Shown piece after piece: positions 1-44,120 of a DNA stretch of 44,120 nucleotides. This DNA comes from Methanoregulaceae archaeon (GTDB lineage Archaea > Halobacteriota > Methanomicrobia > Methanomicrobiales > Methanospirillaceae): contig JAJFVA010000024.1 in assembly GCA_021371995.1 (NCBI GenBank), positions 1 through 44,120 of the forward strand, written 5' to 3'. The position numbers and the translations under genes were made by a program. The notes beneath the pieces were generated by a model, which saw only the letters and a program-made list of their open reading frames with translations, made no database searches and was not told where the DNA came from. How positions within the stretch are numbered: the stretch's first letter is position 1; the number at the start of each line of letters is the position of its first letter.

Positions 1-600
1 AGCGGACAGGTACCAATCATAGTTCCCGAAGGCATGGTATCCCCACGGGTTTATTGAGGTATCGGCAAACCAGACGAGCCGCATACCGTCGGAATACCCT
101 GAGTCCGGGTAATTGCCATTCATGTACCAGGTAAGACCAATTGGGCCTTCCCGGGACGAGTAGCCATATACATTCTCATAGGCGAACCACTTGAAGAATC
201 CGTCAGAGGAGAGGATCTTGACTTCTTCCCCGGGAGACATCCCTCCCACGAGATCACAGAGGTCTTTTATGTTGGTTCCCTTCACGGCACCCATGTCTTT
301 CGTATCGACATTGGTGTCCTCCTCAGGGTTCCAGCGCAGCTCCTGCTCCAGAGTCTCGTTCGCATCATCGATGAAAACCGGGCCCTGGTGATAGTAATGC
401 GTGGTTCCATCTCCGAGGACAGGCAGGTTCGCCTCCATCCATGTGTAATTGACCGTCGTCTGGTTGAGGATGGTGGTCCCGTCACTCGCGTATTTCACGA
501 TCTGTACCGATGTGGTCGCTGCCATCGCGGGCGCGACCATGCATACCGCAAGTAACAGAATTGCGGTAACCAGGAAAAATTTTCGATAATTAGCAGTCAT
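1..600 (-). CDS. Secreted protein, oxyanion-cluster paralogue family (3' part outside window)
   Basis: Reading frame open from an ATG at 600 to the window edge, so only the first 200 residues are seen. Residues 1-27 are a signal peptide ending in a typical AMA site. The mature part has the family hallmarks shared with the genes at 3295-6456, 9928-10776 and 10773-11621: a WMEANLPV segment, THYYHQGPVF, a W-P-E-E-D-T-N-V stretch, KDMGAVKGT, DLCDLVGGM, DGFFKWFAYENVY, and GMRLVWFADTS followed by NPWGYHAFG. A GGAG ribosome-binding site lies 11 bases before the start. The DLCDLVGG and DGF segments resemble the sulfite-oxidase-type fold of the protein at 9365-9931, so a distant relation is inferred. 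No metal-ligand cysteine is visible. Function unknown; it probably acts on the outer face of the membrane. Confidence 0.8.
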   Translation of the reverse strand, partial: MTANYRKFFLVTAILLLAVCMVAPAMAATTSVQIVKYASDGTTILNQTTVNYTWMEANLPVLGDGTTHYYHQGPVFIDDANETLEQELRWNPEEDTNVDTKDMGAVKGTNIKDLCDLVGGMSPGEEVKILSSDGFFKWFAYENVYGYSSREGPIGLTWYMNGNYPDSGYSDGMRLVWFADTSINPWGYHAFGNYDWYLSA

Positions 601-626
601 TGTAAGCAGCACTCCTTTCTTCAATG

Positions 627-642
627 ATTTTGTTAACTAAAT
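627..642. promoter_or_regulatory. Palindromic AT-rich element upstream of the 600(-) gene
   Basis: The 16 bases read ATTT-t-GTTAAC-t-AAAT, a palindrome broken only at one symmetric pair. The core GTTAACTAAATT is also found at 11710-11721, upstream of the coupled operon that carries paralogues of this gene. It sits 27-42 bases before the ATG, so it could be an operator or overlap the core promoter. A weaker relative, ATTAACTCAAT, lies near 712-722. The role is inferred from the shared sequence only. Confidence 0.35.
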
Positions 643-747
643 TTGTTTGAGGAGTGTCTTCTTATCCAGAAAATAAGAATGTTTCTTTTTGGATTTAATA
701 AAATAGATTAAATTAACTCAATAAATAGAAGTGGATTCAAACGCTGT

Positions 748-3159
748 TTAGTGGCTTGCCAGCAGCTTCTGGTACAGGACGACGACATCGTCGTAATCGA
801 TCCGGCCGTTCTTGTTGGAATCATAGGGCTCGATACCGACATCGGCCTGGTCACGGATCCACTGCATGTTCTCATAGTAGATCACGACATCGTCGTAGTC
901 CAGCCTGCCATTGCCGTTGATGTCCTCGTAGAGGTTATCACCATCGGGATCGGTAGGTTCGTTGGTCTGGCCCGGGAAGGGCTTGACATACGAGGTGACC
1001 TGGATGTAATCGGTTTTTATCTCGGTGTCCGAGCTGTAGGTGTTCTCCACCGTGAGGTTTACCGTGTAATTGCCCGGTGCGGTATACGACGTCCCCGGGT
1101 TCTGGAGCGTGCTATCCACGACCCCGTTGTTGTCGAAGTCCCATGACCAGAGCGACCCTGGCGGCACGCCGGTCGAGAGATCGGTGAAGGCCACGTACAG
1201 GGGCCGGGTAAGGGAGGCTCGTCCGGAGGTGACGTTCGCTTCGAAATCAGCAGCCAGGGGGATGTACACCACGATTTCTCCGGAAGTAACTTCGGGTGTG
1301 ATCGAAGCCCCTCCGTCCGCGTCCATATTCACATTGGTTATGCTGATTCCACTGGTCCCGGTGGTATCGGCCCGGACGGTTATGGTGGCAAGGAGGGTGC
1401 TCCCTGCTCCCGGTTCGACCAGTCTGCCACTATCAACGCCGCTCAACCGGAGTGAGGCCGCCGGAGCCTGGGGGGTGGTATTGTTGAATGCCGCCCAGCC
1501 GGGATACTGGACTCCTACGAACTCAGCGATAGAGTGATTATCGATCGTGACCCAGAGGTCATACCCTGCAAGTCCATCGGGAAGTGATGAGACCCGCATT
1601 TCGTATTCGACGGTCGTACCGTTTTCCACCGGCTGTGAGAACGGTGTAAGGTATACCGTCTGGTCACCCTGTGGTGGTTCGGTGACGGTGATGCAGTCCG
1701 TCTTCACTTCTGAATCGCTGCCGGCCACATTTGTGACGGTGAGATTAACGGTGTAGGTGCCGGAGGAACCGTAGGTGAATGATGGGTTCTTTTCTGTGGA
1801 GTCAACCGTTCCATCGTTTTCGAAGTCCCAGGCCCATGATGCGGGTGTACCGGTCGATTCATCGGAAAAGTGGACGGTCAGCGGGGCAGTACCTGACTGC
1901 ACATCGGAGTTGAACGTTGCAACAGGCACTCCTCGCAGGCTTATCACAACCGTCTCGAATATCGTTCCGGGCGGGTACACGGTGGTGACAGCCTTCAGAT
2001 CGGTTGATACATCAGCGACCCGAATTACCTCGGCAGTGGCCCTTTGCCGGGTGGGATCGACGGTCACCCTGATGTAGGCCAGCGAATATTCAAGGCTGTT
2101 CTGGGAATACTCGGCCCTCGGATATGCAAGGTTGTACGCAGGTCCGCCGCCAGTGCCGGCCACGAAGTACGTGGTATTGTTGACCAGAAATCGTTCGTAG
2201 GCATGAACATGCCCGTTGAATACCGCGAGGACATTATTTTCATTGAACTCGTCCTCCCATTCGTCCCTGATGTTCTCATAACCGCCAAAATGGTTCCGCT
2301 CCGATGTATACGGGGGATGATGGAACGAGACAAATTTGAAGGGCTTTTCTGTCTGGAGATCCTGTGCAAGCCAGCCGCTCTGTACAGGAAAATCCGGCCA
2401 TGCCCAGCTGTTGCTGTCAAGAATGGACACATGCACATCTCCGCAGTCGAACGAGTAGTACTGCGGAACCCCGTATGCCTGGTAGTAATTGGAGTTGTTG
2501 GCATCATGGTTTCCAAGCGCCGGGAAGACCGTCATGTTAGCCATCATGGTGGCGCCAGCAGCAAAGTAGCGATCCCAGTCGGAGAGGTTTGCGGCATCGT
2601 TCACCAGGTCGCCCGAGTGCAGTACAAACGCCACATCCGGTTCCTGTGCTATCCGATCCGCGACAAGCTTGTGCCGCTCCAGCTGACTAAGGGTGGGCAG
2701 CTGGTCCTGCGTATCGCTTAACATCACGAAAGTAATCGGGCCGCTCTCCGGAAATGTTCTGAAGTGGTAGTCCCCCGATGCCTGACCACTAGAGAGGATA
2801 CGATAATGGTAGAGGGTGCCTGGCGACAGGTGATTGAGCCGGACATGGTGGAGATTGGTATTGACAGAATCGGTTGCATTCCGGTCATATGAGGAGTGCA
2901 CTGCATAATAGTCATCCGTTGCGTATTCGATCACCAGGGTCGTCGGCATTTCGGTCTTCGCATTGAGGACTGTCGATGTTGTCGTCGTCCCGGTAAGGTA
3001 CGAGCCCCATAAAGGGGCTGGTGCTGAATCTGACATACCCGGGCAGATTAGGAAGAGAAGAAGGAAACAGATCGCAGGGAGCAGCCGTCTCCTGGCCTTT
3101 ATTCGGCTACCTCTTCGCGCCGGGTTCAAACCCTTTTCACCTTTTCGGACATGCCACAT
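748..3159 (-). CDS. Secreted calcineurin-like phosphoesterase with PKD, cohesin-like and dockerin-like domains
   Basis: Protein of 803 residues. After a signal peptide comes a purple-acid-phosphatase-type Fn3 domain (about 50-135). A metallophosphoesterase domain (about 140-400) follows, with the metal-binding motifs SDTQD, SGDLV, GNHD, FHHPPY and NGHVHAYER. Then a PKD domain (about 415-500, WAWDFENDG), a beta-rich segment resembling cohesins (about 505-640), and a second PKD domain (about 645-730, WSWDFDNNG). The C-terminus is a duplicated EF-hand-like segment (DINGNGRLDYDD and DSNKNGRIDYDD), typical of dockerins. It should act outside the cell as a phosphatase or nucleotidase; the substrate is unknown. 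The start is uncertain: the ATG at 3159 has no clear Shine-Dalgarno, while a TTG at 3129 is preceded by AGGTGA at 7 bases and gives a more ordinary signal peptide. A TTAAGTAAATTATA element lies at 3233-3246 upstream. Confidence 0.88.
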   Translation of the reverse strand: MWHVRKGEKGLNPARRGSRIKARRRLLPAICFLLLFLICPGMSDSAPAPLWGSYLTGTTTTSTVLNAKTEMPTTLVIEYATDDYYAVHSSYDRNATDSVNTNLHHVRLNHLSPGTLYHYRILSSGQASGDYHFRTFPESGPITFVMLSDTQDQLPTLSQLERHKLVADRIAQEPDVAFVLHSGDLVNDAANLSDWDRYFAAGATMMANMTVFPALGNHDANNSNYYQAYGVPQYYSFDCGDVHVSILDSNSWAWPDFPVQSGWLAQDLQTEKPFKFVSFHHPPYTSERNHFGGYENIRDEWEDEFNENNVLAVFNGHVHAYERFLVNNTTYFVAGTGGGPAYNLAYPRAEYSQNSLEYSLAYIRVTVDPTRQRATAEVIRVADVSTDLKAVTTVYPPGTIFETVVISLRGVPVATFNSDVQSGTAPLTVHFSDESTGTPASWAWDFENDGTVDSTEKNPSFTYGSSGTYTVNLTVTNVAGSDSEVKTDCITVTEPPQGDQTVYLTPFSQPVENGTTVEYEMRVSSLPDGLAGYDLWVTIDNHSIAEFVGVQYPGWAAFNNTTPQAPAASLRLSGVDSGRLVEPGAGSTLLATITVRADTTGTSGISITNVNMDADGGASITPEVTSGEIVVYIPLAADFEANVTSGRASLTRPLYVAFTDLSTGVPPGSLWSWDFDNNGVVDSTLQNPGTSYTAPGNYTVNLTVENTYSSDTEIKTDYIQVTSYVKPFPGQTNEPTDPDGDNLYEDINGNGRLDYDDVVIYYENMQWIRDQADVGIEPYDSNKNGRIDYDDVVVLYQKLLASH

Positions 3160-3294
3160 CCCAATTCAAAAATATCCCGTGAAGCTATCTGAAGGTTCGA
3201 TGAGTGATAAATATTGCCATTTATTTTGGCTCTTAAGTAAATTATAAATAATTAATATCTGTTCCACAACCATGCCGACTATCACTGTTCCTTA

Positions 3295-6200
3295 TTAATT
3301 GAATACCACCGAATAGGTCCTCGTCTTACGTTGTTCCACGGTCGCATCAATGCCCCTTTTATCCTTCCCGTGGGTGAGGGTAACCTCCCAGACACCAAGG
3401 GGGATTCCATCAAGGGTGCAGGGGGTCACCTCGCCGGTCTTCAGACCCCTGAAGGAGACTGCTGCCCCGGAGGGATTGCTGGTGAGATGCAGTCCCCCGG
3501 AAGCATACCATTCCAGCGGGTACCGGACAGAGAACCCTCCCTTAGAACACTGGCTCCCGGCGATATGGATGAGTTCAGTCACCGGGATTCTTTCAGGGGC
3601 GGTGATTGATATGCGGTGATAGCCAGCCGATACGTTGGGGATGATGGCTGGGGTCAGGAGCCCGGTGCGGATGCCGTCAAGTAATATTTCTGCACCATCC
3701 GGGACACTCCCGACAGAGAGATTGCAGACCGGGGGATCATCCCGGGGAATGATGAACTGCCCGCTCTCGCGACTGCTTGCCGGAATGGTGAAGGAGAGGT
3801 AGGAAGAGTCATTGGTAATGGTGATGTATGCCGGGTTCCCTGCAACTTCGATCTGCCCGGGGACTCTCTTTACCGGGTAATAGCCGTTCACCGTGAATGA
3901 TTCACCTGCCCGGGAATCACTGGTGATGGTGAGTGAAGAGACGGTTACGGTATCCATCAGGTTGAACTCCACAGGGACAACGGCATCAGGAAATACCCAA
4001 GTCCGGACCGTCTGCCGGGCGGAATAACTGTTGGTGCCCACAGGAATTCCTGCCATGATGGTATGGAACCCTTCCTTCAAGGGGGTAACAAGGACCGGGG
4101 AACGGGTCGCGACCACGACTCCATCAATTCTGATCTCTGCCGTTTCAGGGTAGGAGGTGACGTAGACCCCGCCATGATGGGACCGGGCAGGCGCCGGCTC
4201 CGGAGAGTCGATCGTTTCAGGAAGGGGTACCAGGGGCATGAGGAGGACCTGGAGCTCTGCGGGTCCGGTGACCTCCTGCTCGAATGGCTGGCACCCGTCC
4301 TTTTCAACCCGGATCAAATGTGGTTCCCCGATTGCAACGTCAATTTCGCAGGTGGTCACCAGCCCGGTGGACTCATTATCCAGAAATACCATCGCCCCAT
4401 CCGGGGATGAGGATATCTGTATCCTGGATATAGCTGGGGTATCAGGGGCAGAAACTGCTGTATCATGCACCGGCACCACCGTTTCTGCGGGATAACAGGG
4501 TTCGGCAGGCTGGCCGGTTAGCTTCAGGAAGAGGTTAAAGAGCCAGCAGAGGAAATCTCCAAACGGATCGCTGCTTCTTGCTGCTCCACCCGGCACTACT
4601 TCCCGGGGAGCCGGTTCCAATCGGGGAGTCTCTGGTATTCTGGTGGTGGCAGGTTGCTCTGCCGTGGTGACCTCCTGGACCGGACCGGTGATATTCGCAG
4701 ATGGGGGTCTGGAACTGGTCATGAGAACTGCAACCCTGTTCGTCACGGGTGTTCCTGTGGTTGCAATATGGAGCCTGATACCGGCCGGACCAGGGGCAGG
4801 GAATCCTGAGATTTCGTGGACGATAAGCGGGCTGTCGCCGGGTACCACACGGACAGGAATCCCCCTGCCGTTGACATAGAACGTGAGATTCCCTTCCGCT
4901 GATTCGGGTGTCGTTCCGGTCAGGATGGTCACATTACCACCAGCCGATACCGGAATGTCACCGCTGAACTCCGCCAGGGTCATGGGTGTCTCCTGACCTG
5001 GTATCACCCCGATCAGGTCTGCCCCTTCAAAAATCCATACCCGGGTTTCAGTACCTCCCGGTTGTTCATATCCAGCGAGGAGCACCGCCCCTGCAACCGT
5101 GGAATTCCACGAAGGGCCATTCCCGCTCGAGAGGGTCCAAGTCCCGTTTTCAACCCTCTTCGGGACGTTGTACACCAGCGTTGTGGCATACAACCGGCCA
5201 TCGTCGCCCTCTTCGGAGTAGGAACGGACAGGGGCAAACTCATCATCACCATCGGAAACGAGGATCTCCGGCCGACTGCTGACACCAGGATCTGCACTGC
5301 TTGAATCGAGGAAGACGTAGAGCCGGACTATGGCAGGATCCTGGGCAGCGGTGCCGGTATCAAAGGTGAAGATGTGTTCCTTTCCTCCCCAGAGTCTGAA
5401 GGGATCTGTGCCTGAAGGGAGGAGGATGAACGTTCCATTGATCTGCAGGTCCTCTGCTGCCGACAACTGGCCACCGGCGAGTGCTTCCTGGTCTGTGCCA
5501 GGGATGATGCCCGTGGTTCCTCCGTCACCAGAACCGGAATCCCCGCCGCCCTGGGCAGCCGGCTCCAGCTCAAAACTGACCTGCACTGTTGTCCCGGAAA
5601 TAACTTCCACGTCCTCCTCATCAGGAGTGAGATATCCGCTCTTCCGGACGGTGAGGGAGTAGTATCCTTCGGAAAGCTCCCCGAGAGTACAGGGAGTATC
5701 ATCTCCTGTATCGACACCGTCAAGGTAGACCCGGGCTCCTGGCGGATTCGATGTAACCCCGATCAATCCCTGGGACTCACGGCTGGACCAGATCTGGATT
5801 TCGGAAACGTACATTACTGAAAGGCCGGTTGTTGTCGGATAAGCCTCCCCCCCTTGGTAATAATAATACCAGTACTCCTCGGCTGCAGATTCATGCCAGT
5901 CCCACAATCCGAATGTGTGGATACCCCAGGGATTGGTGGATGTGTCGGCAAAGAATATCAGCCGCATGCCTTCGGTATACTGCGGGACATAAGACTGGTT
6001 GGCATGGTACCAGGTGATGACCATGATCCCCTGACGGGATGGGGGCTCGTAGACATTTTCATATGCGAAGGTCTTTGAAAATCCATCCAAAGCCCGCAGG
6101 GTGACCGTATCCCCGGCCTCCATGCCGCCAACCAGGTCGCAGAGGTCGCGGAGATCGGTTCCCTTCACCGCCCCCATATCCTTCTCAAGCACATTGGAAT

Positions 6201-6456
6201 CTTCTTCAGGGTTCCAGCGGTCATCAGGATTGTCCACGAAGACCGGTCCCTGGTGGTAGTAATGGGTGGCGCCATCACCCTTCACCGGGAGGTGCTGCTC
6301 CATCCAGCGATAGTCAACCGTGGTCTCATTGAGGATTGTATAGCCGTCTGCCGCATAGAGGACGATATGCACCTGGGTTGAGGCTCCGGTGACAGGGGCC
6401 ATAAGGATGATAAGGGAGAGCAGAATACAGAGGGTCCAGGAAATTCCGCTTTTCAT
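3295..6456 (-). CDS. Large secreted PEGA-domain protein with N-terminal oxyanion-cluster domain
   Basis: Protein of 1053 residues, last gene of the coupled operon; its ATG overlaps the wtpC stop as ATGA. Residues 1-25 are a signal peptide. Residues 26-225 are the same domain as the genes at 1-600, 9928 and 10773 (THYYHQGPVF, KDMGAVKGT, GMRLIFFADTS). About 230-300 is a first PEGA domain (GVTSNPPGARVYLDGVDTG). About 330-620 is a beta-rich region with features of methanogen surface proteins that I cannot assign firmly. After a Thr/Pro-rich linker there are about four further PEGA-like repeats up to the C-terminus, with the hallmark S-P-D-G-A-x-V/I-x-L-D-x-x-x-T-G. PEGA domains are beta modules of archaeal and bacterial surface proteins. 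I see no C-terminal membrane anchor. The operon suggests a role linked to oxyanion uptake at the cell surface; this is inference. Confidence 0.88.
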   Translation of the reverse strand: MKSGISWTLCILLSLIILMAPVTGASTQVHIVLYAADGYTILNETTVDYRWMEQHLPVKGDGATHYYHQGPVFVDNPDDRWNPEEDSNVLEKDMGAVKGTDLRDLCDLVGGMEAGDTVTLRALDGFSKTFAYENVYEPPSRQGIMVITWYHANQSYVPQYTEGMRLIFFADTSTNPWGIHTFGLWDWHESAAEEYWYYYYQGGEAYPTTTGLSVMYVSEIQIWSSRESQGLIGVTSNPPGARVYLDGVDTGDDTPCTLGELSEGYYSLTVRKSGYLTPDEEDVEVISGTTVQVSFELEPAAQGGGDSGSGDGGTTGIIPGTDQEALAGGQLSAAEDLQINGTFILLPSGTDPFRLWGGKEHIFTFDTGTAAQDPAIVRLYVFLDSSSADPGVSSRPEILVSDGDDEFAPVRSYSEEGDDGRLYATTLVYNVPKRVENGTWTLSSGNGPSWNSTVAGAVLLAGYEQPGGTETRVWIFEGADLIGVIPGQETPMTLAEFSGDIPVSAGGNVTILTGTTPESAEGNLTFYVNGRGIPVRVVPGDSPLIVHEISGFPAPGPAGIRLHIATTGTPVTNRVAVLMTSSRPPSANITGPVQEVTTAEQPATTRIPETPRLEPAPREVVPGGAARSSDPFGDFLCWLFNLFLKLTGQPAEPCYPAETVVPVHDTAVSAPDTPAISRIQISSSPDGAMVFLDNESTGLVTTCEIDVAIGEPHLIRVEKDGCQPFEQEVTGPAELQVLLMPLVPLPETIDSPEPAPARSHHGGVYVTSYPETAEIRIDGVVVATRSPVLVTPLKEGFHTIMAGIPVGTNSYSARQTVRTWVFPDAVVPVEFNLMDTVTVSSLTITSDSRAGESFTVNGYYPVKRVPGQIEVAGNPAYITITNDSSYLSFTIPASSRESGQFIIPRDDPPVCNLSVGSVPDGAEILLDGIRTGLLTPAIIPNVSAGYHRISITAPERIPVTELIHIAGSQCSKGGFSVRYPLEWYASGGLHLTSNPSGAAVSFRGLKTGEVTPCTLDGIPLGVWEVTLTHGKDKRGIDATVEQRKTRTYSVVFN

Positions 6457-7550
6457 GAACGCACCACTCCGTTAACATGCTCTCCTGCAAGCGGGATGAG
6501 ATGCACGTCTTCCGGGGCTATCGAGACTCTCACCTTTTCTCCCGGCTGATATCCACGATCTGGCCAGATATGGCGGGGAATTTCGATGATGAGCGGGAAG
6601 GGGCCGTCAAACCGGAGCCGGGTCCCCTGGTCGGTCGCAATGAGGGAGACCACCTGTCCTTCAATAATGTTTAAAGAACCATTTCGAGGAATGTCGGTCC
6701 GGGAAAGAGAGATATCATTGGCCCTGATACAGGCGAGGCAGGAGGTGTATACCGGAAATGAGCCATGGACAATGATGGCCACCCCGCCCACGATAAAAGG
6801 AGTCCCTTCACCATCTGCCGGTCCGGTCGTCCCCTCAAGCACGTTCTCGTATCCGGCAATGGAAGCAACCGTCCGGTGACCGGGACGCGAGAAGACCGTT
6901 GCCGGGAGGCCGGACTGGAGGACCACTCCCCTGTCCATGACCACAACCTGGTCAGCGAGCCGGTAGGCCTCTTCACGGTCGTGGCTCACCTGGAGGATGG
7001 TCAGGCCATACTCCCGCTGGAGGGCCTTTACCTCGTCCATGCAGGACGACCGAGTATCCGGGTCGAGCGCCGAGAAGGGTTCGTCAAGGAGGAGTGCGGA
7101 CGGCCGGGTGGCAAGGGCCCTGGCAAGGGCCACCCGCTGTTTCTCTCCCCCGGACAGTGACCCGGTATACCGTTCGGAAAGGGGGAGGAGCGAGAAGGAT
7201 GAGAGGAGGGTATGAACGGTCTCTTTGCGTTCAGCTGAGGGGACCCGTTTCATCTTCAATCCAAAAGAGATATTCTCTTCTACGGTCAGGTGCGGGAACA
7301 GGGAATAGTCCTGGTACACAAAACCGATACCCCGCATTTCCGGTGGGTACAGGCTGACATCCTGCCCATCGATAGTGATCTTCCCTTCACTGATAGTATG
7401 AAATCCGCCGATGGTCTCCAGCAGAAGAGTTTTTCCTGCGCCGGAAGGTCCCATGAGTACCGTGTAGGACTTTTCCGGCACTTCCAGTGACACTCCCATG
7501 AGCGAAAAGGTTCCCCGTTTGAGACTGACGCTGTCAACTCCGATCATCAT
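6453..7550 (-). CDS. wtpC: Tungstate/molybdate ABC transporter ATP-binding protein
   Basis: ATPase of the WtpABC/ModABC importer, about 365 residues from the ATG at 7550. It has Walker A GPSGAGKT (34-41), the Q-loop in YQDYSLFPHL, the ABC signature LSGGEKQR, Walker B ALLLDEP and the H-loop in VSHDREEA. A C-terminal TOBE-type beta domain (about 290-365) is usual in oxyanion importers. The open frame runs upstream to 7643, but that extension (MPRARPLPSC...) is just the wtpB coding strand in another frame. The family starts at MIGVDSV, so 7550 or 7547 is the start, with a GGGGTG ribosome-binding site just before it. It overlaps the end of wtpB by 14-17 bases and the next gene by 4. Substrate choice between tungstate and molybdate rests on WtpA. 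Confidence 0.9.
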   Translation of the reverse strand: MMIGVDSVSLKRGTFSLMGVSLEVPEKSYTVLMGPSGAGKTLLLETIGGFHTISEGKITIDGQDVSLYPPEMRGIGFVYQDYSLFPHLTVEENISFGLKMKRVPSAERKETVHTLLSSFSLLPLSERYTGSLSGGEKQRVALARALATRPSALLLDEPFSALDPDTRSSCMDEVKALQREYGLTILQVSHDREEAYRLADQVVVMDRGVVLQSGLPATVFSRPGHRTVASIAGYENVLEGTTGPADGEGTPFIVGGVAIIVHGSFPVYTSCLACIRANDISLSRTDIPRNGSLNIIEGQVVSLIATDQGTRLRFDGPFPLIIEIPRHIWPDRGYQPGEKVRVSIAPEDVHLIPLAGEHVNGVVRS

Positions 7551-8367
7551 ACACCCCGGCACGACGCGTAAGGAACCGGAAGATAAAGAACAGGACCAGG
7601 CAGAGCAGGATGAGCAGGAAGGCAATGGCCTGGCTCTCGGCAATTCCCCCGGTATTGAACCGGTAGTAGATCAGGGTCGAGATGACCACCGGGAAGTATG
7701 CGATCATAATCACGGCCGCAAACTCCCCGATTGCCCGCCCCCAGGCAAGGAGTGCCCCATAGAGGATATGGCGGGTGGTGAGGGGGAGGGGGACTGACAG
7801 AAACATCCTGATCCTTGATGCCCCCAGGCTCCGGGCAACGTTTTCGAGCTGGACCGGGACCCTGCCAAACCCCTCCCTCACGGCATTCACGTAGTAGGGG
7901 ATGGAGACAAAGACCATGGCGGCAACGATCCCGGGAAAAGCGTCCTCGAAGACCAGGCCGAGTTCCCCAAGCGGGGCTCCCAGCACTCCCCGTGACATGA
8001 AGAGGAGGTAGACCATGAGTCCTGCGACGGTATGCGGGAGCACGAGGGGGATATCCACCAGGGTTTCTACGAGGCCTTTATAGGGAGATTCGGAACGGCT
8101 GAGCGCGTAGGCGAGCGGCGTCCCGAGAAGGGCTAGGATCCCGACGGCACAGAACCCTGCAAGGAAGGTGACGAGGAAGGCCTGGAAGACCACGGGGTCT
8201 GCTGCCGCAGAGGCAAGGTACTCCGGGTTCCGCAGGACCGGGATCGCGATGACGAGGAGCGCAAGGACGATGACCCCGACAAGGATCATCCCCGGGATCC
8301 AGAAGGCGAGAAGGGAGTGCCCGGAAAACCACGGTCTCTTCCGATGAGAAAACTCGGGAGAACTCAT
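7534..8367 (-). CDS. wtpB: Tungstate/molybdate ABC transporter permease
   Basis: Membrane permease of 277 residues with about six transmembrane segments and the binding-protein-dependent transport fold. The cytoplasmic EAA-type loop is visible around residues 180-200 (ENVARSLGASRIRMF followed by LP), which docks on the ATPase. A characteristic RAIGEFAAVIMIAYFP segment follows. It starts inside the wtpA stop (ATGA, 8364-8367) and overlaps wtpC at its own end, so the three transporter genes are translated as a unit. Full family length and no defect seen. Confidence 0.92.
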   Translation of the reverse strand: MSSPEFSHRKRPWFSGHSLLAFWIPGMILVGVIVLALLVIAIPVLRNPEYLASAAADPVVFQAFLVTFLAGFCAVGILALLGTPLAYALSRSESPYKGLVETLVDIPLVLPHTVAGLMVYLLFMSRGVLGAPLGELGLVFEDAFPGIVAAMVFVSIPYYVNAVREGFGRVPVQLENVARSLGASRIRMFLSVPLPLTTRHILYGALLAWGRAIGEFAAVIMIAYFPVVISTLIYYRFNTGGIAESQAIAFLLILLCLVLFFIFRFLTRRAGVYDDRS

Positions 8368-9404
8368 GCAGCTGCCCCTTCTGCCAGGGGAGCCGGCCAG
8401 CCGGGTCGTCCCTTTGCCGATTCGCTCGCAATATAATCGATAAATTCACGGCCCAGCCCAGGATTGGGGGCATTGGCAGGGATCGTCATGGCGTATACGA
8501 TCGGCCGGCCGCTCCGCTGCTGTCCAATAGTGCTGAACCGGGGAAACCCGAGGACGACCGTGACGTCCCTGTACTGGCCGGCGTAGTCCGCAGACCCGAG
8601 GTTGATCGATGCCGGGAGAGTGACATAGGAGAGGTTCATCCCGTCGGCGACGCTCTTGTACTCGACGGCGTAATCGATCCCGCCTGCAGCCAGGAGCGAG
8701 AGAAGGTAGATGCTCCCGTCCCTTATCACGACCTTGTCGTCAGACGGGCGAATAATCTCGGGAAGGGCGATGGTCGTGGTTGTTCCGTTCGTTGAAACAT
8801 TGATTGTTGAGGGGAAGTGGTCAGCGATGACCTGTTCAAAGAGCGTAGGATCGCTATACTCTTTCTCGGCAAGCTGCATCACCATCAGCGCACGGTAGCC
8901 CGCAGCATCCAGCATAGGGTTTGAGAACCCCAGCCGGACACCGGGCCGGGCAATAACCTGATACCAGTTCTCCTGGTTGATTTCATCGTGATACCGGCTT
9001 TTGTTTGTATAGGCGATGACCATCTCGTTGGATGCAAAAGGGAGATACCAGTCAGTATAGTTCTTCCCCAAGTCTTCCATTGGACGGTACATGAGATCGG
9101 GGACAAGGGATTCGTCGGCTACGGCAATGACATCCGCTGCCCGGTGCAGGTCGGTGACCTGGCGGATGACCTGGATGCTCCCGTGCCCCTCTATCTGGAC
9201 ATCAACCCCGGGATGCACCGCTTCGAACTCCTTCTCAGCCTCTGCAAAGGGGGCAAGGAGGCTGCCGGCGGCAATAACCTTCAGCGGGATGGTCTGGGAA
9301 ACCCGATCAGAACACCCGGAAAAAAGGAGAATTCCGATGAGGACCAATGCCAATGCAATCGTTCTCAGTCCCGTATCTCGATCCGGTCCACCCATTTGAC
9401 CCAT
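8364..9404 (-). CDS. wtpA: Tungstate/molybdate-binding lipoprotein
   Basis: Periplasmic-type solute-binding protein of 346 residues. The signal peptide ends in a lipobox (LLFSGC), so it is probably lipid-anchored outside the membrane. The mature part follows the WtpA pattern: AAGSLLAPF near the N-terminus (oxyanion site), GSIQVIRQVTDL, ADVIAVADESLVP, WYLPFASNEMVIAYT, GFSNPMLDAAGYRALMVMQLAE and a C-terminal EFIDYI. This arrangement is much closer to archaeal WtpA than to bacterial ModA, hence tungstate or molybdate as ligand. The start may be the ATG at 9404 or at 9395; both overlap the end of the upstream lipoprotein gene, and GGGAG lies just before 9404. Confidence 0.92.
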   Translation of the reverse strand: MGQMGGPDRDTGLRTIALALVLIGILLFSGCSDRVSQTIPLKVIAAGSLLAPFAEAEKEFEAVHPGVDVQIEGHGSIQVIRQVTDLHRAADVIAVADESLVPDLMYRPMEDLGKNYTDWYLPFASNEMVIAYTNKSRYHDEINQENWYQVIARPGVRLGFSNPMLDAAGYRALMVMQLAEKEYSDPTLFEQVIADHFPSTINVSTNGTTTTIALPEIIRPSDDKVVIRDGSIYLLSLLAAGGIDYAVEYKSVADGMNLSYVTLPASINLGSADYAGQYRDVTVVLGFPRFSTIGQQRSGRPIVYAMTIPANAPNPGLGREFIDYIASESAKGRPGWPAPLAEGAAA

Positions 9405-9931
9405 GCACTCCCTTCAGTAATGACCCCTGGTTGTTCCGAGACAATAGCGATGCGAGCCGGCCCCCCGTCATCGTAAGAGAGGGGTTTTCCGTCCTGCTCG
9501 TACATCAGGATGATATGCAACGGAGGTGAGGGAATCTCTGTCAGATTCTCATTAAAGGTTACAAATCCTTCGCCATTGAGCTGATCCAAATCAAATACCC
9601 AGAGGTACCCATCAGGTGCAGACACCCAGACCTGCTGGCCCGAGCCGACACCCCCAACCAGAGCAGCAATATTCCGGAGGTCCACGCCATTGCAGGTGTA
9701 GGGACCGAAACGGGCACCGGTGGTCGAGACGCAGTACCCGTGCCCGTTCACCGCGGGGAGGGCCTTGAGATCGTTCATGGTGAGGACTTTTTCAGTCGTC
9801 CCGTTGACCGAAAGCTGCCAGTTCTCCACCATCGGATCCGGGGCCGTCGTGCTGCATCCGGAGATTACAGCAAAGAACAGGACTGCTGCCACGAGGAAAA
9901 CTGCTTCTCCGGGTAAGAAAGTCTGCCTCAT
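9365..9931 (-). CDS. Sulfite-oxidase-fold (molybdopterin-binding type) lipoprotein
   Basis: About 188 residues from the ATG at 9931. This start overlaps the previous stop as ATGA; the open frame reaches 9967, but the extra residues are not signal-like. The signal peptide carries a lipobox (VISGC, Cys26). The mature protein is a small SUOX-type domain: LTMNDLKALP (about 50-59), then GYCVSTTG with Cys67 where the family has its molybdenum-ligand cysteine, GVDLRNIAALVGG, a DGY segment, PLSYDDGGPARI and a C-terminal WVKWVDRIEI. Classical members bind Mo- or W-pterin, but this short form lacks the dimerisation domain. Bound pterin is possible, not shown. Directly upstream of wtpA, so it may use or sense the imported metal oxyanion. 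Confidence 0.82.
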   Translation of the reverse strand: MRQTFLPGEAVFLVAAVLFFAVISGCSTTAPDPMVENWQLSVNGTTEKVLTMNDLKALPAVNGHGYCVSTTGARFGPYTCNGVDLRNIAALVGGVGSGQQVWVSAPDGYLWVFDLDQLNGEGFVTFNENLTEIPSPPLHIILMYEQDGKPLSYDDGGPARIAIVSEQPGVITEGSAWVKWVDRIEIRD

Positions 9932-10776
9932 GGACCCTTCCTCCAAAGAAGGACGATTACCCCGCACCCTGAAAGGATTGTTGAGAGGAGGAGAGGGCTT
10001 TTTGTCGGAGGAGGTGGATAGGTCTCGTTCATCTTTGACTCATAGGACTTGGGGAGGTTATCTGCAGACCCGTGATACCCTCCACGATACACCCGGACCT
10101 CATCCACCCACTTGACAGTATAGCCACTGGTGGAGGGATACAGGTCTTCAAAGAGGTGAATCCGTTCTGGGGGCATGACTTCGTGCATATCCCAGTTGCC
10201 AAACACGTGTTTTCCCTCGCTGTTGGTCGAGGTGTCGGCAAGGAAGAGCAGGCGCATCCCGACATGGTATGACGGAGGGTACCCTGCACCCTGCCGTTCA
10301 CCAATGGCGGATTCTTCTCCGTTGAACCAGCAGACGGTGATGTTCCCCTGGCGGGGCTCCGGGTAATAGATATTCTCGTAGGGTATCTCCACGTGATACC
10401 CGTCCACTGCTTTCACCATCACCTCGTCCCCCGGCATCATGCCTCCAACCATCTCACAGAGGTCGCGGACAGCGGTCCCTTTCACTGCTCCCATGTCCTT
10501 GAAATTCGATGTCTCATTCTGGTCCCACTGCCCCTCCTTTGACTCAACGAAGACAGGGCCTTGGTGGTAGTAATGGGTCACTCCGTTTCCCTGGACAGGG
10601 AGGTTGGCCTCCAACCATTGGTAGGTGACGGTGGCGGAATTGAGGCTTGACGTGCTATCAGATTCATATACCGAAACAAGAAGCTCTGTCGTTGGCAATG
10701 CAGAAGCCACCGTGCTGCAGATGAAGCAGACCAGCAGGAATATAAATATGGTTTTTTTCAATAATCGAGATGTCAT
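9928..10776 (-). CDS. Secreted, membrane-anchored paralogue of the oxyanion-cluster family
   Basis: 282 residues. Signal peptide about 1-26 (STVASA), one family domain (about 28-230), a Pro-rich spacer (PPPPTKSP) and a C-terminal transmembrane helix ending WRKGP, so the domain faces outward. Family motifs: THYYHQGPVF, KDMGAVKGT, DLCEMVGGMMPGD, DGYHVEIPYENIYYPEPRQG, GMRLLFLADTS and VKWVDEVRVY. The last element closely resembles the KWVDRIEI end of the neighbouring sulfite-oxidase-fold protein, supporting a common fold. It starts at an ATGA overlap with the upstream paralogue (10773-10776) and ends in an ATGA overlap with the next gene. Biochemical role unknown. Confidence 0.85.
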   Translation of the reverse strand: MTSRLLKKTIFIFLLVCFICSTVASALPTTELLVSVYESDSTSSLNSATVTYQWLEANLPVQGNGVTHYYHQGPVFVESKEGQWDQNETSNFKDMGAVKGTAVRDLCEMVGGMMPGDEVMVKAVDGYHVEIPYENIYYPEPRQGNITVCWFNGEESAIGERQGAGYPPSYHVGMRLLFLADTSTNSEGKHVFGNWDMHEVMPPERIHLFEDLYPSTSGYTVKWVDEVRVYRGGYHGSADNLPKSYESKMNETYPPPPTKSPLLLSTILSGCGVIVLLWRKGP

Positions 10777-11621
10777 CGTGGATCACCTGTGTGGAAAACT
10801 ATCCAACACCCACCGAGTATTCCGGTTATGATAATGAGGATGCTCAAGGGTAGGGAGGTCGTGGAGGGAACTGTTTCGGGCTGCGTGGTATCGTTCACTT
10901 GGTGGATGGTGAGTGAAGAGACCATCTGCACCGATAACCCGGTGGTAGTGGGATACCGCTCGCCTCCCTGGATATAATAGTAATAGTAGTAAGGATCTGT
11001 CGATTCGTGCCAGTCACAGTTCCCGAAAGCATGGATCCCCCATGGGTTGGACGAGGTGTCGGCAAAGAAGATCAGCCTCATACCGGTCCGATAGTCAGGG
11101 ACATAGCCCTCACCCTCCCGATACCAGGTGATGACCATCGGTCCCTGCCGGTCGGGAGGCTGGTAGATGTTCTTGTAGGCAAAGGTCTTGGTGAACCCGT
11201 CGCTGGCCCGGATGGTAACGGTATCACCGGGTTCCATTCCACCAACAAGGTCTGCCAGATCTTTTACAGCTGTCCCCTTCACCGCACCCATGTCCTTTTC
11301 CTGAACATTGGTATCTTCCGCAGGGTTCCACCGGAGACTCTCTTCCTTAGCCTGGTCAGGATTATCGATAAAGACAGGTCCCTGGTGGTAATAGTGGGTT
11401 ACCCCATCACCATAGACGGGAAGATTGGACTCCATCCATTGGAAATCCACCTCTTTTTCGGCAATTACTGTCTTCCCATCAGACGATATCTTCTGTATAT
11501 GAATCCGGGTAGAAGCGGCACCTGCCCCATGGATAATGAGGCAAATTGCGAAAACGCAGATGATACTAGTACGATAGCGGATTCTTTTGATTTCTGATGG
11601 TGATGTGATGACACATGACAT
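10773..11621 (-). CDS. Secreted, membrane-anchored paralogue of the oxyanion-cluster family (first gene of operon)
   Basis: 282 residues. Signal peptide about 1-36, family domain about 37-245 with THYYHQGPVF at 75-84, NVQEKDMGAVKGT, DLADLVGGMEPGD, DGFTKTFAYKNIYQPPDRQG, a WYREG segment, GMRLIFFADTSSNPWGIHAFG, a Tyr-rich stretch, and YPTTTGLSV. A Thr/Ser-rich spacer and a C-terminal transmembrane helix follow. A GGGAG ribosome-binding site is 6 bases before the start. As first gene of the seven-gene coupled operon it lies downstream of an AT-rich promoter region holding a palindrome shared with the 600(-) gene. It is closer to the N-terminus of the PEGA protein than to the gene next to it. Function unknown. 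Confidence 0.85.
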   Translation of the reverse strand: MSCVITSPSEIKRIRYRTSIICVFAICLIIHGAGAASTRIHIQKISSDGKTVIAEKEVDFQWMESNLPVYGDGVTHYYHQGPVFIDNPDQAKEESLRWNPAEDTNVQEKDMGAVKGTAVKDLADLVGGMEPGDTVTIRASDGFTKTFAYKNIYQPPDRQGPMVITWYREGEGYVPDYRTGMRLIFFADTSSNPWGIHAFGNCDWHESTDPYYYYYYIQGGERYPTTTGLSVQMVSSLTIHQVNDTTQPETVPSTTSLPLSILIIITGILGGCWIVFHTGDPR

Positions 11622-11702
11622 GGTATTCTCCCGGTCGTAATCCTCTCTTTATACAACATGCTTAAAGGGTGAACAAATATTTTGCTTTATTAATTTACAT
11701 AT

Positions 11703-11722
11703 TAATCTAGTTAACTAAATTA
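11703..11722. promoter_or_regulatory. Palindromic element upstream of the wtp-linked operon
   Basis: TAGTTAACTA (11708-11717) is a perfect palindrome, and the symmetry continues outward as TAAT/ATTA after one mismatched pair. The half GTTAACTAAATT recurs at 632-643, before the partial paralogue. It lies 82-101 bases before the ATG at 11621 and about 60 bases before the divergent gene at 11781, so it could act on either. It is a candidate operator for a metal-oxyanion regulator; no regulator gene is adjacent, so this is inference. Confidence 0.4.
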
Positions 11723-11780
11723 TATTACAACCTCCCGAATCGACGCCTGTATATGGGATCGGCCCCTATTCTCTGATCAG

Positions 11781-12569
11781 ATGGATTGCATCGCCCTGGC
11801 GAGCGGAAGCAGCGGGAATTGCCTCTATATCGAAAGCGGGGATTCAGCGCTGCTTGTCGATGCCGGCCTCTCGAAGCGGGAGATCTTAGCCCGGCTGAAT
11901 AGTGCCGGGGGCAGGGCTGACCGGATACAGGCAATCCTCGTGACCCACGAGCATATCGATCACATGCGGGGGGTGTTTGCCCTTGCCCGGTCCCTGAAGG
12001 TTCCTGTACTGGCAACCGGGGGCACCCTGCATGAATTCATACGGTGCAGGGGAAGCACCATCATGCCGGTCGAACTGGTCCGGTGCCGGTTCGATGAACG
12101 GCTTGACTTAGGCAATTTTTCGATCGAAGCGCACCCGACCTCCCATGATGCAAAGGAACCGTGTGCCTTCCGGGTGAGTGAAAACGGGATCTCGATCGGA
12201 TGCTGCACGGACACGGGGTTCATCTCACCGGGACTTGAGGAATGGCTTGCCCGCTGCGATGCACTGGTCCTCGAAAGCAACCACTGCCCGGAGATGCTCA
12301 GGACCGGGCCCTATCCCGAGATGCTGAAAAGGCGGATCCGGTCAAAGCGTGGGCATCTCTCAAACCCTGATGCCGCTGCATGCATCCGGACGCTCTCTTT
12401 ACATCTCCACCACGTAATGCTCTCTCACCTCTCCGAGGTAAATAATACACCGGAAAAGGCGCTCGCAACCGCACGGGAGGGAGTCGGGCTCTTCATGGAC
12501 GAGGTGGAGATCACGCTTGCGTCAAACCCGGGAAAGGATGCGGAATGGCCCGGGAGAATCAGGATCTGA
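11781..12569 (+). CDS. MBL-fold metallo-hydrolase, YycJ-like
   Basis: 262-residue metallo-beta-lactamase fold protein. The N-terminus LASGSSGNCLYIES is typical of the YycJ/WalJ group. The metal-binding signature THEHIDH gives His56, His58, Asp60 and His61; a later SHDAKEP, an acidic TDTG site and LSHLSEVNN near the C-terminus supply the remaining ligands. Members are thought to be nucleases or phosphodiesterases, with a bacterial relative linked to mismatch-repair-associated processing. The archaeal substrate is unknown. Divergent from the wtp-linked operon and upstream of DNA ligase on the same strand, which fits a DNA-maintenance role without proving it. Confidence 0.88.
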   Translation: MDCIALASGSSGNCLYIESGDSALLVDAGLSKREILARLNSAGGRADRIQAILVTHEHIDHMRGVFALARSLKVPVLATGGTLHEFIRCRGSTIMPVELVRCRFDERLDLGNFSIEAHPTSHDAKEPCAFRVSENGISIGCCTDTGFISPGLEEWLARCDALVLESNHCPEMLRTGPYPEMLKRRIRSKRGHLSNPDAAACIRTLSLHLHHVMLSHLSEVNNTPEKALATAREGVGLFMDEVEITLASNPGKDAEWPGRIRI

Positions 12570-12596
12570 TGCAGACATTCAACCTGCTTTGTATCG

Positions 12597-12668
12597 CGGG
12601 ATATGTCCCTGCCGGTCCAGGGCCTTATGCCGTTCGCATATCCCGAATGACTGTTCCACCGGGAACAG
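12597..12668 (+). other. Strongly structured intergenic segment (nested hairpins)
   Basis: CGGGATATG (12597-12605) pairs perfectly with CATATCCCG (12637-12645). Inside this stem lies CCCTG-CCGGTC-CAGGG (12607-12622). A third hairpin, CTGTTCC-ACCG-GGAACAG (12651-12668), follows at once. Three perfect stems in 72 bases between the MBL and ligase genes suggest a structured RNA, a 5' leader of the ligase message or a processing/termination signal. It matches no RNA family I recognise. Confidence 0.4.
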
Positions 12669-12724
12669 GACATAACAACCCTTATTCCCTGATCCGCCAA
12701 ACCTGATGCAAACAGGGCCCGTAC

Positions 12725-14377
12725 ATGAATTTTCTTGAATTTGCACGTGTCTGCGAGCAGCTGGAAGGAATCCCGGGACGCCTGGCGATGATCGACCTCA
12801 TCAGCCGGGCTCTTCCCACGCTCAGCGAGGAGGAGCTCCCGGTCTTTATCCGCTTCGTCATGGGCCGGATTTTTCCCGACTGGAGCCCTGAAAAACTCGG
12901 GATAGGGCCTAACCTGCTCTACGAGGGGGTGGCATACGTTGCCGGGGTGCGGAAAGATGAAGTGGTCGGGATCATCAACCGGACCGGAGATGTGGGAAAA
13001 GCGGTCGAAGAACTGCTTGCACGAAAGGAGCAGACCTCCTTCTTTTCTGAAGAACTTACCCTGCTTGATGTGTATAGAGAACTCACTGCAATCGCTGCAA
13101 CCGGAGGATCCCGGTCACAGCGGGAAAAACTCCGCGTGGTGAGAAAACTCTTCAGCAACGCGGGACCCCTCGAGGGGAGATATTTGTCCCGCATCATGCT
13201 TGAAGATTTGAGAATCGGGGTTGGTGAAGGAAATGTCAGGGAAGCGATCGCCCGGGCATTCCAGGTCGATCCCTACCAGGTAGAGCATGCGTTCCAGGCG
13301 ATCAATGACCTGGGGCAGGTTGCGCTTCTCGCAAAGGAGGGTGAGGCACGATTAAAAGAGGTCCGGATTGAATTGTTCCACCCGGTGAAGATGATGCTTG
13401 CACAACAGGGGAGCATCGGGAGTGCCATTGCCGAGAACGGCATGGTGGCGGCCGAGTATAAGTATGACGGGAGCAGGTTCCAGTTCCATAAATCAGGGGG
13501 AACCTGCCGGATGTATTCACGGAAACTTGAGGACGTGACCGATGCACTCCCGGACGTTACCGGCCTCCTGATGAATTCCACCGACCATGATGTGATCCTG
13601 GACGGGGAGGTCATCGCCATAAAGGACGGCAGGCCCATGCCGTTCCAGACTGTGCTGCGAAGGTTCAGAAGAAAATACGGGATTGATGAGATCCGGGAGG
13701 AGATCCGGATGATGCCGAATGTCTTTGACATCCTCCATCTTGACGGTGAGACACTTATTGACCTCCCCTTCTCAGAACGGAGGTCACGGCTCAGTGGGGT
13801 GATACGTGATTACGTTGCCCCCCAGGTCGTGAGTGACAATCCGGAAGTGATCGGGAGGATGTACCAGGAAGCGCTTGCCGCAGGCCATGAAGGGCTGATG
13901 CTCAAGGTGCCGGCATCCCCTTATACACCCGGTGTGAGAGGAAAAAACTGGATCAAGATCAAACCGGCGGTTGATACTCTGGACCTCGCGGTTATCGGTG
14001 CCGACTGGGGTGAAGGGAAGCGAGCACACCTCTTTGGCTCCTTCCTCCTCGCATGCCAGGATTCAGCCGGCGAACTGGTCCCGTTATCAAAGGTGGCAAC
14101 AGGCTTTTCCGATGAGCAGCTCCAGGAGATGCATGCCCTGCTGAAGGACAGGGTGATCAGCGGGTCAGGAAAAGAGGTGCGGTTCGAGCCCGGGCTTGTG
14201 GTCGAGGTAGGATATTCCGAGATCCAGATGAGCCCCAATTACAAGGGGGGGTTTGCCCTCCGGTTCCCCCGGTTCATCCGGATTCGCGATGACAAGTCGA
14301 TCGATGAGATAGAGACCCTTGAAAGCATCAGGGAGCGTTATTCGCGGCAATCAGCAGAAGGGAAGGGGAAAGAATAA
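12725..14377 (+). CDS. lig: ATP-dependent DNA ligase
   Basis: 550 residues, normal length for archaeal LigI-type enzymes that seal nicks in replication and repair. The N-terminal DNA-binding domain occupies about 1-215. The nucleotidyltransferase domain starts with motif I KYDG, whose Lys246 would carry AMP; later motifs include [23 protein letters not shown] and NWIKIKP. The C-terminal OB-fold contains [12 protein letters not shown] and [11 protein letters not shown]. No clear Shine-Dalgarno precedes the ATG. Convergent with nreA, another repair gene. Confidence 0.96.
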
Positions 14378-14435
14378 CGTAAAAATTGCGCTCACGCTGC
14401 GAGCCCACCGGATTAACTGGTGATGATAACCGGAT

Positions 14436-15578
14436 TTAAAACTCAAAGAGCGTCTTTTGCCACCTGATCTCCGGTATCAGGGCGGAATGACGGACCCAGT
14501 CGGAAAACCCGGTGAAAAGCCCCGCCTGCTCTATGGCATCCCTCATGGTGGGGATCGTGAGTGGTCCCGCAGCCATCGCCCGGCGGACGGCCTCACGCAC
14601 CACCCATGTGCCAAGGGGAGCCCAGTATGATGGCTCAACATTCCGGATGACGATCACCCGTGCACACCGCTGTGTACGGACCAGGTGTTCGGTGACCGCC
14701 AGCCTTGCTGAGTAATATGCTCCTGTTATTGGGGAGTATCCGGTTTTTTTCAATGTCTCTCCATCCCGGACTACGGTCTCCGTCTCCCCCGCCCAGAGGC
14801 TCCTTGGCCCCCACCGTTCGATCATTTCGTAGCGCCAGTCACCGGGAATGAGGACCACCGCTATCCGGTTTCCGAAAAGTTCGGAATAATGGAGCCTGAT
14901 CTCCTGAACCTGAGGAAACCGTGAAACCATCCGTTTTTGTGCGGCCGAGACGGAATCGTCAACTGCCGTGATTGCCCACCTTGTTGGCACTATTCTCCGC
15001 TTTCTCCCGAGCAGCCCTGCGCTGAAAAGAGGGGTGATACGGTATACATCGATTCCCTCCCGCTGGAGGGTGATGCACGCTTCTCCGGCAGGCAGATCGG
15101 TATCTGAAGTCACTTTATCAACGGCACGGTCGGTCCCGGGATGATCGAGTACATCGAGCCGGGTAATATTCCCGGAGCATCCGACAGGTGCGGTCACCCG
15201 GTCAAAATCGGGATTGAACCGGACCGGGCGGTCGAACGATGCCTCGACGGTCACTGGTCGTGGTGCGAGAGCTATTTCCTGTATCGGGTCAATGTACGGG
15301 GCGACACTGGAAACGCCCCGTATGGTCTCTGCACGGATCCGGACGATGTCCTCGATCCCGAGTCCCTTCATAAGCCAGTCCGGAGGGAGATCACTGTCGT
15401 TTACCAGCAGGGGGCCGCCATGGACTGCTGGATACCCGGAACTCCCGATAAAGACTGAGGGGGCCATTCCCGCATAACCAGTTACCGGTGCTGAAGCGAC
15501 CATGGAATGAAACCGTGCCGTGATCGGGCACCGTGCAAGCCCGCAGAGGCCTTTTCCCTTGCATACTGCACAGAGCAC
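14436..15578 (-). CDS. nreA: DNA repair protein NreA
   Basis: 380-residue member of the archaeal Nre family implicated in repair of DNA damage together with PCNA. The N-terminus has a four-cysteine zinc-finger-like cluster (Cys3, Cys6, Cys12, Cys17). The body carries family blocks such as GYAGMAPSVFIGSSGYP, NRIAVVLIPGDWRYEMIERW and GTWVVREAVRRAM. The last seven residues, QKTLFEF (374-380), form a PIP-box, the sliding-clamp-binding motif described for NreA. Starts 7 bases after the DUF2117 gene, so probably co-transcribed. Convergent with DNA ligase. Confidence 0.93.
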   Translation of the reverse strand: MLCAVCKGKGLCGLARCPITARFHSMVASAPVTGYAGMAPSVFIGSSGYPAVHGGPLLVNDSDLPPDWLMKGLGIEDIVRIRAETIRGVSSVAPYIDPIQEIALAPRPVTVEASFDRPVRFNPDFDRVTAPVGCSGNITRLDVLDHPGTDRAVDKVTSDTDLPAGEACITLQREGIDVYRITPLFSAGLLGRKRRIVPTRWAITAVDDSVSAAQKRMVSRFPQVQEIRLHYSELFGNRIAVVLIPGDWRYEMIERWGPRSLWAGETETVVRDGETLKKTGYSPITGAYYSARLAVTEHLVRTQRCARVIVIRNVEPSYWAPLGTWVVREAVRRAMAAGPLTIPTMRDAIEQAGLFTGFSDWVRHSALIPEIRWQKTLFEF

Positions 15579-15585
15579 CCTTATC

Positions 15586-16623
15586 TCACTCCTGATAATG
15601 CGACAGGGTCACCCGGTTGCCAAGGCGGCGGACCAACCGCGATACGATGTCATTCCATTCTACCGGGCCTGCCGGGATTATATCCCTGATCTCGGCTCCG
15701 ATGTCATCGTCCCGCTCGTTTACGGCAATTGCGATCACCGAATCCCTGGCATACCTGTCTTCGATGATTCCATCGCGATCGCCATCGATGATTCCAAAAA
15801 CCGGAATACCGAGGTGGGAGCAGATATGTCCGCAGACTGCGGTGGTATCATCCCCTACACTGACAACTCCACAGACTTCGGGGGTAAGCATGGAATAGAT
15901 CTGATGCCCGCAATGATCTATGAAAAGCACCCTTCCGTTACTCCTCCGCTCCGAAGACGAAACAGGACCACTCCTCCGTATTTTTCCGCTCTTGCACCAT
16001 ATCCGGGAGAGGTCCTTATATCGCATACCCCTGATTTTCTCAAGACCGTGAATTTTTGGGATTATTCCCGAGACCGGGACAATATTGCCTCGTGACGCTT
16101 TCAGGACAACCTCCGGCCCGGTGGCATGCCCGATCACAATTCCGTCCACATATACCGGTTCTCCTTTTATACACCCGCGGATTGTCCGTTCCCTGGCGTT
16201 CTTCCGTTCTGATACGGTTGCAGGGGTGACGATATAGCCTGTCTTCTCTGCAATATCACGGATCTCCTTATCAACGGGCCGGTTCCAGGCATAGAGGGTT
16301 TTATCCGAACATTCCAGCTGGATAAGTCCACGGGGAAAAAGCCGGGATGCGACGATCTCGCCAAAGATCCGCCCGGACTCCGGTGTCTTGCCATGGTTTG
16401 CAAGAATGGCACACCCGTCGAGCTCCTTCAGCACAAAGCTAGGGGGAACACTGATGAACTCACAGGCAATCCCTGACTCTTCTGCAGCGGTCCGCCCCAT
16501 CACCCCCGCAACAATCACCCGTTTTGGGGAGAGCCGGCTGATAAGGTATGACACGTCACCGGCATCAAACACCTCCGGTCCATGGAGGACGAGGATACAA
16601 GGATCGGAACATGGAATAGACAT
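15586..16623 (-). CDS. DUF2117 family protein
   Basis: 345 residues. The N-terminal ILVLHGPEVFDAGDV and the VIVAGVMGRTAAEESG segment are characteristic of this methanogen-specific family. The C-terminal half holds SVGDDTTAVCGHICSHLGIPVFGIIDGDRDG, given here in two parts: SVGDDTTAVCGHICSHL, then GIPVFGIIDGDRDG, a conserved Gly/Asp-rich region suggesting nucleotide or metal binding. No function is established. It lies just upstream of nreA on the same strand, so a shared transcript is likely. Confidence 0.8.
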   Translation of the reverse strand: MSIPCSDPCILVLHGPEVFDAGDVSYLISRLSPKRVIVAGVMGRTAAEESGIACEFISVPPSFVLKELDGCAILANHGKTPESGRIFGEIVASRLFPRGLIQLECSDKTLYAWNRPVDKEIRDIAEKTGYIVTPATVSERKNARERTIRGCIKGEPVYVDGIVIGHATGPEVVLKASRGNIVPVSGIIPKIHGLEKIRGMRYKDLSRIWCKSGKIRRSGPVSSSERRSNGRVLFIDHCGHQIYSMLTPEVCGVVSVGDDTTAVCGHICSHLGIPVFGIIDGDRDGIIEDRYARDSVIAIAVNERDDDIGAEIRDIIPAGPVEWNDIVSRLVRRLGNRVTLSHYQE

Positions 16624-16746
16624 GTCACATCAGGAGCGATTCTTTCGTATAGTTATAATGTGGCGGTTCAGATAAGGGTACGGATGCGAGTATGATCTCT
16701 TAATCGAGGAGAAATTCATAGCTGGAGAAGACGAGGTGAGTGTGGT

Positions 16747-16904
16747 ATGAGATATCAGGTATCCCTGATTGTCCTGATGGCACTTGCAATCCTTTTATTC
16801 GGATGCATAACCCCCAAAACCAGACCACGACCCCCCTCATGACCCCCTCTCTTCCGGTTCCTGCGGGAAATCAGACGACCATTCCCACCCCGAAACCAAC
16901 GTGA
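16747..16904 (+). pseudogene. Small lipoprotein gene with a frameshift in a C run
   Basis: A strong GAGGTGA ribosome-binding site sits 7 bases before the ATG at 16747. The first 20 codons give a lipoprotein signal (MRYQVSLIVLMALAILLFGC). The frame ends at 16842 after CITPKTRPRPPS. One added base in the C run at 16811-16815 would instead continue through a Thr/Pro/Gln-rich tail (PQNQTTTPLMTPSLPVP...) to a TGA at 16902-16904, about 52 residues, a very typical methanogen small lipoprotein. So either a recent single-base deletion, a sequencing error or a slippery phase-variable run. The rest of the stretch 16624-17051 shows no other gene. Confidence 0.6.
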
Positions 16905-17051
16905 GCTGCCGCTCGTTTGGGGAACATCTCCTTTCTCTTTTCCCTCCTGATTCCTGAAACAGCGGGCGATTTTTTTCCGGGCAGTTCCGATCCAATCCGG
17001 TAAATTCCCATATCGCAGGGGGACAGTCAGGGGAAATGGGAGAGAAAAAGA

Positions 17052-17942
17052 TTATTTTCGTTTGAACCCAATGAGAAGGAGACCCAGAAGAACCCCCAGG
17101 ATTCCGGTAAAGGCCCCCGGAAAACCGGCTTTCGTCGTGGTGGGAATAGCTACACCCGTTTCTTCAACCGTCACTGTCCCTGTATCAACTGCAACAGGAA
17201 CGGACTGCATTTCTGCCTGAGTGGCATTTATGGATGGGGCACCTGGGTTTTCCATTTCAGCTGCTGAAACCGGGTTTTCTGCTGCATAGGCAGCAGAGAG
17301 CTTATCAGATACTCCTTCGATCCTGGGATTCATGGCAAGAGCCTTCAGGTACTGTTCTGCAGCATCCTTGTACTCTCCGGCAGCAATACGGGCATCACCA
17401 AGGAGCGCATAGGTACCGGCATCGGTTGGATCGAGTTTCAGCGCCTGCAGGAATGCCCGCGCCGCGTCATCGGGTCTGCCGAGAGCGAGAAGTGCCTGCC
17501 CTTTTCCTTTCCAGGATTTGAAAGAGAAGGGATCAAAAGAAATGGCCTTTTCATACGCGGATAGTGATTCATTGAATAATCCCTTGACATACAGATCATC
17601 CCCTTTCATTCTCCAGAGCAACCCGTCTTCTGCCGATCCCCCGACCGATCCGGATGATCCTCCGGAATCTGATGATGAACTATCCGATCCGCTGTCATCA
17701 CCAGTGCCGGACTGCCCGCCGCTGTCATCTGCGGTATCCGCGCCACTGTCATCAGAGGGTCCTGCACCACCGTTATCACCGGAATCACCCCCATTATCGG
17801 TGGAATCATCACCGGTATCCCATCCATCGCTCGGCCCGGGGCCATCCCACCCAAAGCCGCACCCACAATCATCAGCGGCCACGCTCGCCAAGGTAAGTAA
17901 AAAAATGAACGTGGCTGTGATGAGCATCCGCAGTGGTGTCAT
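17052..17942 (-). CDS. Secreted TPR protein with Asp/Gly/Ser linker and C-terminal membrane anchor
   Basis: About 296 residues from the ATG at 17942; the frame extends to 18044, but that part overlaps the UbiA gene and precedes the signal sequence. Order: signal peptide (LLTLASVAA), a low-complexity Asp/Gly/Ser stretch of about 75 residues, three TPR units (KGDDLYVKGLFNESLSAYEKA; ALLALGRPDDAARAFLQALK; GDARIAAGEYKDAAEQYLKA), a variable Ala/Thr-rich region, then AGFPGAF, a hydrophobic helix and a basic end (GFKRK). That tripartite tail resembles archaeosortase sorting signals but lacks an exact PGF consensus at the expected place. Probably a surface scaffold protein. No Shine-Dalgarno is visible. 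Confidence 0.75.
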   Translation of the reverse strand: MTPLRMLITATFIFLLTLASVAADDCGCGFGWDGPGPSDGWDTGDDSTDNGGDSGDNGGAGPSDDSGADTADDSGGQSGTGDDSGSDSSSSDSGGSSGSVGGSAEDGLLWRMKGDDLYVKGLFNESLSAYEKAISFDPFSFKSWKGKGQALLALGRPDDAARAFLQALKLDPTDAGTYALLGDARIAAGEYKDAAEQYLKALAMNPRIEGVSDKLSAAYAAENPVSAAEMENPGAPSINATQAEMQSVPVAVDTGTVTVEETGVAIPTTTKAGFPGAFTGILGVLLGLLLIGFKRK

Positions 17943-18006
17943 GTGAAGGAGTAATATCGGTAACAAATTATAGGTTGTCCCCAGAGGGGGATGTTGTCCT
18001 GCCAGG

Positions 18007-18927
18007 TCAGAGGGGCAGTATTGCCATTGTACTCTGGACTGCAACGATGGCGGTCATAAGCAGGCCGAGCACGATGAACTGCCCGTCCGCGATGAGGTCA
18101 CACTTCAGGTTCCCTGTGCTCACTTTCTGGTATAACAGGATATATGCCTGAGCATAGATCATGCCGATAACGATCAGCAGGACAAAAATTGCAGGGATCC
18201 GGAACAAGAGAAGTGATACCACCGCTATGCCAAAGATGATATTGACCAGGGTAAGGAGAACCTTCGTATTGGTCACCCCGATGCAGACCGGGATGGTGCG
18301 AACCCCGGTCGCACGGTCACCTTCCACGTCCCGGATGTCAAACAGGACCGTGTTGATGAAGACCAGGGAGAAGAAGAACAGGATGACTGCAAGCGTGACC
18401 AGGTCAGGGCTTATACCTGCAACGTACACGGGCAGCAGCGCAGGGGGAAGTGCCCAGGCAACGGCAACAAGCAGGCTTTTTGCAACAGGGATTTCCTTCA
18501 GTCTCCTGTACCTGAATCCCTTCGGGAATATGGGCGTGCTGTAAATCAGCCCCGATAAGAGAGGTATGGCAGAGATCAGGATCACCGTCATTCCATAGAA
18601 ACCGGACAGGACAAGGGCGAGCAGGTACGCACCTATTGCCGATCCGAAGAGCAGTTTTTCATACCTTTTTGTAAATGCATACCTCTGAGAATGGTTGATG
18701 GCATCTTCGCTCTCATCCGTTTTCCTGTTCAGGTTGTAGACAGAGTAGGTGATCAGCATTCCGAGGGCAAGAACAATGGGGTTAAAGGCGACCCGGTGCA
18801 GGACGCTGGAAATAAATGCCATAGCACCTGCAGCAAAAGAAAGGTATACAGAACTATAGACCAGGTATTCCACCATGACCCGGAGATCAAGTTCGAACGT
18901 GTATACCGGACGGCTATGTTCAAACAT
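18007..18927 (-). CDS. UbiA family prenyltransferase
   Basis: 306-residue integral membrane protein with about eight or nine helices. Both Asp-rich motifs of UbiA enzymes are present: NLNRKTDESED around residues 66-76 and DIRDVEGD around 197-204, which bind Mg-diphosphate of the prenyl donor. The family includes enzymes for archaeal ether lipids, menaquinone and haem-type cofactors; I cannot choose the acceptor from sequence. The neighbourhood gives no decisive clue. The start at 18927 lacks a good ribosome-binding site. Confidence 0.85.
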   Translation of the reverse strand: MFEHSRPVYTFELDLRVMVEYLVYSSVYLSFAAGAMAFISSVLHRVAFNPIVLALGMLITYSVYNLNRKTDESEDAINHSQRYAFTKRYEKLLFGSAIGAYLLALVLSGFYGMTVILISAIPLLSGLIYSTPIFPKGFRYRRLKEIPVAKSLLVAVAWALPPALLPVYVAGISPDLVTLAVILFFFSLVFINTVLFDIRDVEGDRATGVRTIPVCIGVTNTKVLLTLVNIIFGIAVVSLLLFRIPAIFVLLIVIGMIYAQAYILLYQKVSTGNLKCDLIADGQFIVLGLLMTAIVAVQSTMAILPL

Positions 18928-19249
18928 AGATTATTCTTCATGGGTAGAATAAACATACATTCCCATGGTGAATATTACCTCAAATGCTGAATGTTAATCG
19001 GATCAATTAATGTAATTATCAAAAGGGAGCCAGCCCCAGCCTCGGGGTAACAATCCGGGTTAAGCGTTTACTACAACTTTTCTGATAAGAGATATATACC
19101 TTTGCCCGGCAATTAAGCCCTGTTTTAGAGAATTGATTCGTAATAGTGAGAATACAGGTTCGAATCCCAGTAAGGATTTGTTCCCGAATACCGATTATTG
19201 ATATGAACGGAATTTCAGGTATTCGAAGAGACCTGAAAAAAATATACGG
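18928..19249. other. Intergenic stretch without a recognised gene
   Basis: About 320 bases between a prenyltransferase gene (reading away) and the 3' end of a regulator gene. AT-rich runs near 18990-19030 and 19090-19110 could hold the UbiA promoter. A GGTTCGAATCCC at 19157-19168 looks like a tRNA T-loop, but no cloverleaf can be drawn around it. Confidence 0.5.
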
Positions 19250-20059
19250 TTATAATGTCAGTTCCACTGCATTATCCCGGTAATATTGATAGAGACTCCG
19301 CCCCCATTTCACAGCTTGTGCATCGTTTGAGAAGAGATCCGTAGTGGTATCATAGGTGACCCCGTCATTCTTGTAAAGCCCGAGGGAGATGTATTTATCA
19401 GTGACAGTGAGGCCCAATCTTGGCATCTCATCAAGAACAAAAATCTTGCTCCTTGTATGACTTGCAAGTTCATGGATCTTATCAAAATGGGGAGATTGTG
19501 AAAGCTGCTCGATAAGATCTTTTCCCACAAGCGTTTCTACATACACTCCGTCCCGGATTCGTTTCAGGACTGCGTCAGTGTGGGCCGGGCTTGAGATAGG
19601 CGAGAGAATATAGACCTCTTTTGCTTCCTGTATCATCTTCAGGAAATTAAAGTAAACATTGAAAATATCAACATTCGTATCGGTAACAATCTCCGAGTTG
19701 AACAGGGCCCCGATATTGGCAAAATACTCTTCCGGGATCGCCTCTGAATAATGCTGGTCCCAGAAATTCTTGTGTTTCTTTGTGACTGATTTGAAAAGGA
19801 TGATATCCTGGATCTTTTTTGTGAGGATTCTTCCGACCGGAGTAAGGTGATACTCATAATCTGATATTGCCATGAAATTACTCGATTCCAGCTTGCGGAT
19901 CTTCGGTATAAGTGCCTGGGATGAACTCCCTGTCACTTCCCGGAGTTGGGCAAGGGTCTTTGTCCCGTCAGCCAGGGAAAGAAGGATCTGTATCTGAAGC
20001 CGGGACCGAAAAAGAGCCTGTATATCTCCCATGATTCGAGTATAATGATCTACCGCCAT
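19250..20059 (-). CDS. FilR1-type transcriptional regulator (winged helix plus FilR1 middle domain)
   Basis: 269 residues. An N-terminal winged-helix domain (about 10-80: LSLADGTKTLAQLREVTGSS for the start, with SQALIPKIRKLE as recognition helix) precedes a FilR1/DUF1724 domain (about 125-260). The latter has the family tail GLTVTDKYISLGLY, YDTTTDLFS, then AVKWGRSLYQYYRD. Such proteins are abundant in methanogens; FilR1 itself regulates methanogenesis and filament formation. The ligand is unknown. A paralogue of identical intended length lies at 21006. A 24-base inverted repeat lies 175 bases upstream and could be an operator. Confidence 0.85.
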   Translation of the reverse strand: MAVDHYTRIMGDIQALFRSRLQIQILLSLADGTKTLAQLREVTGSSSQALIPKIRKLESSNFMAISDYEYHLTPVGRILTKKIQDIILFKSVTKKHKNFWDQHYSEAIPEEYFANIGALFNSEIVTDTNVDIFNVYFNFLKMIQEAKEVYILSPISSPAHTDAVLKRIRDGVYVETLVGKDLIEQLSQSPHFDKIHELASHTRSKIFVLDEMPRLGLTVTDKYISLGLYKNDGVTYDTTTDLFSNDAQAVKWGRSLYQYYRDNAVELTL

Positions 20060-20233
20060 ATTTCCAAACCCTGAGTAAATGTTAATCCGGAATGATACTC
20101 TTAAACCTATCGGATAAATTTAATGCTTGATGGAAAGGTGCCGTTCTGATTTCCCTGTCTCATGCTTATCGCATGACCCCCCAGAAAACATGTACATGGG
20201 ACTCTTCAGTAGCGCCAATAATGCTTCTATTAT

Positions 20234-20257
20234 GTATTATACTGCTCGGTATAATAC
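20234..20257. promoter_or_regulatory. Perfect 9-bp inverted repeat
   Basis: GTATTATAC (20234-20242) and GTATAATAC (20249-20257) are exact reverse complements around a 6-base TGCTCG centre. It lies 70 bases beyond the stop of the UPF0216 gene and 175 bases before the FilR1-type regulator, both on the minus strand. It may be an operator for the regulator or a weak transcript end; no T run follows, which favours an operator. Confidence 0.35.
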
Positions 20258-20327
20258 CTTACGAGACTGGGATTTTTGAAAGTGTCCTGTTTTTGCCTGA
20301 TAAACGGTAAGAGTGTAGTAATTCTGA

Positions 20328-20759
20328 TTATCCAACCATGATCTGGATGATGCCGGGGTATTTAAGCATGATTGCATAGACGATTGCCCTGCCTACCCAG
20401 AGCCTGCCCCCGATAAGTTCCCTCAGATCTGATAGCTCCCCAAGTTCCTGCAATGATTCCAGAGCTGCAGCATCGGTAAGAAGAAAACTGTCCGCGACCG
20501 TTGAATCAAAATAGAAGATGACAGGGAGCTTAAGGCGGGAATGGAGAGAAACAGGAAGTTTCTTACCAAGAAGCTCTATCGTGCTTTTATTGAATACAAA
20601 TTCTTTTCCCCCACGGGTTACCGATGAGGGGGTCGCATCCCTCAATAGTTCTGAAAGCCGTTTTCGCTCGGCTACCACCCCATCGTTGATCCTGCCCATC
20701 TCAATTGCCATCCACCGCATGAGGACCGATTCATCGGATAACGGAGGCCGGAATGTCAT
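20328..20759 (-). CDS. UPF0216 (DUF61) family protein
   Basis: 143 residues, the usual size of this archaea-specific family. Recognised from MRWMAIEMGRINDGVV, the RKRLSELLRD block, TRGGKEFVFNKSTIELL, and LPVSLHSRLKLPVIF. A hydrophobic-rich C-terminus follows. No function is known. It sits between two FilR1-like regulators and is not obviously co-transcribed with either. Confidence 0.8.
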   Translation of the reverse strand: MTFRPPLSDESVLMRWMAIEMGRINDGVVAERKRLSELLRDATPSSVTRGGKEFVFNKSTIELLGKKLPVSLHSRLKLPVIFYFDSTVADSFLLTDAAALESLQELGELSDLRELIGGRLWVGRAIVYAIMLKYPGIIQIMVG

Positions 20760-21005
20760 ACCTGTACTGGTAAGTGGGGGTTACCGGTAAGTAAACTATT
20801 CACTCCGGCAAACAGCAGGATAACCAAGATGGAAGGATAGTGACGGCTTTATTGTTCAGGCGGTTATCTTTTACCTCCTTACAGGCCCGGCTGTATCAGC
20901 AGAAATGTGGCCTGGACTGCAGGTACGAATCCGCTTTTCCCAATCTCTTGACCAAAACTATCAAGGGGAGTGCTGCCAGCTATTGTTGAGGGACACCCGG
21001 GTCAC

Positions 21006-21761
21006 ATGGTATACGATTTTGAGCCCTCCGACATCAGTGATACGCAGGCTCTGGTACGTTCCCCCCTCAAAATCCGGATCCTTCTTCTCCTTTCAGACGG
21101 CCCCTGTAACCTGGCGCAGATCAGGGATGCTACCGGGAGTTCATCACAGGCACTCATCCCACGAATGAAGGGACTGGAGTCACAGCTTCTGATCGAACAA
21201 AAAGAATATTATTACTCGCTCACTCCTCTCGGAAAGGTCATTACCCTCAACATCAGGAATTTTATTGCAACGACTGCCACGATTAAGCGACACCATACAT
21301 TTTTTGCTGCACATGACACCGGAGCTATTCCCCTTCCACTTCTCTCAGGGATTGGGTGTCTTGCCCACGCAGATCTTATCCAGGACAGGGCTGGCGAGGT
21401 GAACCAGGTATATTCCCTTTTCCTGTCGATTATTAATGAAGCGAACCACATCCATGGCGTTTCATCGGTCATGAGCCCGAATATGGGGGAGTGCCTTGCG
21501 GGACGAATTACTGCAGGGATACCGGCAGAACTGGTTGTCACCCAAAAAGGAGCTGAAAAACTCCGGGAAAAACCCTATATAGCTTTCATTGAGGTCCTCC
21601 TGAATTTTCCCCATTTCAGGGTATGGGTGCTCCGGGAACCGGTGAAGATCGGGTTAACGGTGACTGACAGGTGCATATCCCTTGGCCTGTTCAAACGGGG
21701 AGAGAATGTGTATGATATCTCAAGTGATCTCTACAGTACTGATCCCGGGGCAATTGTATAG
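21006..21761 (+). CDS. FilR1-type regulator paralogue interrupted by an amber codon near the C-terminus
   Basis: 251 residues as read. The ATG at 21006 is chosen over the GTG at 20970 because it gives an N-terminus colinear with the paralogue at 19250-20059 (19 residues to the common QAL-RS motif in both). Winged helix about 12-80, FilR1 middle domain about 125-250, with GLTVTDRCISLGLF and YDISSDLYS. The frame stops at TAG 21759-21761 exactly where the paralogue has Trp (AVKWG). Reading on gives GEELFGFFRDASEPFSL and a TGA at 21813-21815; the full protein would then be 269 residues, identical in length to the paralogue. A TGG-to-TAG change is the simplest explanation. Loss of 18 residues from the domain end may impair it. 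Confidence 0.82.
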   Translation: MVYDFEPSDISDTQALVRSPLKIRILLLLSDGPCNLAQIRDATGSSSQALIPRMKGLESQLLIEQKEYYYSLTPLGKVITLNIRNFIATTATIKRHHTFFAAHDTGAIPLPLLSGIGCLAHADLIQDRAGEVNQVYSLFLSIINEANHIHGVSSVMSPNMGECLAGRITAGIPAELVVTQKGAEKLREKPYIAFIEVLLNFPHFRVWVLREPVKIGLTVTDRCISLGLFKRGENVYDISSDLYSTDPGAIV

Positions 21762-21947
21762 GGGGAGGAGCTCTTCGGGTTCTTCAGGGATGCATCCGAG
21801 CCGTTTTCGCTTTGATCAAGACAGAATGCCCAACATTCCCACAGGGAACCCCGGTCTCAGAGTCCTGATTCCCTGTTCCTGAATCATAGATACCACGCTG
21901 AATGAAATGTAACCGGCCCTGCATGCACCTTTTCCCAAAAAAGAGAT

Positions 21948-22199
21948 TCACCAGCGGCCGACCGTTGCTGCAATAATCTGCTCAACAGTATTTCGGGGGA
22001 TGTTCAGGTGACCGCCTTTATTTACCGCTACCCAGTTATTGAGTGCAAGGGCAACGGTGAGAACCTCATGCGAGTTATGGGTGGCACTGATAATCCATCT
22101 ACAGATGTCATTTTTATTGGTAATTGTCACATCGTATGAATATTCGATCATCTCCAGTTGACTCATTATCAGAACCTGAGTGTCCACCTCTTGTGCCAT
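21948..22199 (-). CDS. Small hypothetical protein
   Basis: 83 residues, no signal or membrane segment. An AGGGATG ribosome-binding site lies 7 bases or less before the ATG at 22199. The sequence is balanced and compact (for example YSYDVTITNKNDICRW, then ALALNNWVAVNKGGHLNIPR), suggesting a small folded domain. I do not recognise the family. It stands alone, downstream of a tRNA gene on the same strand. Confidence 0.55.
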   Translation of the reverse strand: MAQEVDTQVLIMSQLEMIEYSYDVTITNKNDICRWIISATHNSHEVLTVALALNNWVAVNKGGHLNIPRNTVEQIIAATVGRW

Positions 22200-22290
22200 G
22201 GTTCATCCCTGGATTTCCTGATACCATTGGTTGCGATGCAATAAAGGAGAGGCGGGATCCGGACTCCAAAAAAATCCTCATGAAAATCGA

Positions 22291-22364
22291 TGGGCTCGAG
22301 GAGATTCGAACTCCTGACCTCCGCCATGTCAAGGCGACGTCATAACCAGCTAGACCACGAGCCC
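22291..22364 (-). tRNA. tRNA-Val(GAC)
   Basis: Read on the minus strand, acceptor GGGCTCG pairs with CGAGCCC, followed by discriminator A. The anticodon stem TCGCC/GGCGG encloses the loop TTGACAT, giving anticodon GAC (valine, codon GUC). The T arm AGGAG-TTCGAAT-CTCCT is perfect. The D arm is GTCT...TGAC-like with one imperfect pair. CCA is not encoded. No intron. Confidence 0.93.
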
Positions 22365-22816
22365 GCCCGGAATAACGGGATGCCTCCTAATATGGGTCAC
22401 ATAACTATTAAACTATTCTCTTTTCCTACAATTACCGCCTGTAGCCCGCCTCTGGCTCACAACAGGGATGATATCAGTAGCATAGAGGCTGTTTCAAGCG
22501 TGATACGGAATAGTGACGTTACGCATCAAAATCTGTGGCCAGGCACCATTGGTCGGTGAACAAATCATTACATCATTGCTTCAGAGGAAGTTATTGCTAT
22601 ACGGGAACAGGGTAACAAACATAAACCCACAAAGGACAAGCAGCTCATCACCCCGATTCCAAAAAAACAATGGAAACCGGAGCATGTATTGGCTGTCGTT
22701 GCAGCAGAATATCACGAAATAATCTCCTGGCCGCATTTTTCCCGATATACAGGGATTTCCGGACGGCAGATTTTAAGGGATGAAAGGTGAATTGTTAAAA
22801 ATATGAGGTTTTCCTG
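22365..22816. other. Intergenic stretch, possible gene remnant
   Basis: No clear gene in about 450 bases. The first part is AT-rich and should carry the tRNA promoter. A start-less open frame (22560-22790, plus) encodes a protein-like stretch containing QWKPEHVLAVVAAEYHEI and ISGRQILRDER. It may be the end of a decayed gene. Confidence 0.4.
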
Positions 22817-23122
22817 ATGACAGCTATAATTCCTGACCAGATATTCGTGTATGAGCACGATGCCAGCAGGCTTGAGCTCCTTGTCCGTATCGTGTACTGG
22901 ATCGCGATAAGTATCGTATCGATGGTATACGGGATCCTCGCCATGATTTGTCTCTTCATCCAATGGTTCTTCATTCTGATCTTTGGCAGGCGGCAACAAG
23001 GCCTCTCTGATTTTGCGAAAGGCTATTTTGAATACATCGTTTCAAGGATGCCCTACATGTATTTCATGACCGATGTGCGGCCGCAGATTCTGCCGGATCC
23101 GGTTAAGGTATACATGGACTGA
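22817..23122 (+). CDS. DUF4389 family membrane protein
   Basis: 101 residues. Two closely spaced transmembrane helices (about 22-58: RIVYWIAISIVSMVYGILA, then MICLFIQWFFILIFGRR) and the family pattern RRQQGLSDFAKGYFEYIVSR plus YMYFMTDVRP. DUF4389 proteins occur in many bacteria and archaea; function unknown. No Shine-Dalgarno stands out. Single gene, convergent with serA. Confidence 0.75.
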   Translation: MTAIIPDQIFVYEHDASRLELLVRIVYWIAISIVSMVYGILAMICLFIQWFFILIFGRRQQGLSDFAKGYFEYIVSRMPYMYFMTDVRPQILPDPVKVYMD

Positions 23123-23198
23123 AAGGTGAATAATCCCGCTTTTATTTCCATTTTTCGCTGGTCGCCCTTTTTTATCCCCCAACAAAAAGTGATTGAAT

Positions 23199-24812
23199 TT
23201 AAATCAGGTTATCTGAGATCTTTGCAAATTTTGCGGTAAAAATCCCGGGCATCGACTGGATCTCGCCCATAGCTTCAGGGGGGACTTCGCTGTCCACGTT
23301 CAGCACCATGATCGCTTCTTCGCCGGGAGTGATCCGGCCGACCTGCATACCGGCAATATTGATATTCATCTTCCCGAGGATGGTTGAGGCCCTGCCGATC
23401 ACACCGGGCTTGTCGAGATGCCGGGATACGATCACGTATCCTTCCGGGATCATGTCCATGGTGTATCCTCCGATAGAGACGATCCGGCTCCTTCCCCTGA
23501 AAAAGACTGTCCCGCTCATCGTCTCCTCCATGGTATCGGTCTTGACCCTTATGGTAACAAGACTCTTGAAACCACCCGATTCAGTCGTTGTGGTCTCCGA
23601 GTAGCTGATTCCCCGTTCCTTGGCGATGAACTCAGCGTTCACGATGTTGACCGGTACCTGGAGGATCGGGTCAAGGAGCCCCTTCAGGGCCATCCGGGTG
23701 ATAAACCGGGTGTTTGTCCCAAGCTGGGAGAGTTCGCCACTGTAGGTGAACTCCACCCGTTCCACGCGTCCTCCGACCAGCTGGGTGAGGAACCGCGCCA
23801 TCTTCTCGGCAAGGTATGCAAACGGTTCGATCGTATCCGCGTATTCTGCAGGGATGATCGGTGCATTCACGATATACTTGGCCGATCCTCCTTTCAGCAC
23901 GGCACTGCACTGCTTTGCGATAGAAACCGCAACATTGGTCTGGGCCTCAACCGTGCTTGCACCGAGGTGGGGGGTCGTGATGATCTGGTCGAGGGTGAGG
24001 ATCTCTGAATTAAGGGGCGGCTCCTCTTCGAAAACATCGAGCGCGGCGCCTGCCACCTTCCCTGCCTTCACCGCGTCATAGAGTGCTTTTTCATCGATGA
24101 TGCCCCCGCGGGCACAGTTGATGATCCTGACCCCGTCCTTCATCGTGGCAATGCTTTTTGCATTAATCACGTGTTTTGTCTCTTTGATCAGGGGGGTATG
24201 GACCGTGATGAAATCTGAGATCCGGAAGAGATCCTCAAGGGATACCGACTCAACACCCAGCTGGGCCGCCCGTTCTTTACTGATGAACGGGTCATATCCT
24301 GCACAATGCATCCCCATCGCGTTTGCCCTTTTTGCAATCTCCCGCCCGATCCTGCCAAGCCCGACAATCCCGAGTGTCTTTTCGTTCAGCTCCACTCCCA
24401 TGAATTTCGAACGTTTCCACTCCTTCTTCTTCAGCGACGCGTTCGCCTGCGGAATATTCCGTGCAAGGGAGAGCATCATGGCCATGGTGTGCTCGGTTGC
24501 GGCAAGGGTATTTCCCTCCGGGGCGTTTGCAACGATTATTCCCCGGCGGGTTGCCGCATCCATATCGATATTATCCACACCGGCACCAGCTCTTCCTATG
24601 AACCGGAGCTTTGTTCCTGCATCGATCACCTTTGCCGTGACCTCTGTTCCGCTCCGGACCAGGAGCGCATCGTAATCCCCGATGATTTTTATCAGCTCGT
24701 CTTCCGGGAGCTCCGTTTTTACATCCACCCGGAACTCGGATTTGAGCAGCTCTAACCCTTCTTCGGCCAGCGGATCGCTGACCAGTATCCTGAAGCTCAC
24801 AATAAGACCCAT
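23199..24812 (-). CDS. serA: D-3-phosphoglycerate dehydrogenase
   Basis: First enzyme of serine synthesis: oxidises 3-phosphoglycerate with NAD. About 537 residues from the ATG at 24812; a GTG at 24800 matches the usual start (SFRILVSDPLAEEG) even better. The frame runs upstream to 25040, but that extension crosses the divergent ppsA promoter and is not credible. Order: N-terminal substrate domain, NAD-binding domain (GLGRIGREIAKRANAMG), catalytic His region near residue 280, an intervening regulatory domain (about 320-455), and a C-terminal ACT domain (YVIVSRHLDKPGVIGRAST) expected to bind serine. It is the long form with two regulatory domains. Confidence 0.95.
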   Translation of the reverse strand: MGLIVSFRILVSDPLAEEGLELLKSEFRVDVKTELPEDELIKIIGDYDALLVRSGTEVTAKVIDAGTKLRFIGRAGAGVDNIDMDAATRRGIIVANAPEGNTLAATEHTMAMMLSLARNIPQANASLKKKEWKRSKFMGVELNEKTLGIVGLGRIGREIAKRANAMGMHCAGYDPFISKERAAQLGVESVSLEDLFRISDFITVHTPLIKETKHVINAKSIATMKDGVRIINCARGGIIDEKALYDAVKAGKVAGAALDVFEEEPPLNSEILTLDQIITTPHLGASTVEAQTNVAVSIAKQCSAVLKGGSAKYIVNAPIIPAEYADTIEPFAYLAEKMARFLTQLVGGRVERVEFTYSGELSQLGTNTRFITRMALKGLLDPILQVPVNIVNAEFIAKERGISYSETTTTESGGFKSLVTIRVKTDTMEETMSGTVFFRGRSRIVSIGGYTMDMIPEGYVIVSRHLDKPGVIGRASTILGKMNINIAGMQVGRITPGEEAIMVLNVDSEVPPEAMGEIQSMPGIFTAKFAKISDNLI

Positions 24813-24940
24813 ATTATGTAGCCACCAGAGCTTTTCTAACCTTCTTCTTGTATCATTCCTGAAAGAAGGGTTTCCTGCAGGAGAAACAGATGATGATAAT
24901 TTATTAACCAGATGACAGGTGAGATAATAGTGGTGCGTGA

Positions 24941-27217
24941 ATGAAGGAGATGCCGGATATTCTGTGGCTTGAGGAGATACGAAAAGAGGATATCGCTGCA
25001 GTGGGGGGGAAAGGTGCATCGCTTGGCGAGATGTCGTCAATCGGTCTCCCGGTCCCGGGGGGGTTTGTGGTCACGAGCCGGGCGTTCCGCCACTTTCTGA
25101 TCGAGACAGGGATTGAACAGGCCCTGTTTGATGACCTCGAAAAACTGAACGTGGATGATAACCGTGCCCTTGAGCAGGCCTCAAAAAAGGCCAGGGCTGC
25201 AGTGATGAAAGCAAAGATGCCTGCATCCCTGAAGGACCGGATCCGGGAGACCTATCAGAAGCTTGACGGGGGCGGGATGGTTGTTGCCGTCCGGTCAAGC
25301 GCAACTGCCGAAGACCTCCCCGACGCGAGTTTTGCCGGCCAGCAGGAGACCTACCTGAACATTAAGGGAGAGAAGAACCTTCTCGAAGCGATCCAGAAAT
25401 GCTGGGCTTCGCTTTACGGAGCAAGGGCAATCTATTACCGCGCAAAACAGGGATTTGATGACCGGAGTGTGAACATTGCAGTCGTGGTCCAGCAGCTGAT
25501 CAACTCCGAAAAAGCAGGAGTTATGTTTACCTCCCACCCGGTCACCGGTGAACCACTCTCAATTATCGAGGGATCCTGGGGACTTGGTGAGTCGGTGGTA
25601 TCCGGTTCGGTCTCCCCTGACAAGTACGTGTATGACCAGCGGACTGGAAAAGTGATCGACCGGCTTATCGCGGCAAAGAAAACCGAGATCGTTTCTGACG
25701 GGGAACACGGGACGAAGACACTCGATGTCGCAAAGGACCGGCAGGAAGCCCCCGTCCTCTCTGACGACGAAGTCGCAAGGCTTGCAACGTACGGAAAGGT
25801 GGCAGAGACACACTACGGGGTTCCCCAGGACGTGGAATGGGGCCTTGTCGGGGATACGATCTACATCCTCCAGTCCCGCCCCATCACGACCATCAGGTCC
25901 AGTACTACGATGGCAAAGACCGAGGCGGCGGGTGAAGGAAAGATCCTTGTGAAAGGGCAGGGGGCATCGCCCGGTGTTGCAACCGGGAGGGTCGTGGTCA
26001 TCCGGGACGTCAAGGATACAGGTTCGGTCAGCAAAGGCGATATCCTCGTTACGAGGATGACAAACCCCGACATGGTGCCGGCAATGCAAAAGGTCGCTGC
26101 AATCGTGACCGATGAAGGGGGCATGACCTGCCATGCCGCGATCGTGAGCCGGGAACTCGGAACCCCGGCGGTTGTCGGGACAAGAAATGCCACCTCGGTC
26201 CTGAAACCAGGCCAGCTCGTGACGGTTGACGGTGAGAAGGGGTTCATTTACGAAGGAGTACTTGAAAAACCAGTCCAGGCACAGGTATCCGCCGCTGCCG
26301 TTGGTGCATCACCCCTGATCACGGCTACCAGCGTGAAGGTGAATGTCTCGATCCCGGCCGCAGCCGCACGGGCTGCCGCTACGGGAGCTGACGGGGTCGG
26401 GCTGCTCCGGATCGAGCACCTCATCCTCGGGCTGAACAAGACACCAGGCTGGTTTATCGCGAACGGAAAAGAGGATGAGTTTATCGATGAACTCTACAGG
26501 GGTATCAAGATCGTCCTCGATGCGTTCTACGGAAAGCCTGTCTGGGTGCGTACCCTTGATGCCCCGACCGATGAGTTCCGGAATATGGCGGGCGGCGAGA
26601 ACGAGCCCCATGAGCACAACCCGATGCTTGGCTGGAGGGGAATCCGGAGGGATCTCCAGAGCCCTGACCAGTTCCGCCTCCAGGTGGAGGCATTCAAGAG
26701 GCTCTGGGAGCAGGGATACAACAATCTCGGGGTGATGTTTCCCATGGTATCGCACCCGGAGGAGTTTATCACCGCACGGGAGATGATGGCAGAATGGGGC
26801 GTTGATGTCAATGCTGCAACGCTCGGGATCATGATCGAGATACCCTCAAGCGCCATTATGATCGAGGATTTCATTCATGCAGGGATCGATTTCGCCTCGT
26901 TTGGGACAAACGACCTCATCCAGTATACCCTTGCAATTGACCGGAACAACGAGAATGTTGCCTGCATGTATCAGCCAAAGCACCCCGCGGTGCTCGCACT
27001 GATCGACCAGGCCATCCAGGTCTGCCGCGACCATGGGGTTGAGTGTTCCATCTGCGGCCAGGCCGGGTCGGAACCGCCCATGGTAGCATGGCTTGTGGAG
27101 CACGGGATCACCAGCGTCTCGGCAAATATCGATGCCATCGGAAAGATACGGGAGACCGTCGCACGGACCGAGAAGCGGATCATCCTCGAGAGTGCGAGAA
27201 GGTCACATGCGGAGTAA
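24941..27217 (+). CDS. ppsA: Phosphoenolpyruvate synthase
   Basis: Makes phosphoenolpyruvate from pyruvate and ATP, the entry to gluconeogenesis in autotrophic methanogens. 758 residues with the usual three parts: N-terminal ATP-grasp region (VGGKGASLGEMSSIGLPVP; VRSSATAEDLPDASFAGQQE), the swivelling phosphohistidine domain with GGMTCHAAIVSRELGTPA (catalytic His398), and a C-terminal TIM barrel with FGTNDLIQYTLAIDRN and CSICGQAGSEPP. The start at ATG 24941 fits the family. It overlaps mfnA by 11 bases. Divergent from serA. Confidence 0.96.
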   Translation: MKEMPDILWLEEIRKEDIAAVGGKGASLGEMSSIGLPVPGGFVVTSRAFRHFLIETGIEQALFDDLEKLNVDDNRALEQASKKARAAVMKAKMPASLKDRIRETYQKLDGGGMVVAVRSSATAEDLPDASFAGQQETYLNIKGEKNLLEAIQKCWASLYGARAIYYRAKQGFDDRSVNIAVVVQQLINSEKAGVMFTSHPVTGEPLSIIEGSWGLGESVVSGSVSPDKYVYDQRTGKVIDRLIAAKKTEIVSDGEHGTKTLDVAKDRQEAPVLSDDEVARLATYGKVAETHYGVPQDVEWGLVGDTIYILQSRPITTIRSSTTMAKTEAAGEGKILVKGQGASPGVATGRVVVIRDVKDTGSVSKGDILVTRMTNPDMVPAMQKVAAIVTDEGGMTCHAAIVSRELGTPAVVGTRNATSVLKPGQLVTVDGEKGFIYEGVLEKPVQAQVSAAAVGASPLITATSVKVNVSIPAAAARAAATGADGVGLLRIEHLILGLNKTPGWFIANGKEDEFIDELYRGIKIVLDAFYGKPVWVRTLDAPTDEFRNMAGGENEPHEHNPMLGWRGIRRDLQSPDQFRLQVEAFKRLWEQGYNNLGVMFPMVSHPEEFITAREMMAEWGVDVNAATLGIMIEIPSSAIMIEDFIHAGIDFASFGTNDLIQYTLAIDRNNENVACMYQPKHPAVLALIDQAIQVCRDHGVECSICGQAGSEPPMVAWLVEHGITSVSANIDAIGKIRETVARTEKRIILESARRSHAE

Positions 27218-28322
27218 AGGAATTTCCGAAGACGAACTCTTCTCATTTTTGGAGACAGTAAAACTGGAGGATAAGAACCACCGGTATATTCTCAGCTCGA
27301 TGTGCACCCTCCCGCACCCCGTGGCGGTCCGGGCCCATGACCTTTTCATGGAAACCAACCTCGGGGATCCGGGTCTTTTTCCGGGAACGGCGTCGCTTGA
27401 ACGGCTTCTTATCAGCCGGCTCGGGACGCTCTTCCATAATCCGGGTGCCTGCGGTTATGCTACGACAGGAGGGACGGAATCGAATATTCAGGCGCTCCGG
27501 ATTGCCAAGACTACGGCAAAGATTCCGTCTCCAAACGTGGTCATACCGGAATCCGCCCACTTTTCATTCAAAAAAGCCTGCGATATGATCGGGGTGGAGA
27601 TGCGGGCCGTTCCCCTCGGCAGGGATTACCGTGCAGATACCGACCGGTTTATGGAGGCCGTCGATTCGCACACCTGCTGCATGGTCGGGATTGCAGGGAC
27701 GACAGAATATGGAATGGTGGACCCGATCAGGGACCTTGCGGCTGCCGCTCACAAAGAGGGGATCTTTTTCCATGTCGATGCAGCATTCGGCGGGATGGTC
27801 CTCCCGTTCCTTAAAGAAGCTCCTTTATTTGATTTTACTCTTCCCGGAGTGATGTCGGTTGCCGTTGATCCCCACAAAATGGGTATGAGCACGATACCGG
27901 CAGGCTGTCTCCTGCTGAGGAATGAAAAGGACCTCTGCTCTCTCTCGGTTGACACCCCCTATCTCACGGTAAAACAGGAATTTACTCTCTCCGGCACCCG
28001 CCCGGGAGGATCCGTGGCGGGTGCAATCGCGGTGCTCGAATACCTTGGACACAAGGGGATGGAAGCGGTGGTCCAGGGGTGCATGAAGAATACCCGGCGC
28101 CTGATTAACGGAATGGAGAGTTACGGGATCTCCCCGGTAGTCACCCCCGATGTGAATGTAGCCACCTTCGAAAGCCCGGAATTTCCGGTCCCTCCCCCGT
28201 GGCAGGTCTCCTATACCCGTAACAACCACCTCAGGATCGTCTGCATGCCCCATGTGCATGCAGGTATCATTGAAGCATTTCTGGAAGATATTGGTGATCA
28301 GTATGCTGAAAAGGCTGATTAA
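27207..28322 (+). CDS. mfnA: L-tyrosine/L-aspartate decarboxylase (methanofuran and CoA pathways)
   Basis: PLP enzyme of 371 residues. MfnA forms tyramine from tyrosine for methanofuran; some archaeal members also make beta-alanine from aspartate. The start at 27207, with an AGAAGG ribosome-binding site, gives a family-sized N-terminus; the frame reaches back to 27093 inside ppsA, which is not credible. Seen: NPGACGYATTGGTESN, HVDAAFGGMVLPF, and SVAVDPHKMGMSTIPAGC with the PLP lysine at 224. Overlaps ppsA before it and hpt after it, so this is one translational unit. Confidence 0.94.
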   Translation: MRSKGISEDELFSFLETVKLEDKNHRYILSSMCTLPHPVAVRAHDLFMETNLGDPGLFPGTASLERLLISRLGTLFHNPGACGYATTGGTESNIQALRIAKTTAKIPSPNVVIPESAHFSFKKACDMIGVEMRAVPLGRDYRADTDRFMEAVDSHTCCMVGIAGTTEYGMVDPIRDLAAAAHKEGIFFHVDAAFGGMVLPFLKEAPLFDFTLPGVMSVAVDPHKMGMSTIPAGCLLLRNEKDLCSLSVDTPYLTVKQEFTLSGTRPGGSVAGAIAVLEYLGHKGMEAVVQGCMKNTRRLINGMESYGISPVVTPDVNVATFESPEFPVPPPWQVSYTRNNHLRIVCMPHVHAGIIEAFLEDIGDQYAEKAD

Positions 28323-28851
28323 ATCGCTTGAAACGTGCCCGATTGTAAAGCGTGGTGAATATAACTATTTCATCCACCCCATCACCGATGGAGTTCCGTC
28401 CCTTGACCCTGCCGTGCTCAGGGAGGTGGCGACCGCCATGATAAAGGTCCTGGATCTGAACGGGGTCGACCGGATTGTCGCTGCAGAGGCGATGGGCATT
28501 CCCATCGGTTCGCTCATATCATGCATGACCGACCTTCCCCTCAACATCGTCAGGAAGCGGGAGTACCTGTTACCGGGTGAGATCCCGGTACACCAGGTAA
28601 CCGGGTATTCGAAAGGCCAGCTCTACCTGAACGGGGTGCAGGAAGGAGAACGGGTCGTTATAGTCGATGACGTGATCAGCACCGGAGGTACAACAAGGGC
28701 ACTCCTTGCCGCTCTTGGTAAAACGGGTGCAGAAGTCGCTGATATCGGTTTTGCAATCCGCAGGGGAAATGCCGATATCGGCAGGCCTTACAAGGCACTG
28801 GTAACCGTGGAGGTTACTGACAGGGTGCATGTGATTGAACGGTATTTCTGA
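28303..28851 (+). CDS. hpt: Hypoxanthine/guanine phosphoribosyltransferase, archaeal type
   Basis: 182 residues; salvages purine bases with PRPP. The start at ATG 28303, with GGTGAT 5 bases before it, matches the archaeal family (MLKRLIKSLETCPIVKRGEY). The PRPP loop is VVIVDDVISTGGTTRA, and IVAAEAMGIPIGSLIS is the upstream conserved block. Overall it is closer to adenine-PRT-like archaeal Hpt than to bacterial HPRT. Overlaps mfnA by 20 bases and dph2 by 17. Confidence 0.9.
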   Translation: MLKRLIKSLETCPIVKRGEYNYFIHPITDGVPSLDPAVLREVATAMIKVLDLNGVDRIVAAEAMGIPIGSLISCMTDLPLNIVRKREYLLPGEIPVHQVTGYSKGQLYLNGVQEGERVVIVDDVISTGGTTRALLAALGKTGAEVADIGFAIRRGNADIGRPYKALVTVEVTDRVHVIERYF

Positions 28852-29776
28852 TCTGGTGGTCCGGCTCCGGGAACGGGGGGTATCGTCAGTTGCCCTCCAG
28901 TTTCCGGCCGGGCTCAAGCGAAAGGCAGCAGAGATCGCCGATGACCTCTCTGACCAGGGTTTTTCTGTTATTATCAGCGGGGATCCCTGTTATGGTGCCT
29001 GCGACCTTTCTCTTGACCTGCTCGATTATGCCGATGTGCTTGTTCACTTCGGCCATACTCCGCTCATCTCCAACCCTGATGTACTGTATGTACCCTTCAG
29101 AGTGGACTTCGACCCGGATGTCGTGAGATCAGCACTCCCCTTCCTCCGCGGAAAAGCGATTGGGATCATCACCACCACCCAGCACACGCACATACTCCCT
29201 GGTATCGTAGATGTGCTCAGGTCTGAAGGGTACGAGCCTGTCTTCCGGAGCGGTGGGGGGAGAACCCCTGAGCCCGGGCAGGTGCTCGGGTGCTCGTTTG
29301 AAGCAGCCCGTATACCAGGAATATCAGAGATCCTTTTTGTCGGAACAGGGATCTTTCATCCACTCGGGGTGCAGCTCGCCACGGGTGCACATGTTGTGGC
29401 TCTTGACCCGCTTACCGGCCAGGCAACTGAGGTGGACGCCGATAAGTTTCTCCGAAAGCGGCATGGGATTATCGAGAAAGCCCGATCTGCACGGCATATA
29501 GGAATCATCGTGAGCACCAAGCCGGGGCAGAACCGCTACGCACTTGGAAAACACCTTCTCTCGCTCTGTGACCGGGCATACCTTGTCTTCATGAATGAAG
29601 TGAGCCCGGACGAGCTTCTGAACCTGGGTTTTGGAGCGTATGTAAACACCGCCTGCCCAAGACTCGCCTACGATGACCAGATCCGTTTCCCTGCCCCGGT
29701 CCTCACGCCCGGGGAGTTTGAGATCCTGTGCGGTACCAGGCGCTGGGAAGAGTATGTGGTCGACGAGATGCTCTGA
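28835..29776 (+). CDS. dph2: Diphthamide biosynthesis 3-amino-3-carboxypropyl transferase Dph2
   Basis: Radical enzyme that starts diphthamide formation on translation factor aEF2, moving the aminocarboxypropyl group of SAM to a histidine. 313 residues. The three cysteines that bind the 4Fe-4S cluster are in place: Cys56 (PCYGACD), Cys153 (LGCSFEA) and Cys274 (NTACPR). The start is a TTG at 28835 inside the end of hpt. The C-terminus ends 2 bases before the next gene. Full length. Confidence 0.93.
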   Translation: MNGISDLVVRLRERGVSSVALQFPAGLKRKAAEIADDLSDQGFSVIISGDPCYGACDLSLDLLDYADVLVHFGHTPLISNPDVLYVPFRVDFDPDVVRSALPFLRGKAIGIITTTQHTHILPGIVDVLRSEGYEPVFRSGGGRTPEPGQVLGCSFEAARIPGISEILFVGTGIFHPLGVQLATGAHVVALDPLTGQATEVDADKFLRKRHGIIEKARSARHIGIIVSTKPGQNRYALGKHLLSLCDRAYLVFMNEVSPDELLNLGFGAYVNTACPRLAYDDQIRFPAPVLTPGEFEILCGTRRWEEYVVDEML

Positions 29777-29778
29777 CG

Positions 29779-30396
29779 ATGAAACTGAACCAGCTCGAGC
29801 GGTTGCTCGAAAATCTGGAGGGATTTTCCGATCCCTCTCCTCTCCTCGAGCAGTACCGGACCCCTGCACCCCTTGCTGCCCGGCTCCTGTTCCATGCAGC
29901 ATTGAAAAGAGATATTGAAGGACGGCGGGTCTGTGACCTCGGCTGTGGTACCGGGATCCTGGCGATCGGGGCTGCTCTCATCGGGGCCAGTGAAGTTGTC
30001 GCAGTGGACATCGATACACCCGTGCTTGAGATCGCCCGCAGGAATGCAGAGCGTTCCGGGGTGGATATCCTGTTTCTTCACCATGATGTTAAGGACCCGG
30101 ATACTTCTGGCCGGATCGGGCGCTGCGATACTGTCGTGATGAATCCGCCGTTTGGTGCCCAGCAGCTCCATGCCGACCGGCCATTTATTGATGCCGCTCT
30201 GGCAATAGCCCCGGTAGTGTACGGGATATTCAATGCAGGGAGCCGGTCCTTCATCGGTTCATACCTGTCAGGAAGGGGAGAGATCGCCGAAGTGATAGGG
30301 GGCCTTCTTCCTATCAGGCGGACGTTTTCCTTCCATCGGGATGAGATCAGGGAGATCCCGGTAGAGATTCTGGTTATACGGAGAGTGAGTGCCTGA
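29779..30396 (+). CDS. METTL5-like rRNA adenine N6-methyltransferase candidate
   Basis: 205-residue Rossmann-fold SAM-dependent methyltransferase. SAM site CDLGCGTGILAIGAALIGA, acidic VAVDID, and the catalytic NPPF at 122-125, which marks amino-group (adenine N6) methylation. The N-terminus MKLNQLERLLENLEGF with LLEQYRTPAPLAARLL matches METTL5, which modifies small-subunit rRNA in eukaryotes; an rRNA target in archaea is inference. The start at 29779 is 2 bases after dph2; the longer frame from 29728 overlaps dph2 and lacks support. Next to dph2, so two translation-machinery modifiers are together. Confidence 0.86.
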   Translation: MKLNQLERLLENLEGFSDPSPLLEQYRTPAPLAARLLFHAALKRDIEGRRVCDLGCGTGILAIGAALIGASEVVAVDIDTPVLEIARRNAERSGVDILFLHHDVKDPDTSGRIGRCDTVVMNPPFGAQQLHADRPFIDAALAIAPVVYGIFNAGSRSFIGSYLSGRGEIAEVIGGLLPIRRTFSFHRDEIREIPVEILVIRRVSA

Positions 30397-30513
30397 TCCC
30401 TGTTATCCATTCGCAAGAGCAGTGATCGTATCCTCTTGTCCAGAATTATCCGGACAGAGAATTTCCTTGTTGAATAAACGAATAAATAGCGACAGGAATA
30501 ATAATACGTTGTA

Positions 30514-31410
30514 ATGAAGGGGATCATTCTTGCAGGGGGTTATGGGACAAGGCTCTACCCCATCACAAAGGCAATATCAAAGCATCTGCTACCCGTCTAT
30601 GATAAACCACTCATTTACTATCCCCTTTCTGTCCTGATGCTTGCAGGGATCCGTGATATCCTGATCATATCCACACAACGCGACATCCCCTTGTACCGTG
30701 AATTACTGGGAGATGGAAGCCATCTCGGTCTGAAATTTTCTTATATTGTCCAGGAAAATCCTGGCGGGCTCGCTGAAGCTTTTATCATCGGAGAAGAATT
30801 TATCGGAAAGGAAAAGGTTGCACTGATTCTGGGGGATAATATTTTTTATGGACAACATTTCAGTTCAATCCTGCACACCGCATCGCAACTGACGGAAGGT
30901 GCGATTATTTTCGGGTATTATGTGAGAGATCCTGGAGCATACGGTGTTGTCGAGATGGATAAAGAGGGAAGGGTTCTTTCTATTGAAGAAAAACCAGCAG
31001 AGCCACGGTCAAATTATGCTGTACCGGGGTTATACTTCTATGATAATGATGTGATCGGCATTGCAAAAAAACTGAAGCCATCCCCCCGGGGCGAACTGGA
31101 AATCACCGATCTGAATATAGAGTATCTCAAGCAAGGAAAGCTCCAGGTGATGCTGTTTGGCAGGGGAATGGCCTGGCTTGATGCAGGGACACATTATTCG
31201 CTTCTGGAGGCGTCTAATTTTATTGAGGCGATTCAGAAGAGACAGGGCCTGTATGTCGCCTGTATTGAGGAGATTGCGTTCAAATTGGGGTATATTACCG
31301 GGAATCAGGTAAAGAACCTTGCATCCGGTCTCCGTAATACCGAATATGGCAGGTACCTGGAGGATCTGGCTGATGGATCCCCGTACCGCATGTCAGGGGA
31401 GATCCCATGA
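30514..31410 (+). CDS. rfbA: Glucose-1-phosphate thymidylyltransferase
   Basis: 298 residues; makes dTDP-glucose. N-terminal nucleotidyltransferase motif [22 protein letters not shown], given in parts: [14 protein letters not shown] then [20 protein letters not shown]. Also [26 protein letters not shown] and the late WLDAGTH. First gene of the dTDP-sugar cluster after a 117-base AT-rich gap with several TTTATTC/GAATAAA runs that may hold the promoter. Stops in an ATGA overlap with rfbC. Confidence 0.96.
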
Positions 31411-31994
31411 CAGGTAAATTTTCCAGGCATCCTTTAAAACTGCCGGAAATCACCCTGATAAAACCGGTAATATTCAGAGATACGAGAGGGTTTTTTCTTG
31501 AGTCCTATAATAAATCTGAATTCGAAAAAATTGGGATCATCACCAACTATGTTCAGGATAATCATTCATGTTCTGAAAAAGGGGTAATCAGAGGGCTGCA
31601 TTTCCAGAGCGTGCACCCTCAGGAGAAACTGATCAGGGTGGTGAGCGGGTCTGTCTATGATGTTGTTGTTGACATCCGTAAAGGATCTCCCCATTTCGGG
31701 ATGTATGTCGGCGTATATCTTTCCGATAAAGATATGACAATGATCCATATCCCGGCAGGATTTGCCCATGGATTCCTTTCGATGGAAGCCAATACTCATG
31801 TTCATTATAAAACATCAGAATTTTATTATCCTGAACATGATTCCGGTATTCGCTGGAATGACCCGGACATTGGGATCAACTGGCCGCTGGATGAAAGTGG
31901 GATCGGGGAACCAATCATATCAGAAAAAGACAGCAATCTTCCCAGATTGAGAGATATGAAATCTCCTTTTTCTTTTGAGGGAACCAAACGATAG
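31407..31994 (+). CDS. rfbC: dTDP-4-dehydrorhamnose 3,5-epimerase
   Basis: 195-residue cupin enzyme of the dTDP-L-rhamnose route. The catalytic base His65 lies in RGLHFQ, followed by [20 protein letters not shown] and [32 protein letters not shown] is the family C-terminal block. ATGA start overlap with rfbA. The stop is TAG (31992-31994), showing that amber is an ordinary terminator here. Confidence 0.95.
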
Positions 31995-31996
31995 CT

Positions 31997-32845
31997 ATGC
32001 AGGTAGTGATTACCGGTGCCGGAGGCCAGCTTGGGCAGGATATGATTCTTGCAGGTCAAAGGAAGGGTTTGGTTGTTCACGCGGCAGATTCCTGCCAACT
32101 TGACATCACCGATTATCAAGCAGTAAAGCAGTACCTGATACAGCACCGGTGTGATCTGCTTATCAATTGTGCAGCGTATAATGCCGTCGATCAAGCGGAA
32201 GAAGACTGGAAGACCGCATTTCGTGTCAATGGTCTTGGGGTGAGGAACCTTGTCCAGGCTGTCAATGAATGCGGCGGAACGCTTGTGCACTATTCAACCG
32301 ATTTTGTTTTTGACGGTGAGGGAAAGCGGCCATATACCATTGCTGATACACCTTGCCCGATCAACCGGTATGGAGAGAGTAAATTACTTGGGGAACAGTA
32401 TGTGCGTGACCTCTCCGACAGATACTACCTGATAAGAGTGAGCTGGGTCTTTGGAAAAGGAAATGTAAATTTTGCAAAGAAAGTAATTGAATGGAGCAAA
32501 ACCGGCAAAGAACTTCACATCGTTGACGATCAGGTATCATCCCCCACGTATACAAAGGATCTGGCTGATGCAACCCTCGACCTCGTGGACACCGGCATGT
32601 ATGGACTATACCACATCACAAATACAGGCTTCTGTTCCCGGTACGAATGGGCAGCACTCATCCTGGCACAGATCGGGTGGCAGGGGACGATACACCCGGT
32701 TTCATCAGATGAGTTCCCTGCGCCGGCGAGGAGACCACGGTTTTCCGTGCTCGACAATTTTGGCTCTCCCGAAATTCTTGGATACAGCCTCCCGGACTGG
32801 AGGGATGCAACCAGCCGGTTCCTTCATGCAGAGGACTCCAAATGA
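31997..32845 (+). CDS. rfbD: dTDP-4-dehydrorhamnose reductase
   Basis: 282-residue short-chain dehydrogenase, last step to dTDP-L-rhamnose. NAD(P)-binding GAGGQLGQD at the N-terminus, YSTDFVFDGEGKRPY, and the catalytic YGESKLLGE (Tyr-x3-Lys). RVSWVFG and the C-terminal RPRFSVLDN block are family features. Two bases after rfbC, and an ATGA overlap with rfbB. Confidence 0.95.
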   Translation: MQVVITGAGGQLGQDMILAGQRKGLVVHAADSCQLDITDYQAVKQYLIQHRCDLLINCAAYNAVDQAEEDWKTAFRVNGLGVRNLVQAVNECGGTLVHYSTDFVFDGEGKRPYTIADTPCPINRYGESKLLGEQYVRDLSDRYYLIRVSWVFGKGNVNFAKKVIEWSKTGKELHIVDDQVSSPTYTKDLADATLDLVDTGMYGLYHITNTGFCSRYEWAALILAQIGWQGTIHPVSSDEFPAPARRPRFSVLDNFGSPEILGYSLPDWRDATSRFLHAEDSK

Positions 32846-33873
32846 AAAAGAACCTGATGATAACAGGTTGTGCAGGGTTTATCGGGAGTAATTTTATCTG
32901 TCATTATCTGGAAAACCACCCGGACCGGACTGTTATCGGCTATGACATGCTCACGTATGCCGGAAATCCGGATAACTTCTCCTACATCCCAAAAGAGCAT
33001 AAAGACCGGTTTATCTTTATCAGGGGGGATATTTGCAATCCAGATCTTGTAACCACCGTGTTTCACAAATACGATATTAACGGGGTGATTAATTTTGCTG
33101 CAGAAAGTCATGTTGACCGTTCTATCAAAGATCCCCAGGTGTTTTTGAAATCAAATATTCTCGGCACCTGTGTGCTCCTTGATGCTGCCAGGAACTTCTG
33201 GCAGGAGCAGAACTCTTTTGACGACACAACGCGATTTCTCCAGGTATCTACGGACGAAGTATATGGATCTTTAGGACCATCCGGTTTTTTTACCGAAGAT
33301 ACCCCGCTTGATCCTCACAGCCCTTACTCCGCGAGCAAGGCATCGGCAGACCTGATGGCCTCATCATACCATGATACATATGGCTTACCTGTTCTGATCA
33401 CCCGGTGCTCGAATAACTACGGACCGTTCCAGTTCCCGGAAAAGCTGATCCCCTTGTCGATAACCCGTGCACTGAATCACCAGACAGTCCCCATCTATGG
33501 GGACGGAAGACAGATACGGGACTGGTTGTATGTCAGGGATCACTGCAGGGCAATCGACCTCGTCTACGAGAAAGGAAGGTGTGGTGAGGTGTATAACATC
33601 GGAGGCAATAACGAGATAGAAAATATCGAACTGATACAGCTCCTTTTAGCGATGCTAAGAGAGGAGACCGGTGATGACGAAATCGATGAAACCCTGATTC
33701 AGCATGTGACCGACAGGCCCGGGCATGATCGCCGGTATGCAATTGATTCTGGAAAAATTAAGCGTGAATTGGGTTGGACTCCAGGGACACGATTTACAGA
33801 TGGCTTAAGAATGACCGTAAGGTGGTATTTAAAAAATAAAGCATGGCTGGCCCGCATCAGATCAGGTGGTTAA
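32842..33873 (+). CDS. rfbB: dTDP-glucose 4,6-dehydratase
   Basis: 343 residues; turns dTDP-glucose into dTDP-4-keto-6-deoxyglucose, the shared precursor for rhamnose and for the 3-amino sugars made by the genes further on. GCAGFIGSNF binds NAD, STDEVYG is the active-site Thr-Asp-Glu stretch, SPYSASKASADL holds Tyr-x3-Lys, and TDRPGHDRRYAIDSGKI is the C-terminal signature. Last of the coupled rfbACDB set. Confidence 0.96.
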   Translation: MKKNLMITGCAGFIGSNFICHYLENHPDRTVIGYDMLTYAGNPDNFSYIPKEHKDRFIFIRGDICNPDLVTTVFHKYDINGVINFAAESHVDRSIKDPQVFLKSNILGTCVLLDAARNFWQEQNSFDDTTRFLQVSTDEVYGSLGPSGFFTEDTPLDPHSPYSASKASADLMASSYHDTYGLPVLITRCSNNYGPFQFPEKLIPLSITRALNHQTVPIYGDGRQIRDWLYVRDHCRAIDLVYEKGRCGEVYNIGGNNEIENIELIQLLLAMLREETGDDEIDETLIQHVTDRPGHDRRYAIDSGKIKRELGWTPGTRFTDGLRMTVRWYLKNKAWLARIRSGG

Positions 33874-34039
33874 TATCCCACCTATAAACGATTATCTGGC
33901 GGGATGGAATGGATGAATCCAGTTGGTGTCCGGTGATCGTCCCTAGTTTGGGGTGGATGATCCGACCATCATTCATCGATCCGATTAAAATTCATAAAAT
34001 AGAAAAATTATAATGTAATAAAAATTTAAAAACCCTACA

Positions 34040-35152
34040 ATGTACCTCTCACCCTATGATTATTTTTCTGAGATGAGTCCGTATATGTCTCAACTCCTGA
34101 TATCCAGGTCGAATTTTTCCGAGATTCAGTCATTAGCAATGAAATTTCCGGAAAATCTGACCAGAGTGACCGGGGTTGAATGCCACCTCGGCATGAATGC
34201 GCCACATGCAGACTGGGGCTTTGAGATCCTCAATAGAGAAGACTCGAAATTACTTCTGGCACATTTTATCAGGGATGAGATAGCGGCCGGATCCTTTTTT
34301 CAGGGGAGGGCATGGCATAATATCGGGGCCTTTTCAGCGCTCTGGAATGATACCGGTTCGGTACTTTTTGAAAATATCCGGGCAGTGTGGTTCGAATTTG
34401 ACACCACTAATCAACCGGGGATTGTTCCAATACCCTGCGTTTTCCTCGTTCCGGCATATACTTTGAAGGAGGAGTTTCTTTCTTCGAATGAATGGCTACT
34501 AGAAACAGCGATTCCGGTATTGACCGGAGCTGACTGTCCTGGAGAGATAAAAGAAACATTCGTTCGATGTATCGAAAAGCTTCCCTTTGGATCATCGCTG
34601 TTCATCATAGGACTAATGTTTCAACGAAAATCCCGGAAAATCAGGTTATCAATAAAATTCGATGACCCTCTCAATATCCTTCACTATCTCAACGATATTG
34701 GATGGCCGGGTGAAAAAAGGTCCCTCTCATTGCTTATTGATGACATGATTCAATGCAATGTGAACCGTTTTATTCTGGATCTCGATATCGGGGAAAAGAT
34801 AAGCCCGTTGCTCGGTCTTGAGTGTTCATTCTGTCCGACAAACTACCACAAAGAGCATAAATGGAGCGACTTACTCCATAAGCTTATCGAAAAGGGCTTG
34901 ATTTCCCACGGTGAATGCGATGCCGTACTTTCCTATCCGGGTTCTGATTTCAGTCCCTGCCCCTCCTGGATTGGGATTGATAATCCCCGGGATACAGCGC
35001 AAATCCGGTCTCCTGTATTAATCCGTTACATTTCCCACCTCAAATTTGTTCACAATCCCTCGGAACCATTGGCAGTCAAAGCGTACATCGGGATTCGGCA
35101 GATGGATCCTGAAGTGGAAGTATGTAATGATCCTTTACTGGTCAGGACCTGA
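34040..35152 (+). CDS. Unknown protein next to a terpene-cyclase-like gene
   Basis: 370 residues, no signal peptide or membrane helix. I do not recognise the family. Noticeable blocks: GVECHLGMNAPHADWGFEI near 49, VWFEFDTTNQPGIVPIPCVF near 116, a middle stretch KIRLSIKFDDPLNILHYLND, FILDLDIGEKISPLLGLECS, and a C-terminal ISHLKFVHNPSEPLAVKAYI. The repeated beta-strand-like pattern suggests an enzyme or binding domain with internal duplication. More AT-rich than the genes before it; upstream bases (33980-34039) are a run of A/T with TATA-like sequence and no Shine-Dalgarno, so possibly leaderless. Paired with the genes at 35333 and 35937. Confidence 0.75.
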   Translation: MYLSPYDYFSEMSPYMSQLLISRSNFSEIQSLAMKFPENLTRVTGVECHLGMNAPHADWGFEILNREDSKLLLAHFIRDEIAAGSFFQGRAWHNIGAFSALWNDTGSVLFENIRAVWFEFDTTNQPGIVPIPCVFLVPAYTLKEEFLSSNEWLLETAIPVLTGADCPGEIKETFVRCIEKLPFGSSLFIIGLMFQRKSRKIRLSIKFDDPLNILHYLNDIGWPGEKRSLSLLIDDMIQCNVNRFILDLDIGEKISPLLGLECSFCPTNYHKEHKWSDLLHKLIEKGLISHGECDAVLSYPGSDFSPCPSWIGIDNPRDTAQIRSPVLIRYISHLKFVHNPSEPLAVKAYIGIRQMDPEVEVCNDPLLVRT

Positions 35153-35332
35153 ACTACGTAAAATCCATTGCCCGTGTACCGATATATTCGTTTCAGAAAA
35201 CAGGTAATCCTGTTCCTTTCATGCTTTTTCCGGGCATTCTTTCCGGAAGACCGAGATCTCGTTCTTTAAAAAAAGTAGAGGCATGGTTTTCTTATATGAT
35301 CACGGGGATACTTTCATCGGGATACAGTGATC

Positions 35333-35755
35333 ATGGCGGAAATAAAATGTGAAATATTCAAACTCCCGAAAATTACCGATTACCGGGGGAATATCACCTT
35401 CATTGAAGGACAAAGACATATTCCATTTATGATTAAAAGGGTGTATTATCTCTATGATGTTCCCGGGGGAGAAGCCCGGGGAGGTCATGCCCACCGCCAG
35501 CTTGAGCAGTTTATCATATCAGCGAGCGGAAGTTTCGATGTCATCACCCATGATGGGAGTGAGCAGACCAGATTTCATCTCAACCGACCTTACTACGGCC
35601 TCTATATTCCTTCTATGACCTGGCGTGAGCTTGAAAATTTTTCTTCAGGTTCGGTATGTTTAGTCCTGGCATCAGAATACTTTGACCAGGCCGATTATAT
35701 ACGTGATTTTGATGAATTTGTTGAAGAAGCCCGTCCAGGGAGAACCAGGGTGTAA
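35333..35755 (+). CDS. fdtA: dTDP-4-keto-6-deoxyhexose 3,4-ketoisomerase
   Basis: 140-residue cupin of the FdtA/QdtA/WxcM type: moves the keto group of dTDP-4-keto-6-deoxyglucose from C4 to C3 before amination. Hallmarks: KRVYYLYDVPGGEARGGHAH, with the catalytic histidines in GGHAHRQL, LEQFIISASGSFDVITHDG, GLYIPSMTWRELENFSSG, and a DYIRDFDEF end. The ATG at 35333 is preferred; a GTG at 35327 is possible. FdtA (galacto) and QdtA (gluco) products cannot be told apart by eye. A decayed second copy lies at 41242. Confidence 0.9.
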   Translation: MAEIKCEIFKLPKITDYRGNITFIEGQRHIPFMIKRVYYLYDVPGGEARGGHAHRQLEQFIISASGSFDVITHDGSEQTRFHLNRPYYGLYIPSMTWRELENFSSGSVCLVLASEYFDQADYIRDFDEFVEEARPGRTRV

Positions 35756-35936
35756 ATAACAACAAAATAATTGCCTTTGTAATATCAGGAGTTTCTCACT
35801 ATAAACAACGACCCCTGATATATCAGAAGGTCGGAAGATGGAAATCCAGGTAAAATGTGGATTCATAACTATGGGATTCACTCGTCTCCGAACACAGGTG
35901 GTTTAATCATTTTTTATCACCCATAATCATGCAGAC

Positions 35937-36902
35937 ATGGACATGGATTATCACTCCCGGTTATTGTCGTGTATTCAGAGGTCCCTTACCTATCTTTCCG
36001 ACAGCCAGCTTGAATATGGTGAATTCCGCACATATATTTCCAAAGATCCTGAGTTGGAGGTCTGCTGGTTTGATAGTTCTCCTTTTGTAACATCCCAGGT
36101 TCTTTATTCACTCTCCTTCTTTGATAACCAAATTAACAAAAAAATGAGAGAGAAGGGAATAAATTTTTTAAAAGATGAGATGAACGAAAAGGGATTATGG
36201 CAGTACTGGACGAAAAGGCATCACAGTAAAATGATTCCTGATATTGATGATACATGCTGTGCCTCCTTCGTTGTAATGAAAGCCTTTCCGGATATCCCTT
36301 CTCTTAACACCAGCATAATTTTGGAGAACAGGACGAAAGAAGGTCTATTTAAAACATGGATACGTGACCCGTCTTACGAACGAAATGATATCGATAGCGT
36401 GGTTAATGCCAATGTTTTATTTTACCTTGGCGAGAGGGAAGAGACATCTGCTGCATGCAAATTTATAATTCAATGTTTAATGACGGACATGGAGCAGGGC
36501 ACCTATAAATATTATGTAAATAAGCTTTCTCTTTATTATGCCGTGTCCCGTGCATACTTCAATGGAATAAATTCATTTGGTATTTTAACGCCGGCCCTGA
36601 TTGATAAAATCATTCGATTGCAGAAAGAGGACGGCTCTTTTGGAAATGAACTTTTGACCGGACTTGCCCTCTGTGTCCTTCTAAATACTGGATTTCAGGG
36701 AGAAGCGGTTATGGAGCAAGCAATTTATTACCTCCTGTCACAGCAAAATATTGATGGTTCCTTCCGGAGGATTGCGTTCTACCAATGGCCTGAAACTCCT
36801 TCAGAAATACTATACTGGTTTGGCTCGGAAGAATTGACCACGTCAATCTGTCTGGAAGCTCTTGCCCGGTATTCTGAAAAGGTTGCTAGGGCTTCTGATT
36901 GA
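35937..36902 (+). CDS. Terpene-cyclase/prenyltransferase-like alpha-toroid protein with DxDDT motif
   Basis: 321 residues with repeating helical hairpins and QW-like motifs: KDEMNEKGLWQYW, IIRLQKEDGSFGNELLTGLA and YLLSQQNIDGSFRRIAF. This is the alpha/alpha-barrel fold of squalene-hopene cyclases and protein prenyltransferase beta subunits. DIDDT at 102-106 matches the DxDDT acid motif of class II terpene cyclases, where the middle Asp protonates the prenyl chain. The protein is about half the usual cyclase size, a single toroid, and no prenyl-diphosphate-binding domain is seen. It could be a small cyclase or a non-catalytic relative. The start may be 35937 or 35943. Confidence 0.78.
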   Translation: MDMDYHSRLLSCIQRSLTYLSDSQLEYGEFRTYISKDPELEVCWFDSSPFVTSQVLYSLSFFDNQINKKMREKGINFLKDEMNEKGLWQYWTKRHHSKMIPDIDDTCCASFVVMKAFPDIPSLNTSIILENRTKEGLFKTWIRDPSYERNDIDSVVNANVLFYLGEREETSAACKFIIQCLMTDMEQGTYKYYVNKLSLYYAVSRAYFNGINSFGILTPALIDKIIRLQKEDGSFGNELLTGLALCVLLNTGFQGEAVMEQAIYYLLSQQNIDGSFRRIAFYQWPETPSEILYWFGSEELTTSICLEALARYSEKVARASD

Positions 36903-36953
36903 CACTGGTCTTCTTTGGCTACATTAATCCTAGGGTACGGGACTCTAGATCTG

Positions 36954-39053
36954 CTACCTTACAATTTTTAAAGAATAGCAATTATCCGGCTGGTAATAAC
37001 CCGAACGGTTATTAACAATGATTTTGAGAGAGAATTTATGTTCTCCCACAGGTATCATATTTGAGGGAATAATTGCCAAAAATCCTGAATATTCAAGTGC
37101 ATCATTGCCGAAATGCCTGGCCACATCGGTTCTTCTTAGAGAATAGTACGTCTGAAAAACTTGACCATTACTAAAAACAATTTCTACGGTATCTGCAGGT
37201 GTGCCTGAAAGGTAATCGATAGCCCATCCTACAATTATTACCTCCTGATCCTCTGATATTATTATACCATGAGAGTAAGTCGGTGGGTCCAGTCCGTTAA
37301 TCCGATCAACACTAAATGCAGTTATTCCTGATTTTTTATTGAGGATATGAGGCTGGGCAGGTAATCCATTCGTCCTCAGGTGGGAGCCTGTCGCATCCTC
37401 AGCATGGCTATAAAAAGAGATTATTGCTTTATGGACCTCCTCTATCGGAACAACATAGTTTTGCTGGTATTCATAGACGTTGTCAGAGGTTATGGCCGGG
37501 CCAGAAACAACTATTGTATCTTGCCCGAGGATATCACTTACGAGAGAGTCAAATGGAAATTTTTGACATAAGAATAAGAGTTTTACGGTTTGTGGTGCAA
37601 AGATTATATTTGTCATCCCTGCACCGTGGGGACCGGCAATAATTTCTGCACCTGCAAAGAGCTCCAGTTGCTCGTGGAATGTGATCTTTTCAGGGGCTAC
37701 GATCTGAAATCCATGTCTCCTGAAAAGATTCTCAATTTCAGTCTCATTCAGTAGCACCCGGTAGTGTGCCGTTTTGCGGGTCACATATATTTTTTTTCCT
37801 CCTTCAGAGTTCCGTATCCTTTCATTTACTTTGAATCTGTTGCGCAAAAAGAAAAGTGCACGGGGGGATATTCCAACATCCGTGGACTTACTAATCTCTC
37901 CCTTTTTCACATTTTTTGCAACAAATGATAAATTCGAGGGTATCACTAATCTTCTGACAAAATATCTCTTACCATATTCAACCGGTATAATCGCACGGTT
38001 AGATTTGTTACAATACCTCAATGCTTCAATCAGATTTGGATGTAATCCCTCATCAATGATCAGGGGAAAATCCCTGTATTCAGGAAATTGGTCGATTGCC
38101 CAGAAACGCGATAAATAATCAACTAACCAGTGATAATAATTATTACTACCGGGGCCCGAGAGGAGAATACCTTCAATAATGTCTTCTCCCCAACTTTTTT
38201 GGAAGTCACACTGGAGAGCGGATCTGTAATTGCCAGTGAAGATATGTTCATTCTGATCGAAATTGAACCGATCCCACTCTTCGTGGAGATATTCATCCCA
38301 CAGTACCACATTCTTTTCGATAAGAACTTGTGTGTGACCTCCGGTGATAACAGCGTCGTGGATTTCTGCAATATATGCTTCGGGAATAAATGCCTCGCCA
38401 AGTATGGCAGGTACATCGCTCAGACATGAATCCCGTGAAGCGGTAATAGCTCTTGAGGAGGGCCCTTCCAGATGATGGAAAGGCAGATCGTTCTCCCTGC
38501 ACCATGACTTCACACTCGACACAGTGCAAATCGAAGGAATTTTATCCGAAATATTGTTACCAAGAACTGCTTGATCCATTCGGAAATATTCGTTCGCTTT
38601 CTCAAGGTTTCCCTCGTTGAGTGCATCCAGACAAAGCTTTGCATACTGTCTCTCCTGATCTCGTGTAACCAATACTTCAGGAACAGATGCACAGATACCG
38701 GGAGAAATATCCTCAAACCAGACAGACTCTTGCTGGATCAAGGTAATTATGAGAGAATATTTTCCCTCTTTTTTGGGTGATTCCAGGAACATCTTTTCTG
38801 TTGAAACTTCCCCGGGGGAAAGGCGCCGGACAAGAGGTGTCCGCTCACCGTTGAAGATAAAAAATGTCCCGGAGGCATCCAACCAGTGGTAAGAAATGTA
38901 TACGGGAAACGGCGGAAGAGAGTCGATTTCCGATGTACTTCCATTTTCAATGACTATAGGGATTTTCACCTTTTCCCCTGTCTGAAGTCGAAGGCTCCCA
39001 TGCGGACAGGTGAGTGAAATCCCTTTCAGATGCTCGGGTTTGACCCGATCCAT
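36954..39053 (-). CDS. GT61 (DUF563) family glycosyltransferase with flanking beta domains
   Basis: 699 residues. The central glycosyltransferase domain (about 215-560) has the two family marks NNYYHWLVDYLSRFW (His308) and GPHGAGMTNIIFAP (His476), plus YVTRKTAHYRVLLNETE. In front lies an Ig-like domain (about 10-130, GEKVKIPIVIENGS) resembling those in polysaccharide-export proteins, then a helical segment. The C-terminus (about 590-699) is another beta-sandwich (IIVGWAIDYLSGTPADTVEI). Opposite in strand to its neighbours except the acetyltransferase 74 bases upstream, with which it may be co-transcribed. It probably transfers a sugar in surface-glycan assembly; donor unknown. Confidence 0.85.
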   Translation of the reverse strand: MDRVKPEHLKGISLTCPHGSLRLQTGEKVKIPIVIENGSTSEIDSLPPFPVYISYHWLDASGTFFIFNGERTPLVRRLSPGEVSTEKMFLESPKKEGKYSLIITLIQQESVWFEDISPGICASVPEVLVTRDQERQYAKLCLDALNEGNLEKANEYFRMDQAVLGNNISDKIPSICTVSSVKSWCRENDLPFHHLEGPSSRAITASRDSCLSDVPAILGEAFIPEAYIAEIHDAVITGGHTQVLIEKNVVLWDEYLHEEWDRFNFDQNEHIFTGNYRSALQCDFQKSWGEDIIEGILLSGPGSNNYYHWLVDYLSRFWAIDQFPEYRDFPLIIDEGLHPNLIEALRYCNKSNRAIIPVEYGKRYFVRRLVIPSNLSFVAKNVKKGEISKSTDVGISPRALFFLRNRFKVNERIRNSEGGKKIYVTRKTAHYRVLLNETEIENLFRRHGFQIVAPEKITFHEQLELFAGAEIIAGPHGAGMTNIIFAPQTVKLLFLCQKFPFDSLVSDILGQDTIVVSGPAITSDNVYEYQQNYVVPIEEVHKAIISFYSHAEDATGSHLRTNGLPAQPHILNKKSGITAFSVDRINGLDPPTYSHGIIISEDQEVIIVGWAIDYLSGTPADTVEIVFSNGQVFQTYYSLRRTDVARHFGNDALEYSGFLAIIPSNMIPVGEHKFSLKIIVNNRSGYYQPDNCYSLKIVR

Positions 39054-39127
39054 TCTATGAACCCCATGATGACAAATCTCCTGACATTGTTTAATCCAGA
39101 ACCCATCTGTCTATACGGATCATCTGG

Positions 39128-39721
39128 TTATCGTTTCATTTCCTTTGGTAGCTCGCGTATCCTCGCAGGTGAGCCCATTGCGAGGACCCCTGGTGGCACA
39201 TCTCTAGTGACGACAGAACCAGCAGCAACCGCAGCCCCCTTCCCTATGGTTATGCCCGGGAGTACGATGGCAACTGCTCCGATAACTGCGTTTTCCTCGA
39301 TTACCGGTCCTCGTAGTTCAGATTTCCGGTCCGGCGGATACCGATCATTGAGCAGGGTTGCCTTTGGCCCAATAAAAGCGCCATCACGAATCGTTGTGTA
39401 CGCACCGATACCAGTCATTGACTGGAGGGTAACATTATTTCCAATACTGCAGTTACCCTCAATAGCAACACCGTTGCCAACAACGGTATTGTCTCCAATT
39501 CTTGTTTTCTCACGGATTATGATGTTATGTCCGGACCGGAAGTTGTCCCCGATAACAACATCACAATATATGACTGCGCCGGATCTGATTATCGCGTTCC
39601 TGCCAATCACTGTTCCGGGATAATCCTGCTTATCAATACAGTCCAGTGAAGGAAATCCAAGAGATACAGGCTCAAAAATTTTTGCCCCTTCTCCAATTGA
39701 ATTTTTCCCGTATTCGATCAT
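39128..39721 (-). CDS. Hexapeptide-repeat sugar N-acetyltransferase (FdtC/WxcM-N type)
   Basis: 197 residues of left-handed beta-helix repeats (IGRNAIIRSGAVIYCDVVIG, IGDNTVVGNGVAIEG, IGNNVTLQ) ending in GAAVAAGSVVTRDVPPGVLA and GSPARI. A strong AAGGTGAG ribosome-binding site lies 6 bases before the ATG. Close to fdtA and an FdtB-type aminotransferase, so it most likely acetylates the 3-amino group of the dTDP-sugar; this is inference from neighbours. A decayed copy of its first 43 codons is found at 41406-41540. Confidence 0.85.
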   Translation of the reverse strand: MIEYGKNSIGEGAKIFEPVSLGFPSLDCIDKQDYPGTVIGRNAIIRSGAVIYCDVVIGDNFRSGHNIIIREKTRIGDNTVVGNGVAIEGNCSIGNNVTLQSMTGIGAYTTIRDGAFIGPKATLLNDRYPPDRKSELRGPVIEENAVIGAVAIVLPGITIGKGAAVAAGSVVTRDVPPGVLAMGSPARIRELPKEMKR

Positions 39722-40107
39722 TATGCTCTCACCTTTTTCCCCAAGTAAGATCGTTTAGCTTCGACATGCAATATAATACTACACAATGACTAAAAATCAA
39801 GTTATGCACGTTATTTTGGCACTTCCTGTTGTATCGGGGGGTCAATTCCGAATTCTGATTCGCATATGCTCCCACCAATAGCCATCAGAATTGTTCCGGG
39901 GATACTATGCTGGAAAAATACCAATCGAAAAATCACTGAACTTCGTCCCTTTTTTCACAATAATTAAGAGCCGGCACATGATACACTGACTATCCACTGG
40001 AAAATTTGTGCCTTTTATTTCCTAGTTAGGGATAAACGATGTCCGGCATGAAGAATGCAACAATTAATGCGATTTCCCCCCAATCTTGTGATCAGAAGTA
40101 AATCCTT
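39722..40107. other. Intergenic stretch between divergent genes
   Basis: 386 AT-rich bases separating the acetyltransferase and an aminotransferase gene transcribed away from it. It should hold both promoters. No open frame of interest, repeat or RNA structure was recognised. Confidence 0.5.
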
Positions 40108-41223
40108 ATGGAAAAGATACCCGTTTCCCGGCCATCCATCGGAAAGGAAGAACTTACGGCAATCGATTCAGTTTTTAAAACCGGCTGGCTTGGCATGGGA
40201 GAGAAGGTAATGAAATTTGAAGAAGATCTCTGCCGTTATCTTCAGTCGAGCCATGTAATTTGCACGAATTCCTGTACCGCCGCGTTGCATGTTGCTCTCT
40301 CCACGTTGAACCTCAAGAAAAATGAAGAAGTCATTGTCCCGTCTTTTACCTATATAGCGACAATACAGGCGATACGAGCTGCAGGCGGTACACCGGTATT
40401 CTGTGATATCAGATCGGATGACCTGAATATGGATCCTGAAGACGCTGAATGTAAAGTGACCAATAAAACGCGAGCGATTTTACCGGTTCATTACAGGGGT
40501 TTTCCGTGTGATCTTGATGAAATCCAACGGATAGCGAACAATAACAATCTTCTTGTCGTGGAAGATGCGGCGCATGCCTTCGGTTCATCGTATAAAGGGA
40601 AAAAAATCGGATCTTTTAACCATTTAACCTGCTTCAGTTTCGACCCGATAAAAAACATCACCTGTGGGACGGGGGGGGCGATTGCGTTTCAGGATGATTC
40701 TTTGATTGATCTCATTTCACAGCGAAGATATCTGGGTATTGACAAGGATCCATGGACTAGGCATCAGAATGAGGAGGGTTGGTTCTATGATGTAGTCGGG
40801 GATGGATACCGGTATCATATGAGTGATATTAATGCCGCAATCGGTCTGGTCCAGCTATCAAGGTTCAATTCGATGAATGAGAGGAAGAGAGAAGTCGCGA
40901 TGAGATATGATGAGGCATTCGGCGAGATTTCCGGTATTCAGCTGTTGCGAAACAATGACTACCAGGATATTGGTCTGTTTCTCTATACGCTGCTCATCAA
41001 AAAAAACCGAAATAAACTGATTGATCACCTTCATCGCCAAGGAATCGGCAGCAGTATTCACCATATCCCTGTCCATCAGTTCTCTCTCTATCGAACCAAT
41101 ACGTGGCATCTGCCGGTGACTGAACGTATTTATAATCAGGTACTGAGTCTGCCACTCTTTGCGGATATAACCAATGAACAGGTGGAACGGGTTATCCGGG
41201 TCGTGAAAGAGGCATTACAATAA
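40108..41223 (+). CDS. DegT/DnrJ/EryC1/StrS aminotransferase
   Basis: 371-residue PLP-dependent sugar aminotransferase. The PLP lysine is Lys182 in FSFDPIKNITCGTGGA; VEDAAHAFGSSYKGKKIG precedes it; the N-terminal RPSIGKEELTAIDSVFKTGW and ICTNSCTAALHVAL are family marks. The pattern is closer to the ArnB/PseC side of the family (C4 amination) than to FdtB. Its sugar is probably a second amino sugar in this glycan. The region downstream is a gene graveyard. Confidence 0.88.
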   Translation: MEKIPVSRPSIGKEELTAIDSVFKTGWLGMGEKVMKFEEDLCRYLQSSHVICTNSCTAALHVALSTLNLKKNEEVIVPSFTYIATIQAIRAAGGTPVFCDIRSDDLNMDPEDAECKVTNKTRAILPVHYRGFPCDLDEIQRIANNNNLLVVEDAAHAFGSSYKGKKIGSFNHLTCFSFDPIKNITCGTGGAIAFQDDSLIDLISQRRYLGIDKDPWTRHQNEEGWFYDVVGDGYRYHMSDINAAIGLVQLSRFNSMNERKREVAMRYDEAFGEISGIQLLRNNDYQDIGLFLYTLLIKKNRNKLIDHLHRQGIGSSIHHIPVHQFSLYRTNTWHLPVTERIYNQVLSLPLFADITNEQVERVIRVVKEALQ

Positions 41224-41241
41224 GTTTATGCATCTACCCTT

Positions 41242-41392
41242 CATTATCTCCTGTTTGGCCTCTATATTCCTCCTATGTCTTAGCTCAAAGTGAAATTTTT
41301 CCTTGTTCAGGGGGTCTGGTTTTTACATCATAGTTAGATCCGAATGAAAATTTCCTTGATTTCGGTCAATTTATCGAGGAATTCACTAATCA
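41242..41392 (+). pseudogene. Decayed second 3,4-ketoisomerase (fdtA) fragment
   Basis: Bases 41254-41280 read F-G-L-Y-I-P-P-M-S then TAG, against Y-G-L-Y-I-P-S-M-T-W in the intact gene at 35333: the stop falls on the Trp codon. The following LKVKFF lines up with RELENF. After a frameshift near 41330-41345, N-F-L-D-F-G-Q-F-I-E-E lines up with Y-I-R-D-F-D-E-F-V-E-E at the intact C-terminus. DNA identity with 35600-35660 is also visible. Only the last third of the gene remains. Confidence 0.7.
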
Positions 41393-41405
41393 GACAAATA
41401 CACTG

Positions 41406-41540
41406 GAACACGTTCTTGCTAATAATTTTTCCGAAATAATCGTCATTATCAATACAATCCAAAAAAGGGACCACTGGAACAACCAGTTCAAAAATTTTTT
41501 CTCCTAACGCAGGCTAGATTTTTCCTATGTCCGATATGAT
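41406..41540 (-). pseudogene. Decayed 5' end of a second hexapeptide acetyltransferase
   Basis: On the minus strand 41504-41412 reads GEKIFELVVPVVPFL, then DCIDNDDYFGKIISKN. The intact gene at 39128-39721 has GAKIFEPVSLGFPSL, then DCIDKQDYPGTVIGRN. The homology extends upstream to its start region (ISDIGKI, stop, PALGEK against MIEYGKNSIGEGAK) with the start codon changed to ATC and one TAG. It ends at about 41406, next to the fdtA remnant. The remaining 41541-41779 shows an unrecognised open stretch (to about 41708, plus) and nothing else. Confidence 0.75.
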
Positions 41541-41779
41541 AATATCGCATCGTTTCTGGTACATAATCGTCTTGGATTCGGATTCATAATATTAGTACTG
41601 CACAATGAAAACACCAATAGTTCCCTGATCATCCAAAACGGAGAATCCGAAATGGTAAGGCATTCCCATGGAAAAACAGACGAAACGCTTATTGGTCTTA
41701 TAAAATGAAGGTACTTCAACATATTGATTCAAATTCGGGAAGACATATGAATCAGCCTTATTCATACAGGTAGTTACGG

Positions 41780-42871
41780 ATGATATCCTTTATTGACCTG
41801 AAAAAAGAGAGTCAGGAGATCAGTGAAGAGATTAGAGCTGCATTCCGGTGCGTTCAGGAGAGGGGATGGTATGTTCTTGGCGATGAACTCCTGGCTTTTG
41901 AGAAGGATTATGCACAGTATACTGGCACTCAGTTTTGTATCGGGGTTAATTCAGGTTCTGATGCACTCGTCCTCGCCCTCAAAGCTATCGGTATCAGCCC
42001 GGGAGATGAAGTAATACTTCCATCACATACATTCGTTGCAACTGCTGATGCTGTTGTGAGAAATGGGGCAATACCGGTATTTGCTGATATCGATCCGGAG
42101 ACCTACTGTATTGATCCCAATGCAGTCGCATCGATGGTTACACCCAGGACAAAGGCAATAATCCCTGTACACCTCTACGGTCATCCCGCCGACATGGACC
42201 CTCTTATCAAAATCGCAGACGAACACAATATCCACCTTATCGAAGATGCATGCCAGGCTCATGGGTCAGAATACCGATCAAGAAAAGCAGGTAGCATGGG
42301 GATAATCGGGTGTTTCAGCTTCTACCCTGGAAAAAATCTTGGAGCGTATGGTGATGCTGGCTGCATTGTCACCAGCGACAAAAAGATAGATGAAAAGATC
42401 CGCATGGAGAGAAACTACGGCCAGAAAACAAAATATCAGCATACCTGTATTGGTATGAACAGCCGAATGGACGAGATCCAGGCTGCAGTTCTCCGTGTGA
42501 AACTGAAATACCTGGACAGATGGAACGAGAAAAGGAGGCGTTTTGCTTCACTCTATGATGACTTGTTAGCCGGGTGCAGCGTGATCAGACCCATTGAGAG
42601 GGAGTACGCACGACATGTGTATCACCTGTATGTAATAAGATCAAAGAAACGGGATATTCTCAATTCCTATCTTAAAAAGAAGGGCATTGAGACGGGAATA
42701 CATTATCCGATCCCTGTTCATCAGCAGAAGGCGTACCGCGGAAGAGGTTACTATAAAGACCTTAAAGTAACAGAGTCGGTTTCGGGCGAGGTCCTCTCCC
42801 TCCCCCTTCACCCATGGATGGATGATGAAGAAGTCCGGTATATCGCACAGATGATAAAAAAATGCCTCTGA
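41780..42871 (+). CDS. fdtB: dTDP-3-amino-3,6-dideoxyhexose aminotransferase
   Basis: 363-residue DegT-family PLP enzyme closest to FdtB/QdtB/TylB: starts MISFIDLKKESQEI, then GRGWYVLG-like ERGWYVLGDELLAFE, NSGSDALVLAL, PVHLYGHPADMD and FSFYPGKNLGAYGDAG, with the PLP lysine at 185. It should aminate the C3 keto sugar made by FdtA, using glutamate. The end overlaps the glycosyltransferase gene by 10 bases. The assignment rests on sequence pattern plus the fdtA and acetyltransferase neighbours. Confidence 0.87.
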   Translation: MISFIDLKKESQEISEEIRAAFRCVQERGWYVLGDELLAFEKDYAQYTGTQFCIGVNSGSDALVLALKAIGISPGDEVILPSHTFVATADAVVRNGAIPVFADIDPETYCIDPNAVASMVTPRTKAIIPVHLYGHPADMDPLIKIADEHNIHLIEDACQAHGSEYRSRKAGSMGIIGCFSFYPGKNLGAYGDAGCIVTSDKKIDEKIRMERNYGQKTKYQHTCIGMNSRMDEIQAAVLRVKLKYLDRWNEKRRRFASLYDDLLAGCSVIRPIEREYARHVYHLYVIRSKKRDILNSYLKKKGIETGIHYPIPVHQQKAYRGRGYYKDLKVTESVSGEVLSLPLHPWMDDEEVRYIAQMIKKCL

Positions 42872-44118
42872 TCAGTGCTCTCATGCCCTCCTATAATCAC
42901 GCAGCGTATATTGGAGAGGCAATTGCCAGTGTTCTTTCCCAGTCGGTCCGGGATATTGAGCTCATCATCATCGATGACGCATCTACCGATGGATCTGCTC
43001 GGATAATCGATGACTGGCGCCGAAAAGACGAAAGGATCACGGTGGTCATTCATCAGGTCAATCAGGGGATCGCCCGGACGATCAACGAAGGTTGCCGAAT
43101 TGCAAAGGGAAAGTACATCGCATTCATCGCTTCTGATGATGTCTGGATTCCTGATAAACTGGAAAAACAACTCCAGGTCCTTCGTGGCGATGAAAATCTG
43201 ATCGTCTGGTCGGAGGGCCTCATTATCGAAGAAAATGGATCCCTTACAGGAGAGACTTTTTCCCGTTATCATCATGCCGAAAATAAAAAGAAGACGGGCA
43301 ATATTTTTGATGAACTCCTTACAGGCAACTTCATTTTCGGATCCAGCATGATCTTCAAACGGGAGAACATCGCAACAATCCAATTTAATGAAGATCTCAA
43401 ATATCTGAATGATTTTCAGTTTAATGTCGACCTTGCGAATTTATACCACTATGCGTACATCGAAGAGCCCCTGGCACAATACCGTATCCATCGAAGGAAT
43501 ACCATTGCTGCGGATTTTGAGGGTCATTATCATGATTATCCGATCCTGGGGGGATATTTTCTCGAGCGATATGGCGATGTTATCAAAAACAGCATAAAAG
43601 TCAAGATATTCCTTGCGTCGGTTGAACATGTGAAAAAGATAGTCAGCATAAGGGAAGAGAAGATCGGGGTGATCAAAGAATACGCCGAATCTCTCGAAAA
43701 AGCCATGCAAAGAAGAGATGTCGAGGTTGCGGACCTGACCGGCCAGATGATTACGATAACTGAGCACGCAAAATCTCTCGAGAATACCATTCACCAGAAG
43801 GATGCCGAGATAGACAACGTCACTTCCTATTCACGTTCGCTTGAAGAGGCAGTACATCTGAAGGATGCCGAGATAGACAACGTCACTTCCTATTCACGTT
43901 CGCTTGAAGAGGCATTACACGTGAAGGATGCCGAGCTTAGTACTATCACAAGCTATGCTCGTTCGCTTGAAGACGCAGTACATCAGAGAGACTATACAAT
44001 CGGTGAACTCAACATACAAATCCAGCGGCTCACCGAATATTCACTTTCACTGGAAAATCAGATGAGTGCTATGAAAAGGAGTATTTTTATCTGGCTCAAG
44101 ATGCGGAAACAAGCATAA
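42862..44118 (+). CDS. GT2 family glycosyltransferase with repetitive coiled-coil tail
   Basis: 418 residues. GT-A domain about 1-240: LISALMPSYNHAAYIGEAIA, IIIDDASTDGS (nucleotide-sugar Asp), and FIASDDVWIPDKL (DxD-type site). From about 250 onward the chain is predicted coiled coil, with three near-identical 21-residue repeats at 313-375 (K-D-A-E-I-D-N-V-T-S-Y-S-R-S-L-E-E-A-V-H-L) and diverged units before and after. No membrane helix. It overlaps fdtB, so it may transfer the sugar made by this cluster. The coiled coil probably oligomerises or spaces the enzyme. Confidence 0.9.
   Translation: MPLISALMPSYNHAAYIGEAIASVLSQSVRDIELIIIDDASTDGSARIIDDWRRKDERITVVIHQVNQGIARTINEGCRIAKGKYIAFIASDDVWIPDKLEKQLQVLRGDENLIVWSEGLIIEENGSLTGETFSRYHHAENKKKTGNIFDELLTGNFIFGSSMIFKRENIATIQFNEDLKYLNDFQFNVDLANLYHYAYIEEPLAQYRIHRRNTIAADFEGHYHDYPILGGYFLERYGDVIKNSIKVKIFLASVEHVKKIVSIREEKIGVIKEYAESLEKAMQRRDVEVADLTGQMITITEHAKSLENTIHQKDAEIDNVTSYSRSLEEAVHLKDAEIDNVTSYSRSLEEALHVKDAELSTITSYARSLEDAVHQRDYTIGELNIQIQRLTEYSLSLENQMSAMKRSIFIWLKMRKQA
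43798..43986 (+). repeat. Three tandem 63-bp coding repeats
   Basis: Units at 43798-43860, 43861-43923 and 43924-43986 begin AAGGATGCCGAG. The first two differ at only a few bases near their 3' ends (GCAGTACATCTG versus GCATTACACGTG); the third is more diverged. All stay in frame (21 codons), so copy number can change without breaking the glycosyltransferase. Confidence 0.9.
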
Positions 44119-44120
44119 TT

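Follow-up and report, generated by a model that had tools for sequence, protein, structure and literature searches.

In a Methanoregulaceae archaeon (assembly GCA_021371995.1, contig JAJFVA010000024.1), an accessory one-component transcription regulator carries an in-frame TAG where its relatives carry a tryptophan codon. We estimate at roughly three in four the probability that one nonsense substitution has recently changed TGG to TAG and that the ribosome stops there, leaving a regulator that is probably non-functional or weakened. According to this scheme, one recent substitution would have turned TGG into TAG; the ribosome would halt there and release a protein of 251 residues, deprived of Trp252 and of the remaining C-terminal helix predicted to close a phospholipase-D-like domain. 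The gene would then be a young pseudogene or a strain polymorphism. Recency, termination at this particular TAG and loss of function are what we infer from the observations below.

Table 1 Features discussed in the text, with positions in the window (the whole stretch of DNA that was analysed, 44,120 nucleotides).
Feature	Position	Strand	Remark
Intact paralogue, 269 aa	19250..20059	-	same position in the 5 same-genus genomes examined
DUF61 gene (PF01886)	20328..20759	-	left edge of the variable slot
Alternative upstream start, GTG	20970..20972	+	from a mechanical listing; the family alignment prefers ATG 21006
Interrupted regulator gene, winged-helix (HVO_A0261_N, PF25213) + FilR1_middle (PF08350)	21006..21815	+	269 codons if TAG is read through
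In-frame TAG at the invariant Trp site	21759..21761	+	residue 252 counted from ATG 21006
17 codons past TAG	21762..21812	+	family C-terminus still recognizable; covers most of helix 247-262
TGA	21813..21815	+	usual frame end of the family
tRNA-Val (GAC)	22291..22364	-	right edge of the variable slot

The interrupted gene, its locus and its tryptophan

The letters of 21750-21815 are GCA ATT GTA TAG GGG GAG GAG CTC TTC GGG TTC TTC AGG GAT GCA TCC GAG CCG TTT TCG CTT TGA. The amber codon thus stands at the conserved tryptophan with the very letters and coordinates of the preliminary description. Counted from the ATG, the frame comprises 251 sense codons, the TAG, 17 further codons and the closing TGA. 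A continued translation of exactly 269 residues, equal to the paralogue's length, had also been reported; it holds for this start and depends on it, since a longer open reading frame begins at the upstream GTG and places 263 codons ahead of the TAG. The TAG is the single lesion in the 269 codons, and no frameshift accompanies it.

Both sides of the stop belong to the same family. With the sequence up to the tryptophan position as query, nearly all strong matches extend to that last residue, and the 17 residues beyond the TAG align to the family in loci of related genomes; judged by these alignments, the two-sided match is not a product of chance. In Pfam terms, the read-through product scores 86.5 bits for PF08350 (cut-off 27) and 36.1 bits for PF25213 (cut-off 35), the truncated one 69.7 and 36.4 bits. 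With HVO_A0261_N and FilR1_middle both above their curated cut-offs, the protein has the composition of a one-component regulator. A Pfam scan of the regulator found no REC domain, and its frame closes at 269 aa: a FilR1 response regulator proper is ruled out by the missing receiver. The earlier label 'FilR1-type' is therefore apt for the winged-helix and FilR1_middle parts and fails for the REC domain, the gene being a one-component relative of FilR1.

Five same-genus genomes were examined, and in all of them the paralogue and DUF61 neighbours keep their position. The slot between DUF61 and tRNA-Val (20760-22364) is filled differently in four of these genomes, where it holds phosphoribosyltransferase-like genes, an NTPase and a transposase-like ORF, and where members of alignment A1 used as queries left no trace of the interrupted gene (best E 0.073); the contig of the fifth ends early. 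None of 11 same-genus genomes contains a match to the gene at E<=1e-60. A search for mobile-element borders around it returned only short weak repeats. As far as these genome comparisons go, the gene is accessory and occupies a variable slot, a place where a gene can be lost at little cost.

In these FilR1_middle proteins, the tryptophan close to the C-terminus is all but invariant. The codon equivalent to the TAG is TGG in 29 of 29 loci from related genomes (L004-L032), and with the paralogue added, a Trp codon occupies 30 of 30 homologous places there. A1 (28 homologues plus the query) has 25 invariant columns, W252 among them; L012 and L022 were excluded from it for stops at other positions, each of them having Trp at this column. 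W252 is also invariant in alignment A2 (42 homologues plus the query), which takes in 41 of 77 loci from the genome_contigs collection, hand-picked as clean matches. Six of the 77 have no residue at the column; the other 71 hold 69 Trp, one Arg, one Phe and no stop, with the caveat that one Trp is coincidental (L141, out of frame) and the Phe comes from a locus frameshifted ahead of the column (L111). Since some assemblies occur in both sets, these are not independent; the absence of a stop at the column extends over 101 partly overlapping comparisons (30 + 71). The conservation claimed beforehand is hence borne out, and the converse situation, in which all orthologues would end at this position, is not what we see: no homologue stops at the column.

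Age and predicted consequence of the lesion

Neither the 232 genomes of the order nor genome_contigs provided a close orthologue, the best match having 46% identity, too distant for dating the lesion or for a dN/dS estimate. In the full A1, no row deviates at conserved columns as often as the interrupted gene, which is also the most isolated of all. Once each cluster is reduced to one representative, it ranks 3rd of 7, joint 1st of 10 and 4th of 15 for such departures at three clustering cut-offs. It is no outlier by this measure, and long-standing relaxed constraint was dropped as an explanation. Because its departures at conserved positions do not exceed those of equally isolated members, constraint would have lasted until recently, and from the alignment the lesion looks recent. 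The lack of decay in the tail past the TAG fits a recent mutation; readthrough would give the same. The combination of a single TAG, no frameshift and a constraint comparable to that of equally isolated members is the one expected of a young pseudogene or nonsense polymorphism. Together with the invariance of the tryptophan, it supports the initial suggestion of a fresh TGG-to-TAG mutation.

Of the 36 matches within the family at E<=1e-60, three carry a lone in-frame stop, the interrupted gene counted (the others are in G033, TGA, and G067, TAG); in the control family DUF61, 2 of 104 matches do. Enrichment of stops in the regulator family over this control is not supported, with 2 stop-carrying rows among the matches listed.

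Several of these cases can be described individually. The DUF61 genes with one in-frame stop come from single genomes of the same family, G027:C81:5550-5930 (TAG) and G046:C70:73786-74010 (TAA). L022 (G067:C14:33436-34209, - strand), a homologue from another family of the order, has a mid-gene TAG after ...NKFL, the rest of its frame being intact; relatives often have Q before EP at this site, and the G067 genome has no PylS above cut-off. Finally, L138 of Methanolobus vulcani PL 12/M (NZ_FNCA01000015.1) shows an in-frame TAG at residue 117 of the matched frame, where its relative L099 has Tyr. Methanolobus species encode pyrrolysine, so this TAG might be decoded as such.

We modelled the read-through protein with A2 as alignment (mean pLDDT 91.6, pTM 0.84). 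The predicted architecture consists of a winged-helix part, a long helix and an alpha/beta domain that closes with helix 247-262. This last helix is modelled confidently over 16 residues, of which the truncation would keep 5 and drop 11. No solved relative was found by sequence. A structural search with Foldseek ranks the archaeal TrmBL2 (5box, E 3.5e-9) and domains of the PLD family, Nuc among them (1byr, E 3.8e-6), highest among solved structures, at 9-16% identity in these rows and with TM-scores against TrmBL2 of only ~0.42. On the strength of these matches, the FilR1_middle domain modelled here looks like a PLD-type fold. From the model we infer a loss of function through the loss of most of helix 247-262; the protein minus its 18 residues might still bind DNA.

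Decoding of TAG and other readings

In some methanogens UAG encodes pyrrolysine, as stated in passages of an archaeal recoding review (PMC8211752), and the codon could be decoded in this way or be reassigned through a suppressor tRNA. PylS (TIGR02367) exceeds its cut-off in 0 of 101 genomes, the present one included, and in 1 of 14 control genomes; its best match here reaches 26.6 bits against a cut-off of 178.15, and we read sub-threshold matches at ~24-37 bits as the level expected of other synthetases. PylB is likewise below cut-off (32.8 bits against 348.2), so the proposed check for pylTSBCD, run for these two proteins, turned out negative for both. MtmB and MTTB have no match in the present genome, the positive control Methanosarcina acetivorans being detected. 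A CUA anticodon is absent from the tRNAs typed (44 Rfam places), in a partial survey that leaves tRNA-Trp and tRNA-Cys unseen and misses an intron-bearing tRNA-Tyr.

The window's genome has intron-containing tRNA-Met (L063 1501-1610) and tRNA-Tyr (L059 1379-1488) genes, the latter unreported by the Rfam tRNA search.

TAG also separates the in-frame genes of A-ATPase subunits H and I. The V-ATPase_G_2 ORF (PF16999, positions 5-103 of 104; A-ATPase H) terminates in TAG, and a few bases on, without change of frame, comes the V_ATPase_I gene. Were TAG read as sense, these two conserved ATPase subunits would be fused; TAG is a working stop in this genome. In 204 kb (the window and eight 20-kb stretches), 198 crude ORFs reach 100 aa or more, and 26 of them, the interrupted gene counted, end in TAG; the median distance to the next stop is 13.5 codons after TAG, 21 after TAA and 20 after TGA. 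Among 36 hand-picked genes of the window, 19 end in TGA, 15 in TAA and 2 in TAG, both of the latter reaching another stop within 2-3 codons. One is rfbC, which the preliminary description had put forward against reassignment: TAG does terminate it (31992-31994), but the next in-frame stop comes only 3 codons later, making it weak evidence on this point, and we set it aside as proof of TAG termination. The broader statement that general reassignment is unlikely finds support in the searches for PylS, PylB, MtmB and MTTB and in the way the ATPase H and I genes are arranged. On the same grounds we reject pyrrolysine, which is close to excluded, and give next to no credence to UAG decoding by either route.

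Programmed or near-cognate readthrough, which would produce a mixture of 251- and 269-residue proteins, is in our view highly improbable. The tail past the TAG is intact and in frame, and in-frame stops in bacteria are reported in one study to occur in genes under purifying selection on average; the same study describes the stops as tending toward short persistence only, on the scale of polymorphism (PMC7918605). Against readthrough, no relative has a stop at the column, and a stop conserved together with its extension across relatives, by which programmed readthrough is recognized, was not found among them. The 102 bases of RNA that begin with the TAG show no folding beyond that of shuffled sequences (z = 0.51). 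Of the two branches proposed at the outset, this one has only the intact tail in its favour, and a recent mutation would account for that tail just as well. A more specific version, in which a pyrrolysine-less methanogen maintains a leaky UAG and low-level readthrough at the invariant Trp doses the regulator as a mostly inactive 251-residue form with a little active 269-residue form, strikes us as barely plausible. Readthrough, if proven, would be notable, as passages of the archaeal recoding review tie it to selenocysteine and pyrrolysine only (PMC8211752). Overall, recoding is unlikely.

The remaining readings take TAG as a stop or doubt the letter itself. The 251-residue protein could be the working form in this species: it retains a complete wHTH and most of FilR1_middle (profile positions 4-115 of 128). 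A truncation tolerated in this way is nevertheless very unlikely, given that the A1 homologues carry the C-terminal helix region, that W252 is invariant in A1 and A2, and that the helix is modelled with high confidence. Second to the recent nonsense substitution we rank an error of assembly or base calling, or an allele of a minority strain in the draft consensus, the real gene being intact; we grant it a small chance. With its 43 contigs the assembly is a draft, the substitution stands alone with no further lesion, a run of five G borders the TAG site, and one assembly of the species was compared, with no closer copy in genome_contigs. Lone consensus substitutions are, however, uncommon in well-covered assemblies, which counts against a base error. 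If the recent nonsense substitution is what it seems, its import is small: it adds another single-lesion gene, in an accessory regulator, along with a clear negative result on stop-codon recoding for this methanogen.

Relation to known systems

With the genes that encode pyrrolysine (mtmB, mtbB, mttB), the interrupted gene shares an in-frame UAG in a methanogen; it differs from them by its genome, in which PylS, PylB, MtmB and MTTB are absent by search. The likeness to TrmBL2, other TrmB-like regulators and phospholipase-D-fold proteins is one of fold only.

FilR1 of Methanosaeta harundinacea is described as a wHTH-DUF1724/PF08350-REC response regulator, so that an N-terminal DNA-binding domain and PF08350 are common to both proteins (PMC5847659). 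Its REC domain is placed at residues 276-446 (PMC3991700), whereas the present gene is 269 aa long and has no REC.

The one-component HVO_A0261_N + FilR1_middle regulators of methanogens, represented by the paralogue and by the A1 and A2 homologues, have the same PF08350 domain, wHTH region and length, and the same conserved residues, including those encoded after the TAG. The present gene differs from them in forming an isolated branch, at 46% identity or less, and in having TAG for the Trp codon.

Follow-up and report, generated by a model that had tools for sequence, protein, structure and literature searches.

Changes of gene order in prokaryotes are usually attributed to gene gain, gene loss, inversion and translocation. 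A duplicate stage is seldom observed in these organisms because the relics vanish. Most known cases of tandem duplication followed by random loss come from mitochondrial genomes (PMC5122201, PMC5745709). The locus described here lies in a window of 44,120 nucleotides (the whole stretch of DNA analysed, from a contig of a Methanoregulaceae archaeon, by its gene content probably a methanogen), and it resembles such systems in its adjacent copies of identical orientation, the retention of each gene once, its decaying relics and its changed gene order. Unlike those systems, it is a prokaryotic sugar cluster of protein genes, its copies are separated by an intact, unrelated aminotransferase gene (at1), and the boundaries are unrecoverable.

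The locus also shares three enzyme types with the bacterial O-antigen and S-layer cassettes fdtA-fdtC-fdtB and qdtA-qdtC-qdtB, which serve dTDP-3-acetamido-3,6-dideoxyhexose synthesis (PMC2905691). In Salmonella Pomona and E. coli O103 the reported gene order is rmlB-rmlA-fdtA-fdtC-fdtB, and fdtA, fdtB and fdtC are described as constituting one functional unit (PMC2905691). The order ψfdtA-ψac-fdtB at our locus is the fdtA-fdtC-fdtB order of these enteric clusters (PMC2905691). In contrast to those cassettes, the acetyltransferase gene is on the opposite strand here, the working genes are split over two copies, and other genes are intermixed. Ordinary intergenic pseudogene remnants of polysaccharide clusters are likewise truncated, frame-broken pieces among intact sugar genes; the remnants described here differ in forming a complementary set on either side of an apparent duplication. 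The event is of a known kind and amounts to ordinary pseudogene evolution, but its fossils are unusually complete for so short a region. Searches of an open-access library gave no description of this pattern for an archaeal sugar cluster.

The surface-sugar cluster and its intact genes

According to the window's gene list, a surface-sugar cluster begins at ~30.5 kb with rmlA, rmlC, rmlD, rmlB, an orphan ORF and fdtA. It continues with a cyclase-like ORF, a GT61 gene (-), the acetyltransferase gene ac (-), at1 (+), a 556-bp gap, at2/fdtB (+) and a GT2 gene. The features relevant to this study, including three relics (ψ), are as follows.

35327..35755, plus strand: fdtA, intact sugar 3,4-ketoisomerase gene, copy 1 survivor (PF05523 FdtA, E=7.7e-56, above gathering score)
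35937..36902, plus strand: cyclase-like ORF, copy 1, between fdtA and ac (weak squalene-hopene cyclase matches, under curated cut-offs)
36954..39053, minus strand: gene for a GT61-domain protein, copy 1, between fdtA and ac (PF04577, E=1.6e-25)
39128..39721, minus strand: ac, intact hexapeptide acetyltransferase gene, FdtC/QdtC-like, copy 1 survivor (PF00132; top PDB match QdtC 3fs8, E=9.9e-37)
39722..39801, no strand assigned: noncoding DNA preceding the ac start, into which the ac alignment extends with weak homology to 41541-41618
39802..39903, plus strand: ψfdtB, relic of fdtB codons ~43-76, between ac and at1 (70.7% identical to 41908-42007)
40108..41223, plus strand: at1, intact ArnB/PseC-like DegT aminotransferase gene, between both copies (PF01041; top PDB match ArnB)
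41231..41382, plus strand: ψfdtA, relic of fdtA from ~codon 84 to ~codon 134, interrupted by several indels and two TAG triplets (70.3% identity, 145 aligned bases)
41411..41535, minus strand: ψac, relic of the first ~42 codons of ac (67.7% identity, 124 aligned bases; tblastn E=3e-8)
41780..42871, plus strand: fdtB (at2), intact QdtB/FdtB-like aminotransferase gene, copy 2 survivor (PF01041, 421.7 bits)

In the Pfam scan, residues 7-134 of FdtA matched PF05523 with 187.9 bits (gathering cut-off 23). Its PDB matches are QdtA/FdtA-type ketoisomerases, and a genome search found fdtA in single copy in the whole genome. No NCBIfam model reached its own cut-off with ac in the NCBIfam scan, and its nearest solved relative is QdtC. 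The ac product is predicted to work like a hexapeptide acetyltransferase, with a putative FdtC identity drawn from genomic context. The name fdtB was given to at2 on the basis of similarity and context; its best PDB match is 7b0d, deposited as glutamine--scyllo-inositol transaminase, and the second is QdtB 3frk (E=2.5e-115). The surviving trio would jointly make dTDP-3-acetamido-3,6-dideoxyhexose for a surface glycan. The interval between rmlB and fdtA holds a 370-aa ORF (34040-35152) with no Pfam or NCBIfam match, and the ORF at 35937-36902 is a stand-alone 321-aa frame amid sugar genes that weakly resembles, below cut-offs, the C-terminal domains of squalene-hopene cyclases.

Relics of fdtA, ac and fdtB

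A first-pass annotation of this DNA had placed fdtA and acetyltransferase fragments in the gap between the two aminotransferase genes, and tblastn, blastn, shuffling and a tile scan all agree with it. At the DNA level ψfdtA aligns with fdtA at a score of 80, whereas 300 shuffles averaged 24.5 (sd 3.2) and reached 34 at most. When 200-bp tiles from both strands of the whole 44-kb window were scanned, the top non-self tile for fdtA was 41201(+). The protein-level match of fdtA in the gap is weak (E=0.025 unmasked) because the reading frame is broken by indels and by two TAG triplets, at 41281-41283 and 41331-41333. The score of 80 against the resident fdtA compares with at most 45 against 13 other FdtA genes.

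The acetyltransferase relic is evident at the protein level. Codons 12-42 of ac match 41412-41504 (-) with 17 of 31 residues identical (E=3e-8 in a tblastn search of the 556-bp gap), and the match retains E=2.6e-5 when SEG masking is applied and the search is extended to the whole window. At the DNA level, blastn gives 70.5% identity over 95 bp (E=2.6e-7), unchanged by DUST masking, and in the tile scan the top non-self tile for ac is 41401(-). ψac scores 83 against the window's ac and no more than 39 against ~30 acetyltransferases from related archaea. The alignment runs past the lost start into noncoding upstream DNA, up to 41618/39801. The joint alignment of ac and this upstream stretch scores 107 (shuffles 29.3±4.5). 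By itself the noncoding stretch scores 37 against a shuffle mean of 25.4, a value matched or exceeded by 6 of 300 shuffles, so that its homology, taken alone, is only suggestive. No credible Rfam match to a structured RNA was found in the gap.

TAG stops and small shifts had been ascribed to each fragment, and this holds for ψfdtA; in ψac a TAG (41515-41517, minus strand) lies just upstream of codons 12-42, which contain no internal stop and no shift. The proposed end-on meeting at about 41392-41412 is about right as to place. Of fdtA the 3' third is represented, and of ac the 5' fifth. The fdtA terminus is thus opposed to an internal position of ac, ~codon 42, with 28 unrelated bases (41383-41410) intervening.

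A third relic, missed by the earlier annotation, turned up when the remaining intergenic gaps were searched with the window's own genes. ψfdtB, at 39802-39903, aligns with fdtB at a score of 66 (shuffles 26±3.3, max 40, n=500) and is the best non-self tile for fdtB in the window. Its near-frame reading, SSYARYFGTSCCIGGSIPNSDSHMLPPIAIRIVPG, mirrors KDYAQYTGTQFCIGVNSGSDALVLALKAIGISPG of fdtB. Against at1 it scores 27, and against its other relatives among aminotransferases no more than 33. With this relic, each of fdtA, ac and fdtB is present in the window once intact and once broken, which turns the picture into one of complementary loss.

The relics are short (~100-150 bp each), and their identities to the intact twins are near-equal at 70.3% (ψfdtA), 67.7% (ψac) and 70.7% (ψfdtB). 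This equality is consistent with one event without being proof of it. Differences are spread nearly evenly across codon positions, as would be expected for DNA freed from protein selection. Acetyltransferase copies with stops or in fragments also occur in two other genomes of the same family (G045:C27:17239-17820 and G068:C19:32337-32910), and decay of this gene may thus be recurrent.

Occurrence of the cassette in other genomes

FdtA was matched in just three of the 232 genomes of the order, and the closest relatives found are bacterial, the Desulfovibrio MAG protein being 71% identical. Since FdtA is rare in the order and its nearest relatives are bacterial, the cassette was probably acquired by an earlier transfer. 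It had been suggested that strains might keep an intact second cassette; a search of these 232 genomes yielded neither such a cassette nor an intermediate.

In most bacterial loci found, fdtA and fdtB are adjacent. An fdtB relative directly follows fdtA in Desulfovibrio, Caulobacter, Thiodiazotropha and the archaeal genome G133. Both G133 and a second archaeal genome, G027, carry fdtA and fdtB, in settings other than that of the window, and in G027 (L077 13055-14967) the genes between fdtA and fdtB differ from those of the window. In Mucilaginibacter (L038 8001-8784) a tandem pair of fdtA-like genes closely precedes further cluster genes; by analogy, this pair could be an intact tandem of the kind able to precede the loss seen here.

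Origin of the two copies

Copy 1 (35327-39903) has the structure fdtA(+)…ac(-)-upstream-ψfdtB(+); that of copy 2 (41231-42871) is ψfdtA(+)-ψac(-)-upstream-fdtB(+). The copies are colinear, identically oriented and adjacent, so that no inversion is needed, and the convergent look of the remnants is, from the sequence, the native fdtA/ac arrangement. Of the earlier conclusions, the former presence of a second, now decayed ketoisomerase/acetyltransferase pair stands, both relics matching the resident genes far above chance. The view that this pair was rearranged is not supported by the relics, which keep the order and orientation of the intact pair (fdtA +, then ac -).

The reading we favour, at a probability of about 0.7, is a local block duplication after which each gene decayed in one copy. 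A block of fdtA (+), the acetyltransferase gene (-) and fdtB (+) would have been duplicated locally, head to tail, probably in a single tandem event within this lineage. Redundancy would then have relaxed selection, and every gene would have decayed in one of the two copies. Copy 1 would have retained fdtA and ac and lost fdtB through a start-removing deletion and decay, while copy 2 would have retained fdtB and lost the initial 60% of fdtA together with the greater part of ac. This would leave one working set of three enzymes over ~7.5 kb and, at the sites of the lost twins, three fossils. The present distance of 6 kb between fdtA and fdtB would thus exist because the duplicated copies lost complementary genes. 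The adjacency of fdtA and fdtB in the outgroups and the enteric fdtA-fdtC-fdtB unit argue that this wide split is derived.

Several features of the locus lie outside this reading or limit its resolution. No relics of at1, the cyclase-like ORF, the GT61 gene, GT2 or the 34040 ORF rose above background in the tile scan of the window, and at1 occupies the copy junction. No match was obtained between 39910-40107 and fdtB or GT2, nor between 41619-41779 and at1, the region upstream of at1 or 34040-35936. Because copy 2 contains no relic of the cyclase-like ORF and GT61 gene found in copy 1, and at1 has neither twin nor relic, the duplication boundaries are not visible. Either copy 1 and the junction acquired these three genes once the duplication had taken place, or clean deletions removed their twins. 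The position of at1 between the copies is unexplained by the duplication reading. The idea that at1 and fdtB themselves arose from the duplication was rejected, as they are 34% identical and ψfdtB matches fdtB (66) and not at1 (27).

Cassette replacement, as proposed in the first-pass annotation, implies the remains of a foreign set; it was set aside as first choice, since the relics have their closest matches in the resident genes (83 versus at most 39 for ac, 80 versus at most 45 for fdtA), which favours duplication of the resident block. A related and improbable scenario involves two related cassettes of separate acquisition, for example a resident one and one that a related archaeon contributed by recombination; these would have become neighbours before losing complementary genes. 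The rarity of fdtA in the order and its bacterial relatives are in keeping with a mobile cassette, and a divergence of 30% is high if the duplication was recent. Such divergence is attainable by pseudogene decay alone, however, and no sequence found elsewhere approaches the similarity of the three relics to the resident genes; the weak ac-upstream noncoding homology is also common to both copies.

That several small partial copies, dead on arrival, were inserted independently into two intergenic gaps without any block duplication would accord with the shortness of the relics and with the lack of relics of the cyclase-like, GT61 and at1 genes. We consider this very unlikely, as the kept order and orientation, the alignment upstream of ac and the equal divergence of three relics would be unexpected. 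Similarity by chance or low complexity could be argued from the weak fdtA protein match alone, and its probability is negligible: the DNA scores exceed all 300-500 shuffles, each relic is the window's top tile, and the similarity survives low-complexity masking, the treatment under which the first-pass annotation had allowed that it might disappear.

Under the favoured block duplication, the losses are still legible in each of the two copies of a small sugar cassette, and the step from a compact to a dispersed arrangement can be read. The distance between fdtA and fdtB here should accordingly not be taken to imply separate acquisition. It is a doubtful though conceivable extension that ψac and its upstream stretch persisted as a promoter or leader of fdtB, in which case the duplication would have rewired regulation as well as redistributed pathway genes. 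If this were true, duplication with complementary loss may be a general route for reordering prokaryotic sugar clusters.

The right end of copy 2 has a counterpart in G027. The overlap of fdtB and GT2 (window 42862-42871) is also present in that genome, at 47% and 49% identity, which suggests that this end is the older junction. The C-terminal part of the GT2 gene (43700-44000) carries near-identical, in-frame repeats of ~69 bases (…KDAEIDNVTSYSRSLEEA…), which probably encode a coiled coil of variable length.
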